The notes under the pieces were generated by a model. The model was given only the letters and a program-made list of their open reading frames with translations, made no database searches and was not told the DNA's origin. A DNA stretch of 64,000 nt from contig NZ_MRBY01000003.1 in assembly GCF_001904615.1 (NCBI RefSeq), positions 1 to 64,000 of the forward strand, written 5' to 3'. This DNA comes from [Limnothrix rosea] IAM M-220 (GTDB lineage Bacteria > Cyanobacteriota > Cyanobacteriia > Cyanobacteriales > MRBY01). The translations under genes were made by a program, and so were the position numbers. Within the stretch, counting starts at the first letter, position 1, and every line of letters begins with the position of its first letter. This document shows positions 1 to 64,000 of the stretch, one piece after another.

Positions 1-305
1 GAGGACATCAAACCATCCCCGCTCTTGGGATACGCGTCCGACTGCAATAGTCATATAAACGGAATCTCCAAATCTAAATTAATGAGTAAATATGATTTCG
101 GGTCGAAAACGACCAAACTACGTAGCATCGAGATAAATGATAGACGCAAACGCAATTGTGAGAGAAATTTACTTTTCTTAATAGACTATTTTAGGTTAGG
201 AATCGTTTTTTTTCCAGTTTTGATGAATTTCTGGGTTAAAAAAACCTAAAGAAACCTTGTAATCGCCTATTTGACTCAAATTTTATCGGTAGTTTCTTTC
301 TCATC
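1..305. other. Non-coding stretch at window edge
   Basis: No convincing gene is visible. The only open frame of any size starts at a TTG and has unlikely composition. The stretch leads into the IS-end-like repeat that begins near 306, so it may contain decayed mobile-element DNA. Confidence 0.5.
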
Positions 306-655
306 TTTGACATCCTCTCTCAGCAACCCTAGCGGGTCTGTAGGGGGATTCCCTGGGTCGCCCCAAAGATTTCCTGTTTCACTGCCCGTGGCTAGACACC
401 GTTACCGATGCCCCGCTACCTCGACTCCATAGGCATTTTCGATTTCCCGTTGCCCACGGTTACTCATGACTTGAGCAGCTGCCACATCACAAGGCTTAAC
501 TGACCCGCAGTTGGCTCTAGCTGGAATTCCCATGTCATATTAAGCATGTCTACGTAACAAAAAATACTGTGTAAACTGTTCACTTTGTCCATGCTTTGCT
601 ATACCACTAACCAAGCTTTCACCTATGGTTGGAGTACTGCGAAGTTCTTCTGATA
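306..655 (-). repeat. ~350-bp repeat, IS200/IS605-like right-end remnant (copy 1)
   Basis: This stretch is highly similar, in the same orientation, to 58109-58460. It begins with TTGACATCCTCTC followed by a small hairpin (ACCC-TAGC-GGGT), a layout I associate with the right ends of cyanobacterial IS200/IS605-type TnpB elements. That assignment comes from memory and is inferred. Copy 2 carries the hairpin ACCCT-AA-AGGGT, so the stem is kept while bases differ. The minus strand encodes only degenerate short frames, with no intact TnpB. If the assignment is right, the overlapping guide-RNA (omega RNA) region could persist. A MITE is inserted at its distal edge (656-831). Confidence 0.55.
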
Positions 656-831
656 ATGTGAGTTTTGCTTAAGAATGCTCGGAAGTACGACGCGGTGAAT
701 GAGAAAGCGAGAGATAGGGAGATGTTTCTATGCAAACAATCCTAGCTTTCAAAAAATGCAAATTTTCGTTGCTTCCCCGTGTCTCCTTTTCTCTAAAGAA
801 TTTTGGCTACATTCTTATCTATAACTGATGT
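656..831 (-). mobile_element. MITE subfamily B, copy 3 (inverted, internally deleted)
   Basis: This 176-bp element is the reverse complement of the copies at 27796-27990 and 48383-48577, with about 19 bp missing internally. The ends are imperfect inverted repeats (ATGTGAGTTTTGCTTAAG against CTTATCTATAACTGATGT). A 7-bp direct repeat TCTGATA flanks it (649-655 and 832-838), as expected for a target-site duplication. It encodes nothing and would need a transposase in trans. It sits at the edge of the IS-end-like repeat, so it arrived after that repeat. Confidence 0.85.
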
Positions 832-994
832 TCTGATAGTCAAAGCCAATAAGTTTCGGATGACAAAGTCGGGGATTTGTGAACTTCGAGCGACGGAAAC
901 AAAATCTTTTAAAAAATCCTCGTTTAAACCTCAAGGACTTTGTACTAATCTTGTGAGCCTTGGTGATAAGAACAATGGCGGTCAAATTAAGTAT

Positions 995-1021
995 AAAAAA
1001 AGATGTCGTTGAGACATCTTT
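995..1021 (-). terminator. Rho-independent terminator of desC
   Basis: A perfect 9-bp stem (AAAGATGTC / GACATCTTT, 5-nt loop) is followed on the minus strand by a run of seven T. It lies about 45 bp past the desC stop codon and is oriented to end that transcript. Confidence 0.85.
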
Positions 1022-1066
1022 TGAATATTAAACGGGTTTGATTGTTGGATCCTGATTCAAAGAGCT

Positions 1067-1891
1067 TTAGGCATCTTTCATGGTGGGGGGAAGCTTGATT
1101 TTTTTCGCTAAGCCCAGCATTTTGAGTAGGTTAATTGTCATCCAAGTAATATCTAATTCCCACCAGTTCAAACCGTGACGAGCTGAGTATTCAAAGGCGT
1201 GGTGGTTGTTGTGCCAGCCTTCGCCGTAGGTTAGGAGGGCAACCCACCAGCAATTGCGGGATGTGTCGTTGGCTTCATTGCTCACATAACCGAATTTATG
1301 GGTTGCGCTATTGACAAACCAAGTGCAGTGGAAAACGACGACGAGGCGTACAAAGATTCCCCAAATAACAAAAGGCCAGCCGCCCCATGCAAAGAGCAAA
1401 AGACCTAAAACGACTTGGATGGGAACCATGAAATTTTGACAAAATCTGTAGAATGGGTCTTGGTTGATGTCTCTGGTGTAACGCTCAATTAGGGAACGAG
1501 CAGGAATCTCGAAGAGCATCCAACCGATGTGACTCCACCAGAATCCTTTTAGGGAGTTGTGGGGATCTACAACGTCATCTGAGTGTTTGTGGTGAATGCG
1601 GTGCAAACCAATCCAGTCAAGGGGACCGCCTTGACATGCCAATGTTCCACAAAAAACTAAGAAATATTCGAGCAGTTTTGGAACTTGAAAGCTCCGGTGT
1701 GAGACGAGACGGTGGAAGCCAAGGGTAATGCCTATTCCACCGGTAATCCAATGAAATAGTAGGCAAACGCCAACGGCCTGCCAGCTGAAATTGCTTGGTA
1801 AAAAGGCGAGTAGAGCGACAATGTGGATGAGGCTAAAATAAATTACCGTGGTCCAATCTAGGGAAAGTTTTTTTGAAGTGGCAACAGTCAT
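1067..1891 (-). CDS. desC: Acyl-lipid delta-9 desaturase
   Basis: This integral membrane di-iron enzyme introduces the first (delta-9) double bond into lipid-bound C18 fatty acids, using reduced ferredoxin. The 274-aa length fits the family. The three diagnostic histidine clusters are present: HRLVSH at residues 60-65, HRIHH at 97-101 and HNNHH at 227-231. Hydrophobic segments near 15-55 and 150-190 fit the usual membrane topology. The ATG is preceded by AAAGGA at good spacing. It is monocistronic with its own terminator at 995-1021. Family assignment is firm. Naming it DesC rather than another delta-9 paralogue rests on overall likeness. Confidence 0.93.
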   Translation of the reverse strand: MTVATSKKLSLDWTTVIYFSLIHIVALLAFLPSNFSWQAVGVCLLFHWITGGIGITLGFHRLVSHRSFQVPKLLEYFLVFCGTLACQGGPLDWIGLHRIHHKHSDDVVDPHNSLKGFWWSHIGWMLFEIPARSLIERYTRDINQDPFYRFCQNFMVPIQVVLGLLLFAWGGWPFVIWGIFVRLVVVFHCTWFVNSATHKFGYVSNEANDTSRNCWWVALLTYGEGWHNNHHAFEYSARHGLNWWELDITWMTINLLKMLGLAKKIKLPPTMKDA

Positions 1892-2290
1892 GAAAAGTCC
1901 TTTCTGGAGGGTTTGGTTGAATCTAAGACACCGTCTGCTTGACTATAGTGCATTTGTGGGGGTGCTTGGATTTTTGCTGGGGTGGAAACGATGCAAAGCA
2001 TTGTAAGGCTTGGGGTTGTGGGATGTTTCGGTTGTACTCGTTTTATTGTTTTGGAACAGTCGAAAATCCGTGATATTTGAAAGTTTTGCGAGGGAATTTA
2101 GCTTTAACTTTTCTTTCGCTTCGCTTTCTGGGTAAAAGCAGCGGCTTTCTTCATCAAAATGGCTTCTATTCTACATTTGTTCACGGGCTTAGGCAAGTAT
2201 TGAATGGCTTTTTGGGGATGATTTTTGAGGGGTGATGGGGGCAAATCGCTGATATGATAAGCAGACTAAATTGAATGGTTCTGTTTTGAT
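1892..2290. promoter_or_regulatory. Divergent intergenic region between desC and the PLP lyase gene
   Basis: These 399 bp hold the promoters of the two divergent genes. I see no small gene, clear operator or riboswitch. A T-rich tract and a CTTTCGCTTCGCTTT repeat-like stretch near 2110-2125 are the only local features. Confidence 0.4.
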
Positions 2291-3520
2291 ATGACTCCTG
2301 CTGAGAGAATTCATCGGGCGATCGCCGCGCTTACATCCCAATTTTTAGATATAGATCGACGGACTCAGCATAATCTTCAAAAAGTTTTAAGGGCATTCCA
2401 GAATCATAGGGTTGGGGTGCATCATTTTAGTAGTGTGAGTGGTTATGGTCATGGTGATCTAGGACGGGAAACGCTGGATAAAGTTTACGCAGAGGTAATG
2501 GGTGCGGAAGCTGCAATTGTCAGAATTCAGTTTGTGTCGGGAACCCATGCGATCGCCGCGGCTTTGTATGGTGTGCTGCGGCCGGGAGATGAGCTTTTGG
2601 CTGTTGTCGGAGCGCCCTATGACACATTAGAAGAAGTGATTGGTCTCCGGGAAAAAGGACAGGGATCTTTAGGGGAGTTTGGGATTGGCTATCGGCAACT
2701 GGAATTGACTGCAGCGGGAACGGTTGATTGGGAAAATTTACAAACCGCAGTTAAGCCAGAAACCCGCATGGTTTTGATTCAGCGGTCGTGTGGTTATTCG
2801 TGGCGCAAAAGTTTATCGACAACGGAAATCAAGCGCATTGTTGAAACGGTGAAAGCGCAAAATTCTAACACCGTTTGCTTCGTCGATAATTGCTACGGTG
2901 AATTTATTGAAACTCTTGAACCGACTGCGGTTGGTGCTGATTTGATGGCAGGTTCTCTCATTAAAAACCCCGGTGGTACTATTGTGACGGGTGGGGGGTA
3001 CATTGCCGGGAAAGCCCCATTGGTTGAACAGGCTGCTTGTCGTCTCACAGCTCCGGGCATTGGCAGTCATGGTGGGGCAACCTACGACCAAAATCGCTTG
3101 CTATTTCAGGGCTTATTTTTAGCGCCACAGATGGTCGCCGAAGCTGTTAAATGTACGTTGCTGGTTTCTCAAGTTTTTCGCGATTTAGGTTACGAAGTTA
3201 AACCTTTACCCAGCGAACCAAGGCAAGACGTGATTCAGGCGATTAAGCTGGGTTCTCCCGAAAAATTACTAGCGTTTTGTCGCGCTTGGCAAAAATTTTC
3301 GCCAGTGGGTTCCTATCTCGATCCTGTGCCTGCGCCCATGCCGGGTTATGCCAGCGATTTGGTGATGGCTGGGGGGACGTTTATTGATGGCAGCACTTCA
3401 GAACTTTCTGCGGATGGGCCATTACGGGAGCCTTATATCGTTTTTTGTCAGGGGGGCACTCACTGGACTCACGGGGCGATCGCCCTAGAAGCAGTGTTAG
3501 AGGCATTTGCTGAGCTATAG
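2291..3520 (+). CDS. Methionine gamma-lyase family / aluminium resistance protein (PLP enzyme)
   Basis: This 409-aa protein belongs to the fold-type I PLP enzymes annotated as 'methionine gamma-lyase family' or 'aluminium resistance protein' (YnbB-like). The likely PLP lysine is K225 in GSLIKNPGG, preceded by the cofactor-contacting FVDNCYGEF at about 197-205. A glycine-rich FVSGTHAIAA near 81-90 is also typical. The substrate is not established for this family, so the metal-resistance name should be treated cautiously. Its last 6 bp overlap the end of the convergent rodA gene. It is widely conserved in cyanobacteria and shows no sign of transfer. Confidence 0.85.
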   Translation: MTPAERIHRAIAALTSQFLDIDRRTQHNLQKVLRAFQNHRVGVHHFSSVSGYGHGDLGRETLDKVYAEVMGAEAAIVRIQFVSGTHAIAAALYGVLRPGDELLAVVGAPYDTLEEVIGLREKGQGSLGEFGIGYRQLELTAAGTVDWENLQTAVKPETRMVLIQRSCGYSWRKSLSTTEIKRIVETVKAQNSNTVCFVDNCYGEFIETLEPTAVGADLMAGSLIKNPGGTIVTGGGYIAGKAPLVEQAACRLTAPGIGSHGGATYDQNRLLFQGLFLAPQMVAEAVKCTLLVSQVFRDLGYEVKPLPSEPRQDVIQAIKLGSPEKLLAFCRAWQKFSPVGSYLDPVPAPMPGYASDLVMAGGTFIDGSTSELSADGPLREPYIVFCQGGTHWTHGAIALEAVLEAFAEL

Positions 3521-4810
3521 ACCTGTCACGCTGCTGTTATTGTTGCGGGATGTACGGTTGGCGACGGCTTGTACTAAACCGATGGCAATAAAGTTCGTGA
3601 GGAGCGATGAGCGTCCATAACTGAGCCAAGGTAGTGGAATCCCGGTAATTGGGGCAACGCCGAGGGTCATGCCAACATTGATGAGAACCTGAAATAAAAT
3701 CATTGAAAGCACACCGACGGCAATCAGTGAGCCAAAATTATCTTCGGTTTTGCAGGCAATGCGGATGAGTCGTAAACACAAAATCCAAAATAAAATCATT
3801 ACGGCGATCGCCCCGATAAAGCCTAATTCTTCACCGATCACTGAAAAAATAAAGTCCGTATGCTGCTCAGGTACATAGTTCAGTTGGGTCTGGGAACCCT
3901 CGTACAAACCTTGTCCCCATAGTTGCCCAGAGCCGATGGCAATGCGCGATTGAATTAAGTGGTAGCCGCCCCCTAATGCGTCTTGTTCGGGATTGAGAAA
4001 TAATGTTAAACGGGCTTTTTGGTAATCTTTGAGGAGGCTCCAAAAAAATCCTGCACCAGCTCCTGCGGCGGCGTTAACGAACATTGTGCCAATTGTGCCA
4101 AACCACCGCCATGGGAGGCTAAACCAGGCGATCGCCCCGACGAGTCCAAACCAAATTACCCAAGCAGGGAAAAAGGCATTAAACATCACCGCCGATACCA
4201 GAGGGGACATCATTAATACTAGCCAACCTAGATTCGCGTTTGCCCAATAGATCATGCCCATGCCAATCGCGCCAAAGACCATTGCTGTACCAAGGTCTGG
4301 CTGGAGAGCAATAAACAGCCAAGGCACAAAAGCAACGGCTGTTGCTCGCAAAATATTAGGAATACTGGCAGCTGTGCGTTTGTGGAGTAGTGCCGCAAGG
4401 GTCAAAATCAAACTAATTTTCGCAAACTCTGAAGGCTGCACATTAAATCCCCCTACGCCAATCCAACTTTGTGCGCCATTGACTGTTGCACCGATCGCCA
4501 TTACCGCGATTAGGGAAACAAGACTCAAACCGTAAATAATCCAATGGCCAAAAACTAAGGCTTGGTAACGGGTGCGGGCAATTAGAAAACAAAAAATCAG
4601 ACCAATAATTGCGGTTATCCAATGTTGTCGCCAATCGATTATGCCGACATTGAGCTGGGCGCTACGGATCGCTAAACCGGCAATGGCAGTTAGGGCGATC
4701 GTCACAGTCATGAGCCACCAATCTATTCCTAGCCAAGGGCTAAGCCAATTTAAGGTGGGACGGACAATATAAGTCTGGAAAGGATTACGACGAGGGGATC
4801 GACGAAACAT
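3515..4810 (-). CDS. rodA: Rod shape-determining protein RodA (SEDS peptidoglycan polymerase)
   Basis: RodA is a polytopic SEDS-family glycosyltransferase that polymerises lipid II during lateral wall growth, paired with a class B PBP. The 431 aa contain about ten hydrophobic segments. Characteristic stretches are GAQSWIG and QPSEFAKISLIL near residues 110-135, QPDLGTA near 170, and the C-terminal GMTLGVAPITGIPLPWLSYG near 380-400. The ATG is the first in-frame start. It converges with the upstream PLP enzyme and ends 6 bp inside it. It could in principle be FtsW, but the sequence and stand-alone setting favour RodA. Confidence 0.92.
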   Translation of the reverse strand: MFRRSPRRNPFQTYIVRPTLNWLSPWLGIDWWLMTVTIALTAIAGLAIRSAQLNVGIIDWRQHWITAIIGLIFCFLIARTRYQALVFGHWIIYGLSLVSLIAVMAIGATVNGAQSWIGVGGFNVQPSEFAKISLILTLAALLHKRTAASIPNILRATAVAFVPWLFIALQPDLGTAMVFGAIGMGMIYWANANLGWLVLMMSPLVSAVMFNAFFPAWVIWFGLVGAIAWFSLPWRWFGTIGTMFVNAAAGAGAGFFWSLLKDYQKARLTLFLNPEQDALGGGYHLIQSRIAIGSGQLWGQGLYEGSQTQLNYVPEQHTDFIFSVIGEELGFIGAIAVMILFWILCLRLIRIACKTEDNFGSLIAVGVLSMILFQVLINVGMTLGVAPITGIPLPWLSYGRSSLLTNFIAIGLVQAVANRTSRNNNSSVTGL

Positions 4811-4865
4811 AATTGACGCTAAGGGTAAGCGTTGTGAAAAAATTACCCCTATCTTGCCATAGTTC

Positions 4866-4914
4866 AGTTATCAGTTATCAGTTATCAGTTATCAGTTATC
4901 AGTTATCAGTTATC
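4866..4914. repeat. Heptamer tandem repeat (AGTTATC x7)
   Basis: Seven perfect head-to-tail copies of AGTTATC lie between rodA and pyrD, preceded by a broken AGTTC unit. Short heptanucleotide tandem repeats of this kind are known from cyanobacterial intergenic regions. Copy number is probably variable between strains. Confidence 0.97.
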
Positions 4915-4934
4915 GGAATTTTGATTTGAGTAAT

Positions 4935-6104
4935 TTAGGTTTGCTGAAAATCGAGGGCGATCGCCTCGGAGATGTGATTGAGGTTGTGTTCTTCTAGTTT
5001 GGTGAGTAAACCTTTGAGGATATTGGGGATAATCCAAGGCCCTTCGTAAATCCAGCCGGTGTAGAGTTGGAGAATGGTTGCGCCAGCGGTGATTTTTTCC
5101 CAAGCATGGTCGGCGTTGAAAATTCCGCCTACGCCGATAATCGGTAATTGGCCTTCGGTTTTTTCGTAAATAAAACGAATCACTTCGGTGGATCGTTGCC
5201 GGACGGGAGCGCCACTAATGCCGCCTGCTTCTTCGGTGACTGGATTGCCGGTTTGTTTGAGGATTTTTGTTTTTAAGCCTGTGCGTTTGGTGGTTGTATT
5301 GGTGGCAACGATGCCGGAAAGTTCGTAGGCTTGGGCAATTTTGAGGATGTTGGCGATCGCCTCCCAGTCCAGATCAGGCGAAATTTTAATTAAAATCGGT
5401 TTATTGTTGGTGTTCGCTGTTTGGAGGGCATCGAGAATCGGCTGAATTTGTTCGCCACCTTGGAGCGATCGCAGACCCGGTGTATTGGGCGAACTGACAT
5501 TGACGACAAAATAATCGGCGACGGGTTCGAGATATTCAAAACTGCCTTGGTAATCTGAAGCGGCTTGGTCGAGGGGCGTAATTTTAGATTTACAGAGATT
5601 AATGCCGATGGGAATGGTGCGTGGCTCGATTGACCAACTTTCGGCCAAGGTTTTTGCCATTACTGACGCGCCAAGATTATTTGCTCCTAAACGGTTTAAA
5701 GCAGCTTTGTCTTCCGGTAAACGAAATAAACGCGGTAAAGGATTTCCGGGTTGAGCGTGCAGTGTTACGGCTCCCATCTCCGCAAAGCCAAACCCAAAGC
5801 GTGACCACATCCCCGCTGCCATGGCATCTTTGTCACAACCCGCAGAAAGTCCGACGGGATTGGGAAAATCTAAACCCCAAAGTTTCTGTTCTAGCCGCGC
5901 ATCTCGCACACAAAAATCTGCTTCCATTTGCGTCTTGGCAAATTGGCTCCACACCATCTCCGGCGATCGCTCTAACCAGTGGAGAGTTTTGATAAGCTGG
6001 CGATGTCCTTGCTCAGGATTACTTTTAAACGCGGCTAAAACGAGGGGATAGCTGGGTTTTGCAAAGTTTAGTAGCGCCATGAATACAGAAAAATGAAGAC
6101 TCAT
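4935..6104 (-). CDS. pyrD: Dihydroorotate dehydrogenase, quinone-dependent (class 2)
   Basis: PyrD oxidises dihydroorotate to orotate in pyrimidine synthesis and passes electrons to quinone through FMN. The N-terminal ~45 residues match the membrane-associating extension of class 2 enzymes. The barrel contains [12 protein letters not shown] (near 80-91), GINLCKSK, the catalytic-serine segment [14 protein letters not shown] (near 200), KISPDLDW, and the phosphate-binding [15 protein letters not shown] near the C-terminus. Length 389 aa. An internal Met at residue 9 would give 381 aa and is equally plausible, since neither start has a clear ribosome binding site. Confidence 0.95.
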
Positions 6105-6159
6105 CCCAGTGTAGCGAGGATTGGAATCAGCACATCATTTTCACAGGAGTTGGCTATGG

Positions 6160-6672
6160 TTAATGGGAATTATTTTGAACGTTTTGATGTTGCTTTTGCC
6201 GCGATCGCCAATAATTTGTCAGCGCGAAAGTGCCAAAGTAAGCACTTATGCCCAGAGTCATCCCGACCACAGTACAGCCCGCAAATAGCGTTGTGATAAA
6301 ACTTACGCCTGCCACACCCATTTCCGCCCAAGACTCTAGCTGAGCAACACTAAAATCTGAGCGCTGCTGGAGAACAACCTCGCCCACTCGAAAATTAAAA
6401 TAATAAATCGGCACATAGGTAAACGGATTACTAATCCAAGTCCCCGCTGCCGCCGTAAATTTATTGCCGCGAATAATCGTCGCCAGAAATAATCCCAGCA
6501 GTGTTTGCAGACCAAATAAGGGAAAACATCCCGCAAACACCCCGCAAGCCCAACCTCTGGCGATCGCCTCGGATGTACCTTCTTGACGGCGAATTTTCAA
6601 ATACCAATACTTGACCCAGCGTAAAAAAGGGTGTCGAACACGTTTCCGAGACAATGGCTGACTCACCACCAT
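6160..6672 (-). CDS. DUF2062 domain membrane protein
   Basis: This small membrane protein of about 170 aa has the DUF2062 signature: SEAIARGWACGVFAGCFPLFGLQ followed by a long hydrophobic segment and WISNPFTYVPIYYFNFRVGE. A second membrane span lies near the C-terminus. The biochemical role of the family is unknown. I chose the ATG at 6672; a TTG further upstream would add five residues without a better ribosome binding site. The ferredoxin gene and its terminator lie just upstream on the same strand, so this gene is transcribed separately. Confidence 0.85.
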   Translation of the reverse strand: MVVSQPLSRKRVRHPFLRWVKYWYLKIRRQEGTSEAIARGWACGVFAGCFPLFGLQTLLGLFLATIIRGNKFTAAAGTWISNPFTYVPIYYFNFRVGEVVLQQRSDFSVAQLESWAEMGVAGVSFITTLFAGCTVVGMTLGISAYFGTFALTNYWRSRQKQHQNVQNNSH

Positions 6673-6692
6673 AGAACTATCGGTCAATAGAT

Positions 6693-6720
6693 AAAAAAAG
6701 AGGGGCTTGTATATCCCCTA
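6693..6720 (-). terminator. Terminator of the ferredoxin gene
   Basis: On the minus strand a short GC-rich stem (AGGGG / CCCCT, 9-nt loop) is followed by CTTTTTTT. It lies just past the ferredoxin stop codon and before the DUF2062 start. Confidence 0.7.
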
Positions 6721-6739
6721 TCTCTATCATTACAAAAAG

Positions 6740-7060
6740 TTAAGAACTTTGGCCAAACTGTCGAGCGTAAACGACTTCTTCTTTATCTGATTCCAGTTTC
6801 ACATCGGAGCTGGGATAAGCCACACAAAGTAAGGCATAACCTTCCTCTTGAAGATCCGGCGATAAACCAATACCCTCTTCCCGAGTGACTGTTCCTTCTG
6901 TAATCAAAGCTGCGCAGGTGGTACAAACCCCCGCACTACAGGATGTCGGTAAGTCGATTTGATTTTCGTGGGCAGCTTCTAGAATCGTTTGATCTTCCGG
7001 AACTTCGATATTGTACGTCTCGCCACGGTGCTTAATTTCGACTTTGTAAGTAGTGGTCAT
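6740..7060 (-). CDS. Plant-type [2Fe-2S] ferredoxin
   Basis: This is a soluble one-electron carrier of about 106 aa. The cluster ligands are visible as CSAGVCTTC (C-x4-C-x2-C) in the middle and a fourth cysteine in ALLCVAYP. The beta-grasp N-terminus begins TYKVEIKHRG. I placed the start at the ATG of MTTTYK because family members begin there. An upstream in-frame start would add 14 residues of unlikely sequence. It is not obviously the main photosynthetic PetF, as the loop and C-terminus differ. Its electron partner cannot be told from the context. Confidence 0.88.
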   Translation of the reverse strand: MTTTYKVEIKHRGETYNIEVPEDQTILEAAHENQIDLPTSCSAGVCTTCAALITEGTVTREEGIGLSPDLQEEGYALLCVAYPSSDVKLESDKEEVVYARQFGQSS

Positions 7061-7270
7061 AGAAGGAAAAATATGCGATTTCTTTAGGGTTTCTTTAGGC
7101 AAGTATTTTACTTGACAGGGCGCACATTAAGAAATGTCGCTAATTCTAAATGTTGATTGCGAGTTCCTCCGTCTGAACAAAAGCCAGTGATAGCTTAAAT
7201 GGCGAAATTGTTTTTTTAAGCACTTTTCCCAGCAACCTCTAAAGCAAGTTTTACAACGAAGAGTAAATTT

Positions 7271-7447
7271 ATGTATAACGGCGGCACGAAGAAAGATTAT
7301 TTACAGGCGGCTTTGGTTGCCGGCCTCGGCGCAGGTGTAGCGACATCCTTTGCTGTGAGCCAAGGTCAAAATCCCTTGATCGCCCTTGCTATCACCTTGA
7401 TGGCTTCTGTCTTTGCGATGGTTTGCCACCGTTATGACTTGATCTAA
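7271..7447 (+). CDS. Small conserved-looking membrane protein, 58 aa
   Basis: This short gene begins MYNGGTKKDYLQAALVAGLG. A small polar N-terminus is followed by an alanine/glycine-rich hydrophobic segment (about 11-30), a QGQNP turn, a second hydrophobic segment (about 36-52) and the tail CHRYDLI, which suggests a two-span hairpin. GAAGAG lies upstream of the ATG. It lies between ferredoxin and the MDR oxidoreductase and points the same way as the latter, 75 bp upstream. I do not recognise the family. Coding is supported by the good start context and ordered amphipathic layout. Confidence 0.6.
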   Translation: MYNGGTKKDYLQAALVAGLGAGVATSFAVSQGQNPLIALAITLMASVFAMVCHRYDLI

Positions 7448-7521
7448 GGGCTTCTCGCAAAATTTTAAGTTGTTTATTGTTTATTTTGTCGCGTAATTTC
7501 TAGCTATTTTTTAAGGTCACG

Positions 7522-8526
7522 ATGAAGGCGATCGCCATGATGAGAGTGGGTACTCCAGAGGTACTCACTCTTTTAGATTTTCCAGAGCCAAAACTTGTTA
7601 CACCGCATCATATTTTAGTGAAGTTAGCCGCAGCGGGCGTTAACCCGATTGATACAAAAATCCGGAGCCGAGGCACGTTTTACGACGATCCTTTACCCAC
7701 GATTCTCGGCTGTGATGGTGCAGGGGTTGTAGAAGCTGTCGGCGCTGAGGTCAAAGGTCTCCGGGCGGGAGATCTCGTTTATTTTTGTGATGGTGGTCTC
7801 GGTCAGGCGGGTACTGGTAATTACGCTGAATACGCGGTTGTTGATAGTCGTTTTGTTGCGAAAAAGCCAAAAAATCTATCTTTTCCCGAATCAGCCGCAG
7901 CGCCTTTAGTACTTATTACGGCTTGGGAAGCCCTCGGCGATCGCGCTCGCATTCAAGCAGGGCAAACAGTCTTAATTCATGCTGGGGCTGGTGGCGTTGG
8001 TCATGTGGCGATTCAGCTAGCAAAAAATTGGGGCACAAAGGTGATTACGACGGTGAGTACGCCGGATAAAGCGCGTTTAGCTCGGCAACTGGGAGCGGAC
8101 GAAACCATTCTCTACAAAGACACTGATGTTGCGGAGGCGGTTTTAGATCTCACTAATGGTGAAGGGGTTGATATTGCCTTTGATACCGTAGGTGGTCAAG
8201 TTTTTTGGGATACAGTGCCAGCGGTAAAAGTGTACGGGGATTTGGTGACGATTTTGGAGCCGGATTTTAGTTTGGATAATCTCAAGCTCGCCCGCAAACG
8301 TAATCTGCGGATTGGTTTAGAACTGATGCTAACGCCAATGTTGACGGGTGATGTGGCGGGACAAATTCACCATGCCGAAATTCTCAAACAATGTGCAGAA
8401 TGGTTTGAATCTGGCAAACTACACATTCATCTCGGACAAACTTTTCCTCTCGCTGATGCCAAGCTTGCTCACGCGGCGATCGCCACAGGTTCAACAACCG
8501 GAAAAATCGCGTTAACAATACCCTAA
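7522..8526 (+). CDS. Zinc-independent medium-chain dehydrogenase / quinone oxidoreductase
   Basis: This 334-aa member of the MDR superfamily resembles NADPH:quinone oxidoreductases. It has the N-terminal GroES-like fold with AAGVNPIDTKIR near 33-44 and GCDGAGVVEAVG near 68-79. The Rossmann nucleotide-binding segment HAGAGGVGHVAIQLAK is near 152-167, followed by GADETILYKD. The catalytic zinc ligands of alcohol dehydrogenases and the structural four-cysteine lobe are absent, so zinc-free quinone or enone reduction is the likely chemistry. The substrate is unknown. Confidence 0.88.
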   Translation: MKAIAMMRVGTPEVLTLLDFPEPKLVTPHHILVKLAAAGVNPIDTKIRSRGTFYDDPLPTILGCDGAGVVEAVGAEVKGLRAGDLVYFCDGGLGQAGTGNYAEYAVVDSRFVAKKPKNLSFPESAAAPLVLITAWEALGDRARIQAGQTVLIHAGAGGVGHVAIQLAKNWGTKVITTVSTPDKARLARQLGADETILYKDTDVAEAVLDLTNGEGVDIAFDTVGGQVFWDTVPAVKVYGDLVTILEPDFSLDNLKLARKRNLRIGLELMLTPMLTGDVAGQIHHAEILKQCAEWFESGKLHIHLGQTFPLADAKLAHAAIATGSTTGKIALTIP

Positions 8527-8554
8527 AAATTGATCACAAAAAATGACTAACCCA

Positions 8555-8750
8555 ACGTCAGTTCGGGTTAAGGAGTTATCTGAATACCTTGAAGACACGG
8601 GGACATTGGGATCGGGAGACACGGAGAGGGGGAGACACGGAACATCAACGGACATCCACATTAAAATTGTTTGAATGAAAAATCGCCCCATCCCTGGCTC
8701 TCCTTTTCGCCGCGTCATCATTCCAGACCATGCTTAAACCGAACTCAGGT
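8555..8750. mobile_element. MITE subfamily A, copy 1
   Basis: This 196-bp element is nearly identical to 27464-27659. Imperfect terminal inverted repeats (ACGTCAGTTCGGGTTAAG and CTTAAACCGAACTCAGGT) are flanked by similar but imperfect repeats (CTAACCC / CTAAACC). The interior has GACACGGGGAC / GGGAGACACGGAGAG motifs and a CGCCGCGTC near the right end, but no coding frame. It lies just downstream of the MDR gene. Confidence 0.85.
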
Positions 8751-8767
8751 TCTAAACCATCGGCTGC

Positions 8768-9544
8768 CTAAAATTTCATTTCAAGGTTGAACGACAATAC
8801 TGCGTCAGGCGCATCTTCACTCAGTCCGAATAGCAACGCGACTCTAGGTTCAAGCACACGATCTTTACCAAGGCTAGTTTCAAAGTAAGCCGCAGGGCCA
8901 ATAAAGTGAGATTGCTCTTCGGTACCGCCGAAAAATTCTTCCAATTCGCCATAGGCTTCGATGCCCAACGAAACAGATTCACTGACAGGAGTAGAAGCGC
9001 CGAAAGCGTAAGCCAAGCCTGCGTCTTCATCTTCGAAAGGAATCTCAACGATGAGATTACCAATCAGGTTAACGTCGCCAACGGTGACTTCTCCGATCGG
9101 GCCAATTTCAAGGGCACCTTTATCAATACCACCTTCATTGGGGATTTCAAGCCCGGCAAAAAGACCAAAAGCACTGCCATGTCCGTGACCGTCATGATCC
9201 TCGTCATCATCATGACCATGCTCTTCTTCACCTGATGTAAATAGAAACACGTTCGTGAACTCAATGCCTTCAACTTCTAGGTTGCCGCCTTCGATATCTG
9301 CTAGCTCAATCGCGAAAGTCGGTTTCCAGAAATCAGTAACGCCATAGCCAAGAGCAAACTCAAAAGCTGCCGCTTCTTCTCCATCTTCGACCTCGCTAAG
9401 GGTAACGCCTGAAAGGGCTTCAAGTTTGAACTTGCCTTTGTCTACATCGGGGTGAATGATTTCAAAGACTTGTGCCTGTGCGGAAGTAGCCTGGAATGCC
9501 CATAGGAACAGACCCGGCAAAAATATTTTTTTTAGTGACACCAT
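8768..9544 (-). CDS. His-rich outer-membrane beta-barrel protein, putative metal-related
   Basis: This is a 258-aa secreted protein. A signal peptide (about 1-24, ending AQAQ) is followed by alternating short beta-strands typical of a small outer-membrane barrel, and the protein ends in FNLEMKF with a terminal aromatic. Near residues 107-123 it carries an acidic, His-rich loop (EEEHGHDDDEDHDGHGHG) suited to binding divalent metal. A Fur/Zur-like box lies about 70 bp upstream (9616-9634). I do not recognise a named family. Control by iron or zinc and a role in metal passage across the outer membrane are inferred from the loop, the box and the neighbouring metal genes. Confidence 0.7.
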   Translation of the reverse strand: MVSLKKIFLPGLFLWAFQATSAQAQVFEIIHPDVDKGKFKLEALSGVTLSEVEDGEEAAAFEFALGYGVTDFWKPTFAIELADIEGGNLEVEGIEFTNVFLFTSGEEEHGHDDDEDHDGHGHGSAFGLFAGLEIPNEGGIDKGALEIGPIGEVTVGDVNLIGNLIVEIPFEDEDAGLAYAFGASTPVSESVSLGIEAYGELEEFFGGTEEQSHFIGPAAYFETSLGKDRVLEPRVALLFGLSEDAPDAVLSFNLEMKF

Positions 9545-9615
9545 TATTGAAAGACTCCAAGGATTAGAAAAACAGATCGGATAAAGACAGGCCCATAGAG
9601 TGTATTAACTCTAAG

Positions 9616-9634
9616 AATGATAATCATAATCATT
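9616..9634 (-). promoter_or_regulatory. Fur/Zur-like operator
   Basis: The 19-mer AATGATAATCATAATCATT is a near-palindrome that strongly resembles the Fur-family consensus of repeated GATAAT units. It lies upstream of the His-rich outer-membrane protein gene. Which family member binds it (Fur for iron or Zur for zinc) cannot be decided from sequence alone. Confidence 0.65.
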
Positions 9635-9736
9635 TTTGCTTGGTTGTCAATTCACCATTGGCAAATTAAGAGGAGGCAAATCTCTGGAGGCAAGACAGAC
9701 TGGCGAATATCGCCATATTGATAAAAAATGACAATG

Positions 9737-9772
9737 CGGAGGTCACACCCCTGCAGTGACGGGTGACCTGCT
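9737..9772. other. Intergenic hairpin
   Basis: An inverted repeat (AGGTCACACCC ... GGGTGACCT) lies in the 435-bp gap between the His-rich protein gene and the porin gene. It has no T-run on either side, so it is not a normal terminator. Its role is unknown. Confidence 0.4.
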
Positions 9773-9889
9773 TGGAATGCAGTAATGACAAATGACAACG
9801 GCACGTCTAATAGTGCACATGAGTAGGCTGAGGGCGATCGCCACCGACTTCACCGCAGGCAAAACTTCTCTGGATATCGCCCAAAAAAG

Positions 9890-9920
9890 AAAAAAGTGGC
9901 TAGTGTAAAACACCAACCAC
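9890..9920 (-). terminator. Terminator of the porin gene
   Basis: On the minus strand a stem with two mismatches (GTGGTTGGTG / CACTAGCCAC) is followed by TTTTTTC, about 60 bp past the porin stop codon. Confidence 0.7.
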
Positions 9921-9979
9921 CTTATCGAGAGTGAGGAAACAACTTAAAGTAAAAAACGTGTGAAGAGAATCGACGTTTC

Positions 9980-11548
9980 TTAGAAACTAAATAGAGTACG
10001 AATCGTACCGACAACAACGCTGTCATTGCTGTCATCGTGGTTTGGAGAAGTTAACCAAACAAGACCGGGCGTAATGGAAATGTTGTCGTTGATGGGGTAC
10101 TGATAGAAGGCTTCGATGTGAAGTGAAGTATCAGGATCTTCAATCGAAGCACCGTTGAATGTGATGTTGGAGTCCGTGACGCGAGGCTCCATACCAACGA
10201 TCAATCCACCGAGGGCACCATCTTTGCCGAGGTCTGGTAACGCCACAGTGGCTGCCCAGTTCCAAACTTCCGCAGAACCATCCGTTACCGCCGCTGTGCC
10301 ATCAACAGTCTCGATGTCGCTGTAGCCAACCCAGCCGCCGAGGACAAATTTATCGGAAATAGACCAAGATGCCTGAACACCAAAGGAGTTTGCTGTGGTG
10401 TCGACAGTATTGCCAGTTAATTCACGGAGATTTGAGTTGTTGCTACCAGTACCGGTATCGCTGAGGTTGTAGCTGTTGACATAGGTCAACCCTAGCTCGA
10501 AGCGATCGCTCGGTGTGAAGTGAAGCTGGGCTAATGCGCCATAAGCGCCGTTAAATAAACCATTACCGCCAGAAGGATCATTGGCATCGGGAGCCATGTA
10601 GCCAACGCCCAGATTTACTTTGTCGCTGAAGGAGTAGTTGAGGCCAATACCTTTATCTTCGATGAGGTAATAGATTGGGTTTCTCGTACCAAAGGCAGTA
10701 ATCGAACCTTCGTTACCATCGCCATCGAGGAAGGGATTAACTGTACTTGCAAAATCATCAGACGCACCAGCATTGGCGGCGATCGCCACCTCTAGTTTGT
10801 CGCCGATGGGAAAGGCATAGACTAAAGCATCAACTTCGACATCATTACCATTGTCGCCAGCAAAGCCCAAGGTTCCTTCATTGGTTCCAATGTCGGGAGA
10901 GTTTAGATTTTCAGCAAGCAAACGTACACGAAGATTGTCTTCGCCAGTGAAGCTTGTGTCCAGGTTCAAACGGACACGATTACCGAAGGTGACTTGATCA
11001 TCGTCTGCTGCACCGCCTGTTCCGGCGATCGCCGCAAAAATAACTTTCCCTTCCAGTTTTGTTGTGGTGGAAAATTGGTGATCTTCGAGAAATTCAACGC
11101 GACCCTCAAGATCATCGACACGAGCACCAAGGGTTGCCAGCTCTGCTTCAAATTCTTGAACAAGTGCGCGAAGACGAGTGATATCTGCTGCATCAACGTC
11201 AGTGCCGCCACCCACAATCAAACGCTCAATTTGCTGCAGACAAGCGTTTAGGCCTGCTGCAAACTCGTAACGGCTGAGGGGACGGTTGCCGCGAAAAGTA
11301 CCATCGGGATAACCGACAATGCAGTTATATTTTTCGACGAGATTACGCAGTGCATCAAATGCCCAGTCGCTGGGTGCAACATCCCGCAGTTGGAAAACGC
11401 TGTTGACCTGACCAAGGTCGCCGCTACTTTGGGTCAATAGATCATCCTGCATAGACAAATAGTCTGTCTCAAGGGCGATCGCCTCAGAAAGAGAGCCGCC
11501 AACCAAGGCGATTGTCATCGCTGTCGTGACTCTAAATAGACTTTTCAT
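9980..11548 (-). CDS. Iron-uptake-type porin (SLH + OprB domains)
   Basis: This 522-aa cyanobacterial porin is related to the SomA/SomB type. It has a signal peptide (MKSLFRV... ending EAIA), an SLH domain near 50-110 (DVAPSDWAFDALRNLVEKYN and YPDGTFRGNRPLSRYEFA) that binds the peptidoglycan-linked polymer, a coiled coil near 125-160, and an OprB-like beta-barrel to the C-terminal FSF. The start is the ATG with AGGAG 8 nt upstream; longer starts lack a ribosome binding site. Such porins carry inorganic ions and are called iron-uptake porins in this phylum. The iron-related neighbours agree with that. Confidence 0.88.
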   Translation of the reverse strand: MKSLFRVTTAMTIALVGGSLSEAIALETDYLSMQDDLLTQSSGDLGQVNSVFQLRDVAPSDWAFDALRNLVEKYNCIVGYPDGTFRGNRPLSRYEFAAGLNACLQQIERLIVGGGTDVDAADITRLRALVQEFEAELATLGARVDDLEGRVEFLEDHQFSTTTKLEGKVIFAAIAGTGGAADDDQVTFGNRVRLNLDTSFTGEDNLRVRLLAENLNSPDIGTNEGTLGFAGDNGNDVEVDALVYAFPIGDKLEVAIAANAGASDDFASTVNPFLDGDGNEGSITAFGTRNPIYYLIEDKGIGLNYSFSDKVNLGVGYMAPDANDPSGGNGLFNGAYGALAQLHFTPSDRFELGLTYVNSYNLSDTGTGSNNSNLRELTGNTVDTTANSFGVQASWSISDKFVLGGWVGYSDIETVDGTAAVTDGSAEVWNWAATVALPDLGKDGALGGLIVGMEPRVTDSNITFNGASIEDPDTSLHIEAFYQYPINDNISITPGLVWLTSPNHDDSNDSVVVGTIRTLFSF

Positions 11549-11784
11549 GAAAAACTCCTTACACACAAAATGTCTGGTCGTCCAAACCTCCAAGTGACTC
11601 ACATACACACGGCTGCACTTTGGATGACAGACTAAAAACAGGAAAAATGGATCACATCAACTGCAAATAATTGGCAATTAAGTCAAAGTCAAGATTACGA
11701 AAAAATCCTCCCAGTGTCAACTTTATTGAGAAACTTTAGATATAAAGCCGTTCATTTATGATGGAGCGAAGTTGTCTAAAGCTG

Positions 11785-11810
11785 AAAAAAGATAAGTCTA
11801 AAAGGCTTAT
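11785..11810 (-). terminator. Terminator overlapping the stop codon of the PKHD hydroxylase gene
   Basis: The minus strand has the stem ATAAGCC / AGACTTAT followed by CTTTTTT. The stop codon TAA lies inside the left arm, so the terminator starts within the coding sequence. Confidence 0.6.
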
Positions 11811-12466
11811 TCTGACCACATTCTCGTAAGATTTGCGACGCTTTTAGAGAGCAGGTCAAATTCATTGGTTTTGCCAGATTGCGCGAAAAGACTACGGCGT
11901 GTCACTTCAAGGTCAAATAAAATTTCGCGGTGTTGAGGATCGCGAATATAGCTCTGAATCCAGCCGACAGCCACTAGGCGCATCCCTGAAGTGACTGGAT
12001 TAACGCGATGCAAGCTTGTCGAAGGATAGGCGATCACATTCCCCGCAGGGAGTTTATAGCCCTGTTCTGCATCGGCACTTTCGATGACTAATTCACCACC
12101 TTCATACTCGTCGGGTTCGTTAAGAAATAGCGTAAAGGAGACATCAGAGCGCATGCCTCCCATCAGGGCATTATCGGTGTGGCGACCGTAGGACATCCCT
12201 GTGTCGTAGCGACTAAACAGCAGGGTATGAATGCTTTTTGGACGAATTCCAGATTGCACGAGGGGATGGTCGTTTAAGGCTTTTTTGACTTGCCGTTTGA
12301 GACTATCTGCTTGTGGAGTTTTAGAGATAAGCTGCTGATTGTTTTTAACAAGTTTGGCATGCCAACCCGCCGTTAATTTACCATCTATAAACTCCGCTGA
12401 CTCCAGCACTGTGAGGATATCAGCGATTTCTTCTGGGGTTAAAACCTGAGGGATGGCAAACAGCAT
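11807..12466 (-). CDS. Fe(II)/2-oxoglutarate dioxygenase, PKHD-type hydroxylase
   Basis: This is a 219-aa member of the PiuC/YbiX family. The 2-His-1-carboxylate facial triad is visible as HTD in YGRHTDNALMG (near 98-100) and the distal His in YPSTSLHRVNPV (near 160). The following RLVAVGW supplies the 2-oxoglutarate arginine. GGELVIESAD and LPAGNVIAYPS are typical of the family. Members often lie beside outer-membrane iron transporters, and the porin and Bfd neighbours fit this. The start at MLFAIPQVLTPEE matches family members; a TTG 48 bp upstream is less likely. Confidence 0.92.
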   Translation of the reverse strand: MLFAIPQVLTPEEIADILTVLESAEFIDGKLTAGWHAKLVKNNQQLISKTPQADSLKRQVKKALNDHPLVQSGIRPKSIHTLLFSRYDTGMSYGRHTDNALMGGMRSDVSFTLFLNEPDEYEGGELVIESADAEQGYKLPAGNVIAYPSTSLHRVNPVTSGMRLVAVGWIQSYIRDPQHREILFDLEVTRRSLFAQSGKTNEFDLLSKSVANLTRMWSE

Positions 12467-12558
12467 GGGTGGGTAAGAAATACAAAAAAAGGCGATCGCC
12501 TTGGGGATCACCAAAACGATCTAACCTTAAATTTAGTGGAGATGAAACCGTCGAATCT

Positions 12559-13380
12559 TTAAAGATTCGATTCGATCTCAACAATTAAATTCAAAACTTC
12601 TTGGGGTGTCTTGACTGGCGTTTCGGGAGGCATTGGTGCAGGCCAAGCTGTTTTTAAATCGGTAAACGCTGTGGCGATCGCTGCACTTGCGTCTGCGTCT
12701 AAATCACCAGCAACTTTCTCAAATAACATTTCGCCATACATGACAAAACCACGAGAATCTTGGTACTCGACTGCTTCAACGAATACGCCATCGGCAATGG
12801 ATGCCGCATATTCTTCCCCAGCTACCACCAGTAAATTTTTCACCACATCCATCACAAACTCAGGCTCTCCAAGGTATTCATCACCCAGTTGGGCGATCGC
12901 CCCATCCACCGCAGCAATAGAAGCATCCAAACTAGTCACCAGTTCAGGAGATTCGGGCGAAGTTTTGACAATGTCATGGGCAGCATTCAAAGTATCTTTA
13001 AAATCCTCAACACCCCGTTCCGGCAACTCATCTTCGATATCACCATAAATTTCCTCGACAGGATGACCAATGTGAGGTTCAGATTGCTCAAATTCACCTG
13101 CCGCGACAAGCTCTTCAGCAACCATGAGGTGACCTTTCATCAAGCCTAGAGCCGTCATATAGTCGATATCAGGGTTCCCACTAGCCGCACCTTCACCGCC
13201 CTCGCCGCCTTCGCCACCATGGCTATGCCCAGACTGATCCTTTTCTTTTACTTCTTCCGTTGTTGCAGCTTCATCACCCTCTGCACCCCCACTAACTTCA
13301 GGAGTCGGAGTACCACAGGCACCAAGGCTGGCCGCTAGCCCTAAGGCAAGAAACATCTCAACAGGTTTAATGGGTTTCAT
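12559..13380 (-). CDS. Periplasmic lipoprotein with His/Gly-rich linker, unknown function
   Basis: This 273-aa protein begins with a lipoprotein signal peptide (MKPIKPVEMFLALGLAASLGAC; the lipobox cysteine lies near residue 22). A low-complexity linker includes SGHSHGGEGGEGGEG and is followed by a mostly helical domain of about 200 residues. The helical part has conserved-looking polar motifs such as KGHLMVAEEL, EPHIGHPVEEIYGDIEDEL and YQDSRGFVMYGE, with His, Glu and Asp placed as possible metal ligands. I do not recognise the family. It lies head-to-tail downstream of the multicopper oxidase (177 bp gap). A role as an anchored metal carrier or oxidase partner is inferred. Confidence 0.7.
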   Translation of the reverse strand: MKPIKPVEMFLALGLAASLGACGTPTPEVSGGAEGDEAATTEEVKEKDQSGHSHGGEGGEGGEGAASGNPDIDYMTALGLMKGHLMVAEELVAAGEFEQSEPHIGHPVEEIYGDIEDELPERGVEDFKDTLNAAHDIVKTSPESPELVTSLDASIAAVDGAIAQLGDEYLGEPEFVMDVVKNLLVVAGEEYAASIADGVFVEAVEYQDSRGFVMYGEMLFEKVAGDLDADASAAIATAFTDLKTAWPAPMPPETPVKTPQEVLNLIVEIESNL

Positions 13381-13557
13381 AAAATTAATCAAAATAATTT
13401 GCAATAAGAGAATAAAAGCCAAGGCTAATTTTAATATTATTAATTGTCAATAATTGACTGGCTAGACAGCTCCTCAAATATTTGTTGTTCAGTGTTTTTT
13501 CAGTGGGTGGTATGAGCTAGCGCGTCACGGTAAAAAAATGTGAATTGAGTCAGATTT

Positions 13558-14586
13558 TTAAGCTTCTGATGGAGAGAGCACATCAAAAAAGCCCATGCAA
13601 CCATGTTCGGCAATGTAGTCTTGGTGGGGATGAAACATATATTTGCCAGTGAAGGGGTAGGCAAATTCGAGAATGTGGCGTTCTGCAGTTCCCATTGTCA
13701 CCACATCGCTTTCCTCATTGGGAGTTAATGTGCGGCCTGTGCGATAAAGCTGGAAAAAGTTGGCGTGTATATGGAACGTTACTGCCACATCAAATTCGAT
13801 CATATTCAGGATGTATAAGCGCACCAATTGATTTTGGACAATCGGAATTGGGCGATCGCGGAAAACATTAGGAATGCCATTGAAGGCATAGAGCTCATTT
13901 TTTTCGTCATTGTTAATGTCATAGCCTCCCATCACAAGAACCATTTCATCGGCGGGCGGGCGACCTTCTGGCGGATCAATAATGAACATCCCAAATAGGC
14001 CTTTACCAATATGGCGTGTCACTGGTGCAACATGGCAGTGGTAGAGATGAACACCATAGGGCATCGCATCAAATTCGTAAACCATTGTTTTCCCGTGGCG
14101 AACTGGTTTGACACCGTCCATTTCTTCTGGATGAGTCCCATGGAAATGGAGTGTATGGGAATGTCCGTCTGCATTGTGAAAAATAATGCGGAGGCGATCG
14201 CCTTCCGTGGCTCTGAGGGTGGGGCCGGGGACGCGGCGGTTAATATTCCAACTTATATACTTAATAGCTGCATTAAGGTTAATCTCGGTGCTATTCGCTT
14301 CAAGATGATACACACGTATCTTGCGGCCCTCTTCTTCAATTACCTCACCATAATTAAAATCACGAAGAACCTGCATCGGGTCAAAACCATTTTGCTCGAT
14401 GCTTTGTCGATCAAGCTCCACCGGAGGAATTTGTGCGGCATTGGCTTTTAGCGGTTGAGCCCAGAAGTTTCGATAGGCAGCGGCGGCGATCGCACTAACC
14501 CCAAATCCCGCTAATCCCCCGAGAAAGAAATGGCGGCGATCTAACTGTCCCGAAAAAAAATTCCTAGGAAATTTGGACATATACAT
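13558..14586 (-). CDS. Multicopper oxidase (two-cupredoxin type), exported
   Basis: This protein of about 342 aa begins with an RR-containing signal (DRRHFF followed by a hydrophobic stretch), which suggests Tat export in folded, copper-loaded form. Two cupredoxin domains carry the copper-ligand motifs: HTLHFHG near 145, HLYHCH near 180, HIHANFFQL near 265-275, and the C-terminal FHPHQDYIAEHGCMGFF. Likely substrates are Fe(II), Mn(II) or phenolics. The local context (Bfd, bacterioferritins, porin, mntCAB) favours a ferroxidase or manganese-oxidase role, which is inference. The start lies among MLLMYMSK; the ATG at 14586 or 14580 is equally possible. Confidence 0.88.
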   Translation of the reverse strand: MYMSKFPRNFFSGQLDRRHFFLGGLAGFGVSAIAAAAYRNFWAQPLKANAAQIPPVELDRQSIEQNGFDPMQVLRDFNYGEVIEEEGRKIRVYHLEANSTEINLNAAIKYISWNINRRVPGPTLRATEGDRLRIIFHNADGHSHTLHFHGTHPEEMDGVKPVRHGKTMVYEFDAMPYGVHLYHCHVAPVTRHIGKGLFGMFIIDPPEGRPPADEMVLVMGGYDINNDEKNELYAFNGIPNVFRDRPIPIVQNQLVRLYILNMIEFDVAVTFHIHANFFQLYRTGRTLTPNEESDVVTMGTAERHILEFAYPFTGKYMFHPHQDYIAEHGCMGFFDVLSPSEA

Positions 14587-14740
14587 CAAAAGCAAATTAT
14601 GAAACCGAAATGCTCCTCTCGAATAAGTCTTTGATAGTTTTATTTTTTTCTTCTATCTGGTTACTTTCTCGAACCAAAAAATGTTCATTTGTAAAAAAGA
14701 ATTATTTGTAATGAGAAGGCTTCTAGCTAGTCAAACAATA

Positions 14741-14755
14741 ATTTGATAATGATTC
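14741..14755 (-). promoter_or_regulatory. Candidate Fur half-site upstream of the multicopper oxidase
   Basis: The minus-strand segment AATCATTATC matches half of the Fur consensus exactly and is followed by AAATTATT. It lies in the 169-bp gap between bfd and the oxidase gene. The site is weaker than the one at 9616-9634. Confidence 0.35.
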
Positions 14756-14959
14756 CTAAGACATTCCGTTCGAACAGGAACCTGTAGACGCACTATTATT
14801 ACCGAGCGTTTCTAGAAGTTCACAGGCATAGGCCATGCAAGTGCCGCAGTCGGCTCCTACTCCTATCGTTGCTGTTAGCTCTTGGGGAGAACAGTTTTGC
14901 TGGGATACTGTTTGACGAATTTGCTTTTCGGTAATTCCACGGCAAATACAAACGTACAT
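14756..14959 (-). CDS. bfd: Bacterioferritin-associated ferredoxin
   Basis: Bfd is a small [2Fe-2S] protein that reduces the bacterioferritin core through haem and so releases stored iron. The 67 aa contain the four-cysteine pattern MYVCICRGIT (C4, C6) and GADCGTCMAYA (C-x2-C near 38-41). A basic face for bacterioferritin docking is plausible in ITEKQIR. The tail has extra Ser/Cys (STGSCSNGMS) beyond the core. It is transcribed away from the two bacterioferritin genes, which begin 219 bp on the other side, so one intergenic region could coordinate storage and release. Confidence 0.93.
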   Translation of the reverse strand: MYVCICRGITEKQIRQTVSQQNCSPQELTATIGVGADCGTCMAYACELLETLGNNSASTGSCSNGMS

Positions 14960-15177
14960 GGCAACCTCATGTAAAAAAAACTTGGTTTTTAATTGCTACT
15001 ACTATGATCTATTTTTTCGTTTATTGCAAGTAATTTTCATTAACTTTTAAGGGACTACGGAAAATTCAATTTTTGTGACTTCTTTGGAATGCTTATGGAT
15101 CTTGCTGTAGTAATCTATATATAGTGAGGGGTTACGGATTAGTGAATCCCTAATGACTAGAAAATAGGCTAAATGTA

Positions 15178-15642
15178 ATGCAAGGAAAATCTGCCATTAA
15201 TGTGCAACTTAATGCTGTACTAAAATCACAACTAACAGCGATTAACCAGTTCTTTCTTCACGCGAGAATGGCCAAGAACTGGGGTCTAGAAAAGCTCAAC
15301 GGGCAGGAATATAAATATTCAATTAAGGCAATGAAGCAGGCCGATGTCTTAATTGAGCGAATTCTGTTTTTTGGTGGCTTGCCAAATCTCCAGAGTTTGG
15401 GTCGCTTGATGATCGGTGAAGATGTCCCAGAAGTGCTCAGTAATGAGTTGGCGACGGCTCAGACAATCCGTACTGAGTTGGCTGCTGTGATTCAATTTTG
15501 CGAGCAGGAGCAGGATTATGTCAGCCGCGACCTACTGTCAGAAATCTTAGAGGAAACAGAGGAGCAAATTGACTGGTTTGAGACGCAGCAATGGCTCATT
15601 GAAAATTCTGGTTTGCAAAATTATTTGCAATCTATGGTTTAG
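15178..15642 (+). CDS. bfr: Bacterioferritin, haem-binding subunit lacking ferroxidase ligands
   Basis: This 154-aa four-helix subunit aligns along its full length with bacterioferritin (AINQFFLHARMAKNWGLEKLN). The haem-ligand Met52 is kept in IKAMKQAD. The di-iron centre is lost: the E18, E51, H54, E94 and H130 positions read Q, A, Q, A and Q. This matches the split bacterioferritins known from cyanobacteria, where one subunit type brings haem and the other brings the ferroxidase site. The partner gene follows 43 bp downstream and the two are probably co-transcribed. Confidence 0.92.
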   Translation: MQGKSAINVQLNAVLKSQLTAINQFFLHARMAKNWGLEKLNGQEYKYSIKAMKQADVLIERILFFGGLPNLQSLGRLMIGEDVPEVLSNELATAQTIRTELAAVIQFCEQEQDYVSRDLLSEILEETEEQIDWFETQQWLIENSGLQNYLQSMV

Positions 15643-15685
15643 TTCTGTGTCGAAGTAACGTATTTATTATTTTTAGAAGAAACAA

Positions 15686-16153
15686 ATGAAAGGTAATCAA
15701 AAAGTCCTAGAACAATTACATAAGCTTTTGCGTAATGAGCTTGGTGCTAGAGATCAGTATTTTACGCATTCGCGCATGTTTCAAGATTGGGGCTTGAATA
15801 AGCTCTATGAGCGGATTGACCATGAGATGCAGGATGAAACTGCCCATGCGGCACTGTTGATTGAACGGATTCTTTTTTTGGAAGATACGCCGGATCTTTC
15901 TAGTCAGCCGGGCTTGAATATTGGTAAGACTGTGCCTGAGATGCTTCAAAATGACCTTGATTATGAATATAAGGTGGTGGCAGATCTCAAGGAGGCGATC
16001 GCCGTGTGTGAGACGGAGCAGGATTATCAAACGAGAGAAATTTTGTTACCGATTTTGACGGATACAGAGCAAGACCATGCTTACTGGCTGGAGCAGCAAC
16101 TAGGTCTGATCGAAAAGATTGGCCTACAAAACTATCTGCAATCGCAAATGTAA
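15686..16153 (+). CDS. bfr: Bacterioferritin, ferroxidase subunit lacking the haem ligand
   Basis: This 155-aa subunit keeps the di-iron ligands: E18 in RNELGARD, E51 and H54 in DETAHAAL, E94 in DLDYEYKV, and the ExxH pair in TEQDHAYW. The haem methionine at position 52 is replaced by Thr. It should oxidise Fe(II) and lead iron into the mixed 24-mer with the haem-binding partner upstream. Both subunits end in the shared GLQNYLQS motif. A terminator follows at 16175-16216. Confidence 0.93.
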   Translation: MKGNQKVLEQLHKLLRNELGARDQYFTHSRMFQDWGLNKLYERIDHEMQDETAHAALLIERILFLEDTPDLSSQPGLNIGKTVPEMLQNDLDYEYKVVADLKEAIAVCETEQDYQTREILLPILTDTEQDHAYWLEQQLGLIEKIGLQNYLQSQM

Positions 16154-16174
16154 AGGCTTGCATGGTGACGACTG

Positions 16175-16216
16175 TTTAGGGATTGGGTTTGCTGGCTCAG
16201 TCCCTAAATATTTTTT
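16175..16216 (+). terminator. Terminator of the bacterioferritin pair
   Basis: An 8-bp perfect stem TTTAGGGA / TCCCTAAA with an 18-nt loop is followed by TATTTTTT. It lies just past the second bacterioferritin gene. Confidence 0.75.
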
Positions 16217-16254
16217 ATATGATTGTTTATTGGTTGTTTGCCCTTGAGCCCTGT

Positions 16255-17133
16255 CTAGGAAATGGACTCTGGCATATCGGGCTTAACGATACGTTTAGTG
16301 AGTACGCCATATTTCGGTGCACAGAACATGGTTACAACAAAGATCAGTGATAGCAAAACGACAATGGAGCCACCAGTCGAAATATCGAGGTGATAGCTCA
16401 AATAGGTTCCCATGATGCAGGAAAAGATGCTGCTGGCGCTGGAAATCCAGAGCATGTGATCAAATCTATCGGTCAATAGGTAGGCGATCGCCCCCGGCGT
16501 GATCAGCATGGCGATAACGAGAATAATGCCAGCGGTTTGTAGGGCAGCAACGATAGTGAGAGCTAAGACTGACAGCAATGTGTAATACATCGTCTGGGTA
16601 TTGAGACCAATGGCTTTGGCGTGGTTTGGGTCAAAGCAAAATAAGAGTAAATCTTTGCGCCTGAGCAGAATAATTATCAAGGTTAATGTGCCAGCAATTA
16701 GGGTTTGGATAATATCACTCTGGGAAATGCCGAGAACATTACCAAACAAAATATGAAAAAGATCAATATTGCTGGGGATTTTGGTGACGAGTACTAATCC
16801 AAAGGCAAAAAATCCCGTAAAGACAACGCCAATGACGGCATCTTCCTTTAGCCTCGTGGCTGATTTGACATAGCCGATCGCCACGGTTGCCCCAAAGCCA
16901 AACATAAAGGCACCGATGGCAAAGGGAATATTGAGGGCGTAGGCGACAACGACACCGGGTACAACGGCATGGGACACCGCATCGCCCATGAGCGACCAGC
17001 CCTTTAGGGTGATATAGCAGGATAAAACGGCACAGACTAGGCCGACAAAGGCACTGACCCAAATGGCTTTTACGAGAAAACCATATTGCAATGGTTCTAT
17101 GATCCAGTTGGTGATATTTACTAAGGCGCTCAT
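16255..17133 (-). CDS. mntB: Manganese ABC transporter permease
   Basis: This 292-aa polytopic membrane protein of the ABC-3 (ZnuB/MntB) family has about eight hydrophobic segments. The conserved MGDAVSHAVVPGVVVAY lies near 50-66 and the cytoplasmic DLLLFCFDPNHAKAIGLNT near 160-180 contacts the ATPase. The start codon overlaps the end of the ATPase gene by 4 bp (ATGA), so translation is coupled. Manganese rather than zinc is assigned because the binding protein in the operon closely resembles Synechocystis MntC. Confidence 0.93.
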   Translation of the reverse strand: MSALVNITNWIIEPLQYGFLVKAIWVSAFVGLVCAVLSCYITLKGWSLMGDAVSHAVVPGVVVAYALNIPFAIGAFMFGFGATVAIGYVKSATRLKEDAVIGVVFTGFFAFGLVLVTKIPSNIDLFHILFGNVLGISQSDIIQTLIAGTLTLIIILLRRKDLLLFCFDPNHAKAIGLNTQTMYYTLLSVLALTIVAALQTAGIILVIAMLITPGAIAYLLTDRFDHMLWISSASSIFSCIMGTYLSYHLDISTGGSIVVLLSLIFVVTMFCAPKYGVLTKRIVKPDMPESIS

Positions 17134-17915
17134 GCGTCAACCTCGGATTGGCTGGGTTTTTGGGTCAGTTGTTGTAAGCTGCTCATGGGTAAACCGCCAA
17201 AGGTCATCACGAGATTATCTTCGGTAAAGGTTTCGGCGGTGGTCCCTTCTGCAAGGATTGTTTTGTTTAATAAAATTGTGCGATCGCAGAATGTGGAGAT
17301 CGAGGCGAGATCGTGGGTTGAAACGAGAATGGTGTGGCCTTCGTCCCGCAATTGTAAAAGTAAATCAATGATGCTTTTTTCGGTTTTGACATCCACGCCA
17401 GTAAAGGGTTCGTCGAGCAAGATTACCTTGCCTTGCTGTGCTAGGGCTCGTGCTAAAAATGCCCGTTTTTTCTGACCACCGGACAATTCTCCAATTTGGC
17501 GATCGCGGAACTCCACCATGCCGACGCGATCTAAACTTTCCATCACCAAACGACGATCCTTAGCGCTAGGAATTCGCAGTAAGTTCATGTAGCCATAGCG
17601 TCCCATCATCACGACATCGAAGACACTCACCGGAAAATCCCAATCCACTTCATCGGACTGGGGCACGTAGGCCATGAGCTGTTTTTTCTGGGCTTTTTTG
17701 ACGGAATGTCCGGCGATCGCCACCCGTCCTTCCGTGGGTTTGAGGAAACCCATAATCGATTTAAACAAAGTTGATTTGCCGCCACCATTGGGGCCGACAA
17801 GTCCGGTAATCCTACCGGGTTCAACATGGCAATTGGCGTTATACAGCGCTAGGCGAGTGTTGCTGTAGGTGACGCTGAGGTTTTGGACTGTGATATCTAG
17901 GAAAGAGGCAGTCAT
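17130..17915 (-). CDS. mntA: Manganese ABC transporter ATP-binding subunit
   Basis: This 261-aa ATPase drives Mn(II) import. Walker A GPNGGGKST lies near 42-50, the signature LSGGQKKRAFLARAL near 143-157 and Walker B VILLDEPFTGVD near 163-174, followed by the switch histidine in VSTHD. It is the middle gene of mntC-mntA-mntB, with 54 bp to mntC and a 4-bp overlap with mntB. Confidence 0.94.
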   Translation of the reverse strand: MTASFLDITVQNLSVTYSNTRLALYNANCHVEPGRITGLVGPNGGGKSTLFKSIMGFLKPTEGRVAIAGHSVKKAQKKQLMAYVPQSDEVDWDFPVSVFDVVMMGRYGYMNLLRIPSAKDRRLVMESLDRVGMVEFRDRQIGELSGGQKKRAFLARALAQQGKVILLDEPFTGVDVKTEKSIIDLLLQLRDEGHTILVSTHDLASISTFCDRTILLNKTILAEGTTAETFTEDNLVMTFGGLPMSSLQQLTQKPSQSEVDA

Positions 17916-17969
17916 GGTCGTTTCGGTGGGTGGAGGTTTAGGAATAAAAAATCAAAGGAGAAAAACGGG

Positions 17970-18956
17970 TTAATCGCTTTGGGTTTGGCTCCCGGCTAAT
18001 AAACCGTTAGCAATGGTGCGCGCGTCATATTCGAGGAGCTGAAGATAGCTGGGGACAGGGCCTTCTGCTGTGGAGAGGGAGTCGACGTAGAGGTTGCCGC
18101 CAAATCTTGCTCCCGAAGCCTTTGCCACTTCTTTTTGTCCTTCATCGCTCACGGTGCTTTCACAGAAAATTGTCGGCACATTATTTTCTTTTACTGCTTC
18201 AATGACCGTTTGCACCTGCTTGGGCGTAAATTGTTGTTCGGCATTAATCGGCCAAATGTAAATTTCCTCTAGGCCGTAATCTCGCGCGAGGTAGGAAAAT
18301 GCCCCTTCGCAACTAACGAGGTAACGCTGCTCTGCTGGCACAAGGCTTAAGTCTGTTTCCAGTTGGTCGGCGATCGCCTGAATTTCTGCACTGTAGGCTT
18401 CAGCATTCGCGGCATAATAATCAGCATTCTCCGGGTCAAGTTCTGTGAACGCTTGACGAATATTTTCGACATAGATCAAGGCATTTTTCGGTGACATCCA
18501 AGCGTGGGGATTCGGCTTATCGGTGTAGGGGCCAGAGCCAATGGGAATCGGTTCAATGCCTTCGGTGAGCAGGACTGAGGGCACATCCTCAAGGTTGCCG
18601 AGAAATTGCTCAAACCACCGCTCAAGGTTCATGCCGTTATACAAAATCAAGTCGGCATCCTGCGCCCGCACTAGATCGCTGGGTGTCGGTTCATAGCCGT
18701 GAATTTCTGACCCAATCTTTGTGATGGACTCCACAATCAGGCGATCGCCCGCCACATTTTTGGCAATATCCGCAAGGACACTAAAGGTCGTTAAAACTTT
18801 TTTTCGGTCGTCTTGCTCTGTCGCTGTTGTGCTGATTTCCGATTGTTCAGCGGATGTGGAGACCTCGGCTGTTTCTGGGCTACAACCCACTAACCATAAA
18901 CCCAAGAGTACGCTAGACAGGGCGATTTTTTGGCGAAAATGCGGTACGAAAACCAT
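17970..18956 (-). CDS. mntC: Manganese-binding periplasmic lipoprotein
   Basis: This 328-aa cluster A-I solute-binding protein has a lipoprotein signal ending LWLVGCS. The sequence is very close to Synechocystis MntC, with long shared stretches such as EIHGYEPTPSD, NGMNLERWFEQFLGN, PNPHAWMSPKNA and FCESTVSD. The metal ligands are expected to be the His in EIHGYEP, the His in NPHAWMSP, a Glu in SCEGAFSYL and an Asp near YVDSLS. The ATG at 18956 gives a normal signal peptide; an upstream TTG would add five residues. It is the first gene of the operon. Confidence 0.95.
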   Translation of the reverse strand: MVFVPHFRQKIALSSVLLGLWLVGCSPETAEVSTSAEQSEISTTATEQDDRKKVLTTFSVLADIAKNVAGDRLIVESITKIGSEIHGYEPTPSDLVRAQDADLILYNGMNLERWFEQFLGNLEDVPSVLLTEGIEPIPIGSGPYTDKPNPHAWMSPKNALIYVENIRQAFTELDPENADYYAANAEAYSAEIQAIADQLETDLSLVPAEQRYLVSCEGAFSYLARDYGLEEIYIWPINAEQQFTPKQVQTVIEAVKENNVPTIFCESTVSDEGQKEVAKASGARFGGNLYVDSLSTAEGPVPSYLQLLEYDARTIANGLLAGSQTQSD

Positions 18957-19227
18957 GACGAAACAACACAATATGAAAAAACATTGTGATTATTGTCTCA
19001 TTTTTCTTTCATATTTGTCGGGCGATCGCCTCTAATCTTGCCTCTCGTAATAATCTGTTACATGTTGGACTGGAACTGTAAAGTAGTCTGAGAAGGCTTT
19101 TTACAAAAATTACTGAGCATGAAATTGGAGGCGACATTTCCTTTCGGCAAAAGCATTCATTGCAGAGCTAAGTTTTAAGGCTGAGATCTACAAAATCGCT
19201 ACTCTTTGACACAGTTTATCGGCTACT

Positions 19228-19722
19228 TTAGCTATGCAAACCGTCGAATAAGCCTGGTTGATAAGGAGGCATATCTCTGACTTGCAAACTTTTAGCGACC
19301 TCAGAACCTTGTACTATCTTTTCAATGTCGCCGTCTCCTGCGTAGATGATGCCTGCTTTTTGGGCGACAGCTGTAGCAACAATCATCATGTCAAACTTCA
19401 TCTTTTCTCTTTGTAGACCCATCTCTTTACGGAACCCCCATTTTTCCGTAGCCAATTCTCCAAAGATGTAAGAGGCAGCGATGTCAAATGGAACAATCTT
19501 AGAAAACTTTGATAACTCTGAAGAAACTTGACGTTTGAGTTTTGGATTGCAACCCATCAGTAACTCAGCAAAAACACAAGATGGAACAATTACATTATTT
19601 TTTGCTGCTTGTAAGTTGGCGATTAACTGCATTGCTTGAGGAATCTTATTTTTTCGATCTGGATGCGATCTTTGTTGTATGCCCCAAATCACAATATTTG
19701 TATCTAAGCAGACTACATCCAT
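19228..19722 (-). CDS. PIN-domain ribonuclease (VapC-like)
   Basis: This 164-aa protein has the PIN acidic residues: D7 in CLDTNIVI, a Glu in VFAELLMG near 48, an Asp in KFDMMIVATAV near 110 and an Asp in YAGDGDIEKI near 129. These coordinate Mg/Mn in VapC-type endoribonucleases. It is longer than most VapC toxins because of an insert near 85-105. The upstream 264-aa gene ends at its start codon with a 1-bp overlap. That tight coupling is typical of two-gene toxin modules, but the partner is far larger than a VapB antitoxin. The locus has no HIP1 octamer, unlike its neighbours. Confidence 0.85.
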   Translation of the reverse strand: MDVVCLDTNIVIWGIQQRSHPDRKNKIPQAMQLIANLQAAKNNVIVPSCVFAELLMGCNPKLKRQVSSELSKFSKIVPFDIAASYIFGELATEKWGFRKEMGLQREKMKFDMMIVATAVAQKAGIIYAGDGDIEKIVQGSEVAKSLQVRDMPPYQPGLFDGLHS

Positions 19723-20516
19723 TAATCTGTCCCATGTCTTAGTTCAGCGAAGTATTCAATGGGATTTTCTATATGAGAAAAGGCCTTTCCAATACTTCCT
19801 CGTAGTTGCTCAAAAGCTTCGTCAATGGGGTGATCTTCGTAGTCTGTAAAATCTTGAACATGAAAGTGCTTTACCGTCATGCTTTCAACATCCCAATTAG
19901 CAATACCCTTTAAACCGACGACATCATACAAACGTCTCCCAGCCTGGCGAATTATCGATAGTCCTGAACAGGTACAGTTGATAAAATCACCAGATATCAG
20001 TCGAACTCGAATCTTCGGGTTACGTTCGTCTCCCCCGACACGCAAGATTTTCCCGTATAAAGTTGTTTCACCTTCTAACATAAAAGGTTCGGGAATCTTG
20101 AAATCTTCGTTAATTGATGTTTGGTATTTGCGAGTTCCGTTCAGCGTAAAAAAACGAGCATCAAATTTTCTTTTTTTTGATAAATCTCGTATGTGAATAA
20201 TATTTTCGACTGTTCGATGTGGTAGACCGTCTATGTCACCAGTTTGTATACGATTAGATAGTTCTTCAAAAGCGGGAATAGTCAGTTCCGGAATACTTGG
20301 TTGATACTCAATTGTGTATCCATCATCGCCAAATCTTTTGGGTCCTATGATTATTTCGCTAATGCTGACTGAGTATTTATCGTGTGTGTAAGAAGCAATC
20401 ATATCTTCAGTGGAAGAAAATAAGATGCCAAGCTCTTTGCCTCGTATTTGTCCGGGAGCAATCCCTCCCCCAACGAGACTCATTTCAATCAGTGGCGAAT
20501 CATCAGTAACTACCAT
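19722..20516 (-). CDS. Unknown 264-aa partner of the PIN protein
   Basis: I do not recognise this protein. It starts MVVTDDSPLIEMSLVGGG and has a mixed alpha/beta N-terminal half (ELGILFSS, SVSISEIIIGPKRFGDDGYTI). A central region looks beta-rich and OB-like (LYGKILRVGG, KIRVRLISGDFINCTCS, YDVVGLKGIANWDVE). A short charged C-terminal helix pair follows (AFEQLRGSIGKAFSHIE, YFAELRHGTD). The C-terminal helices could be the part that contacts the PIN protein. It overlaps the PIN gene by 1 bp and is probably transcribed with it. Function as an antitoxin or regulator is inferred only from this arrangement. Confidence 0.6.
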   Translation of the reverse strand: MVVTDDSPLIEMSLVGGGIAPGQIRGKELGILFSSTEDMIASYTHDKYSVSISEIIIGPKRFGDDGYTIEYQPSIPELTIPAFEELSNRIQTGDIDGLPHRTVENIIHIRDLSKKRKFDARFFTLNGTRKYQTSINEDFKIPEPFMLEGETTLYGKILRVGGDERNPKIRVRLISGDFINCTCSGLSIIRQAGRRLYDVVGLKGIANWDVESMTVKHFHVQDFTDYEDHPIDEAFEQLRGSIGKAFSHIENPIEYFAELRHGTD

Positions 20517-20552
20517 GATTGAATTATAAAGGAGAATTTCAAGTCTTTTCGC

Positions 20553-22280
20553 TTACGAAAATTGCTGAGCATGAAATTGGGCATAACGACCACTTTGGGC
20601 GAGGAGTTCATCGTGGTTGCCTGACTCAACGATTTGACCATTTTCTAAAACAAGAATGCGATCGCTGCTTCTGATGGTGGCGAGGCGATGGGCAATCACA
20701 AATACAGTACGGTCTTGCATAATGCGTTCTAATGCTTCCTGAACTAAGGCTTCAGATTCCGCATCGAGGGCAGAGGTCGCTTCGTCGAGAATTAAAATTT
20801 TCGGGTCGAGTAATACCGCCCGGGCGATCGCCACCCGTTGCCGCTGACCACCAGAAAGATTAACGCCCCGTTCACCCACATAGGTGTGATAACCCTGGGG
20901 AAATTCCGAAATAAATTGGTGCGCATTGGCGATTTTTGCTGCCGCTTTAACCTGGTCCATATCAATATCAGTCTGGCCAAAGGCAATATTTTGGGCGATC
21001 GTCCCCGAAAATAAAACCGTTTCTTGGGGCACAATGCCGATTTGTTGGCGCAAACTTTTTAGCGTGACCGATGACGTATCAATGCCATCAATAAAAATTT
21101 GACCACCTTGGGGACTGTAAAAACGTGGTAGCAGATTCACAAAGGTCGTTTTTCCCGCACCAGAAGCACCAACTAAGGCGATCATTTCTCCCGGTTTGAC
21201 CAGTAGATCAATACCCTGCAAAACAGGCTTGTTAGATTCATAGGCAAAGGTCACATGGCGATATTCCACCTTACCCGTCACATGGGGTAATTCTGCCGCG
21301 TCAGGCTTTTCGATGACCGTTGGTTGCACTGCCATCAGCTCAAAAATCCGATCAACAGACGCTTCCCCCTCTTTAAATTCATTAAAATTGCTCGTTGTAA
21401 TTTGAATTGGATCAATCAATAACGCGACAGCCGCGACATAGGCGACAAAATCCGCCGCCGTTAAATTTTGCTGGGAAATCTGCCACCCTCCTAGGAAAAA
21501 GAGAAAAATGACACTCATCGCTTCCAGGAAACCCACCACCACAAATTGCAAAGCTTTAATTTTTGCGGCTTTATATTTGGCTTTGCGATTTTGTTCTGCT
21601 TCTAGTTCAAAGCGATGTAATTCATAATCCTCGGCGGCAAAGGCTTGTACTAAACGAATGCCGCTAAAAACTTCTGTTAAAAGAGCAGAGAGATTTGAGG
21701 TGCGGTTTTGGCTACGGCGGGAAAATTCAAGGAGTTTTTCGCCAAAGGCACCGATGAGTACGGCCATCAACGGGCCAATGACAAGAGCCGCGCAGGTGAG
21801 TTGCCAATTCACCCAGAACATATAGCCCAACACAACAATGAGCTGCAAAATGCTGGGGAGAAACTGGTGAAAAATTTTATTAACCACTTCACCGACGCGG
21901 TCAATATCCTCTGTGAGGCGATAGGATAAATCCCCGGTTTTTGCTGTTTCAAAGTAGTGCAAGCTCAGTCTGTGGAGATGGGCATAAACTTTTACCCGTA
22001 ACTGTAAAGCGATTTTGAGGGCGGCGGCGACCATTAGGGTGTCTTGTCCGTACTGTACTAAACCGCGAATGAGAAAGATAATAGCGGCTTTGCCGGCAAG
22101 GTTAATAATGCCCTGGACATTCCCCGCGCCAATGTCTTCGGCGATTTGTCCTGCGAGGTACGCCAAAATTGGCCAAAACACTGTAAAAGCGACAGTACAA
22201 GCGAGTGCTTGACTAATCGTTTTCATCTGGGGGCGCAGGTACGGAAGTAGCTTTAGATAGCTAGAGCGATCGCTGTTCAA
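20553..22280 (-). CDS. ABC transporter, fused permease/ATPase (exporter type)
   Basis: This 575-aa half-transporter of the MsbA/lipid-multidrug exporter group has six membrane spans in the first ~320 residues and a C-terminal ATPase. Walker A GASGAGKTT lies near 373, signature LSGGQRQRVAIARAVL near 473, Walker B ILILDEATSALD near 495 and the H-loop VIAHRLAT near 527. It should act as a homodimer in the inner membrane. The start used is a TTG (MNSDRSSYLKLLPYLRPQMK); the next Met, at residue 19, would shorten the first cytoplasmic helix. The substrate is unknown. Confidence 0.9.
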   Translation of the reverse strand: MNSDRSSYLKLLPYLRPQMKTISQALACTVAFTVFWPILAYLAGQIAEDIGAGNVQGIINLAGKAAIIFLIRGLVQYGQDTLMVAAALKIALQLRVKVYAHLHRLSLHYFETAKTGDLSYRLTEDIDRVGEVVNKIFHQFLPSILQLIVVLGYMFWVNWQLTCAALVIGPLMAVLIGAFGEKLLEFSRRSQNRTSNLSALLTEVFSGIRLVQAFAAEDYELHRFELEAEQNRKAKYKAAKIKALQFVVVGFLEAMSVIFLFFLGGWQISQQNLTAADFVAYVAAVALLIDPIQITTSNFNEFKEGEASVDRIFELMAVQPTVIEKPDAAELPHVTGKVEYRHVTFAYESNKPVLQGIDLLVKPGEMIALVGASGAGKTTFVNLLPRFYSPQGGQIFIDGIDTSSVTLKSLRQQIGIVPQETVLFSGTIAQNIAFGQTDIDMDQVKAAAKIANAHQFISEFPQGYHTYVGERGVNLSGGQRQRVAIARAVLLDPKILILDEATSALDAESEALVQEALERIMQDRTVFVIAHRLATIRSSDRILVLENGQIVESGNHDELLAQSGRYAQFHAQQFS

Positions 22281-22408
22281 AGGAAAGGGGGGTGACGGTG
22301 GGCAGGTTTATAGTAAGTGATTCGGCGGAATTTCTATAGAGTAGGGTTACAAGGGGCTCATCGGTGCGATGATGATAGGCTATACCTTTACTAAATTTTC
22401 CGGCATCG

Positions 22409-23611
22409 ATGAGTGTAGATTGGATTACGCGAGCTGACCGTCTCAGTGCTTTACCTCCCTATGTGTTTGCCCGTTTGGATGAGCTGAAGGCGAGAGCGAA
22501 GGAACAGGGATTGGATTTGATTGATCTCGGCATGGGCAATCCCGATGGGTTTGCACCAAAGGAGGCCATAGATGCGGCGATCGCCGCCTTTGAGACCGCG
22601 CGTTTCCATGGTTATCCGCCCTTTGAGGGGACTGCGAGCTTTCGTAATGCCATCACCACTTGGTACAAGCGTCGCTACGATGTGGAACTAAATCCGGACA
22701 GTGAAGCTTTGCCTCTCTTGGGTTCAAAGGAGGGCTTAGCTCACCTTGCCCTCGCCTATGTGAATCCGGGGGATACGGTTTTAGTGCCGAGTCCGTCCTA
22801 TCCGGCTCATTTCCGTGGCCCGTTAATTGCGGGGGCAGATGTGTATGAAATTATTCTCAAGCCAGAACAGGATTGGCTAATTGACCTCAGCTCGATTCCG
22901 GAAGAGGTTGCCCACCGCGCCAAGATTCTTTATTTTAACTATCCCAGCAATCCCACCACTGCCTCTGCCCCCCGCGAATTTTTTGAAGAGGTTGTCGAAT
23001 GGGCGCATAAATATAAGGTGATGCTCGTCCATGATCTTTGCTATGCGGAGCTATCCTTTGATGGGTTTAAGCCGACAAGTTTGCTCGAAATTCCCGGTGG
23101 TGACGAAATTGGCGTTGAGTTCCACACTCTCTCGAAAACCTACAATATGGCAGGTTGGCGCGTCGGTTTTGTTGTTGGAAATTCCGACATTATTCAAGGT
23201 TTACGAACGCTAAAAACGAACCTTGATTATGGTATTTTTTCTGCGATTCAAAAGGCGGCGGAGGCTGCCCTCGGACTACCGGACAGTTATATCCACGGGG
23301 TACAGGAACGTTACCGCGATCGCCGAGATTGTCTCATAGATGCTCTCGGTGAAATTGGCTGGAAAGTCAAACCTTCGAACGCCACGATGTACCTTTGGGT
23401 TCCGGTTCCCCCCAGCATGAATTCCACGGATTTTGCTCTCTATGTCCTACGCACTACAGGCGTGGTTGTGACTCCCGGCAATGCCTTTGGCAAAGGTGGA
23501 GAAGGCTATGTGCGCATGAGTTTAATCGCCCCCTGCGATCGCCTCCGCTATGCCATTAGCCTCTGGAGAAAGGCCGGAATTCACTACGACATGCCTGCAC
23601 CGCAAGCGTAA
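22409..23611 (+). CDS. PLP-dependent aminotransferase, LL-diaminopimelate aminotransferase-like
   Basis: This 400-aa class I/II aminotransferase contains DLGMGNPDG near 41, the PLP-phosphate region LLGSKEGLAHLAL near 105, YFNYPSNPTTA near 170 and the Schiff-base lysine in FHTLSKTYNMAGWRVG near 240. RMSLIAP near 365 holds the carboxylate-binding Arg. Similar cyanobacterial proteins are annotated as LL-diaminopimelate aminotransferase (lysine and wall synthesis) or aspartate aminotransferase. Sequence alone does not separate them. Confidence 0.85.
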   Translation: MSVDWITRADRLSALPPYVFARLDELKARAKEQGLDLIDLGMGNPDGFAPKEAIDAAIAAFETARFHGYPPFEGTASFRNAITTWYKRRYDVELNPDSEALPLLGSKEGLAHLALAYVNPGDTVLVPSPSYPAHFRGPLIAGADVYEIILKPEQDWLIDLSSIPEEVAHRAKILYFNYPSNPTTASAPREFFEEVVEWAHKYKVMLVHDLCYAELSFDGFKPTSLLEIPGGDEIGVEFHTLSKTYNMAGWRVGFVVGNSDIIQGLRTLKTNLDYGIFSAIQKAAEAALGLPDSYIHGVQERYRDRRDCLIDALGEIGWKVKPSNATMYLWVPVPPSMNSTDFALYVLRTTGVVVTPGNAFGKGGEGYVRMSLIAPCDRLRYAISLWRKAGIHYDMPAPQA

Positions 23612-23612
23612 A

Positions 23613-23760
23613 GCTCACTGACACGGTGAGCGGGAGACGCAGCGATTGAGAGATTGGAGACAAACGCGTAGTGATTTCTCACCTAAAAACTTCGGGGTAA
23701 ATATCTTCGTGTCCCCCTGTCCCTAGCTCCCTGCGTCTTTTCCCTGAGTTTTCTCAACCC
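23613..23760. repeat. Degenerate inverted-repeat element between convergent genes
   Basis: The segment starts with a perfect hairpin GCTCAC-TGACACG-GTGAGC. It contains complementary pieces AGACGCAG and CTGCGTCT about 100 bp apart, with GACACGG / CGTGTCCCC motifs like those in the MITEs of this window. It may be a decayed relative, but no clear ends or target duplication are visible. Confidence 0.35.
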
Positions 23761-23773
23761 CAACGGGCTTTTA

Positions 23774-24544
23774 TTAGGCGATCGCCGTACCATCATTAGG
23801 CAAAATATCTTGGAGTCGTCCAGAACCCACCGCCTTAATCGCTGCCGTTAGATTCACATCACCCGTATAAATTGCCCGTCCGACAATAGCACCAGTGACA
23901 CCAAGACCCTCAAGAGCCACCAAATTAACCAGATCTGCTTGGGAGCTAACCCCCCCCGACGCAATCACCGGAATATCAATAGTTGCAGCCAACTCCCGGA
24001 GAGAGTCAATATTCGGGCCAGCCATAGTGCCATCCCGATGAATATCCGTATAAATAATCGCCGCCACCCCTTGAGTTGCCATACGCTGAGCCAGATCCGT
24101 CGCCATCACCTCCGATGTCTCAAGCCAGCCCTTCGTCGCTACCTTGCCATTACGCGCATCGATACCCACCGCAATCCGTCCCGGATATTTCCCACAGAGT
24201 TCCGTTACCAGCTCAGGATTCTCTACCGCGGCCGTACCAATAATCGCGCGTTCTACTCCGACCTCAAATAACCGCTCAACACTGGCCACATTCCGCAGAC
24301 CACCGCCCACTTGCACCGGAATATCAAGGGCTTCGACAATACTTTTAATGGCATCAAGATTCATAGAAGAACCCTGTTTTGCACCATCGAGATCAACCAC
24401 ATGGAGGCGAGTTGCCCCTTGAGCTGCCCATGTTTTTGCCATTTGAGCAGGATTGTCATTGAAAACCTGAGCTTGGTCATAATCGCCTTGGTAAAGTCGG
24501 ACACATTGGCCGCCGAGGAGATCGATCGCGGGGATAACTTCCAT
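23774..24544 (-). CDS. hisA: ProFAR isomerase (HisA)
   Basis: HisA catalyses the fourth step of histidine synthesis, an Amadori rearrangement of ProFAR to PRFAR. This 256-aa TIM barrel has the catalytic Asp in the first strand ([14 protein letters not shown]8) and the second catalytic Asp in [14 protein letters not shown] near 130. The two phosphate-binding motifs are VQVGGGLRN near 78-86 and VIASGGVSS near 175. The gene ends convergently with the aminotransferase gene and is divergent from tRNA-Cys. Confidence 0.96.
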
Positions 24545-24603
24545 GTCGAAAAATATCTTGGTAGTGGAACAAAAGCTTTGCTATAATAGCGAATCGTTGA
24601 CGT

Positions 24604-24674
<71 letters not shown>

Positions 24675-25075
24675 TTTTTTTAGGTAAATGAATTGCGGGT
24701 TTCTGTGGGAGTCTCGTACTTGATTTTCAGTTCAATTTTTTCTGAATTGCAATCACTAGCTTTCTTGCAACAGTTGTGGATTTAGTCGCAGAAAAGCAAG
24801 TAGATTAGTAGAAGATTGGCAAAAACAGCAAAAGGTTCGGCCTTACTATATAAGGCGATCGCCGCAGCAATGGAAACAGACCTTGAAGAGCTACAACGAC
24901 GAACTAAAACTAAAGCCAGAGGCGATGAATCGTGGCAGCCAACTATTGGAATTCTCGAAGAAAGTCCAGAAACTTGATCAGCTTTAAAGGATAACGATTT
25001 TGCTATTGGCTATCGTTGATTAAAAGGAATTTTGCGTAGTCTCATAGGAAAATAAGAGAAATTTTGTTTTACCTC
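24675..25075. other. Gap after tRNA-Cys with a possible 53-aa frame
   Basis: A TTG-started frame at 24816-24977 (+) encodes a 53-aa peptide containing YKAIAAAMETDLEELQRRT and ending ILEESPET. It includes a HIP1 octamer read as KAIA. It has no good ribosome binding site and no recognised family, so I do not call it as a gene. Otherwise nothing is visible. Confidence 0.35.
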
Positions 25076-25582
25076 ATGAAGCCGCTCAGCAAGACCTTAA
25101 AGTTATTGGCGATCGCCTCGGTTGCCTCCATTGGATTTATTGTTATTTTCCTCATACTGTTAGATCGGGAGCCACAATCCGAGCAGGCGATGGAAACAAT
25201 ATTTCTGCTAATGCCCATCGCTCTAGCTGCCGAAGTGGGAATTTACAAACTATTCCTTAAAGATTGGCGTGATGTTCTGGCAAATTATCTGATTGCCCAT
25301 GCTGCTTACTTTTTCGCTTCGGTCGCTGGGGGGTTTGCCTATGCCGCGGAATTATCTGATGAGAGGGTAATTTTAGCTTGGCTATTAGTCTGGCTGCCAA
25401 CTGCCTACCTTGGGCAATACCACATAATTTATGTGGAGCGGTTAGAAGCTCGATTGGAAAAGCAGCAGCAGGAGATTAAAGACTTTGAGAAAAAGCGACT
25501 ACAGCTGACCAAACAGATGACATCACTACAGGGTCGCATCCAAAACCAGAAACGATGGATTGACCAACATAAGACCAAATAA
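25076..25582 (+). CDS. Orphan membrane protein with C-terminal coiled coil
   Basis: This protein of about 168 aa is not recognised. It has three or four hydrophobic segments (about 5-30, 43-58, 70-95 and 105-125). A strongly charged helix rich in Glu, Lys and Gln (ARLEKQQQEIKDFEKKRLQL and onward to the end) should form a cytoplasmic coiled coil. I used the ATG at 25076; a TTG 12 bp upstream is possible. It lies in a gene-poor stretch after tRNA-Cys with no operon partners. Confidence 0.55.
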   Translation: MKPLSKTLKLLAIASVASIGFIVIFLILLDREPQSEQAMETIFLLMPIALAAEVGIYKLFLKDWRDVLANYLIAHAAYFFASVAGGFAYAAELSDERVILAWLLVWLPTAYLGQYHIIYVERLEARLEKQQQEIKDFEKKRLQLTKQMTSLQGRIQNQKRWIDQHKTK

Positions 25583-26164
25583 AGTCTGATTGCCGTCACA
25601 TATCCCAAAGAAATTGAAGCGACTTTACCCACAGAGGCAGATGCTGGAACGGCGCAATGTTATCTCGAACTGGCGAGCCATGGGGAAGAAAATTTACGAG
25701 ATCAAGCTGTGGCACACCATTCACATCGAAATTCCGGCAGTGTTGGGAGAGGATTGTTCTCTTCATGTTTATCTGTTCGATGGAGATGAATAGGTTGGCT
25801 CCTCAAAAGCACTGTATTTTTATCTTTCATTTAACGTAATTTAACGTACAGTTTCTCGAAATTTTTCTATGGTTAATGTGGCAACAGACAAGCAAACTCC
25901 AACGGGTTCCAACTCGAAATTTCCTCGCAAGATTTTGTTGGTTTCCTGTGGTGGGGCGATCGCCAAACCAGTCAAAATGACCAGTTTCATTTTTTGCTCA
26001 AACTCAAACTTCCTCATCCTACGCAAAAATCAAGGCGGCGATCGGCCACTCACCAACACTCATCACATCTTCATTGAGAAACGTATCTCAACCCAATTCA
26101 CAACAGAAAAATAACCTTACCCTAGGGAAAAACAGTACCCTTCTAAAGGCATAGACAGACAGCG
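25583..26164. other. Gene-poor stretch with possible decayed coding DNA
   Basis: Two overlapping frames between 25583 and 25800 each look protein-like for only part of their length (IAVTYPKEIEATLPTEADA in one; KLWHTIHIEIPAVLGEDC in the other), as expected for a frameshifted gene. I cannot name the family. A frame at 25869-26114 is probably spurious. No RNA gene was recognised. Confidence 0.35.
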
Positions 26165-27406
26165 ATGTTTACTATCCGCGCCACTGCAAACACCTTCCTC
26201 AAACGAGAACCCATCTCCGCATCCCAACTGTCAGATGCCTACAAAAGATTCTCCAGAAAAGGCACAGAATGGAACGTCGATAGCCATAGCACCGCAGCAG
26301 ATGATCACCTCAAAATCGAGCTAGCCTATGGTGCAGGCACATGGTATGCCTACCGCCCCCATTGGTCAGGTTTCCCAACAGTCGCAGCACCATCACCCAG
26401 CCCAGATTTACTCACCATCCAAGCAACCCAAGATACCTATCTCAAAAGAGAAGTCACATCATCCTCAGCACTCCCCACCGCCTACAAAAAACTGTCCAAG
26501 AAAGGCACGGAATGGCAAGTCGAAAAATTCACCACAGCAGCCAACGACCATATCCAAATAGAACTGGCCTATGGTTCCGGCACATGGTTTGTTTATCGAC
26601 CTCACTGGGGCGGCTTTCCCAACTCAAACCCTCCTACACCAGAACCAAACATGATTACCATTCGCGCGACCCAAGACACCTACTTAAAACGAGAAATTAA
26701 ACCCTCTTCCGCATTGTCCGATGCCTATAAAAAACTGAACAAAAAAGGCACAGAATGGCAAGTCGAAAAATTCACCGAAGAAGCAGCCGACCATATCAAA
26801 GTCGAGCTTGCTTACGGTTCTGGCACTTGGTATGTATACAAGCTCCACTGGGATGGCTTTCCCGGAGCAGCAGCAGTCACAGAGCCAGTAGACCTAGGCA
26901 GTGCAACTAGCAGCAGCAACATTGACAGTGTCCCGGTCTGCGGTATGGATTTAATCAAAAAATTTGAAGGCATCGAGCTCCATGCCTATCCCGACCCCCT
27001 CACAGGCGGCGACCCATGGACAATCGGCTACGGCTCCACATTTTATGAAAGCGGTGTAAAGGTCAAAAAAGGTGACACTATCACCAAAGAACAAGCCGAG
27101 AAAGAACTTATCAATAACTGCAAAAAATCCTTTATGCCGCACCTCGAAAAAATCCCCCACTTCAACGAGATGGACGATTATCAAAAAGGTGCACTCCTGT
27201 CCTTTGCCTACAACCTTGGTGCTCGTTTCTACGGCGCAACCAACTTTGAAACCATTACCCGCACCCTAAAAAACAAAGATTGGGGATACATGCGTAAAGC
27301 CTTGGTGCTCTATCGCAATCCCGGCTCAAATGTCGAAGCTGGTTTGCTCCGCCGTCGTAATGCAGAAGCAGATGTGTGGTTTACCAATGTTAAAGAAGAT
27401 AAGTAA
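26165..27406 (+). CDS. GH24 lysozyme with three N-terminal repeats
   Basis: This 413-aa protein carries three repeats of about 70 residues (1-70, 83-151, 163-231). Each follows the pattern TIxAT...T(Y/F)LKRE...AYK...KGTEW.V...DH...ELAYG.GTW...HW.GF. Acidic Pro/Ser-rich linkers join them to a phage-lysozyme domain (about 258-405). The catalytic triad fits E268 (KKFEG), D277 (YPDP) and T286 (WTIGYGS). It should cleave peptidoglycan, and the repeats may bind the wall. There is no signal peptide and no holin or phage gene nearby. A phage origin followed by domestication is one reading, and release by lysis or an unknown route another. Confidence 0.85.
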   Translation: MFTIRATANTFLKREPISASQLSDAYKRFSRKGTEWNVDSHSTAADDHLKIELAYGAGTWYAYRPHWSGFPTVAAPSPSPDLLTIQATQDTYLKREVTSSSALPTAYKKLSKKGTEWQVEKFTTAANDHIQIELAYGSGTWFVYRPHWGGFPNSNPPTPEPNMITIRATQDTYLKREIKPSSALSDAYKKLNKKGTEWQVEKFTEEAADHIKVELAYGSGTWYVYKLHWDGFPGAAAVTEPVDLGSATSSSNIDSVPVCGMDLIKKFEGIELHAYPDPLTGGDPWTIGYGSTFYESGVKVKKGDTITKEQAEKELINNCKKSFMPHLEKIPHFNEMDDYQKGALLSFAYNLGARFYGATNFETITRTLKNKDWGYMRKALVLYRNPGSNVEAGLLRRRNAEADVWFTNVKEDK

Positions 27407-27463
27407 CCAGAAATCCAGCGTGCCCAAAGTTCTCAAAGAAGACACTGGCATTGTTGCTAGGTA

Positions 27464-27659
27464 ACGTCAGTTCGGGTTAAGGAGTTATCCGAATACCTTG
27501 AAAACACGGGGACATTGGGATAGAGAGACACGGAGAGGGGGAGATACGGGACATCAACGGACACCCGCATTAGAATTGTTTGAATAAAAAACCGCCCCAT
27601 CCCTCGCTCTCCCTTTCGCCGCGTCGTCATTCCAGACCATGCTTAAACCGAACTCAGGT
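27464..27659. mobile_element. MITE subfamily A, copy 2
   Basis: This 196-bp element is nearly identical to 8555-8750, with ends ACGTCAGTTCGGGTTAAG and CTTAAACCGAACTCAGGT. It is flanked by perfect 6-bp direct repeats TAGGTA (27458-27463 and 27660-27665). It lies downstream of the lysozyme gene. Confidence 0.9.
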
Positions 27660-27795
27660 TAGGTATCAAAAAAGGGCAGTACGCAAACTACCCTGATAAA
27701 CAAATTGGTTGGATTGATATAGTCGTGGTCGGCCAGATTGGTAGGGGTTTAAGGTTTATCTGATGTCTTAACTTTGATGGCTTTGACTATATTTA

Positions 27796-27990
27796 ACGTC
27801 AGTTATGGATAAGAATGTAGCCAAAATTCTTTAGAGAAAAGGAGACACGGAGAGGGAAAGACACGGGGAAGCAACGAAAATTTGCATTTTTTGAAAGCTA
27901 GTAGGATTGTTTGCATAGAAATATCTCCCGATCTCTCGCTCTCCCATTCACCGCGTCGTACTTCCGAGCATGCTTAAGCAAAACTCACGT
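27796..27990. mobile_element. MITE subfamily B, copy 1
   Basis: This 195-bp element is almost identical to 48383-48577. Its ends are ACGTCAGTTATGGATAAG and CTTAAGCAAAACTCACGT. Perfect 6-bp direct repeats TATTTA flank it (27790-27795 and 27991-27996). The right-hand duplication contains the argC stop codon. Confidence 0.92.
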
Positions 27991-27993
27991 TAT

Positions 27994-29052
27994 TTAGGGA
28001 TAAAAGGCTAGTTGGGGTAAACCGAGGGTTTCTTCCCAGCCCATCATAATGTTCATGCACTGAACAGCTTGACCAGACTGACCCTTAAGCAAATTATCGA
28101 TCGCCGACATGACAATCACGCGACCAGTACGGTGGTCAACTTCAACGCCGAGGTAACAAAGATTTGTGCCACAGGCCCATTTTGTTTGGGGATAAACGCC
28201 GTTGGGCAAAATTTCAACGCAGGGGGAAGCGCGGTAAAACGCATTATAAATGGTGAGCAAATCGTCCCGTACTAGACCCGGATCGCGCAGCGTTGCATAG
28301 ACAGTGGCGAGGATGCCACGGGGCATCGGGATCAGATGGGGCGTAAACTGAACGCGAATATCTTGGCTGGCGAGTTTGCTGCAGGTCTGTTCAATTTCTG
28401 GGGTGTGTCTGTGGGAAGCGACACCATAGGCTCCGAGGGAAGCGTCAGCCTCTGCTAAAAGTAAATTGATTTTGCCCTGTCTACCACCGCCGGATGTGCC
28501 AGATTTTGCGTCAATGATGGCGGTTTCTGGTTGAATGAGACCTTGCTTAAATAAAGGCGATAGAGCCAATAAACTAGCTGTTACATAGCAGCCGGGACAG
28601 CCAATTAACTGTGCTTGGGCAATTTCTTCGCGATACAGCTCAGGTAAACCGTAGACGGCGATCGCATTAGTATCTTGATCCGTGCGTTCTGTCTTATACC
28701 AAGTCTTATAAGTTTCTAAATTTTCAAAACGATAGTCCGCCGACAAATCCAAAACCTTGCAGCCCTTTGCCACCAGTTCCGGCGCAAACTTACAAGCAAG
28801 ACCATTCGGTAAACCGAGGAACACCACCTCACAGCGCTCAGCAATGACATTAAGGTCGATGGGTTCAATGGTCATATTGATGCGATGACCAACGTGGGGA
28901 TATAGCTCAGCATAGGGCTTCCCAGCACTGCTATTGCCGCCGAGATAAACCAACTCGACACTAGGGTGATCGTGCAGTAGGCGCACTAACTGAACGCCAC
29001 CATAACCTGATGCACCGACAATACCGACTGAAACTTGTGCTGTGTTACTCAT
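27994..29052 (-). CDS. argC: N-acetyl-gamma-glutamyl-phosphate reductase
   Basis: ArgC reduces N-acetylglutamyl phosphate to the semialdehyde in arginine synthesis, with NADPH. This 352-aa protein has the N-terminal nucleotide fold [17 protein letters not shown] (9-25), the catalytic cysteine in [10 protein letters not shown] near 155, and the loop [10 protein letters not shown] near 184. The HRHTPEIEQ segment near 215 carries the conserved His. The product is full length, ending GLPQLAFYP. Its TAA stop lies inside the target duplication of an adjacent MITE, which inserted without removing coding sequence. Confidence 0.96.
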
Positions 29053-29175
29053 AAATCCTTGTCATCGCTGAAAGGCTAACAACGGGATTTGTCCCGTTCA
29101 TGTTCGCAGCAATTGTACAGGGAAATGAATTCTAGACAACAGGTATTTTTTTGTGACATGTCAATGAACAGACAC

Positions 29176-29210
29176 GAAAAAGGAGATGCCGATTAAAACC
29201 GGTTTCTCCT
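29176..29210 (-). terminator. Terminator downstream of the 77-aa gene
   Basis: On the minus strand the stem AGGAGA / TCTCCT, with an inner CCG / CGG pairing, is followed by TTTTT. It lies between the 77-aa gene and argC. Confidence 0.75.
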
Positions 29211-29252
29211 CTATTTGCTGATTATTTTTTTTGTTGCTTAAATCCCAAGAAT

Positions 29253-29486
29253 TTATGCTGCACGGCACATTTGGTCACGGTGCAAAACTGCCTCTCCATG
29301 GGAAGGCAACCACACGAGCCATTCTGTATCGGAGTAAGGGCATAGGAGCAGGGCATATTCTTCTTCTGTATCGGTGAGTTTTACCCAGTCACTATTGGGT
29401 TGAGCCGGAATGAATGTTGTGTCGAAAGGATGCTCAACGGTGTCTGAGCAAAAACGAAAATCTGCTTTAGATGTAGTTTGCGACAT
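29253..29486 (-). CDS. Conserved-looking 77-aa protein of unknown function
   Basis: This small soluble acidic protein begins MSQTTSKADFRFCSDTVEHP. It has a possible beta-rich core (DWVKLTDTEEEYALLLCPYS, EWLVWLPSHGEAVL) and ends in RDQMCRAA. I do not recognise a domain. It has its own terminator, so it is probably monocistronic. The compact layout with start and terminator supports a real gene. Confidence 0.7.
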   Translation of the reverse strand: MSQTTSKADFRFCSDTVEHPFDTTFIPAQPNSDWVKLTDTEEEYALLLCPYSDTEWLVWLPSHGEAVLHRDQMCRAA

Positions 29487-29709
29487 GGTTAAGCTTTTTT
29501 CCTCGTAATGGAAATAATATTATTTCTGTATCTAATCATACAAAATGGCTGGGCTAAGTGGGGATTACCTCACATAAATTTACTTGGGTTTTAGGCAAAA
29601 AGAGTCATGATCGGGCTGGGGTTGTAGGTGGCAAAATGGCGGTGGATGGGGTCATTAAGGATTTAAAGTAGAACAATAAATCAGCATCAGGAAGTGCTCA
29701 GTCAGAAAT

Positions 29710-30111
29710 ATGCAGTTACCGGAAGATGGCGATCGCCCCCTTAGTATTAATCTTGTGCCGATGATCGATGTGATTTTTTCGATTTTGGCATTTTTTATTC
29801 TGTCGACTTTGTTTCTCATTCCCTCGGAAGGGCTGGATATTGATCTCCCTGAGGCCTTGCGCGCTGCCAGTCAGTCACAAAAATCTTTGAAAGTTGGTAT
29901 CAATGCCCAAGGACAAATCCGCTTCCAGCAACGGGATGTTGCGTTAGAAGAGCTTGTGTCTTTAGTGACGGCAGAATTGGGTGAAACCCAGACCCAGCTA
30001 ATCATTCAAGCGGATACTGAGGTGAGTCATGGGAGAGTTGTGGCCGTAATGGATGCGCTACGGGAAATTCCTGATCTTAAGTTGGCGATCGCCACCACAT
30101 CCCCCCAGTAG
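29710..30111 (+). CDS. exbD: ExbD/TolR-family biopolymer transport protein
   Basis: This 133-aa inner-membrane protein is a force-transducing stator subunit. A short cytoplasmic N-terminus is followed by a single membrane span near 18-40 that holds the key Asp in VPMIDVIFSILAFFIL, then a periplasmic domain (GLDIDLPEALRA... to TSPQ). ExbD works with ExbB and TonB to energise outer-membrane uptake. No ExbB gene is adjacent, so the partner must lie elsewhere. A decayed folB follows on the same strand. Confidence 0.9.
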   Translation: MQLPEDGDRPLSINLVPMIDVIFSILAFFILSTLFLIPSEGLDIDLPEALRAASQSQKSLKVGINAQGQIRFQQRDVALEELVSLVTAELGETQTQLIIQADTEVSHGRVVAVMDALREIPDLKLAIATTSPQ

Positions 30112-30200
30112 AAGCCTCTAACCCTTGGCTATCAAGGCTTTTAGTGTTAAGCTAGATGAAGCTCAGTGAAAATATGGTTGATTTTAAGCCAAAAACTCTA

Positions 30201-30551
30201 GTGGATATTATTTTCGTTTGCAATCTGCACGGGTATGGCTATATCGATATTTTTCTGGAAGTAGAAAAAGTGCTTTGGGCAGTGGTTTGGGGTTGATTTG
30301 GAGTTAGGAGTAGATCCCGCGCAACTGGGATTCAGTAGCGACCTCGAAGATTCAGTAGATTAGCATCAAGGGATTGATGTGGTGCAGGGACGGTTAAACA
30401 TCATCGTGTTGATTTAGTTGAAGGTTTAGCAGCGGCGATCGCCACCAAATTGTTGGCAATCAAAAAAATTAGATCCGCCAAAGTTTATTTAACCAAACCA
30501 AACCTGCCCCGATCTGATTGTTCCACCAAGATTGTGATCGATATCACCTAA
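30201..30551 (+). pseudogene. folB: Decayed dihydroneopterin aldolase (folB) with two frameshifts and a stop
   Basis: Reading across three frames recovers a FolB-like protein. Frame 1 from the GTG at 30201 gives VDIIFVCNLHGYGYIDIFL. From about 30280 a second frame gives QWFGVDLELGVDPAQLG and then SSDLEDSVD. A TAG stop follows at 30361 where Tyr is expected, then HQGIDVVQG. From about 30393 a third frame gives VKHHRVDLVEGLAAAIATKL and later YLTKPNLPRSDCSTKIVIDI to TAA. FolB normally converts dihydroneopterin in folate synthesis. This copy cannot be functional unless sequencing errors explain three separate lesions. A working copy is expected elsewhere. Confidence 0.8.
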
Positions 30552-30572
30552 AAAAAAGACTGAAAACAGTCT
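30552..30572 (-). terminator. Terminator for the sensor kinase gene
   Basis: On the minus strand the stem AGACTG / CAGTCT with a 4-nt loop is followed by a run of eight T. The arrangement suits transcripts from the kinase gene that ends at 30755. Confidence 0.7.
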
Positions 30573-30693
30573 ATTTGCCTGGAATAGAAAGATTGAAGTA
30601 AATCATCTTAAAGTGGCAACTTTTTCGATTTGTGAGGTGTCTAAACAGGACATCAACATCACTGGCAAACTTGAAAAAAGTGGGGAGGACAGC

Positions 30694-30777
30694 ATGGCAG
30701 TTCAAATTTATTTTTTACTTTGTGTCTATGTCGCAAGTTACGTATGGGAAAAGATCAAGTATCAAGATCACCCTTAG
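30694..30777 (+). CDS. Candidate 27-aa single-span membrane peptide
   Basis: A strong ribosome binding site (GGGGAGGA, 5 nt before the ATG) precedes a 27-codon frame. It starts MAVQIYFLLCVYVASYVW and ends KIKYQDHP. One hydrophobic span followed by a charged tail is typical of small subunits of photosynthetic or respiratory complexes, but I do not match it to a known one. The last 23 bp overlap the 3' end of the convergent kinase gene. Confidence 0.4.
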   Translation: MAVQIYFLLCVYVASYVWEKIKYQDHP

Positions 30778-32047
30778 GCCAAATCATGGGTAATTTGATT
30801 TGCAACCATGCGCCCCCAAGCTCTGGATGATTGCGCGCCATAATTTCACCATGGTGTGATGCCACAATTTGTTGGACGATCGCCAGTCCTAAACCACTAC
30901 CTTTACTGAAGTTGGACAACTTTGGCTGTCTGACTCGCGCTTGGTCGCCCCGATATAAACGTTCAAATACATAGGGCAAATCTTCAGCGATGAAACCTGT
31001 CCCTTGATCAATGACTTCGATGGTTGCAATGTTTATCCTGTCGTTGTGCTGCACTTTGACATGGATAGGATGCCCAAGGGGATTGTATTTGATCGCATTG
31101 TCAAACAGATTTAGAAAAACCTGCGTTAGGCGATCGCGATCGCCTTCCACTGTGAGACTATCATCGCCGACATAATGAAGGGTGATTTGCTTTTGGGCGG
31201 CGATCGGCACTAATTTTTCCCACACCTCATGGATAAGTAAAACCAAATCAAAGGTTTGTTGGCTCAGGACTTGGTGGGGGTGGGTCGCTAAGCGGCTGAG
31301 CTCGAGCCAATCTTGCACCAAATAGTAAAGGCGGTTGATTTCTCCTAGTAATTGTTGTGACCATTTTTGTTCTTGTCCCTGCAACCGAGGGGATAAGGTC
31401 TCTGTAATTAGGCGCATCGCCGTGAGTGGTGTGCGCAGCTCGTGGGTCAGGTCGGATAATAATTTTTCCTGGGCCTGTTTAACGATGTATAAGGATTCTT
31501 CATCTTCTAGAAACACACCCACATCGCCGGATCCCATCGGTAAGGTGGATCCCCGTAGATGTACAGAATTCCCTTGGCTATCGGCGCGGGTTTGGGCATC
31601 ATGGCTGGGATGAAATTCCCAAGAGCGTGTTTGGGACAATTGATTGGCGCGTGTTTGTTCGATCAGTCGATCTAGCTCATAGGATCTCACCAACTCTAGT
31701 AATAATCGTACTTCTCCGGGCTGCCAACGGTTGAGGTGGAGCAGCTCACGGGCTTTTTCATTGCACCACAGGAGTTGATTGTCGCTATCAATGTGTAAAT
31801 AACCGCAGGGAAAGGTATTAAAGATTTTGTAGCATTGGTCAATTTCTTTTTGCAGATCTTGCTTTTCGAGATAAAGGTTTTTTAGTTCACGCCGCACCGA
31901 AGATAAAGGGGCAAAGGAGGTCGCTTCGGCGGGACGGTCGCTATAGGAATACAGCATTCGTTTCACTTGTTGTTGTTGACGTAGCTGCCAGGCACAACAA
32001 ATGACACAAGCGGAACTTAACCCAATTAGTAGTGCAATCCAAAACAT
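30755..32047 (-). CDS. sphS: Sensor histidine kinase, SphS/PhoR-like
   Basis: This 430-aa membrane-linked kinase has one N-terminal hydrophobic segment (2-20), a PAS domain near 75-130 (FNTFPCGYLHIDSDNQLLWC), then HisKA with the H-box DLTHELRTPLTAMRL near 198. The ATPase domain has NLFDNAIKYNP near 323, DQGTGF near 353 and GSGLGLAIVQQIV near 385. The layout and several stretches resemble SphS, the phosphate-starvation sensor of cyanobacteria. No response regulator is adjacent, so the SphS name is probable rather than certain. Confidence 0.75.
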   Translation of the reverse strand: MFWIALLIGLSSACVICCAWQLRQQQQVKRMLYSYSDRPAEATSFAPLSSVRRELKNLYLEKQDLQKEIDQCYKIFNTFPCGYLHIDSDNQLLWCNEKARELLHLNRWQPGEVRLLLELVRSYELDRLIEQTRANQLSQTRSWEFHPSHDAQTRADSQGNSVHLRGSTLPMGSGDVGVFLEDEESLYIVKQAQEKLLSDLTHELRTPLTAMRLITETLSPRLQGQEQKWSQQLLGEINRLYYLVQDWLELSRLATHPHQVLSQQTFDLVLLIHEVWEKLVPIAAQKQITLHYVGDDSLTVEGDRDRLTQVFLNLFDNAIKYNPLGHPIHVKVQHNDRINIATIEVIDQGTGFIAEDLPYVFERLYRGDQARVRQPKLSNFSKGSGLGLAIVQQIVASHHGEIMARNHPELGGAWLQIKLPMIWPKGDLDT

Positions 32048-32156
32048 AGTTTTAGCAGCAGGCGATCGCCGACACAGTAGGATTTAAGTTCATAAAAAAA
32101 GTCTGTAGGGATAAATGGTATTACTATAGGGGCTAAAAAAACTGGCCACTTCCGTA

Positions 32157-33107
32157 ATGGACTTTACCCTGTTTTCACAACAACTCCTCAACGGGTTATC
32201 GATTGGCAGTGTCTATGCCATCTTTGCCCTTGGTTATACCTTAGTTTTTTCCATCTTGGGCATCATTAATTTTGCCCATGGCGCGATTTTCACCCTTGGT
32301 GCTTATTTTACGTATTTATTCGCCGGGGGGAAATTTGGGTTCAATGGCGTTTTGGCTAATGCTCAGCTACCTTTTGCGCTGCCCTTTTGGTTCGCTTTAA
32401 TTTGTGGCTGTTTGATTGCCGGGTTGACCTCGGTTTGTTTGGAGTGGCTTGCTTTTCGACCGCTGCGCCAGCGGGGGGCTGATTCTTTACTCTGTCTTGT
32501 GTCTAGTCTCGGTGTCGCGGTTGTTATCGTCAATGGTATTCAAGTTTTAGTTGGTGCTGAAATTTATACGTTTCCGGCTGATATTTATGGCAACATTCCT
32601 GCATCTATTAATTTTGGTTCGACTGAAAATCCCATTTTGATCCGCACAGTGCAGGTGATTATTTTTGGGGTTTCGGCGATCGCCGTGGCGATACTCACCT
32701 ATGGTATGACCCAAACAAAAATGGGTAAAGCGGTGCAGGCGGTAGCTGAGGATGGTGTGACTGCTAGCTTATTGGGAATTAATACCGAACGGGTGATTCA
32801 GCTTACTTTTTTCGTCAGTGGCTGTTTAGCGGGTTTAGCGGGAACTTTAGTTGGCTCTAGTGTCAGTATTGCGGGGCCTTATTTCGGCATTACCTATGGT
32901 TTGAAAGGGCTTGGGGTCATTGTTCTCGGTGGCTTGGGTAATATTCCGGGCGCTGTGCTGGGCGGGCTACTCATTGGTTTGGCTGAAGCGTTTATTCCGG
33001 GAGATTTTTCGGGATATAAGGAGGCGATCGCCTTTGCTTTGCTATTTGGGATGCTGCTCATCCGTCCTCAGGGTTTACTTGGGAAAAAGACCATTCAGAA
33101 AGTTTAA
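32157..33107 (+). CDS. livH: Branched-chain/neutral amino acid ABC transporter permease (LivH type)
   Basis: This 316-aa inner-membrane permease has about eight hydrophobic segments. LivH hallmarks are GLSIGSVYAIFALGYTLVF at 13-31 and GIINFAHGAIFTLGAY near 35-50, and the C-terminal half carries the ATPase-contact loop EDGVTASLLGINTERVIQ near 195-212. Cyanobacterial versions belong to the neutral amino acid (Nat) systems. The LivM-type partner follows 67 bp downstream. Binding-protein and ATPase genes are not in the window. Confidence 0.9.
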   Translation: MDFTLFSQQLLNGLSIGSVYAIFALGYTLVFSILGIINFAHGAIFTLGAYFTYLFAGGKFGFNGVLANAQLPFALPFWFALICGCLIAGLTSVCLEWLAFRPLRQRGADSLLCLVSSLGVAVVIVNGIQVLVGAEIYTFPADIYGNIPASINFGSTENPILIRTVQVIIFGVSAIAVAILTYGMTQTKMGKAVQAVAEDGVTASLLGINTERVIQLTFFVSGCLAGLAGTLVGSSVSIAGPYFGITYGLKGLGVIVLGGLGNIPGAVLGGLLIGLAEAFIPGDFSGYKEAIAFALLFGMLLIRPQGLLGKKTIQKV

Positions 33108-33125
33108 TGCAGACATTCAGGTATC

Positions 33126-33153
33126 AGTGAACAGTGAACAGTGAACAGTGAAC
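33126..33153. repeat. Heptamer tandem repeat (AGTGAAC x4)
   Basis: Four perfect copies of AGTGAAC, followed by a partial AGTGATT, lie between livH and livM, about 15 bp upstream of the livM ribosome binding site. The period is 7 bp, as in the repeat at 4866-4914, with a different unit. Confidence 0.95.
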
Positions 33154-33174
33154 AGTGATTAGTTGAGGAGCGCA

Positions 33175-34071
33175 ATGGCGGCATTTTTGAGTACTTATGG
33201 CTATTTGATTGTTTCGATGTTGCTGGGGGCAATGCTGGGGATGTCGGTCTATTTGCCGTTGATGACGGGGCAACTATCGCTGGCTACGCCGGGATTTTAT
33301 GCCTTGGGTGGTTACATTGCGGCTGTGCTTTCAACGACGGTTATTTCTTTTGAGGGGATATGGTTTCCGTTACCATGGCTCTTTGTAGAAATGGTGATTG
33401 CGGGTGTCGCCTCAGGTCTGTTAGCAGTAGTTCTTGGTATTCCGGTGTTGCGGTTGCGGGGCATTTATTTGGCGATCGCCACCATTGCCTTTGTTGAAAT
33501 TTTGCGGGTCTTATCTCTCAATTTAGAAATTACTGGCGGCGCGGTGGGTATTTTTGCTATTCCCCAACCCTTTGGTAGCCCGCTGGGGTATCTTTGGGTC
33601 GTTTTGCCGTTACTGGTTCTTGTGGGAATTTTGGTGTGGCGACTGGAAAATACTAAGGTTGGACGTGCTTTTAATGCAATTCGCGAAGATGAGTTGGCCG
33701 CGAATGCCATGGGGATTAATCCCACCTATTACAAGGTTCTGTCTTTTGTTTTAGGGGCAATTTTGGCGGGGGTTGTCGGGGCGATCGCCGCCCATTTTCT
33801 CAATACATGGAATGCTCGCCAAGGAACGTTCGATGCCAGTATTACCTATCTTGCTTTTGTGCTGATCGGTGGCTCCCGCAGTTTTCTCGGGCCCATTTTA
33901 GGCGGCATTATCCTTACAGCCCTACCGGAAATTTTGCGGGGTTTAGGAGACGCTCGGCTCATTTTTTTCGGTTTATTACTTGTCCTCGGCACAATTTTCT
34001 ATCCCCAAGGTCTCATTACGCCCGAACTTCTGCGCCGTTGGTTGCCCGCTAGATTCCGCTCAAAAATTTAA
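33175..34071 (+). CDS. livM: Branched-chain/neutral amino acid ABC transporter permease (LivM type)
   Basis: This 298-aa partner of the LivH-type permease has GATPGFYALGGYIAAVL-like features near the N-terminus (read here as LATPGFYALGGYIAAVL) and the cytoplasmic loop AIREDELAANAMGINPTYYK near 170-190. It ends GLITPELLRRWLPARF. The start is the ATG preceded by GAGGAG; a TTG 12 bp upstream overlaps that site and is rejected. It is co-directional with livH across a heptamer repeat. Confidence 0.9.
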   Translation: MAAFLSTYGYLIVSMLLGAMLGMSVYLPLMTGQLSLATPGFYALGGYIAAVLSTTVISFEGIWFPLPWLFVEMVIAGVASGLLAVVLGIPVLRLRGIYLAIATIAFVEILRVLSLNLEITGGAVGIFAIPQPFGSPLGYLWVVLPLLVLVGILVWRLENTKVGRAFNAIREDELAANAMGINPTYYKVLSFVLGAILAGVVGAIAAHFLNTWNARQGTFDASITYLAFVLIGGSRSFLGPILGGIILTALPEILRGLGDARLIFFGLLLVLGTIFYPQGLITPELLRRWLPARFRSKI

Positions 34072-34076
34072 ATTTA

Positions 34077-34880
34077 TCACGATAAATCTGGTAGGGCGAT
34101 CGCCTGTTTTAGCGCGTCAAAATTAGCACGATTTTGTTGAATCTTATAATGACGCAACAGCGGCACTAAACGCCCTCGATTGCAATGGGGAAATAACGGC
34201 TGTAAATATCGAGCCACAACACTCCCCCAAAACAATCCCTGCACCAAAGCTGTCACATTTTGCGGCCGGCGATCGCCACTCGCACCACTAAAATCCAGTA
34301 AAACAGGGTGATGTTTAGGCGTTACGATCACATCCTTGGTGATACATCTCATATCATCGCGATCTAAACCCATTTGATCAAGCCGAAAAGCTTGCTCAAT
34401 TAAGTTATCTAGAACTTGATAAATAGAATGATGTTCTTTGTTGGCGATCGCTTTTTGTAACCAATCCAGAAAACTTTGCCCATCAATAAAATCCATTAAA
34501 ATAAAATTCTGACTTCCTTGATAAACCCTAGGCGCAATGCCCCATTGATTGACCTGTCGCAGCACCTCAGCCTCAGATAGCAAACTCGCATTTTTACCAT
34601 TAGTCCGCCGAATCTTTAGGGCAAATAATTGTTGATCCTTGATCACTAAAACCACCAAGCCAACATAACCTAACCCCAATATTTGCAATCCCCTCAGGGA
34701 CTGTTTCCCCATCGATAACATTTTCTCAATACCAAAACTTTCCAGCTCTTGCCGCCTCGCCTGTCGTTCCATCTCAGAAATTTCGGGATAGCCTAAAAGT
34801 TGATTTTCCTGCTCTACATTTAAAGTGACTTGCCCAGTAACCAACCGGCGCATCAATACATTATTAAAATTTGCCGCCAT
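34077..34880 (-). CDS. Atypical protein-kinase-like protein
   Basis: This 267-aa protein has a degenerate kinase fold. A glycine-poor nucleotide loop (LGLGYVGLVVLV near 68-80) precedes the ATP lysine in FALKIRR near 89. EAEVLRQVNQWG gives the C-helix Glu, DRDDMRCITKDVIV replaces the usual catalytic loop, and LLDFSGAS replaces DFG. It may be an ABC1/RIO-like kinase or a pseudokinase. The start codon lies 17 bp inside the 3' end of the cyclase gene, so the two are coupled and probably act together in signalling. Confidence 0.65.
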   Translation of the reverse strand: MAANFNNVLMRRLVTGQVTLNVEQENQLLGYPEISEMERQARRQELESFGIEKMLSMGKQSLRGLQILGLGYVGLVVLVIKDQQLFALKIRRTNGKNASLLSEAEVLRQVNQWGIAPRVYQGSQNFILMDFIDGQSFLDWLQKAIANKEHHSIYQVLDNLIEQAFRLDQMGLDRDDMRCITKDVIVTPKHHPVLLDFSGASGDRRPQNVTALVQGLFWGSVVARYLQPLFPHCNRGRLVPLLRHYKIQQNRANFDALKQAIALPDLS

Positions 34881-37449
34881 CTAAATATGGCTCCGTTGAA
34901 ATGTTCTTTTTCGTTAATTTGTTCATCATATTCTGTTGACAACGCTCAACATATAGCTGACTGACATAATCCTGAGGACAGCTATTTAAACATTGTTGAA
35001 ACAGCTTTTTTGCCTTCATAAACTGCTTGAGACGATACAACACAAAAGCCTGCTCAAAGGTGACACGATTTGCTTTTTTGGTATTCGCAATGTCTGCTGG
35101 TTCAGCATCAAAAACTTCATACACACTGACCGCCACTGATTTTCCTGTAACGGTGACATTATCAATGAGGCGAATATAATAGCTGTCATGATTTTGGAGG
35201 CGCAAGAAAGTGTTATGGGAAATCAGTAGGGGCGTACGATAAATTTTTGTGAGGCGCTCTAAACGTGACGCTAAATTGACTGCATCACTAATCACAGTAC
35301 TTTCCATATGTTGATCGCCACCGACTGTCCCGCAACGCATTAAACCAGAATTTAACCCTAAGCCAATGCGAATCGGCCGTCGATCAGGACGCTGGCGTGT
35401 TTTGTTATATTCCTCAAGGGTGCGCAACATGGCGATCGCCGCCCGGAGAGAATCATCAGCATGATCTGGGTGACTAAACAACGCCATAATCGCATCGCCA
35501 ATATATTTATCAATAAAGCCTGCATGCTTGCTAATGGCCGGGTTCATGCGTGAGAGAAACGCATTAATAAACTTGAAATTATCCTCCGGGCTCATTTTTT
35601 CACTCAGTCCCGTAAAGCCCCGAATATCAGCAAACAAAACCGTCATTTCTTTCTGGACATTATCCCCTAGGCCAACATCAACAATGCTGTGCTTATCAAG
35701 TAGCTGCAAAAACTGTCGCGGTACAAAACGCTCATTGGCTTGGTTGAGCTGATAGAGCTGGTGAGTATATTGCTGCTTTTCTTGTTCTGCTTGCCGCCGC
35801 TCAGTAATATCCTGAAACGCAACGATGGCATACCTGACCAGACCTGCATCATTCAAAATTGGGGTTTCCCAAGCTTCAATGGGAATTTGCTGCTGATCGC
35901 GGTGGATTTCGACATTATCGTAGGTGCTACTTTGCTTACGTCGCAATGCTCGCTGTCCTAAACGCATATCTGGCTGACATAGCATCTGGGTTTCCGTTGA
36001 CCGGAGTACATAGTCAGAAATCTGGGCGATCGCCACCTGATCATCCTTTTCCCCAACCAAAAGTAACTGCGCCTTACGGTTGAAATACACCAATGTACCC
36101 TGACCATCAAAAACCAAAATACCCACAGGAATAGCTTCCAAAAACTGATTCAAGCGTTCATTTGTTTCTTGGATTTCTGCCGTTAAACCAATATTTTCCG
36201 TTTTGAGACGATCATTGAGCTTGGAAATTTCCTCATTGGCCTGACCCAACTGAGTGATCATCTGCTCCACTTTATGCTTTTCTTTTTGCAACTCATGGAA
36301 ACTATGCTGTGCCGAAATCTCCGCCATTTCCAACTGGGTTACTTGGGCATTAAACTCATCGTAAAGTAACTCAAACTCTTCCGTCATTTGGTTAAAGGCA
36401 TCAGCTAAAACCCCGACTTCATCTTCTGTAATCTTGGGCGCTTTGAGTTGTAAATTCCCCTGGGCAACTTCAATCGCGGTGTCTTTAATGGCAAGGATTG
36501 GTTTCGTAATTAATCGCGCAATCACAAAGCTACCACCGACGGCAAGGGCAATGATGCCGCTTCCAAAGGCAATCACTTTCCAGACTAGTATTTTTAAGGG
36601 CTGTAAGGCATTTTGCTGATCTACCTCAACAAACAGCGCTAACTCATAATCAGGTAGCCAACGGTACAAACCAAAAACGGTTTCGCCAAGTAGATTTTGA
36701 TAAACCTGCTGATCACTATTACCGGCGATCGCCCGTTGGATTTGAGCATTACTATTATTTTGCCAAGCCACAAGTAACGGGAAATCATCAGTTAAAAGAT
36801 AACCATCCGTCGTCACAATGTAGTTAAAGCGAGCCTCCTCAGGATTATGGAACTGTAAAATCACCTTTGCCAGCTCAGAAGCCTTGAGACGGACAACCAA
36901 AACCCCAATAAACTCTTGAAATGACCCTTTAATGGGTTGACTAAAAATAAAATCGCCGTCGGTATGGCTAGGATACTGTAATGTCGGCTGGCGACGACCT
37001 TCTCTAAAAAAACTTTCGTTGTCGTAGCGATCGCCCACATTCTCTTGTTGCGTCGAAAACAGCACAGTACCCGTTTCCTCCTCAAGCACTGCCAATTCCT
37101 GAATCCCCGGTGTCGTGGTCATTTCCTGCTGCAATAGGAAAAATAACCCCCGTTGTGCCTCCTCTAGCTCCGCTGCCGTTGCCTGATTACCCTGCAACGT
37201 CCCGATAAACGAACGTAATTGGGGGTTTTGACTTAGGGCATCATAGTGATTTTCTTGATTTTCAAACCAAATATCGAGGGTCTGTTCCTGTAAATTTGCC
37301 GTCGTTTCCAGTCGCTCATAGATGGAGCTGCGTAGGGATTTCCGACTCTCCAACAGGGCGATCGCCCCCACCGCAGACACCGTTAATAATGATAGGGCTG
37401 AAAAATACCCTACCAACTTAAACGTCAAACTCCGCGCAAAAAACTTCAT
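34864..37449 (-). CDS. Membrane adenylate cyclase, class III (sensor-HAMP-PAS-CHD)
   Basis: This 861-aa receptor cyclase has a membrane span near 12-32, an extracytoplasmic dCache-like sensor (about 33-285), a second span near 288-312 and HAMP (about 313-365). A coiled coil (about 370-430), PAS (about 435-550) and the cyclase domain (about 595-790) follow. The metal aspartates are in FADIRGFTGL and YIGDAIMALF, with the substrate lysine in GFIDKYIGD. In STVISDAVNLASRLE the Thr at the base-specificity position marks class IIIb, as in bicarbonate-stimulated cyanobacterial enzymes; Asn and Arg complete the site. The kinase-like gene is coupled downstream. Confidence 0.92.
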   Translation of the reverse strand: MKFFARSLTFKLVGYFSALSLLTVSAVGAIALLESRKSLRSSIYERLETTANLQEQTLDIWFENQENHYDALSQNPQLRSFIGTLQGNQATAAELEEAQRGLFFLLQQEMTTTPGIQELAVLEEETGTVLFSTQQENVGDRYDNESFFREGRRQPTLQYPSHTDGDFIFSQPIKGSFQEFIGVLVVRLKASELAKVILQFHNPEEARFNYIVTTDGYLLTDDFPLLVAWQNNSNAQIQRAIAGNSDQQVYQNLLGETVFGLYRWLPDYELALFVEVDQQNALQPLKILVWKVIAFGSGIIALAVGGSFVIARLITKPILAIKDTAIEVAQGNLQLKAPKITEDEVGVLADAFNQMTEEFELLYDEFNAQVTQLEMAEISAQHSFHELQKEKHKVEQMITQLGQANEEISKLNDRLKTENIGLTAEIQETNERLNQFLEAIPVGILVFDGQGTLVYFNRKAQLLLVGEKDDQVAIAQISDYVLRSTETQMLCQPDMRLGQRALRRKQSSTYDNVEIHRDQQQIPIEAWETPILNDAGLVRYAIVAFQDITERRQAEQEKQQYTHQLYQLNQANERFVPRQFLQLLDKHSIVDVGLGDNVQKEMTVLFADIRGFTGLSEKMSPEDNFKFINAFLSRMNPAISKHAGFIDKYIGDAIMALFSHPDHADDSLRAAIAMLRTLEEYNKTRQRPDRRPIRIGLGLNSGLMRCGTVGGDQHMESTVISDAVNLASRLERLTKIYRTPLLISHNTFLRLQNHDSYYIRLIDNVTVTGKSVAVSVYEVFDAEPADIANTKKANRVTFEQAFVLYRLKQFMKAKKLFQQCLNSCPQDYVSQLYVERCQQNMMNKLTKKNISTEPYLDGGKF

Positions 37450-37811
37450 TCCCTACGGTGTAATGTGATGATGTGCAATGCCCATACCCTGACGAAGACA
37501 ACAACCCAACAATGCGAAAACCTGACAAAAAGAACCACACAAATCCTAAAAAAAGAAGCTAGTCAGTAGGAGGCTAGCAGCGTAGTTCTATCATTACATT
37601 ATCGCCAGAAATAATAGTTGATCCATAACTAACGTCATCATTATGCACAGAGAATTTGACACTATCAGTATAAACGTGAAATTTCTTCCGTAATTATAAA
37701 TCTCAGCACCAAGGGATAACCACCAAAGCTTTTTTGTCGCAATTCATAAACATCGGTAGTCGATATGGGAGAATATAGCACTGCCCCTCGATACCAAGGA
37801 GTCCGAAAATA
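37450..37811. promoter_or_regulatory. Divergent intergenic region between the cyclase and ccmK3
   Basis: These 362 bp should contain both promoters. A good ribosome binding site (AAGGAG) precedes ccmK3. I see no small gene, repeat or clear operator. Confidence 0.4.
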
Positions 37812-38120
37812 ATGCAAGAAGCCGTGGGCGTAATTGAAACCCTAGGGTTCCCCGCCGTCCTCGCCGCCGCCGATGCCATGGTCAAAGCCGGCCGCGTCAC
37901 CATCGTATTTTTTGACAAAGCAGAACGGGGTAACTTTATGGTGGTTATCCGTGGCACCACATCGGAAGTGCGCCCAGCCATGGAAGCCGGACTTCGGGCA
38001 GCAGAGGAAACCTTTGGCGGGAAAGTCATGACCCACTACACAGTACCCAATCCCCCCGATAATGTCGTCGCCATCCTGCCCCTAGAATACACAGAAGCCG
38101 CAAACCAATACCGAAGTTAG
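37812..38120 (+). CDS. ccmK3: Carboxysome shell protein CcmK3
   Basis: This 102-aa single BMC-domain protein tiles the facets of the beta-carboxysome shell. It shares ETLGFPAVLAAADAMVKAGRV with other CcmK proteins, but its pore loop reads DKAERGNF instead of the IGSGR/VGSAR type. That and the short C-terminus (TEAANQYRS) identify CcmK3. CcmK3 does not form homohexamers well and is thought to mix with CcmK4, whose gene follows 113 bp downstream. This ccmK3-ccmK4 pair is commonly separate from the main ccm operon. Confidence 0.93.
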   Translation: MQEAVGVIETLGFPAVLAAADAMVKAGRVTIVFFDKAERGNFMVVIRGTTSEVRPAMEAGLRAAEETFGGKVMTHYTVPNPPDNVVAILPLEYTEAANQYRS

Positions 38121-38233
38121 TTTTCTTACACAAAGGTCTTGGTATTTTTGCCAGATTAGTCAATAATATGTGCTTGGGTAAAGAACTAAACATTAATAAG
38201 TTTAACTAATACGTTCAATAAAGGAGACCCTGT

Positions 38234-38572
38234 ATGCCCTCTCAGTCTGCGGTTGGATCACTCGAAACAAAAGGCTTTCCCGGAGTACTTGCCGCGGCGG
38301 ATGCAATGGTAAAAGCTGGCCGCGTCACCCTTGTGGGTTATATTCGTGTTGGTAGTGCCCGTTTTAATATCAACATTCGAGGTAATGTTTCTGAGGTTAA
38401 AACAGCGATGGCCGCAGGTATCGAAGCTGTGGAAAAAGCGGAAGGTGGTGTTCTAGAAACATGGGTGATTATTCCCCGTCCCCATCCGAATGTTTGTGCG
38501 ATTTTGCCCATTGACTATACACCGGAGGCGGAACCCTATCGGGAGCAAGCAGAAGGGCCAGCAGCATCCTAA
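38234..38572 (+). CDS. ccmK4: Carboxysome shell protein CcmK4
   Basis: This 112-aa BMC-domain shell protein has ETKGFPGVLAAADAMVKAGRV at the start and the pore loop IRVGSARFN near 36-44. TWVIIPRPHPNVCAILPIDY and the extended tail EPYREQAEGPAAS follow. The pore and tail match CcmK4. GGAGA precedes the ATG. It probably forms heterohexamers or stacked layers with CcmK3 and tunes shell permeability. A terminator follows at 38620. Confidence 0.94.
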   Translation: MPSQSAVGSLETKGFPGVLAAADAMVKAGRVTLVGYIRVGSARFNINIRGNVSEVKTAMAAGIEAVEKAEGGVLETWVIIPRPHPNVCAILPIDYTPEAEPYREQAEGPAAS

Positions 38573-38619
38573 TGATGTTACGAAAATAAAGTTTTTATCT
38601 TGAGCATGTTTTCGATTCG

Positions 38620-38645
38620 AGCCCACAGTGATGGGCTTTTTTTAT
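38620..38645 (+). terminator. Terminator after ccmK4
   Basis: A perfect stem AGCCCA / TGGGCT with loop CAGTGA is followed by a run of T. It separates ccmK3-ccmK4 from proA. Confidence 0.88.
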
Positions 38646-38727
38646 TGTGAAATGATGTAATAACCCGTAGCAAAGTCTAGGTTTTGTTTTTCAAATTTAA
38701 TTGTGGTGATTTAAGGAAATAATCAAG

Positions 38728-40014
38728 ATGGATCAAAGTCTCTTAACTCTGGCGCAGCAAACTCGCACAGCCGCTCAAAAACTGGGGGTCTTAGACCTCC
38801 CTAAGCGTAATGGGGCGTTAACGGCGATCGCCGCTGCCCTCGAAACCAATAAATCTCGCATTGTAGCGGCAAACCAAGCAGATTGTGCTGCGGCAGAAAA
38901 AGCAGGTATCGCCCCTGCACTCTACGCTCGACTCCAACTTGGTGAAAGCAAACTGGATGCGGCGATCGCCGGCATTCACGATCTCGCCAAACTAGGGGAT
39001 CCCCTTGGTCATTTGCAGATCCACCGAGAATTAGATGAGGCCTTAGTGCTAAAGCGAGTCACTTGTCCCTTAGGAGTTTTGGGCATCATTTTTGAAGCAC
39101 GTCCAGAAGCTTTAATTCAAATTACAAGTTTAGCCATTAAATCAGGGAATGGTGTCATCCTTAAAGGGGGAAAAGAAGCCCTGCAATCCTGCACTGTACT
39201 CACAGAAATCATTAAAGAAGCCCTCGAAAATACGGCAGTTTCTGCCGATGCCGTGACCCTTTTAACAACCCGAGAAGAAATTAAAACATTACTTTCTCTA
39301 GATAAATATGTTGATTTAATTATTCCTCGCGGCTCCAATTCTTTTGTGCAATATGTCCAGCAAAATACCAATATTCCAGTGCTCGGTCACGCCGATGGTA
39401 TTTGCCATATTTATATTGATAAAGCTGCAGATCTTAGTAAGGCAATTCCCATTGTTGTCGATGCAAAAACCCATTATCCAGCAGCTTGTAATGCCATCGA
39501 AACATTGCTCGTTAATGCAGAAGTTGCAGCAGACTTTTTACCCCAAATTGCCTTGTCATTACAGGCAAAAAATGTTGAGCTCCGGGGCGATGCTGCGACT
39601 CAAAGTATTATCGAAGTCAAGGCCGCCACAGAAGAAGATTGGCAGACAGAATATAGTGATCTAGTGTTAGCCATCAAAGTTGTGAATAATCTAGAGGCGG
39701 CGATCGCCCATATCAATACCTACGGCTCGAAGCACACAGACGGCATCATTACCGAAGACCAAAGAGCCGCCCAAACATTTCTCAACGAAGTGAATGCAGC
39801 AGGTGTCTACCACAACTGTTCAACAAGGTTTGCAGACGGTTTTCGCTATGGTTTCGGAGCAGAAGTTGGCATTAGCACCCAAACATTACCGCCGCGAGGC
39901 CCAGTCGGTTTAGAAGGATTAGTCACCTACAAATATCACCTTGTGGGCAACGGTCAAATTGCCGCCACCTATACAGGGAATAACGCAAAACCTTTCACTC
40001 ACCTTGATTTATAA
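38728..40014 (+). CDS. proA: Gamma-glutamyl phosphate reductase
   Basis: ProA reduces glutamyl-5-phosphate to the semialdehyde in proline synthesis, with NADPH. The 428 aa show the aldehyde dehydrogenase-like fold: [21 protein letters not shown] near 120-140, LKGGKEA near 145, [11 protein letters not shown] near 198, and the active cysteine in [14 protein letters not shown] near 253. [20 protein letters not shown] is typical of the C-terminal part. It has its own promoter, judging from the upstream terminator. Confidence 0.96.
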
Positions 40015-40103
40015 AGTGACTTATCCCATCGATCTTAATAATTCCTGAAAAATATTGAACCTACCAGCAAACTATTGATCAACCCACTTGATCAACCCAC
40101 TAT

Positions 40104-42617
40104 TTAAACATTACTGATAATATTGACTAAAAACTTATTATCTCTCATCATTTGAGCAATGGGATGAGCCTCTTCAGAGTCCTTATGGGACAAATAATGC
40201 CAATCATCCCAAATCTTACTAGCCTGCTTTTGTAATTCTTGAGATAGGGCTTCCCTTCCTATCGCAAAATCAATATTTTCCAGAAATTTAACAATGTCAT
40301 GCTTATCCTTTAGCAAACTCTTTTCATAAATATTATTAGCATTGGCATCATCAATACTTCCCACTTTCTCCCTTAAACTTTCTAGTGCAATCTTCAACCC
40401 TTTAAAGTCATCTTCTAACATCAAAAACATAGCGTCACTAACCGCCGGCAAAGATTTGCCAAGACCATATAGACTTTCCGAGATAATTCGAGTGAAGCCA
40501 AGATAAATTGAACTTTTTAGTGCTTTAGCGAAGTTTTGAATAGCAGCATCATAATCTTGATCAATTAAAAAAGACTTTTCCGCATAGCCGATATAAACCT
40601 CTGCCATTACTGATTGCCGATATTCTTCACTCACTGATTGACGAAGTTCATCCTCAAAATCCGGTTCAATAGATAGACGAATGATTTGTTCTGCCAACTG
40701 GATAAATTTCATCGCATTAGAGCCATCACCGATTTTGCTATAGGTTCGGCTCACATTTACTAGCCAATGGGATAGTCTTTTTTTATGACCAATCCTTGCA
40801 CAACAGTGAGCAGCACTTAGAAGGTTATCAATAGCATGGTTCATCACTTCAAAGCTACCTTGGTCAAATCTCATACTCAACCGACCTGCCCTCCCAAAAA
40901 TTTCAGCGGCGATCGCATAAATATCGACACTATTACTTTCTTGAAAATGACCATATTCTGGGTGATCATGTTCGAGATATTTTTGCATCCTCAGTAACCA
41001 ATCACTATGATCTTTTAACCATTGATCAGGATTTTTTAGAAATTCTTGATCTCCTGAAAAAAACTTAAAAACCGTTAGTTCAATTTCATACAAAATATTC
41101 ACTAAATCATTATCTTGGATCTCCGACTTTGACCGTTCTAAATCTACAAGATATCGATGTGACCTTTGAATATTTCCCTGTACATGAAAAGCTCTCGCTA
41201 ACATCCAGTATGCTAGGCATTCAAAATAGCAAACTCTCTTTTTGAAAAAATCATAAAACGTTGCATTTTTATATTTAAACTTGATTTTTTGAATACGAAT
41301 TAAGACATCTTTTAAAGTGACAACAACGCCGATACCCGCAAATTGATAACCTCCTAATGCCTTCCTCGATTTATCAATAATAGTGTGAACAATATTCACC
41401 TCAGCACAACAACTTTTGTAGCTTTCTGGGCTATCGTAATTTAGTAAAGCTTTCGTACTATTGACAAGTCCTACTTGCATTTTTTCTTGGAGTAAATCCC
41501 CTAACCAGTCCCTTGCCGAATTTAAAGTTGCCTGAATAACCCCTTTGATTGTGTTGTTGTCAATCCAGGTACTTTTGTAGAGTTTTTCGTCGCGTTCTAG
41601 ATCAATCAGAACACTTGAAGCTTTCACTAGGCAAGACGTATTTGCCCCTAAGGTTTCCACAGTCGTAGAACTAGACCGAAGATTACGTTTGCTCGCATAA
41701 CCCATGCCACTACTAATCGCAGCAAAAGCATTTTTTAAATGCGTATTATCAGAAATATGACAGAAGTAAATCGTTTGATTTGACAATGATTCATTGACTC
41801 TCACTTGAACCAAGGCTTTTGTGACTGGTGGGATTTCTAATTTGTTGTCTTTGATATTGTCAAATGCTGAGCGTAGAGAATTTCTAATTTCAGACTCTGT
41901 ACGCTTGCTAATACGAATAAATTCTCTATTTAGTTCTAAATCTGCAATTTCGTCAGTAATAGAAAAGCTAATATCTTCAAAGGAAAAGGAGACAACTTGC
42001 AGCATTAAAGATATCAACAATTCCTCTTGTTTTGGATTCGTTAATTTTTCTGCTTCTTTAGCTAGACATTGATAAACGTTGTCTATTTCATAATCAGAGA
42101 AAGAGCTTTTCCCAAACAAACGAAATTTATTAACTTCTTCTTTTAGCTGTGATTCAAGGTCTAATGAGATTTCGTCTAGATCAGGGTGATCAGCTAGCCA
42201 TTGATCAAAAGCTTGCATCTCTGACCATGACCTTTCTGTTTTTTTTCGATTACTATGTTGCTCTGTTGTGGTGGGAAGGGGGATATGAGAGTCAGGCAAG
42301 TAGCCTGCTGCCATTAATAAGGCAGTATAGCCGCTTTGTCTAAGATTTAGCCGATTTTTATGTGCTAATTCGGATAAGTGACTTTTTTTGGCAATATTTT
42401 CGGCATCGGTTAAATAGTGCCACAGCGAGACAAGGTTTGATCTGCCGATTGGCAATGTCTGCTTTTTGTTATTGAGAAATTGGGATAGGGGCTGCCGACT
42501 AATTGATAAGCCTGCTTTGAGCTCTATATCTGTAGCGCTGAGCTCTTTTTTATAGGAAATGAGTTGGTGACGCAATTGCTCCCAATATGGAGCTTCTTCT
42601 GTTTCAAAAAAATTCAT
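40104..42617 (-). CDS. Giant orphan HTH/helical-repeat protein, 837 aa
   Basis: I do not recognise this protein as a named family. Residues 10-70 look like an XRE-type helix-turn-helix (KKELSATDIELKAGLSISRQ then PLSQFLNNKK), followed by a second helical segment (LRQSGYTALLMAAGYLP). The rest is predominantly helical, with TPR-like stretches near 480-500 (YFECLAYWMLARAFHVQGNI), 590-680 and 690-720 (YIGYAEKSFLIDQDYDAAIQ). No NTPase or nuclease motif is visible. The gene is AT-rich with only one HIP1-like octamer in 2.5 kb, stands alone and lies in an accessory-looking spot. A regulator or phage-sensing role is possible but unproven. Confidence 0.65.
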   Translation of the reverse strand: MNFFETEEAPYWEQLRHQLISYKKELSATDIELKAGLSISRQPLSQFLNNKKQTLPIGRSNLVSLWHYLTDAENIAKKSHLSELAHKNRLNLRQSGYTALLMAAGYLPDSHIPLPTTTEQHSNRKKTERSWSEMQAFDQWLADHPDLDEISLDLESQLKEEVNKFRLFGKSSFSDYEIDNVYQCLAKEAEKLTNPKQEELLISLMLQVVSFSFEDISFSITDEIADLELNREFIRISKRTESEIRNSLRSAFDNIKDNKLEIPPVTKALVQVRVNESLSNQTIYFCHISDNTHLKNAFAAISSGMGYASKRNLRSSSTTVETLGANTSCLVKASSVLIDLERDEKLYKSTWIDNNTIKGVIQATLNSARDWLGDLLQEKMQVGLVNSTKALLNYDSPESYKSCCAEVNIVHTIIDKSRKALGGYQFAGIGVVVTLKDVLIRIQKIKFKYKNATFYDFFKKRVCYFECLAYWMLARAFHVQGNIQRSHRYLVDLERSKSEIQDNDLVNILYEIELTVFKFFSGDQEFLKNPDQWLKDHSDWLLRMQKYLEHDHPEYGHFQESNSVDIYAIAAEIFGRAGRLSMRFDQGSFEVMNHAIDNLLSAAHCCARIGHKKRLSHWLVNVSRTYSKIGDGSNAMKFIQLAEQIIRLSIEPDFEDELRQSVSEEYRQSVMAEVYIGYAEKSFLIDQDYDAAIQNFAKALKSSIYLGFTRIISESLYGLGKSLPAVSDAMFLMLEDDFKGLKIALESLREKVGSIDDANANNIYEKSLLKDKHDIVKFLENIDFAIGREALSQELQKQASKIWDDWHYLSHKDSEEAHPIAQMMRDNKFLVNIISNV

Positions 42618-43004
42618 AAGTTATGACTTGCTACAAGATTGTCAAGAAATCATCATCAAAATCTTTGATTGTCTATTTTTTATGCACTATTGGCCAGTTT
42701 TGTCTATTTTGTGGGCTGTATAATTTATTTAGCAAAGAAACAACAAGATACGCTTGTCTGGTTTGTAAAGCCAAATGTGTTCATAGAGTAACTGCTCTTT
42801 TTCTGGATTGCAACTGTTTATGGTTTAGGCACAGATTAAATTTGACTATGCTTTGACCATTGAAAGCTCAAGTTGTTATTTGCTGTGCTTTTCAAAGGGA
42901 TATTATCTCGTTTCTGAGTGTGTAACAAAAAATCAAGCGATCAGTTTGTGCTTGTTTTTCCCGAGGCACATTGACCAAAGGTTAAGTACATAGGAGTGTT
43001 CGTC
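42618..43004. other. AT-rich gap upstream of the 837-aa gene
   Basis: These 387 bp are AT-rich, with no convincing gene, repeat or terminator. They must hold the promoter of the 837-aa gene and that of the small gene at 43005. Confidence 0.4.
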
Positions 43005-43250
43005 ATGAGCCATCGCCAATATCAGTCTAAAATCGCGCGAGTTGTACGAGCTTGCGACCAAGATGACTTCCCGTATTTTGTCAGGGTACAAGGGCGGCGT
43101 ATTCCAGCGGTGCCTTACTATCGTGGCAGTGGTGCTTTTATACATGTGGGTGATCGGGTCGTAATCTTAGGTTGCTATGGAATTGCGGTTGAGATTGCGC
43201 CAATAGATAATGACGCGTTTTATACGCCTTTTCATACATATACGGCGTAG
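43005..43250 (+). CDS. Small conserved-looking basic protein, 81 aa
   Basis: This small protein begins MSHRQYQSKIARVVRACDQD. It seems to be a compact beta-rich domain (PYFVRVQGRRIPAVPYYRG, AFIHVGDRVVILGCYGIAVE). I do not recognise the family, though the pattern recalls small barrel-like proteins. TAGGAG lies 8 nt upstream of the ATG. An upstream GTG would add three residues. It is monocistronic between the 837-aa orphan and decayed DNA. Confidence 0.65.
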   Translation: MSHRQYQSKIARVVRACDQDDFPYFVRVQGRRIPAVPYYRGSGAFIHVGDRVVILGCYGIAVEIAPIDNDAFYTPFHTYTA

Positions 43251-43540
43251 TACAGGACTTTGCTGGGTGTTGTGGGCTGGGGGCTAGTCTGGTTACTGGT
43301 TTTTGTTATGGAAAAGAGCGGCTGGGCTTGTTCGCAATTGCCACAAGTGAGGTTTAGGGTTAAATTGTGGCCACCTATGCGGGAAGTAAGGTTTTGTCGT
43401 ATCTCTGTAGCTATTGTGTCTGGGGAGCTAACTGGTTGGCTATGATGATTTTGTCGGGGCGATCGGGATAACTTGCTGATTGATGGCCTAGCTAAAAGTA
43501 TGAAATTTTTCTAAATGACCAATGTCGAATTGGCGATCGC

Positions 43541-43729
43541 CCCCACATTATTACCCTGAGTGCTAACGCAATGGGTGAACAGATTAAAGAAGCTCGCGAG
43601 GCTGGTATAGACGACTTTGCCAGTAAACCGATCAAAGCCCAACTCTTTATGGAAGGTCTCGTTAAATGTCGAGCCTTATCCTCCAAACAACCGAAGATAT
43701 TAAATGAGCAATGTCTAAAAAATATCTGA
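43541..43729 (+). pseudogene. C-terminal fragment of a response-regulator receiver domain
   Basis: The plus-strand frame reads PHIITLSANAMGEQIKEARE, then AGIDDFASKPIKAQLFMEGL and ends KNI-stop. This is the last third of a REC domain, with the conserved Lys in SKPI and the aG(I/M)DDf motif. The phospho-acceptor Asp and earlier strands are missing, and no start codon fits. About 200 bp upstream (near 43320-43350) one frame reads RLGLFAIATSEV before a stop, which may be a relic of a kinase G2 box. Together they suggest a decayed hybrid histidine kinase. Confidence 0.65.
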
Positions 43730-43761
43730 GCTGGAGAACATAACCCAAGCCTAAAAAATAA

Positions 43762-43793
43762 AAACAGCCCCCTAAAACTTTAGGAAACTGTTT
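43762..43793. terminator. Terminator downstream of glgP
   Basis: A two-part stem (AAACAG / CTGTTT outside, CCTAAA / TTTAGG inside) is flanked by A-runs on the left and a short T-run on the right. It fits termination of glgP on the minus strand and could also work in the other direction. Confidence 0.75.
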
Positions 43794-43903
43794 ATTATCT
43801 AACTCATATTAAAGTTGAAACTTTTACCTAGCAGAGGTTAAGCCGGTTTTAACAGGTCACCCCACTAGATTTGATTTAATTTATAACGACCATAACGCGT
43901 ACA

Positions 43904-46432
43904 TCAAAGAGAAACCGGAACCGCCTTAGCATCCCAAATTTCACGAACATACTCATCAATAGTGCGATCAGAAGAGAATTTACCCACCCGCGCCGCATTG
44001 AGGATCGACATTCTCGTCCACTTATCTTGATCCTGATAGGCCGCAGAGACCTTCTCTTGGCACTGAACATAAGACGCAAAATCAGCGAGCAACACATACT
44101 GATCGCTGTGAAGAAGAGAATCCACAATCGGCTTAAACATCTCCGTATCACCATGGGAGAAATCACCGCGAGCAATACGATCAATGACCTCTTTCAGTTC
44201 GCTATTGGTTTGGTAATAATGCATGGAATTATAGCCACTAGCCTTAAGGCTATAGACTTCATCGGCTGTCATCCCAAATAAGAAGAAATTATCCGCACCA
44301 ACTTCTTCTCGGATCTCGATATTTGCGCCATCCAGCGTACCGATTGTGAGTGCTCCGTTCATCGCAAATTTCATGTTGCCTGTACCGGAAGCTTCCTTGC
44401 CCGCCGTTGAAATTTGCTCAGACAGGTTTGCTGCTGGGTAGATCTTTTGACCAAGGGAAACATTAAAGTTTTCTAGGAAAATCACCTTAAGACGACTACC
44501 GCACTGGGGATCGTTGTTGACGACTTCCGCCACGGCATTAACCAGCTTAATGATTAATTTCGCCATGAAGTAACCGGGCGCAGCTTTACCACCAAAGATC
44601 ATTGTGCGGGGCACCATTTCAATGCTGGGGTTAGATTTGATGCGGTTGTAAAGGGTGATGATGTACAGCACATCGAGTAACTGACGTTTGTACTCATGGA
44701 TCCGCTTCACTTGAATGTCGAAGATCGAGTTGGGATCAACTTCAACGCCATTTTTTTGTTTAATGTACTCAGCCAATTTCACTTTATTGGCATATTTAAT
44801 GGCGGCCCATTCTTTACGAAATTCTGGATCATCGATGAATTCTTCAATCTTTTGTACTTGCTCAAGATTTTTGATCCACTGATCCCCGATTTTGCTGGAA
44901 ATTAATGCTGTTAGTTTGGGGTTACATTGACGAATCCAGCGGCGAGGCGTAACACCATTTGTTTTATTAAAGAATTTCTCTGGCCAAATGCGGGCAAAGC
45001 CTTGCAGGGTGTCGGACTTTAGTAATTCTGTATGGAGGGCGGCAACACCGTTAATGGCATGGCTACCGATACAAGCTAAGTTCGCCATGCGAATGGACTT
45101 TTGGGGAAACTCTTCAATAATCGAGAGCTCGCTAATGAGTTTTTCTAGGTCTCCTTCGCCGGAATACCAGGTTTTTAGGTTTTCGATGAAGCGGAAATTG
45201 ATTTCGTAGATGATCTCTAGATGGCGGGGCAATAGGTGCTCAAACATCTCGACGGGCCAACGCTCTAGTGCTTCTGGCATCAGGGTGTGGTTGGTGTATG
45301 CCAAGGTTTTCTGGGTGATAAACCAAGCGCGCTCCCATGGCACGTTGTGCTCATCGACGAAGAGTCTCATCAACTCGGCAACGGCGATCGCCGGGTGGGT
45401 GTCATTAAGCTGAACCGTATAGAAATCAAAAAAATTATCGAGGGTCGGCTGCTTCTTTAGGTGAGAGCGAATCATGTCTTGCAAGGAAGCAGACACAAAG
45501 AAAAACTGCTGCTCAAGGCGCAACTGACGACCTTGGGGAGTATTGTCGTTGGGGTAAAGAACCTTAGAAATATTCTCCGAAGAGATTTGGCTAGCGACCG
45601 CCCCGTCATAATCACCAGCATTAAAGGCTTCAAAGTCAAACCCTTCATCCTCAGAAGCAGAGGCACTCCATAGGCGCAAAACATTGACAGTATTGTTGTT
45701 GTAGCCGGGCACAGGGGTATCGTAGGGTAACGCCTTGACGCGGCGATTCGGCACCCAGACAGTACAAGGGTGTCCCTTTTCACTGTGGTACATCTCTGTG
45801 TGACCACCGAAGGGAATCTCTAGGGCATCGTTCTGGCGACAAATTTCCCAAGGGTTACCGTTGCGCAACCACTTATCGGGAACCTCTACTTGCCACCCGT
45901 TGCGAATATATTGATGGAAAATGCCAAATTCGTAGCGAATCCCATAGCCAATGGCCGGCACTTCTAAGCAGGCAAGGGAATCCAGAAAACAAGCTGCCAA
46001 ACGACCTAAGCCGCCATTTCCGAGGCCGGGATCAACTTCTTCTTCTAGGACATCTTCAAGTTTAATGCCGTTATCAGCCAACATCTCTGCGACGGTTTCG
46101 TAGATACCGAGGCTAATCATATTGTTGCCTAGGTAACGACCCATCAAAAATTCTGCGGAGAGATAACAAACGGTTTTTGCTGCCTCTGCGATATAGGTTT
46201 CTTCTGTTTTTTTCCAGCGCTGCAACAGGCGATCGCGAACAACATTGGATAAAGCAACATAATAATCCCTTAACTTCGCATCAGCTTTGTCGGTACCTGC
46301 CGAATAAAAGAGATGCTCAAAAAAGGCTCGACTCAGGCTTTCTTTGTCCATGCCTGTGCGTTCGCCACTAACCTGTAAGCTCCCAACTGAAAGGGAGTTT
46401 TTGCTAGAGGCGGGAGAGGGTTGAGTTTGCAC
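43904..46432 (-). CDS. glgP: Glycogen/starch alpha-glucan phosphorylase
   Basis: GlgP releases glucose-1-phosphate from glycogen. This 842-aa protein is the usual length. LGNGGLGRLAACFLDSLA lies near 120-137 and VQLNDTHPAIAVAELMRL near 330. TNGVTPRRWI is near 470, and the PLP region EASGTGNMKFAMNGALTIGT near 653-672 holds the cofactor lysine. The likely start is a GTG with AGGAG upstream; an internal Met at 28 would also leave the domain intact. It stands alone, without other glg genes. Confidence 0.95.
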   Translation of the reverse strand: MQTQPSPASSKNSLSVGSLQVSGERTGMDKESLSRAFFEHLFYSAGTDKADAKLRDYYVALSNVVRDRLLQRWKKTEETYIAEAAKTVCYLSAEFLMGRYLGNNMISLGIYETVAEMLADNGIKLEDVLEEEVDPGLGNGGLGRLAACFLDSLACLEVPAIGYGIRYEFGIFHQYIRNGWQVEVPDKWLRNGNPWEICRQNDALEIPFGGHTEMYHSEKGHPCTVWVPNRRVKALPYDTPVPGYNNNTVNVLRLWSASASEDEGFDFEAFNAGDYDGAVASQISSENISKVLYPNDNTPQGRQLRLEQQFFFVSASLQDMIRSHLKKQPTLDNFFDFYTVQLNDTHPAIAVAELMRLFVDEHNVPWERAWFITQKTLAYTNHTLMPEALERWPVEMFEHLLPRHLEIIYEINFRFIENLKTWYSGEGDLEKLISELSIIEEFPQKSIRMANLACIGSHAINGVAALHTELLKSDTLQGFARIWPEKFFNKTNGVTPRRWIRQCNPKLTALISSKIGDQWIKNLEQVQKIEEFIDDPEFRKEWAAIKYANKVKLAEYIKQKNGVEVDPNSIFDIQVKRIHEYKRQLLDVLYIITLYNRIKSNPSIEMVPRTMIFGGKAAPGYFMAKLIIKLVNAVAEVVNNDPQCGSRLKVIFLENFNVSLGQKIYPAANLSEQISTAGKEASGTGNMKFAMNGALTIGTLDGANIEIREEVGADNFFLFGMTADEVYSLKASGYNSMHYYQTNSELKEVIDRIARGDFSHGDTEMFKPIVDSLLHSDQYVLLADFASYVQCQEKVSAAYQDQDKWTRMSILNAARVGKFSSDRTIDEYVREIWDAKAVPVSL

Positions 46433-46734
46433 GATAAATTATTACTCCTAACGTAACTAATGGCGTTTAAAATGCTCAGAAAAATCCCCTTATTTTTGCT
46501 GAGACGGTAAGCATAATCTAGAGCTTCCCTATAATAGTTGGAAGACAATAAAGTGATTATTTAAGCAATAAAGATTGAGACCCCATTAAAAGCAATCACA
46601 ATGCTATTTTGCTATCTGTTCAACTAATTCTGTAAAAGAATGGTTAATGGAACATGACATTATCAAGACCCATGGGTTTCTGTGATGAAATATGGTGAGG
46701 TTAGAAACTTTGAAAACCGGATTATTGTTCCACT
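46433..46734. other. Intergenic region upstream of glgP
   Basis: These 302 bp hold the glgP promoter region. I see no gene, repeat or clear operator. Confidence 0.4.
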
Positions 46735-46947
46735 TTAGTCAACAACCCACCATCCAAAACCGGGGCCAATAATTCGAACAGTCACCCAGACGGCGACCAT
46801 AATACCGATACCAATCCAAGCTCCTTTTGTTGTGAGATTGTAAGCCTGCTCTACTTGGGTTTTCGTGAGGGGCAACCAAGGGTAAAGACGTTCTTCTTTA
46901 CCGTAGTTATCCCCAAGGTTCTTCTTTCGGCGTTTAGCTTCTCCCAT
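46735..46947 (-). CDS. DUF2839-type cyanobacterial membrane protein
   Basis: This 70-aa protein begins MGEAKRRKKNLGDNYGKEER, with a basic N-terminus, then LPLTKTQ and a single hydrophobic span (GAWIGIGIMVAVWVTVRIIG) ending GFGWWVVD. This is the typical layout of the DUF2839 family, found in cyanobacteria and with unknown function. Confidence 0.85.
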   Translation of the reverse strand: MGEAKRRKKNLGDNYGKEERLYPWLPLTKTQVEQAYNLTTKGAWIGIGIMVAVWVTVRIIGPGFGWWVVD

Positions 46948-47096
46948 TATGTGTCCCTTTGACTTTATATGAAAAGTATTAATGCGCTAACCTTGATCTG
47001 ATCAGTCATCGCCATAGTATCAAACCGACTAGCCGGCGATCGCCGCACCGATGATAGAGAATTTTTCCATCCATAGCAATCAATAGGATGAGCACC

Positions 47097-47720
47097 CTAG
47101 TCAATTAGCGCATTCATCAACACCTCAGTTAGGGACATTTCACTCATCTCATCGATAGTAATAGTATCGACAATGTCAAACTTTGCCCCAGCCTGTTCCA
47201 GCTGATCATCAAGCGCCTTCAAATAAGCCGTGGCCTTCCGATCCCGACCCACTTGAATGAGAGAAATACCGATTTCTTCGTCGCGGTCAATTTTGTTTGT
47301 CGCATCGATAATGACCCGCATTACAGCCTTGCAATCATCTGGTTCACCGTCAGTGACAACAAGAAAAGTTTCACCATTGGGCTTTGCTTCCCCCGTTGAT
47401 TTCCGTGTGAAATAGTTGTCTAGCGCATCCTGTAAAACCGAAGCAAGATCAGTCCGACCCATCGGATCATTTTCTGCATAGACCTGTATGACCTTATCAG
47501 AGGTGACGTTGTCATAACGGCGGAATCGACCAGAAAACAGATAGACAGTAATGCCATCTGGGTCAATTTTTTCACAAGTGCGAGCCAAGGCTAAGGTTGA
47601 CTCCTGTGCTGCCTCCCAACGTGTTTTATTTTCTACAGGCAAATCACTGGTGTACATACTGCCACTTTTATCAATGATGAGCGTGTAGTCTCGGTTTTCG
47701 ACTAAAGATGCTTCTGCCAT
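47097..47720 (-). CDS. VWA-domain protein (TerY/von Willebrand type)
   Basis: This 207-aa protein is essentially one von Willebrand factor A domain. The MIDAS residues are in LIIDKSGSMYTSD (DxSxS near 15-19), a Thr/Asp in GRTDLASVL near 92, and VVTDGEPDD near 125. Such proteins bind metal and act as scaffolds in tellurite-type stress or chelatase-like systems. No such partner genes are nearby. GGAGA precedes the chosen ATG; an upstream ATG would add six residues. Confidence 0.87.
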   Translation of the reverse strand: MAEASLVENRDYTLIIDKSGSMYTSDLPVENKTRWEAAQESTLALARTCEKIDPDGITVYLFSGRFRRYDNVTSDKVIQVYAENDPMGRTDLASVLQDALDNYFTRKSTGEAKPNGETFLVVTDGEPDDCKAVMRVIIDATNKIDRDEEIGISLIQVGRDRKATAYLKALDDQLEQAGAKFDIVDTITIDEMSEMSLTEVLMNALID

Positions 47721-47964
47721 AGTCTGTCTCCACAGCATCTGAGCGTTTTTCTGCTTTACAGGATATCGAATTTATCTAGAAAATTCTGCTTTTTAAGGCC
47801 ACATTGCACAAAACTTTTTCATGGTTTGACAATGGTTTGAAAAAGTTTGATTTTTTGTTAATTGATATTGCAGTTCTTTCTATTTCCCACCTCCCATCGT
47901 CTACAACCGAAACAACATCCGTGCACTTTAATTGATATTTTTTTGAAAATCTAGAAAAAACATT

Positions 47965-48282
47965 ATGGATAACGACGCAATGAAGTACAGAATGATCTGC
48001 ACACTTACATTTGGGGATATCTATGGACAAATTATTGTCTGGTTAATTGTAATCTTCCTAAGTCTTGCTTCAACTTTGGCGCTTTGGAGTGCGACACGTC
48101 AGGTTTATGCCCTTGCGACGGTTGCCCTTGTCGTCATCCTATCTCTGCCATTCTTGCTTTTTGCTTTTGTTACGACTCTACTGAATCACATCGAATTTGT
48201 GCCTTTAGAGGCTAACGAAACATCGAGAACTTCTAATAAGCGCCAAAATCTTTCTGGAAAAACGGCTCCTTCTGCCACTTAA
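47965..48282 (+). CDS. Small two-span membrane protein of unknown function
   Basis: This 105-aa protein has two hydrophobic segments (about 22-44 and 48-72) and a polar Ser/Thr/Lys-rich tail. I do not recognise the family. The start could be MDNDAM or the following MKYRM. A MITE lies between this gene and the nearest forward terminator (48603), so the transcript may include it. Confidence 0.55.
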   Translation: MDNDAMKYRMICTLTFGDIYGQIIVWLIVIFLSLASTLALWSATRQVYALATVALVVILSLPFLLFAFVTTLLNHIEFVPLEANETSRTSNKRQNLSGKTAPSAT

Positions 48283-48382
48283 TTTGGTCTGTTGCTTGCT
48301 GTTTTGTTGGTGTTGGGGATTTGTTGTTTAGCTTTTTTTAAGCTAAATCGCATTCAAAGCGCAATGGGCAAAGATTTATTTA

Positions 48383-48577
48383 ACGTCAGTTATGGATAAG
48401 AATGTAGCCAAAATTCTTTAGAGAAAAGGAGACATGGAGAGGGAGAGACACGGGGAAGCAACGAAAATTTGCATTTTTTGAAAGCTAGTAGGATTGTTTG
48501 CATAGAAATATCTCCCGATCTCTCGCTCTCCCATTCACCGCGTCGTACTTCCGAGCATGCTTAAGCAAAACTCACGT
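48383..48577. mobile_element. MITE subfamily B, copy 2
   Basis: This 195-bp element is almost identical to 27796-27990, with the same ends and the same TATTTA direct repeats (48377-48382 and 48578-48583). The very low divergence suggests recent movement. It is inserted downstream of the small membrane protein gene. Confidence 0.92.
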
Positions 48578-48602
48578 TATTTAGCTTAAGATTTTTGTGG
48601 AG

Positions 48603-48628
48603 GCAACCTCAATGGTTGCTTTTTTTTT
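48603..48628 (+). terminator. Rho-independent terminator downstream of the MITE
   Basis: The stem GCAACC / GGTTGC with loop TCAAT is followed by nine T. It probably terminated the upstream small gene before the MITE separated them. Confidence 0.85.
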
Positions 48629-48661
48629 ATTGAAATTGATCCTGCGGGAATGGGAATGATA

Positions 48662-49597
48662 TTAGCTTAATAGAATGACCCAAATGGGTAGTGTAAAGGG
48701 TAATAGGCAAGTGCCTGTTGCTAGGGAGCAAACGGTTAATTCTTGATCGAGCTGGTAGGTTTCACTGACGATTAGTGTGGCAAAGGCTGGGGGCATCGCC
48801 ATGGGGAGAATCAGGGCTAGGCAAATATTGCGGGGTACACCAAACAATGGCAACAACAAGGCAAAAAGCAATGGCACAAGCAGCATTTTGATAGCGAGGC
48901 TACTGCGAATTTCACTGATATTTGAATTGTTTTTGAGATTACTCAGACGCATCCCAATCAAAGCGATCGCCGTCATGATGACACCCCAAGCAATGAGGTG
49001 CAGGGCACGCTCAAGCAGTGGGGGAAAAACAACGGAACGCAGCGCTAACCCTAAAATCAAGCTCCAAATTGCGGGGTTGATGGCAGCTTGGATGAACATT
49101 TTTTTGAGAATATTTTTGAAAGAGGTTGCGTTGGTTTCACCGTAGTAGGCGGCTACCATCACCCCGATGCCGTAACCCCACAGTAGGCTACCAAGTAAAT
49201 CGTAAAACAGCGCCCAACCAAACATGGATTCGCCGGCGATCGCCAAACTAATGGGAAAGCCGAGATAGCCGGTATTACCGATGGTGGAGGTGAGGAGAAA
49301 GCTACCACGGGCGGGTTTAGAAAGGTTGTGGGAAGTTAAGCGTAGCCACACCCAGGCGGAACCAAGACAAAGACCCATCGCTAACCACGCGACGGTGGGA
49401 GCGAGCCAGATGGAACTGCTTAAATCAATTTGCCGCACAAAGGCAAAAACGCTGATGGGCACACCTACCCAAAAGAGCCACTGTCCGATTTTCTTGGCGA
49501 TCGCCTCGGAGGAGAATTTCCCGAAGAGCCAGCCTGCACCGATCCCCAGTCCGAGTTTGCCGTAAATTGTCGCCAGTTGCAGCAGAATAACGCCCAT
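48662..49597 (-). CDS. AEC-family (auxin-efflux-carrier-like) transporter
   Basis: This 311-aa membrane protein has about ten hydrophobic segments in two similar halves, as in the BART superfamily. Typical stretches are STIGNTGYLGFPISLAIAG near 105-123 and the C-terminal LPMAMPPAFATLIVSETYQL near 265-284. The substrate is likely a small carboxylate or similar anion, but is not determined by sequence. It lies 34 bp downstream of recJ on the same strand. Confidence 0.88.
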   Translation of the reverse strand: MGVILLQLATIYGKLGLGIGAGWLFGKFSSEAIAKKIGQWLFWVGVPISVFAFVRQIDLSSSIWLAPTVAWLAMGLCLGSAWVWLRLTSHNLSKPARGSFLLTSTIGNTGYLGFPISLAIAGESMFGWALFYDLLGSLLWGYGIGVMVAAYYGETNATSFKNILKKMFIQAAINPAIWSLILGLALRSVVFPPLLERALHLIAWGVIMTAIALIGMRLSNLKNNSNISEIRSSLAIKMLLVPLLFALLLPLFGVPRNICLALILPMAMPPAFATLIVSETYQLDQELTVCSLATGTCLLPFTLPIWVILLS

Positions 49598-49631
49598 AAA
49601 ATGTCGTTGTACAAATAGAATTGCTATGACG

Positions 49632-51944
49632 TTAACTTAAATCGGCGGGCGCTAGCTCTAGGGCTTGTTGGATAACAGGGAGCGGCACATCACAAAAGTA
49701 TTGTTGTTGAAATTTTTCTTCTAAAAATGCCTTTTGAAAGTGATTGATTTTCTCGGGTTGATCTTGTTTTTTTACTACTTGAATACTGAGATTATCGTCA
49801 ATTAATTCATAATCAAAACCGCAATTGATTAGGGCTTCTAGGGCTAATTTTAAGGGGCGATCGCCGCAATCTATCTTTTCCTGAACTGTTTCTAAGGGCA
49901 CAATTTTTTTCGCTTTAACTAAATATTTGGCGATGCCAATGAGTACTTTAAAAGCCTCTTCTGGATCGGCGATCGCCGGAGTGTCGTAAGCCAAAGCTAA
50001 GGGTTTAGATTGTTTGAGGGAGCGTTGATAATTCAAGCGTAAATCCTGCCATGTCGCAGGGCAATTCTGCTGGACAATATATTGTTTTGTGCTCAGTTTA
50101 GGTTCAGATTTTTGGCGAAAGTCAACGAGATTATTGACGCTCCGATCTTGGGTCGTTTCGGAAGTTGGGGCGATCGCCAAGAGTCGTACTATTGCCTTTT
50201 GTTCTCTGGGGTTAATACTGACCATATCCAGCTCTACCACCAGATCGTAGCCGTTGCCTTGGGGAATCTCTTCGGGATGTTTGCCCCAACAAATCCCATC
50301 CACCTCGCCCGTATCATCCCACAATGCAAAATCAACTTTGTAATAGTTCAGCTTGCGGTTAAATTTGTCCCGCAGCTTGTGGAATTTTGTAACTTCTAAA
50401 CCACAATTTTTTACTAAGAGTTTTGGCACAGGATTACCCATACCGCACGGTTCAAGGCACTTCAGTTCGCGAAATAGCTCTGTGCCCAATTGCCCGACGT
50501 TAACCACTAAATCCACATCAATTTGTGTTGTCGTTTGGCTGGCGCGATCGCCGAGCAATTGCCGCGCTTTTTGATTAATACCGAGTTTGAATAGCTCAAG
50601 ATTTTCGGGCTTTAAACTGAGTCCTGCCGCAAAGGGGTGGCCGCCAAAACGGTGTAACAGATGGGCTTGGGAATGGACGAGCTCATACAAATCAATGCCC
50701 TGCACCGATCGCGCTGAACCTTTCCACAAATCTTGATCTCGGTCGTAGGTGAGTAAAATTGTTGGTCGTCCAAACTCTTGCGCCACTTGATTTGCCACTA
50801 AACCCAACACGCCCCCCTGCCATTGGCGATCGCCTAAAACGAGAACGCCAGTTGTTGAAAGATCGAAAGTTGCGGCTTGTTTTTTTGCCTGTTGCACCAC
50901 AATATTTTGGATTTCTTTACGGCGAGTATTGGCAGATTCTGCTTGTTCGGCCAAGCGTTGGCAACGGCTCAAATCGCGGCTAGTGAGTAGCTCCACACAA
51001 AAACTCGCATCCCCGTGAATCCGACTCACTGCATTAATGCGGGGGCCAATGCCAAAGGAAATATCAGTGGGGCGATCGCCATTTTTCCGACAAGCTTGCA
51101 ATAAAAACATGATGCCCGGATGGACACAGGTTTGGGGATTAAGCTGTTTTTGCAATTGACGAATACCCATTTGCGCCAAGTAACGGCAATCTCCTTTGAG
51201 GGCAACTAAATCCGCAATTAAACCAATCGCCACCAAGTCGAGCAGATTGGTGACGGGCTGCATCGGCACATCCGGCAAAGTTTCGTAGAGCGCTTCGACC
51301 AGTTTGTAGGCAACGGCAACGCCCGACAGGTGATACAGCGGGTGACTGTCGGCAAAATAGCGCGGGTTAATAATGGACAACACATCAGGGCGATCGCCGG
51401 GCAATGTGTGGTGATCGGTGACGATAATGTCGATGCCCAAGTCTTTGGCGTAGGCAATTTCAGCCAGATTGGTACTACCCGTATCGCAGGTGACGATGAG
51501 GGTTGCGCCCCATTTTTTGAGCTGATCAATACCTTGATTGTTTAAACCGTGGGATTCAGTTAATCGATTGGGAACATAATAGGTGAGCTGGGTATTTTGC
51601 GGAAAAAATTGCCCCAAACCTTCCCACAACACACTGGTTGCCGTTACGCCATCCGCATCAAAATCTCCCCAAATGGCAATCTTTTCGCCCTGTTCCCGCG
51701 CCTGCCCCAAACGTTGCATTGCCCATTTCATTTCCTGCCCGAAGTCAAACGGAGAGGTGGGTTGGTACAAATCTGGATTCAGAAAACCGATTAATTCTGC
51801 TTGATTATTTTCTGTAAAACCCCGTTGATAGAGGAGCTGAGAAACAAGGCGATCGCCGACACCATTGGTTAATTGCCGCACTTTATCGATAAACGAATCG
51901 GACAAATCAACAGGAGATGGTAATTGCCAAGTTGTCGAAGCCAT
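49632..51944 (-). CDS. recJ: Single-stranded-DNA-specific exonuclease RecJ
   Basis: RecJ degrades 5' single-stranded DNA in recombination and repair. The DHH motifs are visible: IWGDFDADGVTATSVL near 89-104, TCDTGSTN near 151 and IVTDHHTLPGDRP near 175-187. GIGPRINAVSRI near 305 and the DHHA1 region (GGHPFAAGLSL near 425) follow. The 770 aa exceed bacterial core RecJ (about 575). The extra ~200 residues after about 570 resemble the C-terminal extension common in cyanobacteria. Confidence 0.95.
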   Translation of the reverse strand: MASTTWQLPSPVDLSDSFIDKVRQLTNGVGDRLVSQLLYQRGFTENNQAELIGFLNPDLYQPTSPFDFGQEMKWAMQRLGQAREQGEKIAIWGDFDADGVTATSVLWEGLGQFFPQNTQLTYYVPNRLTESHGLNNQGIDQLKKWGATLIVTCDTGSTNLAEIAYAKDLGIDIIVTDHHTLPGDRPDVLSIINPRYFADSHPLYHLSGVAVAYKLVEALYETLPDVPMQPVTNLLDLVAIGLIADLVALKGDCRYLAQMGIRQLQKQLNPQTCVHPGIMFLLQACRKNGDRPTDISFGIGPRINAVSRIHGDASFCVELLTSRDLSRCQRLAEQAESANTRRKEIQNIVVQQAKKQAATFDLSTTGVLVLGDRQWQGGVLGLVANQVAQEFGRPTILLTYDRDQDLWKGSARSVQGIDLYELVHSQAHLLHRFGGHPFAAGLSLKPENLELFKLGINQKARQLLGDRASQTTTQIDVDLVVNVGQLGTELFRELKCLEPCGMGNPVPKLLVKNCGLEVTKFHKLRDKFNRKLNYYKVDFALWDDTGEVDGICWGKHPEEIPQGNGYDLVVELDMVSINPREQKAIVRLLAIAPTSETTQDRSVNNLVDFRQKSEPKLSTKQYIVQQNCPATWQDLRLNYQRSLKQSKPLALAYDTPAIADPEEAFKVLIGIAKYLVKAKKIVPLETVQEKIDCGDRPLKLALEALINCGFDYELIDDNLSIQVVKKQDQPEKINHFQKAFLEEKFQQQYFCDVPLPVIQQALELAPADLS

Positions 51945-51989
51945 AAAATTAGATTACGCGCACAAAATCGAGCCTTGTTTTAATTGTAG

Positions 51990-52028
51990 GGGCGTTTCGA
52001 GAAACGCCCTTTCGGGAAACGCCCTTTC
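51990..52028. repeat. Hairpin with duplicated arm (GAAACGCCC)
   Basis: A 9-bp perfect stem GGGCGTTTC-GA-GAAACGCCC is followed at once by a second copy of its right arm (GAAACGCCCTTTC at 52001-52013 and 52016-52028). Such GGGCGTTTC palindromes occur in many cyanobacterial intergenic regions. It lies between the divergent recJ and nuclease genes. Confidence 0.8.
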
Positions 52029-52109
52029 AAGTTAACTCAAGCCACCAACAAAAAATCCCTTGCGGCGATCGCCACAATTTTATGTTTTAAAGTTCATGAT
52101 TTAAAGTCT

Positions 52110-52877
52110 ATGTTTTACGTTTCCCAAGCCCATCTCCAGAGATTTCAAGACTGTCCCCCCAGCTTTCAGAAAGCCTATCTTGACCAACTCGCCACACCGC
52201 TCAATCCTGTCCAACAGCAAAAACAAGAATGGGGTATTCGCTTTCACCTCGCCATGCAGCAACTCCATGCAGGCTTTGCCCTAGAACATGTCACCCATGA
52301 TCCCAAACTGCGCATTTCACTCCAATCGCTGTTAGCAAAAATTCCCCATTTTCATACTCAATCCGATGATTGCCACTCCGCTGCGGAATATCGTCAAACT
52401 TGGGCGAAACAAGATTTTTTACTCACCATTATTTGTGACTGGATTGTTTTTGGTAGTCAGACCCTAGAGATTCACGATTGGAAGACCTACCGCCAGCCGA
52501 AACGCCCCGAAAAATTGCAAAACCATTGGCAGACAAAATTGTATTTGTATCTAATGGCAACAACAACGGCCTATCAACCGGAGCAGTTATCGATGACCTA
52601 TTGGTTTATTGAAGCGGGCGGAAAACCAGAATTTTTAACCTTTAACTATTCACAAGCGTGGCACAAAAAAATCTCCCAAGAACTTGATCAACTTTTAGAG
52701 GATTTAACAGCGAGTTTAGAAAATTATTTTGAGCAAAATCAGCCTTTTCAACATAGTGATGGGGCGAATTGTTTCTATTGTCTCAGTCAGCAAAAAAATG
52801 GGCGATCGCCAAAATCTTCCCTCTTAAATATTGATCTCGACCAACTACTCGAAAGTACTGAAGCAATCGAAATCTAA
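52110..52877 (+). CDS. PD-(D/E)XK nuclease family protein
   Basis: This 255-aa RecB/Cas4-like nuclease begins MFYVSQAHLQRFQDCPPSFQ, a typical N-terminal helix with Cys. The catalytic segment is ICDWIVFGSQTLEIHDWKTY near 113-132, where Asp and the D-x-K triad sit. NHWQTKLYLYL near 143 carries the QxxxY motif. A C-terminal CFYC near 228, with the early Cys, could bind an iron-sulphur cluster as in AddB/Cas4 relatives. There is no CRISPR context. It overlaps the M16 peptidase gene by 4 bp, tail to tail. Confidence 0.85.
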   Translation: MFYVSQAHLQRFQDCPPSFQKAYLDQLATPLNPVQQQKQEWGIRFHLAMQQLHAGFALEHVTHDPKLRISLQSLLAKIPHFHTQSDDCHSAAEYRQTWAKQDFLLTIICDWIVFGSQTLEIHDWKTYRQPKRPEKLQNHWQTKLYLYLMATTTAYQPEQLSMTYWFIEAGGKPEFLTFNYSQAWHKKISQELDQLLEDLTASLENYFEQNQPFQHSDGANCFYCLSQQKNGRSPKSSLLNIDLDQLLESTEAIEI

Positions 52878-54133
52878 TGGGGATTCATGGTCACAATGGC
52901 GCAGCGTTCCGGCGACAAATATTGGCGAGCAAGACGCTGTAGATCATTGGCCGTTAACCGTCGCACTAATTGCGGATATAGATGGGCATGGTTCAGTTCT
53001 CCGAGGGTGTGATAGTAGCCGTAGAGTCCCGCCAGTTGGCTTGGCGTTTCCATGGAGAAAATATGATCGTTACAAAGAATCGATTTAGAGCGGTTTAGCT
53101 CCACCTCAGACACGGTGTGATTTTGGAGATAATTCAGGCGATCGCCGATTAATTTTTCCACATCAGGAATTTGTGCCTCATCTAGCCAAGCTTGGATGGT
53201 AAACAAACTTGAATCTCGCTGCAACGAAAACCCACTACTAATATCCATGACCCAATGGCGTTTTTCCCGTAGCTCTTGCACTAGCCATGACGAAACCGTT
53301 CCCGCCAAAATAATCGATAAAACATCTAACCCGACGGCATCCTCAAAATTATCAATGCCATCACAGAGCCAGCCCATAATCAGGCGCGACACTTCAATAT
53401 TGGGGAAACGAACTTCGCTGCGGCGCATTTCAATCAAAGGCGGTTCTGCTTCCACGCTAAAGGGTGGACATTCCGCGGGCACAGGGAATTTAGCAAAAGT
53501 CTTTTCGAGGAGCTCAATGGCTGGTTCAGCGGGAATATTACCGATCAGACTCACCGTCATATTTTGGGGCTGATAATGCGTGCGGTGAAAACAGCGCATC
53601 TGGTTGGGGGTATATTCACACAGTTGTTGCTCCTGTCCCAAAATCGAGCGTCCGTAGGGATGGCGGGCATAGAGTGTCCGGTTTAATTCTTGAAAGGCTA
53701 GCCAATCGGGATCGTCATTGCTGATATTAATTTCTTCCAGCACCACCAATCGCTCGCGGATAAATTCTTCGTCGGGAATGGTGGCATTTAATAAAATATC
53801 CCCCAGATGGGGCAGGGTTTCGCTTAGTTGATCGCGGGCGGTGGTGATAAAAAAATGGGCGTAATCGTAGCTTGTCGCCGCATTACTCGTGCCGCCGCGA
53901 TTTTCGATAATGTGGTCAAATTCACCGGGACAAACTTGGTCAGAGCCTTTAAAAACCATGTGCTCTAAAAAATGCGCCATCCCTTCCCATTCCGGTGGTT
54001 CGGCGATCGCCCCGGCTTTTACCCAAATATCACTCACAACGACTGACGCGGCAGGTAAATATTGGTGAATCACCTGTAAACCGCTATCAAGGGTGAAAAT
54101 CTGCACGGGATTTGGTTCAGGGGAATAGGGCAA
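52874..54133 (-). CDS. M16 family zinc metallopeptidase
   Basis: This 419-aa processing-peptidase-like enzyme has the inverted zinc motif HFLEHMVF (HxxEH, near 49-53) and the distal Glu region REEINISND-like LEEINISNDD near 123. The RMSRLIMGW-type second domain is seen as VSRLIMGW near 245. It is a single-unit M16B protein and would act as a dimer or with a paralogue. The start used is a TTG, as no nearby ATG is in frame. Confidence 0.9.
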   Translation of the reverse strand: MPYSPEPNPVQIFTLDSGLQVIHQYLPAASVVVSDIWVKAGAIAEPPEWEGMAHFLEHMVFKGSDQVCPGEFDHIIENRGGTSNAATSYDYAHFFITTARDQLSETLPHLGDILLNATIPDEEFIRERLVVLEEINISNDDPDWLAFQELNRTLYARHPYGRSILGQEQQLCEYTPNQMRCFHRTHYQPQNMTVSLIGNIPAEPAIELLEKTFAKFPVPAECPPFSVEAEPPLIEMRRSEVRFPNIEVSRLIMGWLCDGIDNFEDAVGLDVLSIILAGTVSSWLVQELREKRHWVMDISSGFSLQRDSSLFTIQAWLDEAQIPDVEKLIGDRLNYLQNHTVSEVELNRSKSILCNDHIFSMETPSQLAGLYGYYHTLGELNHAHLYPQLVRRLTANDLQRLARQYLSPERCAIVTMNPH

Positions 54134-54189
54134 TGATCATACCGGAATGACATTTTGTGCGTCCATCATAACCCGTTCTTCTCAGGCTC

Positions 54190-56307
54190 TTAATCAGATA
54201 ATGCTGAAATAAATCTAACGATTGCCGATGAGGCGATTTCTGTCGCCTGATCTAGATACACAAGGGCTTGGTAACACAGGGCGATCGCCTCGGCGCGGGT
54301 GGCTTCATCGTTAGGATTGAGGATTTTGGGATCGGGATAATTCACAATCAAATTCGCTTGGGTGGCAGCCGCCACAGCTTGGCGCGCGTAATCGGGAATC
54401 TCATCGGCATCGAGATAATAATTTAGCGATTCATCGATTTTTGCTGACGGTAAATTTAAGCCATTCGCTAGGGCTAAGATCACATGCACTCGCCGTAATC
54501 CTTGGTGGGGGTGAAAGGTTTGATCGGGAAACCCGGAGACAAAACCGCCTCGGTACACTTGCTGAATGGCATTAGCCGCCCAAAAATCACTCGGCACATC
54601 AAAAAAGATACTGGCAGGACGTACAGGCGGCGGCGCAAAAATATCACTTAACAGCGACGCAAATTCGGCACGTTTTAGGAGGGCATCGGGATGAAAAGAA
54701 CCGTCTTCATAGCCCTGCACTAAACCAAGGTTGGCGATCGCCGTAATAAAAGGCCTTGCCCAGTGGAAGGTCACATCACTAAAGGTAGGTAAATAGGGCA
54801 ATGGATCAACAATGTGCTCAGAATGGAGACGAGGTAATTTCTGGTTTACCACCAGCGCTTGGTGGAGTAGTGCCGCCATTTCTCCCCGCGTAATATCATG
54901 CAATGGCTGTAATCGACTTTGCTTTGGATAATTTACGATGAGGCTGTTTTGGGTAGCCGCCGCAACGGCATTCAGGGCATAGCTCGGAATTAACGGGCGA
55001 TCGCCATAGGCTTGGAGCACTTTTGGATTGCCACCTTTTAAACCCAATCCCTTTGCGAGGGAAATAATCGCCTGTAATCGCGTCAATGGCGCTTGGGGAC
55101 GGAAGGTATCATCGGGATAGCCAATCAAAAATCCCATCGTCACCGCTTTGGCGATCGCCCCTTTCCCCCAAAAACCATCGTCAATATCTTCAAACTCTGC
55201 GTCTTGAGCACCGAGGGGACGGGGCAAATCAAAACACCTTGCCAAGAGTGCCGCATATTCAGCACGAGTTAAGGGCGCATCCGGTCGAAAAGTACCATCG
55301 GGAAAACCCTGTAAATAATCGTTTTCCACTAAAACTTGAATAAACGGTTCTGCCCAATGACTCAACACATCCCGAAAAGGAGTCATCCCCATTTTTGTGA
55401 CAGGCACTGCCGCTGCTGCAAACTCCACCATGCCCGCCGTCGTCACTGGATTGAGATCATTGCCAACAGAAATCACGACTTCATCGGTTTTATTGCGTAG
55501 GTCAGCTTCCATATTTTGGCGAATAATATTGCCCGCCGGATCTTGGGTTAAACCGAGGTCTGGCTGGGCGTTACCACTGATCACGATCCCAAATTCTTGA
55601 TTTAGCTCGATGATATTACGGCGTAAAACGGGTCGCGTTTGTTTGGCAATGAAAACACCCACTTGATTTTGGGCGATGCGATTATGGGCAATAAAAGGCG
55701 CTGCTGACTCATTGAGGGCGATGGCATATTGATTGCCTTGAAACTGGTTATGACAAATTTCTCCTTTGGCGTTGTTTGCCATAAAAATGGCATTACCTTT
55801 GTTGTCGAGAAACAAATTGTCAAAAATCAGAGCCTTACTGGTTCCTGCCGCAAAAATGGCCTCCCGGCGACAGTGCTGAAAACAGTTATTTTCAATTTCG
55901 ACTCTGCCCGCTTCAATCCATACCCCAGTACTTTTGCGCTCTAGATTAATCACCGTTACTCCTTTTAAAGCGCTATCAGGAGCCATGGCGATCGCCACAT
56001 TTTGAGCCTTGAGGCGATCGCTATTGTAAATGCCGCTCCCACGAATAATCACCCCATCACCCTGGCTGGCAATATCACCAATAAGCTGTACCCCACTGGG
56101 CAAAATCAATGGAAATAATTCCCCTCCTTTGCGAGTGTAGTGGCCGGAAGCCAGATGAATCACACAGTCAGAAGTCGAACGTTTAATGGCTGTTGAAATC
56201 GTTTTCAGTGGCGCATGCGCACTACCGCTATTTTCGTCGTCACCAAGTTCAGGATTTACGTAGAGCAATGGCTGCAACATGGAGAGGGGAGTAAAAGATT
56301 GACGCAT
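54190..56307 (-). CDS. Beta-helix (DUF1565) protein with C-terminal SLH domains
   Basis: This 705-aa protein has an N-terminal parallel beta-helix (about 15-270) opening with LYVNPELGDDENSGSAHAPL, the DUF1565 signature, with right-handed helix coils such as IENNCFQHCRREAIFAAGTS. A linker leads to several SLH repeats (about 310-680), for example VENDYLQGFPDGTFRPDAPL and VSGFPDQTFHPHQGL, which should anchor it to the cell wall. No classical signal peptide is clear, so the export route is uncertain. It may bind surface polysaccharide. Confidence 0.85.
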   Translation of the reverse strand: MRQSFTPLSMLQPLLYVNPELGDDENSGSAHAPLKTISTAIKRSTSDCVIHLASGHYTRKGGELFPLILPSGVQLIGDIASQGDGVIIRGSGIYNSDRLKAQNVAIAMAPDSALKGVTVINLERKSTGVWIEAGRVEIENNCFQHCRREAIFAAGTSKALIFDNLFLDNKGNAIFMANNAKGEICHNQFQGNQYAIALNESAAPFIAHNRIAQNQVGVFIAKQTRPVLRRNIIELNQEFGIVISGNAQPDLGLTQDPAGNIIRQNMEADLRNKTDEVVISVGNDLNPVTTAGMVEFAAAAVPVTKMGMTPFRDVLSHWAEPFIQVLVENDYLQGFPDGTFRPDAPLTRAEYAALLARCFDLPRPLGAQDAEFEDIDDGFWGKGAIAKAVTMGFLIGYPDDTFRPQAPLTRLQAIISLAKGLGLKGGNPKVLQAYGDRPLIPSYALNAVAAATQNSLIVNYPKQSRLQPLHDITRGEMAALLHQALVVNQKLPRLHSEHIVDPLPYLPTFSDVTFHWARPFITAIANLGLVQGYEDGSFHPDALLKRAEFASLLSDIFAPPPVRPASIFFDVPSDFWAANAIQQVYRGGFVSGFPDQTFHPHQGLRRVHVILALANGLNLPSAKIDESLNYYLDADEIPDYARQAVAAATQANLIVNYPDPKILNPNDEATRAEAIALCYQALVYLDQATEIASSAIVRFISALSD

Positions 56308-56492
56308 CCATCATAAATTCTCCGTGGGGTTCACTGCTGTTTTTACCTGAGGATTTACAGAATGTATTCTTTTCGCCGCTAATCCCCTTGCTTTTAACTC
56401 ATAAAGTATTCTTCCTAACATAATCTTAAGGAATCAATGCATTAAAATCATCGGTGGATGAGTAACTGGCATCACAGCAGGGGAAGGAAGAA

Positions 56493-57413
56493 ATGAGACT
56501 TGAACAGCTAGAGGCTTTTTTGGCGATCGCCGCCACCGGAAATTTTGGACAGGCCGCCAAACAATGCAGTGTGACCCAATCGACCGTCAGTCGGCAGATC
56601 CAGAGCCTAGAAACGACGATGGGCACGCCTCTATTTCACCGTAATGCCCAAGTAAAATTGACCCTTGCAGGAGAGCGATTTTTACCCTACGCCCGCAAAA
56701 TCTGTGGCAGTTGGAATAATGCCAAAAAAGAAATCGACGAACTGATTTCCGGTAAACAATCAGAACTGTGTATCGCGGCCATTCATTCCGTCTGTGCCTA
56801 CCATTTGCCCCCAGTGCTAAAGCGGTTTTATCGCATGTATCCCCAAACCCAACTACGTGTTACAGCCCTAGGCAGCGATCGTGCCCTTAAGGTATTACGG
56901 GATAACCTCATCGATGTGGCGATCGTCATGAACAATCGCTTTTTAACCTCCAGTCCCGACATGGTGGTGCAGACCCTTTATCGCGAAAGTATTGAAGTCT
57001 TAGTCAGTAAAGAACATCCCCTTGCCGACAAACCAGTTCTCTCCTGGAAAGACCTTGCCGACTATCCCCAAGTGGTTTTTAAGGACGGCTATGGCATGCA
57101 GCGTTATGTCCAAGACCAGCTCAACAAACAGGGCTTATCTACTGGTACAACTGTCGAGCTGAATAGCTTAGATGCCTTTCGCGGCGTTGTCCGTCAAGGC
57201 GACATGTTAGCTTTATTGCCCCAGTCAGCCCTCATTGAAGCAGAGCGCGATCCAGACTTAGTTGTGATTCCCCTAGCTGATGCGAAGGATTTTCGAGAAG
57301 TCGTTTTAGTGACCACCAGCGATCGCCTAGAGATTCCGCCGATCCAATATTTCTGTAACCAGATTATTCAGTGCATCAGCAAATCCCCAACAAATTCGCC
57401 CCTTAGCGCTTGA
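56493..57413 (+). CDS. ntcB: LysR-family regulator, NtcB-like
   Basis: This 306-aa protein has a LysR HTH at 1-60 (MRLEQLEAFLAIAATGNFGQ, then QSTVSRQIQSLE) and an effector domain from about 90. The effector part (CIAAIHSVCAYHLPPVLKRF; VTALGSDRALKVLRDNLIDV; YPQVVFKDGYGMQRYVQ) closely resembles NtcB, the nitrite-responsive activator of nitrate-assimilation genes. A good ribosome binding site (GGAAGGAAG) precedes the ATG. No nitrate genes are in the window, so the name rests on sequence memory. Confidence 0.78.
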   Translation: MRLEQLEAFLAIAATGNFGQAAKQCSVTQSTVSRQIQSLETTMGTPLFHRNAQVKLTLAGERFLPYARKICGSWNNAKKEIDELISGKQSELCIAAIHSVCAYHLPPVLKRFYRMYPQTQLRVTALGSDRALKVLRDNLIDVAIVMNNRFLTSSPDMVVQTLYRESIEVLVSKEHPLADKPVLSWKDLADYPQVVFKDGYGMQRYVQDQLNKQGLSTGTTVELNSLDAFRGVVRQGDMLALLPQSALIEAERDPDLVVIPLADAKDFREVVLVTTSDRLEIPPIQYFCNQIIQCISKSPTNSPLSA

Positions 57414-57441
57414 CCCTTGCACGACCAAAACTTGATCCCAC

Positions 57442-57473
57442 AAAAAAATCGCCCTAACCGTAGTTGGGGCGAT
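57442..57473 (-). terminator. Terminator of apcF
   Basis: On the minus strand a strong stem (ATCGCCCCAAC / GTTAGGGCGAT, 4-nt loop) is followed by TTTTTTT. It uses part of a HIP1 octamer and lies about 70 bp past the apcF stop. Confidence 0.85.
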
Positions 57474-57543
57474 CGCCAGAGATAGGTTGATATTAAAAAG
57501 ATTTAAAAAAAGAAAAATTAGGAAAGATCGTAGCTGCGTCTGC

Positions 57544-58053
57544 TTAGATATCGATTTCGCTGAGTTCCCGCGTCATATGGTCAAACGGCTCATCAACAAA
57601 AGAAGTGTTAGTAATGCCAGCTTCCGCCGCCGCTGATTTGATCGCTTCCTTTAGAAATTGAATACCACGAACAGTAGGTCCAATCGGCACACTGAGGGAA
57701 TTATAAGTCTCTCTAAGACCCTGAAGTACCCGCTCATTTAGAACATCAGAGTTCCCAGCAATAATCGCGTAGGTGCCATAGCGCAGATAGTAGTCCATAT
57801 CCCGCAAGCAAGCAGAATAGCGACGAGTGGTATAGGCATTACCACCAGCCAGCAGTAGTTCTGGGACAGCCTCAAAAAGTTGGTTTGCCGCAAACTTGAC
57901 GATATCCGCAGAGTTGCTATTCACCACTAACGCTGTTTTCACTCGGTCAGCACCAGTATCAAAATAGCTTTTGAGGTAGTCAATGGCATTACGGTCGAAG
58001 TAACGCCCGGTTGTATCGTAATTTCTGATCAGACTTGTAACAGCGTCCTGCAT
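57544..58053 (-). CDS. apcF: Allophycocyanin beta-18 subunit (ApcF)
   Basis: ApcF is a phycobilisome core subunit that replaces one ApcB next to the terminal emitter ApcE. This 169-aa protein starts MQDAVTSLIRNYDTTGRYFD. The chromophore cysteine lies in RRYSACLRDMDYYLRYG near 80-85, and the end FVDEPFDHMTRELSEIDI is diagnostic for ApcF against ApcB. It is monocistronic, as usual in cyanobacteria. Confidence 0.95.
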   Translation of the reverse strand: MQDAVTSLIRNYDTTGRYFDRNAIDYLKSYFDTGADRVKTALVVNSNSADIVKFAANQLFEAVPELLLAGGNAYTTRRYSACLRDMDYYLRYGTYAIIAGNSDVLNERVLQGLRETYNSLSVPIGPTVRGIQFLKEAIKSAAAEAGITNTSFVDEPFDHMTRELSEIDI

Positions 58054-58108
58054 TAAAATTTTCTCCGAACAGCAGTTTTTATTAAGCTCGTTTAGGACAG
58101 ATCATCCC

Positions 58109-58460
58109 TTGACATCCTCTCCCAGCCACCCTAAAGGGTATGCAGAGAGATTCCTTGGGTCGCCCCAAAGATTTCCTGTGTCACTGCCAGTTGGCTAGAC
58201 ACCGTTATCGATGTCCCCGCTACCTCGACTCCACAGGCATTTTCTATTTCCCGTTGCCCACGGGTACTCATGACTTGAGCAGCCGCCACATCACAAGGCT
58301 TAACTGACCCGCAGTTGGCTCTAGCTGAAATTCCCATGTCATACCAAGCATGTCTACATAATAACAAATATTGTGTAAACTACTCACTTTGTCCACGCTT
58401 CGCTACACCACTAACCAAGCTTTCACCTATGGTCGGAGTGCTGCGAAGTTCTTCTGATAG
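58109..58460 (-). repeat. ~350-bp repeat, IS200/IS605-like right-end remnant (copy 2)
   Basis: This stretch is highly similar to 306-655. It begins TTGACATCCTCTC with the stem ACCCT-AA-AGGGT. The minus strand has two short broken frames (containing AQVMSTRGQREIENACGVEV and SEELRSTPTIGESLVSGV) that look like tails of a lost coding region. No transposase remains. If it is a TnpB element end, the guide-RNA part may survive. It lies just upstream of apcF, so it could affect that promoter. Confidence 0.55.
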
Positions 58461-58931
58461 AGATGCCCTAGCATCGCCATTATCGTAATTTTTTACAAAT
58501 TCCATACTCCCAGTTTTTGACCTTGTTCGACATATTTCTTTAAAAAAAATAATAATCAAGACTCTCTTTATCTCAAAATTGCGACACAAAATCTCACTCA
58601 TGTCGTTTAGCGCCTAAATTGTCCATAATTGGCAATCCATTCAGCAACTTTGAAAAGTACAATTTTTCCGACTTGATTTCAGTTTTGCGCAGTGGGCGAA
58701 TCTAGGATGGGGCATGGAGATGGGGGCATCGAGATGGGGGGACACGGCGATAATTCTAAGGGAAGGTGGAGCTAGGGGATCAAAGGATTGGGAGACCAAG
58801 GGACACAGGGATAGTTAGAGTTTTTTTCACTATGGTCTCACTAAAATTTGTGGGCTGACAAAATCACTTTTTCTTTTAAGTTCTGCCATCTCTCCGTCTC
58901 TATTACAGGCTGTCCTCGACCTAAGCTCAGA
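58461..58931. other. Gap with purine-rich degenerate repeats
   Basis: No gene is supported. From about 58690 to 58830 the plus strand is rich in GGGGCATGGAGATGGG and GGGACACGG-like words. A pyrimidine-rich CCATCTCTCCGTCTCTATT follows near 58886-58905. The pair could be arms of a decayed MITE-like element related to those elsewhere in the window. Confidence 0.4.
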
Positions 58932-59948
58932 TCACTTAACTTGGCTATGTTCTTTGTCTACCGCTGAAACTGAAGACTCTATAACTGTATCGGGGGTGAG
59001 GGATCGCCACTGCTTTGCGATACGTTCCCGTTGATTAATTAAATAGATGCTCACAAGGGTCAATGCCACGCCAAACCACTGGAGATTACTCAGTTCTTCG
59101 GAGAGTAACAGATGACCGAAAATCAAGGCGAAAATGGGGGTAAGAAAGGTGAGGGCGCTCAGGCTTGTTAGATTGCCTTTTGATGCTAGTAAAAAGAATA
59201 AACTGTAGGCGATCGCGCTCCCAAAAATTGTGGCGTAACTCAGAGCCAGCCAGCCAGAAAGATCAATATTTTGCCACTGTTGTGTTTCTAGAAAACCAGA
59301 GGCAATTAAGAGGGGCAGACCACCAATAATCATGTGCCAACCTGTGGCCACTACTGGATCAACATAACGACTGACATAGCGAATTAAAATCGTCCCCACC
59401 GCCATTGATAGTGAAGCGCCCAACATTAAAACTTCGCCACTAACTTCAAGGTTTTCAACCTGTAAAAAGGAAAAATCACCATGGGCTATGGCAAAAATCC
59501 AGTCGTCGGGAATGCCAATTAAGCTAATGCCGAGAATGCCGATGGTCAAACCGAGCCACCCCCACAGACCGATGCGTTCTCCAAATAGCCAGCTCGAAAG
59601 TAGGGCGACGGCAAGGGGCTGTGAATCAATCATCACGGATCCTAAGCCTGCGCCAGTTTTGACGAGACCTTCTGCTAGAAATCCCTGAAACATGAGGCCA
59701 TCAATGAGGGCAAATCCACAGATCCAAATCCAGCCTTCTGCTGAAATTTTTTGCTCGCGACCCATCATTCGGGCAAATAATAGTACTAAAATGCCGGCTG
59801 GCACTAAACGTATTGATGCGAGAAATAGAGGGGAAGTAACTTCTAAAACTCCTTTCATGGCGACCATTGCTGTGCCCCATAGGAAAAAGGGCGCGATTAA
59901 CACCAAAGGAAATTTGATAAATGTGTCCTTCGATAAATTGGCGGTCAT
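58932..59948 (-). CDS. EamA/DMT-family transporter
   Basis: This 338-aa membrane protein has ten hydrophobic segments in two EamA repeats (about 12-140 and 170-305). Features include FFLWGTAMVAMKGVLEV near 20-36 and SAIAYSLFFLLASKGNLTSL near 238-257, both common in DMT exporters. A polar C-terminal tail (about 310-338) follows. Substrates of the family range from amino acids to cofactors and cannot be assigned here. Confidence 0.88.
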   Translation of the reverse strand: MTANLSKDTFIKFPLVLIAPFFLWGTAMVAMKGVLEVTSPLFLASIRLVPAGILVLLFARMMGREQKISAEGWIWICGFALIDGLMFQGFLAEGLVKTGAGLGSVMIDSQPLAVALLSSWLFGERIGLWGWLGLTIGILGISLIGIPDDWIFAIAHGDFSFLQVENLEVSGEVLMLGASLSMAVGTILIRYVSRYVDPVVATGWHMIIGGLPLLIASGFLETQQWQNIDLSGWLALSYATIFGSAIAYSLFFLLASKGNLTSLSALTFLTPIFALIFGHLLLSEELSNLQWFGVALTLVSIYLINQRERIAKQWRSLTPDTVIESSVSAVDKEHSQVK

Positions 59949-60226
59949 AGGGTTCTAGGGATGGATAAAAAATTGCGTAATGTTAAGGATACGAGAATTT
60001 TTCGGTGAATGCAGCGCAGCGAGATACATTTCTACTGGATGAATGGTTTCTTGCGTTTTGCTTTTTGTCTATTTTTTCTACATGATTTTGATCTTGCCTT
60101 TGGTAAAAGATTGTGGTGTATCAAGGGGGCGATCGCTCTCTGAATAGCCAGCATCCGATAAGATAGAGAACTGCTGTCAACGATTGGCTGCAACTCAAGT
60201 TTTTTTATTTTCTTTTCAAAAGATCT

Positions 60227-61045
60227 ATGGTGTGGCCCTTTCCTCCAAAATATCGGAAACAAATTGCTCGCATTGAAATCACTGGGGCGATCGCCTCGGA
60301 GACTCGCAAAACTGTTTTAAAAGCCCTAAAAGAAGTTGAGGAGAAGAAGTTTCCAGCCCTGCTGCTGCGTATCGATTCTCCCGGTGGCACTGTTGGAGAT
60401 TCCCAAGAGATTTACGAAGCCTTAAAAAGGCTACAAAAGAAAGTCAAAATTGTGGCGAGCTTTGGTAATATCTCCGCTTCTGGGGGGGTTTATATCAGCA
60501 TGGGTGCTCAACATATTGTTTCCAATCCGGGCACGATTACGGGCAGTATTGGTGTCATCCTCCGGGGCAATAATCTTGAGCGACTCTTGGATAAGGTTGG
60601 TGTTTCTTTTAAGGTCATTAAATCGGGTCCCTATAAAGATATTTTGTCCTTTGACCGGGAATTAACCCAAGCAGAAGAAGGGATTCTCCAAGATCTGATT
60701 GATATTAGCTATGGGCAGTTTGTCCAAACTATTGCCGATGCTCGTGGTCTCGATGTGGCAACGGTGAAAACCTTTGCTGATGGGCGTATTTTTAGTGGTG
60801 AACAGGCCAAGGAGCTCGGTACTGTTGACCGTTTGGGTACGGAAGAGGATGCTAGGGTTTGGGCGGCAGAGCTGGCTGGTCTTGATCCTGAGAAGGCGGA
60901 ATGCAACACCATTGAAGAGCCAAAATCTTTTATCAATCGGGTTTTAAATCGCGGTCAAGGGCGATCGGCCTTTGGGAATACCCTGAATTGGGTAGAATTT
61001 GAACTGTCAACGGCAGGACAGCCTCTGTGGTTATTTCGACCCTAG
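60227..61045 (+). CDS. sppA: Signal peptide peptidase SppA (short form)
   Basis: This 272-aa serine protease of the S49 family degrades cleaved signal peptides at the membrane. It has one half of the long SppA. The catalytic Ser lies in GNISASGGVYISMG near 84-97, and the Lys in KSGPYKDILSFDRELT near 136-151. LLRIDSPGGTVGDSQEIY near 46 is the conserved first motif. A short N-terminus without a clear membrane anchor is seen (MVWPFPPKYRKQ). aroH follows closely. Confidence 0.92.
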   Translation: MVWPFPPKYRKQIARIEITGAIASETRKTVLKALKEVEEKKFPALLLRIDSPGGTVGDSQEIYEALKRLQKKVKIVASFGNISASGGVYISMGAQHIVSNPGTITGSIGVILRGNNLERLLDKVGVSFKVIKSGPYKDILSFDRELTQAEEGILQDLIDISYGQFVQTIADARGLDVATVKTFADGRIFSGEQAKELGTVDRLGTEEDARVWAAELAGLDPEKAECNTIEEPKSFINRVLNRGQGRSAFGNTLNWVEFELSTAGQPLWLFRP

Positions 61046-61094
61046 GGTTAGTTGATTTTTAATGGACTCATTATTTCTGGTGGAGGAGAACAAC

Positions 61095-61484
61095 GTGGAC
61101 TGGAAGGTACGGGCAATTCGCGGCGCAACAACGGCATCGGCAAATACTAAGGAGGCGATCGCTGAGGCTGTGAGGGAATTACTCGATGATATCGACCAGC
61201 GTAATGAGCTCGATCCTGAAGAAATTATTAGTGTTGTCTTTACGGCTACGGCGGATTTAGATGCGGTCTTTCCGGCGGCGATCGCCCGGCAACGGGAAAA
61301 TTGGGACAATGTCCCTTTATTAGATGTTCAGCAGATGGCTGTGTCGTCTAGTCTCGAAAAATGTATCCGTGTTTTGATCCATATCAACACACCAAAGCCC
61401 CAGACAGAAATCAACCATTCCTACCTGCGCCACGCAAAAAATCTCCGCCCCGATTGGACGTTAGCCCAAGTTGCAAATCACTAG
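61095..61484 (+). CDS. aroH: Chorismate mutase (AroH class)
   Basis: This 129-aa monofunctional chorismate mutase leads from chorismate to prephenate for Phe and Tyr. It begins [20 protein letters not shown], which holds the conserved active-site Arg, and has [36 protein letters not shown] and [14 protein letters not shown], all typical of the Bacillus-type trimer. I chose the GTG with GGAGGAG 7 nt upstream; an ATG at 61062 would add 11 residues. The end overlaps cpcF by 24 bp, convergently. Confidence 0.93.
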
Positions 61485-62135
61485 GTCATCAAGGGCAATC
61501 GATATATTGTTGTCTACAGTAATTTGTTTTAAAGCTTGCAAGCATCTCGCTCGCACTACAATTTCTGCTTCTGTTGTCATAAATTCTTTAAGCTGATCAC
61601 AGGCTCTCTTTTGCCATGCTTCGGGCAGTGACCGCGTCAAACCTGCTAAGCCGGCGATCGCCCCATAACGCACCACCCATTCGCCATCCTCTAGGGCCAA
61701 TAATAAACAGTCCAGCACCTTCTGTTGCCATTGCAGACGTTCATTTTGATCGGCTATATCTTGCCATAAAATACTGCCCAATCCCTTTGTCGCAGCCCGC
61801 CGTACACTCAAAGAAAAGTCGGTATTGGCCGCTTCAATCAGCAAATCAAGGGCCCGCGGATCACCAATCCCCGCAAATACCCGGATCATCCAGGCTCTTG
61901 CTCCGTAGTTATAGCCGTCGAGGTTATCCAAAAGATAGGGAATAACGGGCTTCCCAATTTGAATGAGGCCATCTACCGCCGCAACGGCCGCCCCCGGATT
62001 ATTAAACCGCAGCACATCCACCAAGGTTGCCATCGCAGTTTGATCCGCAACGGCCGCTAAATCCTCGACGGCATCAATTAATCCTTGGGAAGAATCGGCC
62101 TGATCAACGGCACGAATGAGTTCTGCAACAGTCAT
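61461..62135 (-). CDS. cpcF: Phycocyanin alpha phycocyanobilin lyase subunit CpcF
   Basis: CpcF and CpcE together attach phycocyanobilin to Cys84 of CpcA. This 224-aa protein consists of HEAT/EZ repeats ([20 protein letters not shown] near 40-59, [19 protein letters not shown] near 90, [19 protein letters not shown] near 145). The start [14 protein letters not shown] matches family members; a longer frame starting upstream is less likely. It is the last gene of the cpc cluster and overlaps aroH at its 3' end. Confidence 0.92.
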
Positions 62136-62182
62136 AAATTCAATAAAAATAAATTTAGTAAAATCAATCAAGTGGGCAACAG

Positions 62183-62995
62183 CTAAAGCAAACTATCCAT
62201 TAACTTTAGAAGGCGATCGCCCTCGGTATCTAATAAACCTTGGGTGTGATGTAGATGGGATTCCATTACTCCCTTCAGGGAAATTAATTTCAGACTATTT
62301 TCCGCTAGGGTCTCGGCGATCGCCGGAGCAGCAGGCACATAACCAATAGCTCCCAAATCCATCAACGCAGACCGTCGCAGCTGTAAAGTATCACCACCTA
62401 AAGCCCCAATTAACTGCTCCGCATACATCGCCTCACCCGTGAGCTGATACATTGCCCGTAGCGCTGCGTAACGAATTTTCTCCGTACCATGGCCTAAAAA
62501 TTCCTTGATTTCAGCAATAGCTTCGACCGCACCAATGGCCCCTAATGCCTCCAAAATTGCCTCATAGGGTTGCACAAAATGGGGCTTTCCTTCCTTTAAC
62601 ACTGCCGCCTCAACACCCCCTGCCAGCATCTCGCGCAGAGGAGCGATCGCTCGTTTATCTTTGAGCAGCTCTAAAGACTGGGCTGCCGATTCCCGCACAT
62701 AATAATCTTCACTCTCAAGACAGCAAATCAAAGGCTCAACAACTGCAGGATTATCTAATTTCCCCAAAGCCTTCGCTGCATTGCGCCGTAGGGGATACCC
62801 ACCATCAGGAGAACGATCCGCCTCATCTTTTAAAGCATCCAATAAAGCCGCCAAGGCTCGGTCATCTTTTACTCGAAAACGACCAAACCACCAAGCCGCA
62901 TAATATCTTTTCCCTAAATCTTCCGTTTGCTGGATATTGGCGATCGCCTCCTCTAACGTCCAAGCCTCAGCCATCTTCCAGTCATTATCAACCAT
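62183..62995 (-). CDS. cpcE: Phycocyanin alpha phycocyanobilin lyase subunit CpcE
   Basis: CpcE is the partner of CpcF in the heterodimeric lyase. The 270-aa HEAT-repeat protein has the typical [20 protein letters not shown] near 13-32 and [20 protein letters not shown]. Repeats such as [20 protein letters not shown] follow near 77-96. cpcA lies 140 bp upstream and cpcF 47 bp downstream, so all are probably one transcript with internal processing. Confidence 0.94.
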
Positions 62996-63108
62996 GCCCT
63001 CGAACCAATACCTTCAGAAAAAACAAAAACTGACAACAAATATTGCCAGACACAACAAGACCCAGACAGACGATCAACTACCGACAAAAAAGCCAACAGT
63101 CGATTGTC

Positions 63109-63142
63109 CATCTAGGTCAATGCAACCACTAGAGACTAGATG
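63109..63142 (-). other. Stem-loop at the 3' end of cpcA
   Basis: An inverted repeat CATCTAG / CTAGATG on the minus strand includes the cpcA stop codon. A further TTTTTT run lies about 20 nt beyond, near 63085-63090. It could stabilise the abundant cpcBA mRNA or attenuate transcription into cpcE-cpcF, which is inference. Confidence 0.4.
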
Positions 63143-63624
63143 AGAGCGTTAATCGCATAGTCAATGTAGTTGTTCGCTTCAGTCGCCGCATCACCACTGA
63201 GACCGTGGTTTGCTTTGATGTAAGTAAGAGCTTCAACATACCAGCTAGGAGAAAGCTCAAAAGTGCGGTTGATTTCATCAAGACCAGCAACGAGATACTC
63301 ATCCATAGGACCAGTACCACCAGCAACGAGGCAGTAAGTGATCATGCGGAGATAGTAGCCGATGTCACGAGAACACTTGTCCTTACCACGCTGATCAGCA
63401 GCGAAGTTTGCACCAGGAGTTTGAGTAGTGTAAGGGAACTTGCTGTAAACAGCATTAGCTGCACCGCTGATCAAAGAATCAGACTTAGCAGTGAGAGTCT
63501 TGGCAGCTTCAATGCCAGATGCACCTTGACGAAGGCGACCAAACATCGCTTGGAGCTCAGTGCTGCTCAAGAAACGACCTTGAGAATCTGCAACAGATAC
63601 TGCTTCGGTAAGAGGGGTTTTCAT
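63136..63624 (-). CDS. cpcA: C-phycocyanin alpha subunit
   Basis: CpcA is the alpha chain of the phycobilisome rod pigment. This 162-aa protein starts [20 protein letters not shown]. The Cys84 chromophore site lies in [16 protein letters not shown], followed by VTYC-like [12 protein letters not shown] and the end AINALI. GGGAGA precedes the ATG; a TTG two codons upstream is rejected. It follows cpcB and precedes cpcE-cpcF with no linker gene between. Confidence 0.97.
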
Positions 63625-63732
63625 TGTCAAATTATCTCCCTGTGGATTATCAATAACTTTCTTTAAAAAATTGCCTTACAAGTCTTGCTGTAAGACTGCG
63701 GTAAAAGCTTTGGTCACAAAGACCTAAACATC

Positions 63733-64000
63733 TTACTCAACAGCAGCAGCAGCAGCTTCGAAGTAAAGGTTGATTTCTTGCATGAGGTCGCTACAATCAC
63801 CGACAGTTACGCCGTTAGTAGTCGTGCTATTAGCAATGAGGTTGCTAGCAGCTTTACCCATCATTCTGACGCCGACAGCAACAGACGAACCGGGAGTACC
63901 AAGAGCAAGGTAAGTCTCACGAAGACCATTGAGACAACGGTCGTTGAGCACAGATGCATCACCAGTGAAGATTGCGTAGGTTACATAACGGAGGATGATC
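63733..64000 (-). CDS. cpcB: C-phycocyanin beta subunit, partial
   Basis: The last ~89 codons of CpcB are present; the 5' part lies beyond the window edge. [20 protein letters not shown] and [20 protein letters not shown] are characteristic of phycocyanin beta. The second chromophore cysteine (Cys153) lies in [16 protein letters not shown]. It is upstream of cpcA in the same operon (109 bp between them). Confidence 0.96.

Follow-up and report, generated by a model that had tools for sequence, protein, structure and literature searches.

A multicopper oxidase and an undescribed lipoprotein as a candidate iron uptake pair in cyanobacteria

Genes at the locus

The window analyzed here is a stretch of 64,000 nucleotides from the genome of [Limnothrix rosea] IAM M-220. 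Its minus strand carries, in this order, genes for a Bfd-like ferredoxin, a multicopper oxidase (MCO), a lipoprotein, a dioxygenase of the PiuC/YbiX type and a porin of the SomB type (Table 1). The original prediction had described a Tat-like MCO followed by a lipoprotein, and both genes are indeed found there on the minus strand, with an intergenic gap of 177 bp. By annotation, the locus of the two genes is an iron neighborhood. The complete ABC-3 metal transporter nearby was considered as the missing permease and rejected as a general partner, because L061 is the only other locus in which all three of its parts accompany the pair.

Table 1. Positions and strands of the annotated features around the oxidase and lipoprotein genes
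Feature	Positions in the window	Strand	Remarks
Iron uptake porin, SomB type	9980-11608	minus	NF033921
Fe2+-dependent dioxygenase, PiuC/YbiX type	11807-12466	minus	Next gene after the lipoprotein
Lipoprotein, undescribed family, proposed periplasmic iron carrier	12559-13380	minus	ATG 13380, 273 aa
Multicopper oxidase (MCO), Tat-type two-domain, proposed ferroxidase	13558-14595	minus	Pfam and PDB sequence matches
Bacterioferritin-associated-ferredoxin-like protein	14756-14959	minus	Fer2_BFD
Bacterioferritin	15178-15642	plus	
Bacterioferritin, second copy	15686-16153	plus	
Complete ABC-3 metal transporter, Mn/Fe or Zn type	16255-18971	minus	Permease, ATPase and substrate-binding lipoprotein

The genome contains a single close MCO and a single lipoprotein of this family, both of them in the window. 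It also encodes FeoB and one FTR1 permease, the latter on another contig (C40) and unlinked to the pair, and no M75 protein was found in it. The nearest named relative at the locus, in the scan described below, is Picosynechococcus sp. PCC 7117, whose lipoprotein is 66% identical. At 8768-9544 on the minus strand, the window additionally encodes a protein that has a start resembling a signal peptide, a stretch rich in His and Asp (HGHDDDEDHDGHGHG) and no Pfam or NCBIfam family. PCC 7117 also has a counterpart of it close to the pair (L071), with 93% identity across the aligned part.

The open reading frame of the MCO (13558-14595) encodes 345 aa, with an ATG at 14586 or at 14580. Two Pfam domains score above the cut-off, Cu-oxidase_2 (E 8.2e-22) and Cu-oxidase_3 (E 2e-19), with one best stretch each. 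The closest solved structure by sequence is 3gdc (E 3.5e-85), followed by 7rab (E 2.9e-74), and there is a more distant resemblance to copper nitrite reductases. The twin-arginine pair, Cys186 and ten histidines (His146, 149, 151, 185, 187, 194, 274, 276, 321 and 323) are invariant in all 18 aligned homologues. We take Cys186 and the ten histidines to be a complete ligand set, sufficient for a type-1 site within domain 1 as well as for a trinuclear center between the domains. We infer that Fe(II) is the substrate. No Fur box stood out 5' of the MCO gene, where the best match (12 of 19 positions) is ordinary for the window; over 107 upstream regions, the mean Fur-box score was 12.3, compared with 11.7 for shuffled sequences.

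The lipoprotein has a putative LGAC lipobox with Cys22, read from the sequence, a linker (SGHSHGGEGGEGGEG) and a helical domain spanning residues 66-273. The linker had been described as His/Gly-rich; it is in fact rich in Gly and Glu, with two His. Similarly, the helical domain had been described as rich in His, Asp and Glu. It is acidic and has a small conserved set of His, Glu and Asp residues, and it is not generally His-rich. The domain is modeled with eight main helices at a pLDDT of 97.4. In our reading of the helix list and of the structure matches over either half, the eight helices would make up two four-helix bundles, one after the other.

No family in Pfam or NCBIfam could be assigned to the lipoprotein, and no convincing match was found among PDB sequences. 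A scan of one genome per species, which may omit the window's own genome, returned 392 related stretches, and the best 80 of these all come from cyanobacteria, judging by their titles. An additional helix-hairpin-helix domain (HHH_3) was seen in 19 of the 37 lipoprotein homologues of alignment A1. For instance, the lipoprotein at L105:5608-6684 has an HHH_3 domain, with weak similarity to PsbU, between its leader and its helical domain.

Co-occurrence and genomic neighbors of the pair

We assessed the co-occurrence of the two families across 386 sampled cyanobacterial genomes, taking MCO matches at E values up to 1e-30. The lipoprotein was matched in 71 genomes and its helical domain in 68; matches to the leader or linker only (G005, G213 and G266) were dropped. 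The MCO was matched in 69 genomes and was close in 65, the distant or fragmentary matches in G294, G372, G123 and G121 being dropped; restoring them gives 69 genomes with the MCO and 65 with both proteins. The lipoprotein domain and a close MCO occur together in 64 genomes, that is, in 64 of the 68 with the domain and 64 of the 65 with a close MCO. Lipoprotein homologues that commonly lack the oxidase would have spoken against the original prediction, and this is not what the sample contains.

The exceptions are few. The lipoproteins without a close MCO are fragments in G051 and G121 and divergent proteins in G054 and G118. The sole close MCO without a lipoprotein (G193) begins at a distance of 286 bases from a contig end. 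These terminal bases include a frame resembling the lipoprotein leader of the congener G344, and the contig ends within this putative leader, directly past the MCO. In 58 of the 64 pair genomes, no more than 6 kb separates the two genes, which share a strand in 56 of these; the remaining six have them at least 6.2 kb apart or on separate contigs. The MCO gene is upstream of the lipoprotein gene on the same strand in 73 of 80 named loci, and for three of the other seven less than 300 bp of contig was available on the MCO side.

We clustered the neighboring proteins of 120 fetched loci, which are partly redundant and come from named and unnamed sets that partly overlap. A membrane protein occurs in 66 of these loci and a small protein in 62, all encoded on the lipoprotein strand. 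The cluster representatives identify the membrane protein as FTR1 (E 6.6e-59) and the small protein as ferritin-like (E 2.2e-19). FTR1 is downstream in all 66 fetched loci that have it, with the ferritin-like gene intervening in 59. Other neighbors of the lipoprotein include a PiuC-type gene (21 of 120 loci, 19 on the same strand), a porin of the SomB kind (15) and FeoA (7). Small proteins without a Pfam match are encoded between the MCO and the lipoprotein at L096:3924-4565 and L117:4413-4886, and their clusters are found in 11 and 10 of the 120 loci, respectively. Part of PMC6116882 reports co-expression of the bacterioferritin-like NpDps5 of Nostoc punctiforme with the gene of an iron permease, a result that would concern the ferritin-FTR1 part of the pair operon.

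At the level of genomes, 45 of the 64 with the pair encode an FTR1/EfeU permease within 1.1 kb of it, on the strand of the pair. FTR1 is found elsewhere in 11 of the 64, and none was found in eight. Conversely, FTR1 is present but the pair absent in 51 of the remaining 322 genomes. Because of these eight and 51 genomes, neither partner needs the other, and the pair is not strictly tied to FTR1. The notion that the lipoprotein replaces an absent permease is not supported, given the FTR1 on contig C40 and the permease beside the pair in 45 genomes. The broader proposal of a metal oxidation and uptake pair fares better, with the co-occurrence and with FTR1 and ferritin-like genes following the pair in many relatives, except that a permease belongs to the picture.

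Outside the cyanobacteria, only three plasmid records matched the lipoprotein, from Indioceanicola (39.7% identity over 74% of the query), Roseovarius (29% over 53%) and Deinococcus (24.5% over 55%). The Deinococcus relative is immediately followed by FTR1. In Roseovarius the next gene is of the PiuC type, which is also the arrangement in the window. The Indioceanicola relative is followed by L197:7637-8986, a MauG-type di-heme protein fused to a cupredoxin, which is possibly another oxidizing enzyme. When the same plasmids were searched for the MCO, those of Indioceanicola and Roseovarius gave distant matches only (best E 7.6e-16 and 1.3e-12) and that of Deinococcus gave none. Non-cyanobacterial relatives of the MCO (L209, L210 and L211) lie on plasmids of Deinococcus, Rubrobacter and Rhodococcus, where they adjoin ZIP or unspecified metal transporters and metal-dependent regulators. 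No lipoprotein match was found on these plasmids, the Deinococcus plasmid being a different one.

A candidate metal site and the relation to EfeO and imelysin

Seven residues of the lipoprotein (His84, His103, His106, Glu110, Glu190, Glu205 and Asp208) are highly conserved: 67 or 68 of 69 homologues have each of them, and all seven are also present in the Indioceanicola, Roseovarius and Deinococcus relatives. Alignment A3 omits L051 (in-frame stop) and L070 (contig end) from 70 non-redundant homologues, and alignment A7 uses 58 of 69 members. From this conservation, we propose the seven residues as a putative metal site. The original prediction had looked to the modeled lipoprotein for a metal site, and what emerged is this candidate set within a confidently predicted helical domain.

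Losses among the seven residues are confined to L049 (genome G054), which has lost five, and L047 (G118), which has lost four. These are the two full-length homologues from genomes without a close MCO. Four homologues of about the same divergence (L045, L046, L048 and L050), all from genomes with an MCO, have lost none of the seven. The genus of G054 also includes G324 and G366, and both retain the MCO and an intact site. Tyr191, Tyr206 and Gln207 are invariant even in the two decayed proteins. A search of the 19.5 kb surrounding each decayed lipoprotein gene revealed no remnant of the MCO. These two cases, few as they are, suggest that the candidate site and the oxidase are retained together.

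According to parts of PMC9174327 and PMC3143127, EfeO and EfeM each consist of two bundles and carry HxxE and ExxE metal motifs. In our reading of the model, the helix order of the lipoprotein would be compatible with theirs. We considered membership of the imelysin family, for which there is a likeness by eye (ExxE versus HxxH, KISGEE versus KI...EYQD, and the lipoprotein leader), but the profile scores are weak and we do not assign the lipoprotein to it. The window lipoprotein does not match PF09375 (Peptidase_M75). Weak matches to this profile were obtained for seven of 69 homologue domains (best E 3.9e-5), and one of them scores 18.3 bits against a cut-off of 23.5. The GxHxxE motif is found in none of 120 lipoprotein homologues; helix 2 of the window protein has H106-x-x-E109, of which E109 is not invariant.

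Profile comparison with hhalign against 17 M75 proteins gave an E value of 9.5e-4, and none of 40 shuffles scored as high, the FTR1 control also being just above its shuffles. The M75 score was 31.7 with a narrower query and 30.6 with a wider one. The FTR1 control reached 20.2 with the wider query (shuffle maximum 19.8), and with the narrower query one of 40 shuffles scored as high; the ferritin control fell within its shuffles. EfeO alone also fell within its shuffles, with two of 60 as high and, separately, five of 40, or three of 40 with the wider query. The imelysin-type set was equaled by none of 60 shuffles, and the imelysin-type and combined sets by none of 40 each.

Neither the whole domain nor its C-terminal half had a structure match at E values up to 0.001, and the matches obtained were mostly common helical bundles. 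In the Foldseek search with the whole domain, EfeO (7wgu) ranked sixth (E 1.3, TM 0.40) and Algp7 had an E value of 3; EfeO was absent among the 50 VIA-align matches listed for the domain. Homology of the lipoprotein to EfeO and imelysin is thus suggestive only. Given the unmet Pfam cut-offs, the lack of GxHxxE, the EfeO score within shuffles and the lack of a clear fold match, we describe the lipoprotein as a protein that would work like EfeO and not as being EfeO. The pair and true M75 proteins do not exclude each other in the sample, as an M75 match is present in three of the 64 pair genomes (24 of 386 overall).

Some imelysin/EfeM-type proteins (G213:C1:64361-65512, L174-L176 and L178) have leader motifs such as SLGAC or KLWVGIGA-like sequences and a GGEGG linker, resembling those of the lipoprotein family. 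The G213 imelysin, for instance, is 52% identical over residues 2-69, with a similar lipoprotein leader and Glu-Gly linker.

Proposed role of the pair and comparison with known systems

In our view, the pair probably makes up the periplasmic part of an iron uptake relay driven by oxidation, in which a ferroxidase and an iron carrier supply FTR1. The MCO would oxidize Fe(II) using O2, and the lipoprotein would bind the iron at His84, His103, His106, Glu110, Glu190, Glu205 and Asp208. It would then hand the iron to FTR1 in the inner membrane, which would import it, and the bacterioferritins or ferritin would store it. Gene presence and adjacency, co-occurrence, residue conservation and a confident fold prediction were observed; metal binding, hand-over to FTR1 and the direction of transport are inferred.

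Other roles can be drawn from the same genes. The pair may serve iron detoxification, with the MCO oxidizing Fe(II) against Fenton chemistry, the lipoprotein sequestering the ferric product and import being secondary. This is consistent with the eight pair genomes without FTR1, with the ferritin-like neighbors in 62 of 120 loci and with the link of NpDps5 to light and oxidative stress tolerance given in part of PMC6116882. We nevertheless hold it to be unlikely, because the same-strand FTR1 in 45 of 64 genomes and the FTR1 beside the Deinococcus relative indicate transport. The lipoprotein could also help to load copper into the MCO or to assemble it, and be no iron carrier. The near-perfect co-occurrence of the two proteins, and a His-containing site that decays in the two cases where the MCO is missing, would both fit such a role. 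The site is intact, however, in the Deinococcus relative beside FTR1, on a plasmid without an MCO match, and no lipoprotein match accompanies the MCO relatives on plasmids of Rhodococcus and Rubrobacter and on other plasmids of Deinococcus, which makes this role improbable.

The metal itself could be manganese, because the non-cyanobacterial MCO relatives examined adjoin ZIP or unspecified metal transporters, together with metal-dependent regulators, in three cases. The pair would then take part in Mn(II) oxidation or in discrimination between Mn and Fe, and the ABC-3 transporter of the window is of a type that would suit this. Its complete set accompanies the pair in just one other fetched locus, whereas FTR1, ferritin, PiuC, the iron porin and FeoA recur instead (66, 62, 21, 15 and 7 of 120 loci), and we give manganese as small a chance as the copper role.

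Cyanobacteria need much iron, and an oxidation-driven uptake relay would offer them a specific enzyme and carrier for the re-oxidation step, present in 64 of 386 sampled genomes and with a named residue set. One undescribed family with a putative metal site joins three phyla. Tentatively, and with rather less confidence than we attach to the relay, the system might represent a third type of bacterial FTR1 importer, in which a multicopper ferroxidase and a new family of carrier lipoproteins serve re-oxidation and delivery, and in which the carrier can pair with other oxidases (Indioceanicola) or adjoin FTR1 (Deinococcus). Among the matches listed in the part of the literature covered, no title or abstract start describes the pair.

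The relay is best read as working like Fet3/Ftr1 and EfeUOB while belonging to neither. In the yeast scheme, as given in parts of PMC9174327 and PMC7676907, FTR1 acts with the Fet3 oxidase. Many pair genomes resemble this Fet3p-Ftr1p system (OFeT) in having a multicopper oxidase and an FTR1 permease. Fet3p has three cupredoxin domains (part of PMC9174327), whereas the window MCO is a Tat-type two-domain protein; moreover, the cyanobacterial system adds the lipoprotein, and FTR1 is unlinked in the [Limnothrix rosea] genome. The likeness to EfeUOB and EfeUOB-M lies in an FTR1 permease and an exported helical protein with conserved acidic and His residues. The cyanobacterial oxidase differs in being an MCO, whereas EfeB of EfeUOB is a DyP-type peroxidase, and site IV of EfeM is ExxE where the lipoprotein, aligned by eye, has HxxH.

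An EfeU working with a copper-type oxidase was proposed earlier for Leptospirillum. The partners named in the relevant part of PMC2631029 are a cupredoxin and a kelch-motif protein, and that part does not mention such a lipoprotein. In cyanobacteria, FTR1 import is described as following iron reduction and re-oxidation, the latter by oxygen (part of PMC7676907), and uptake through cFTR1 is the subject of Xu et al. 2016, whose title is cited in PMC11221513. For this cFTR1 route, the relevant part of PMC7676907 names no dedicated ferroxidase or carrier; the cyanobacterial pair would add both.
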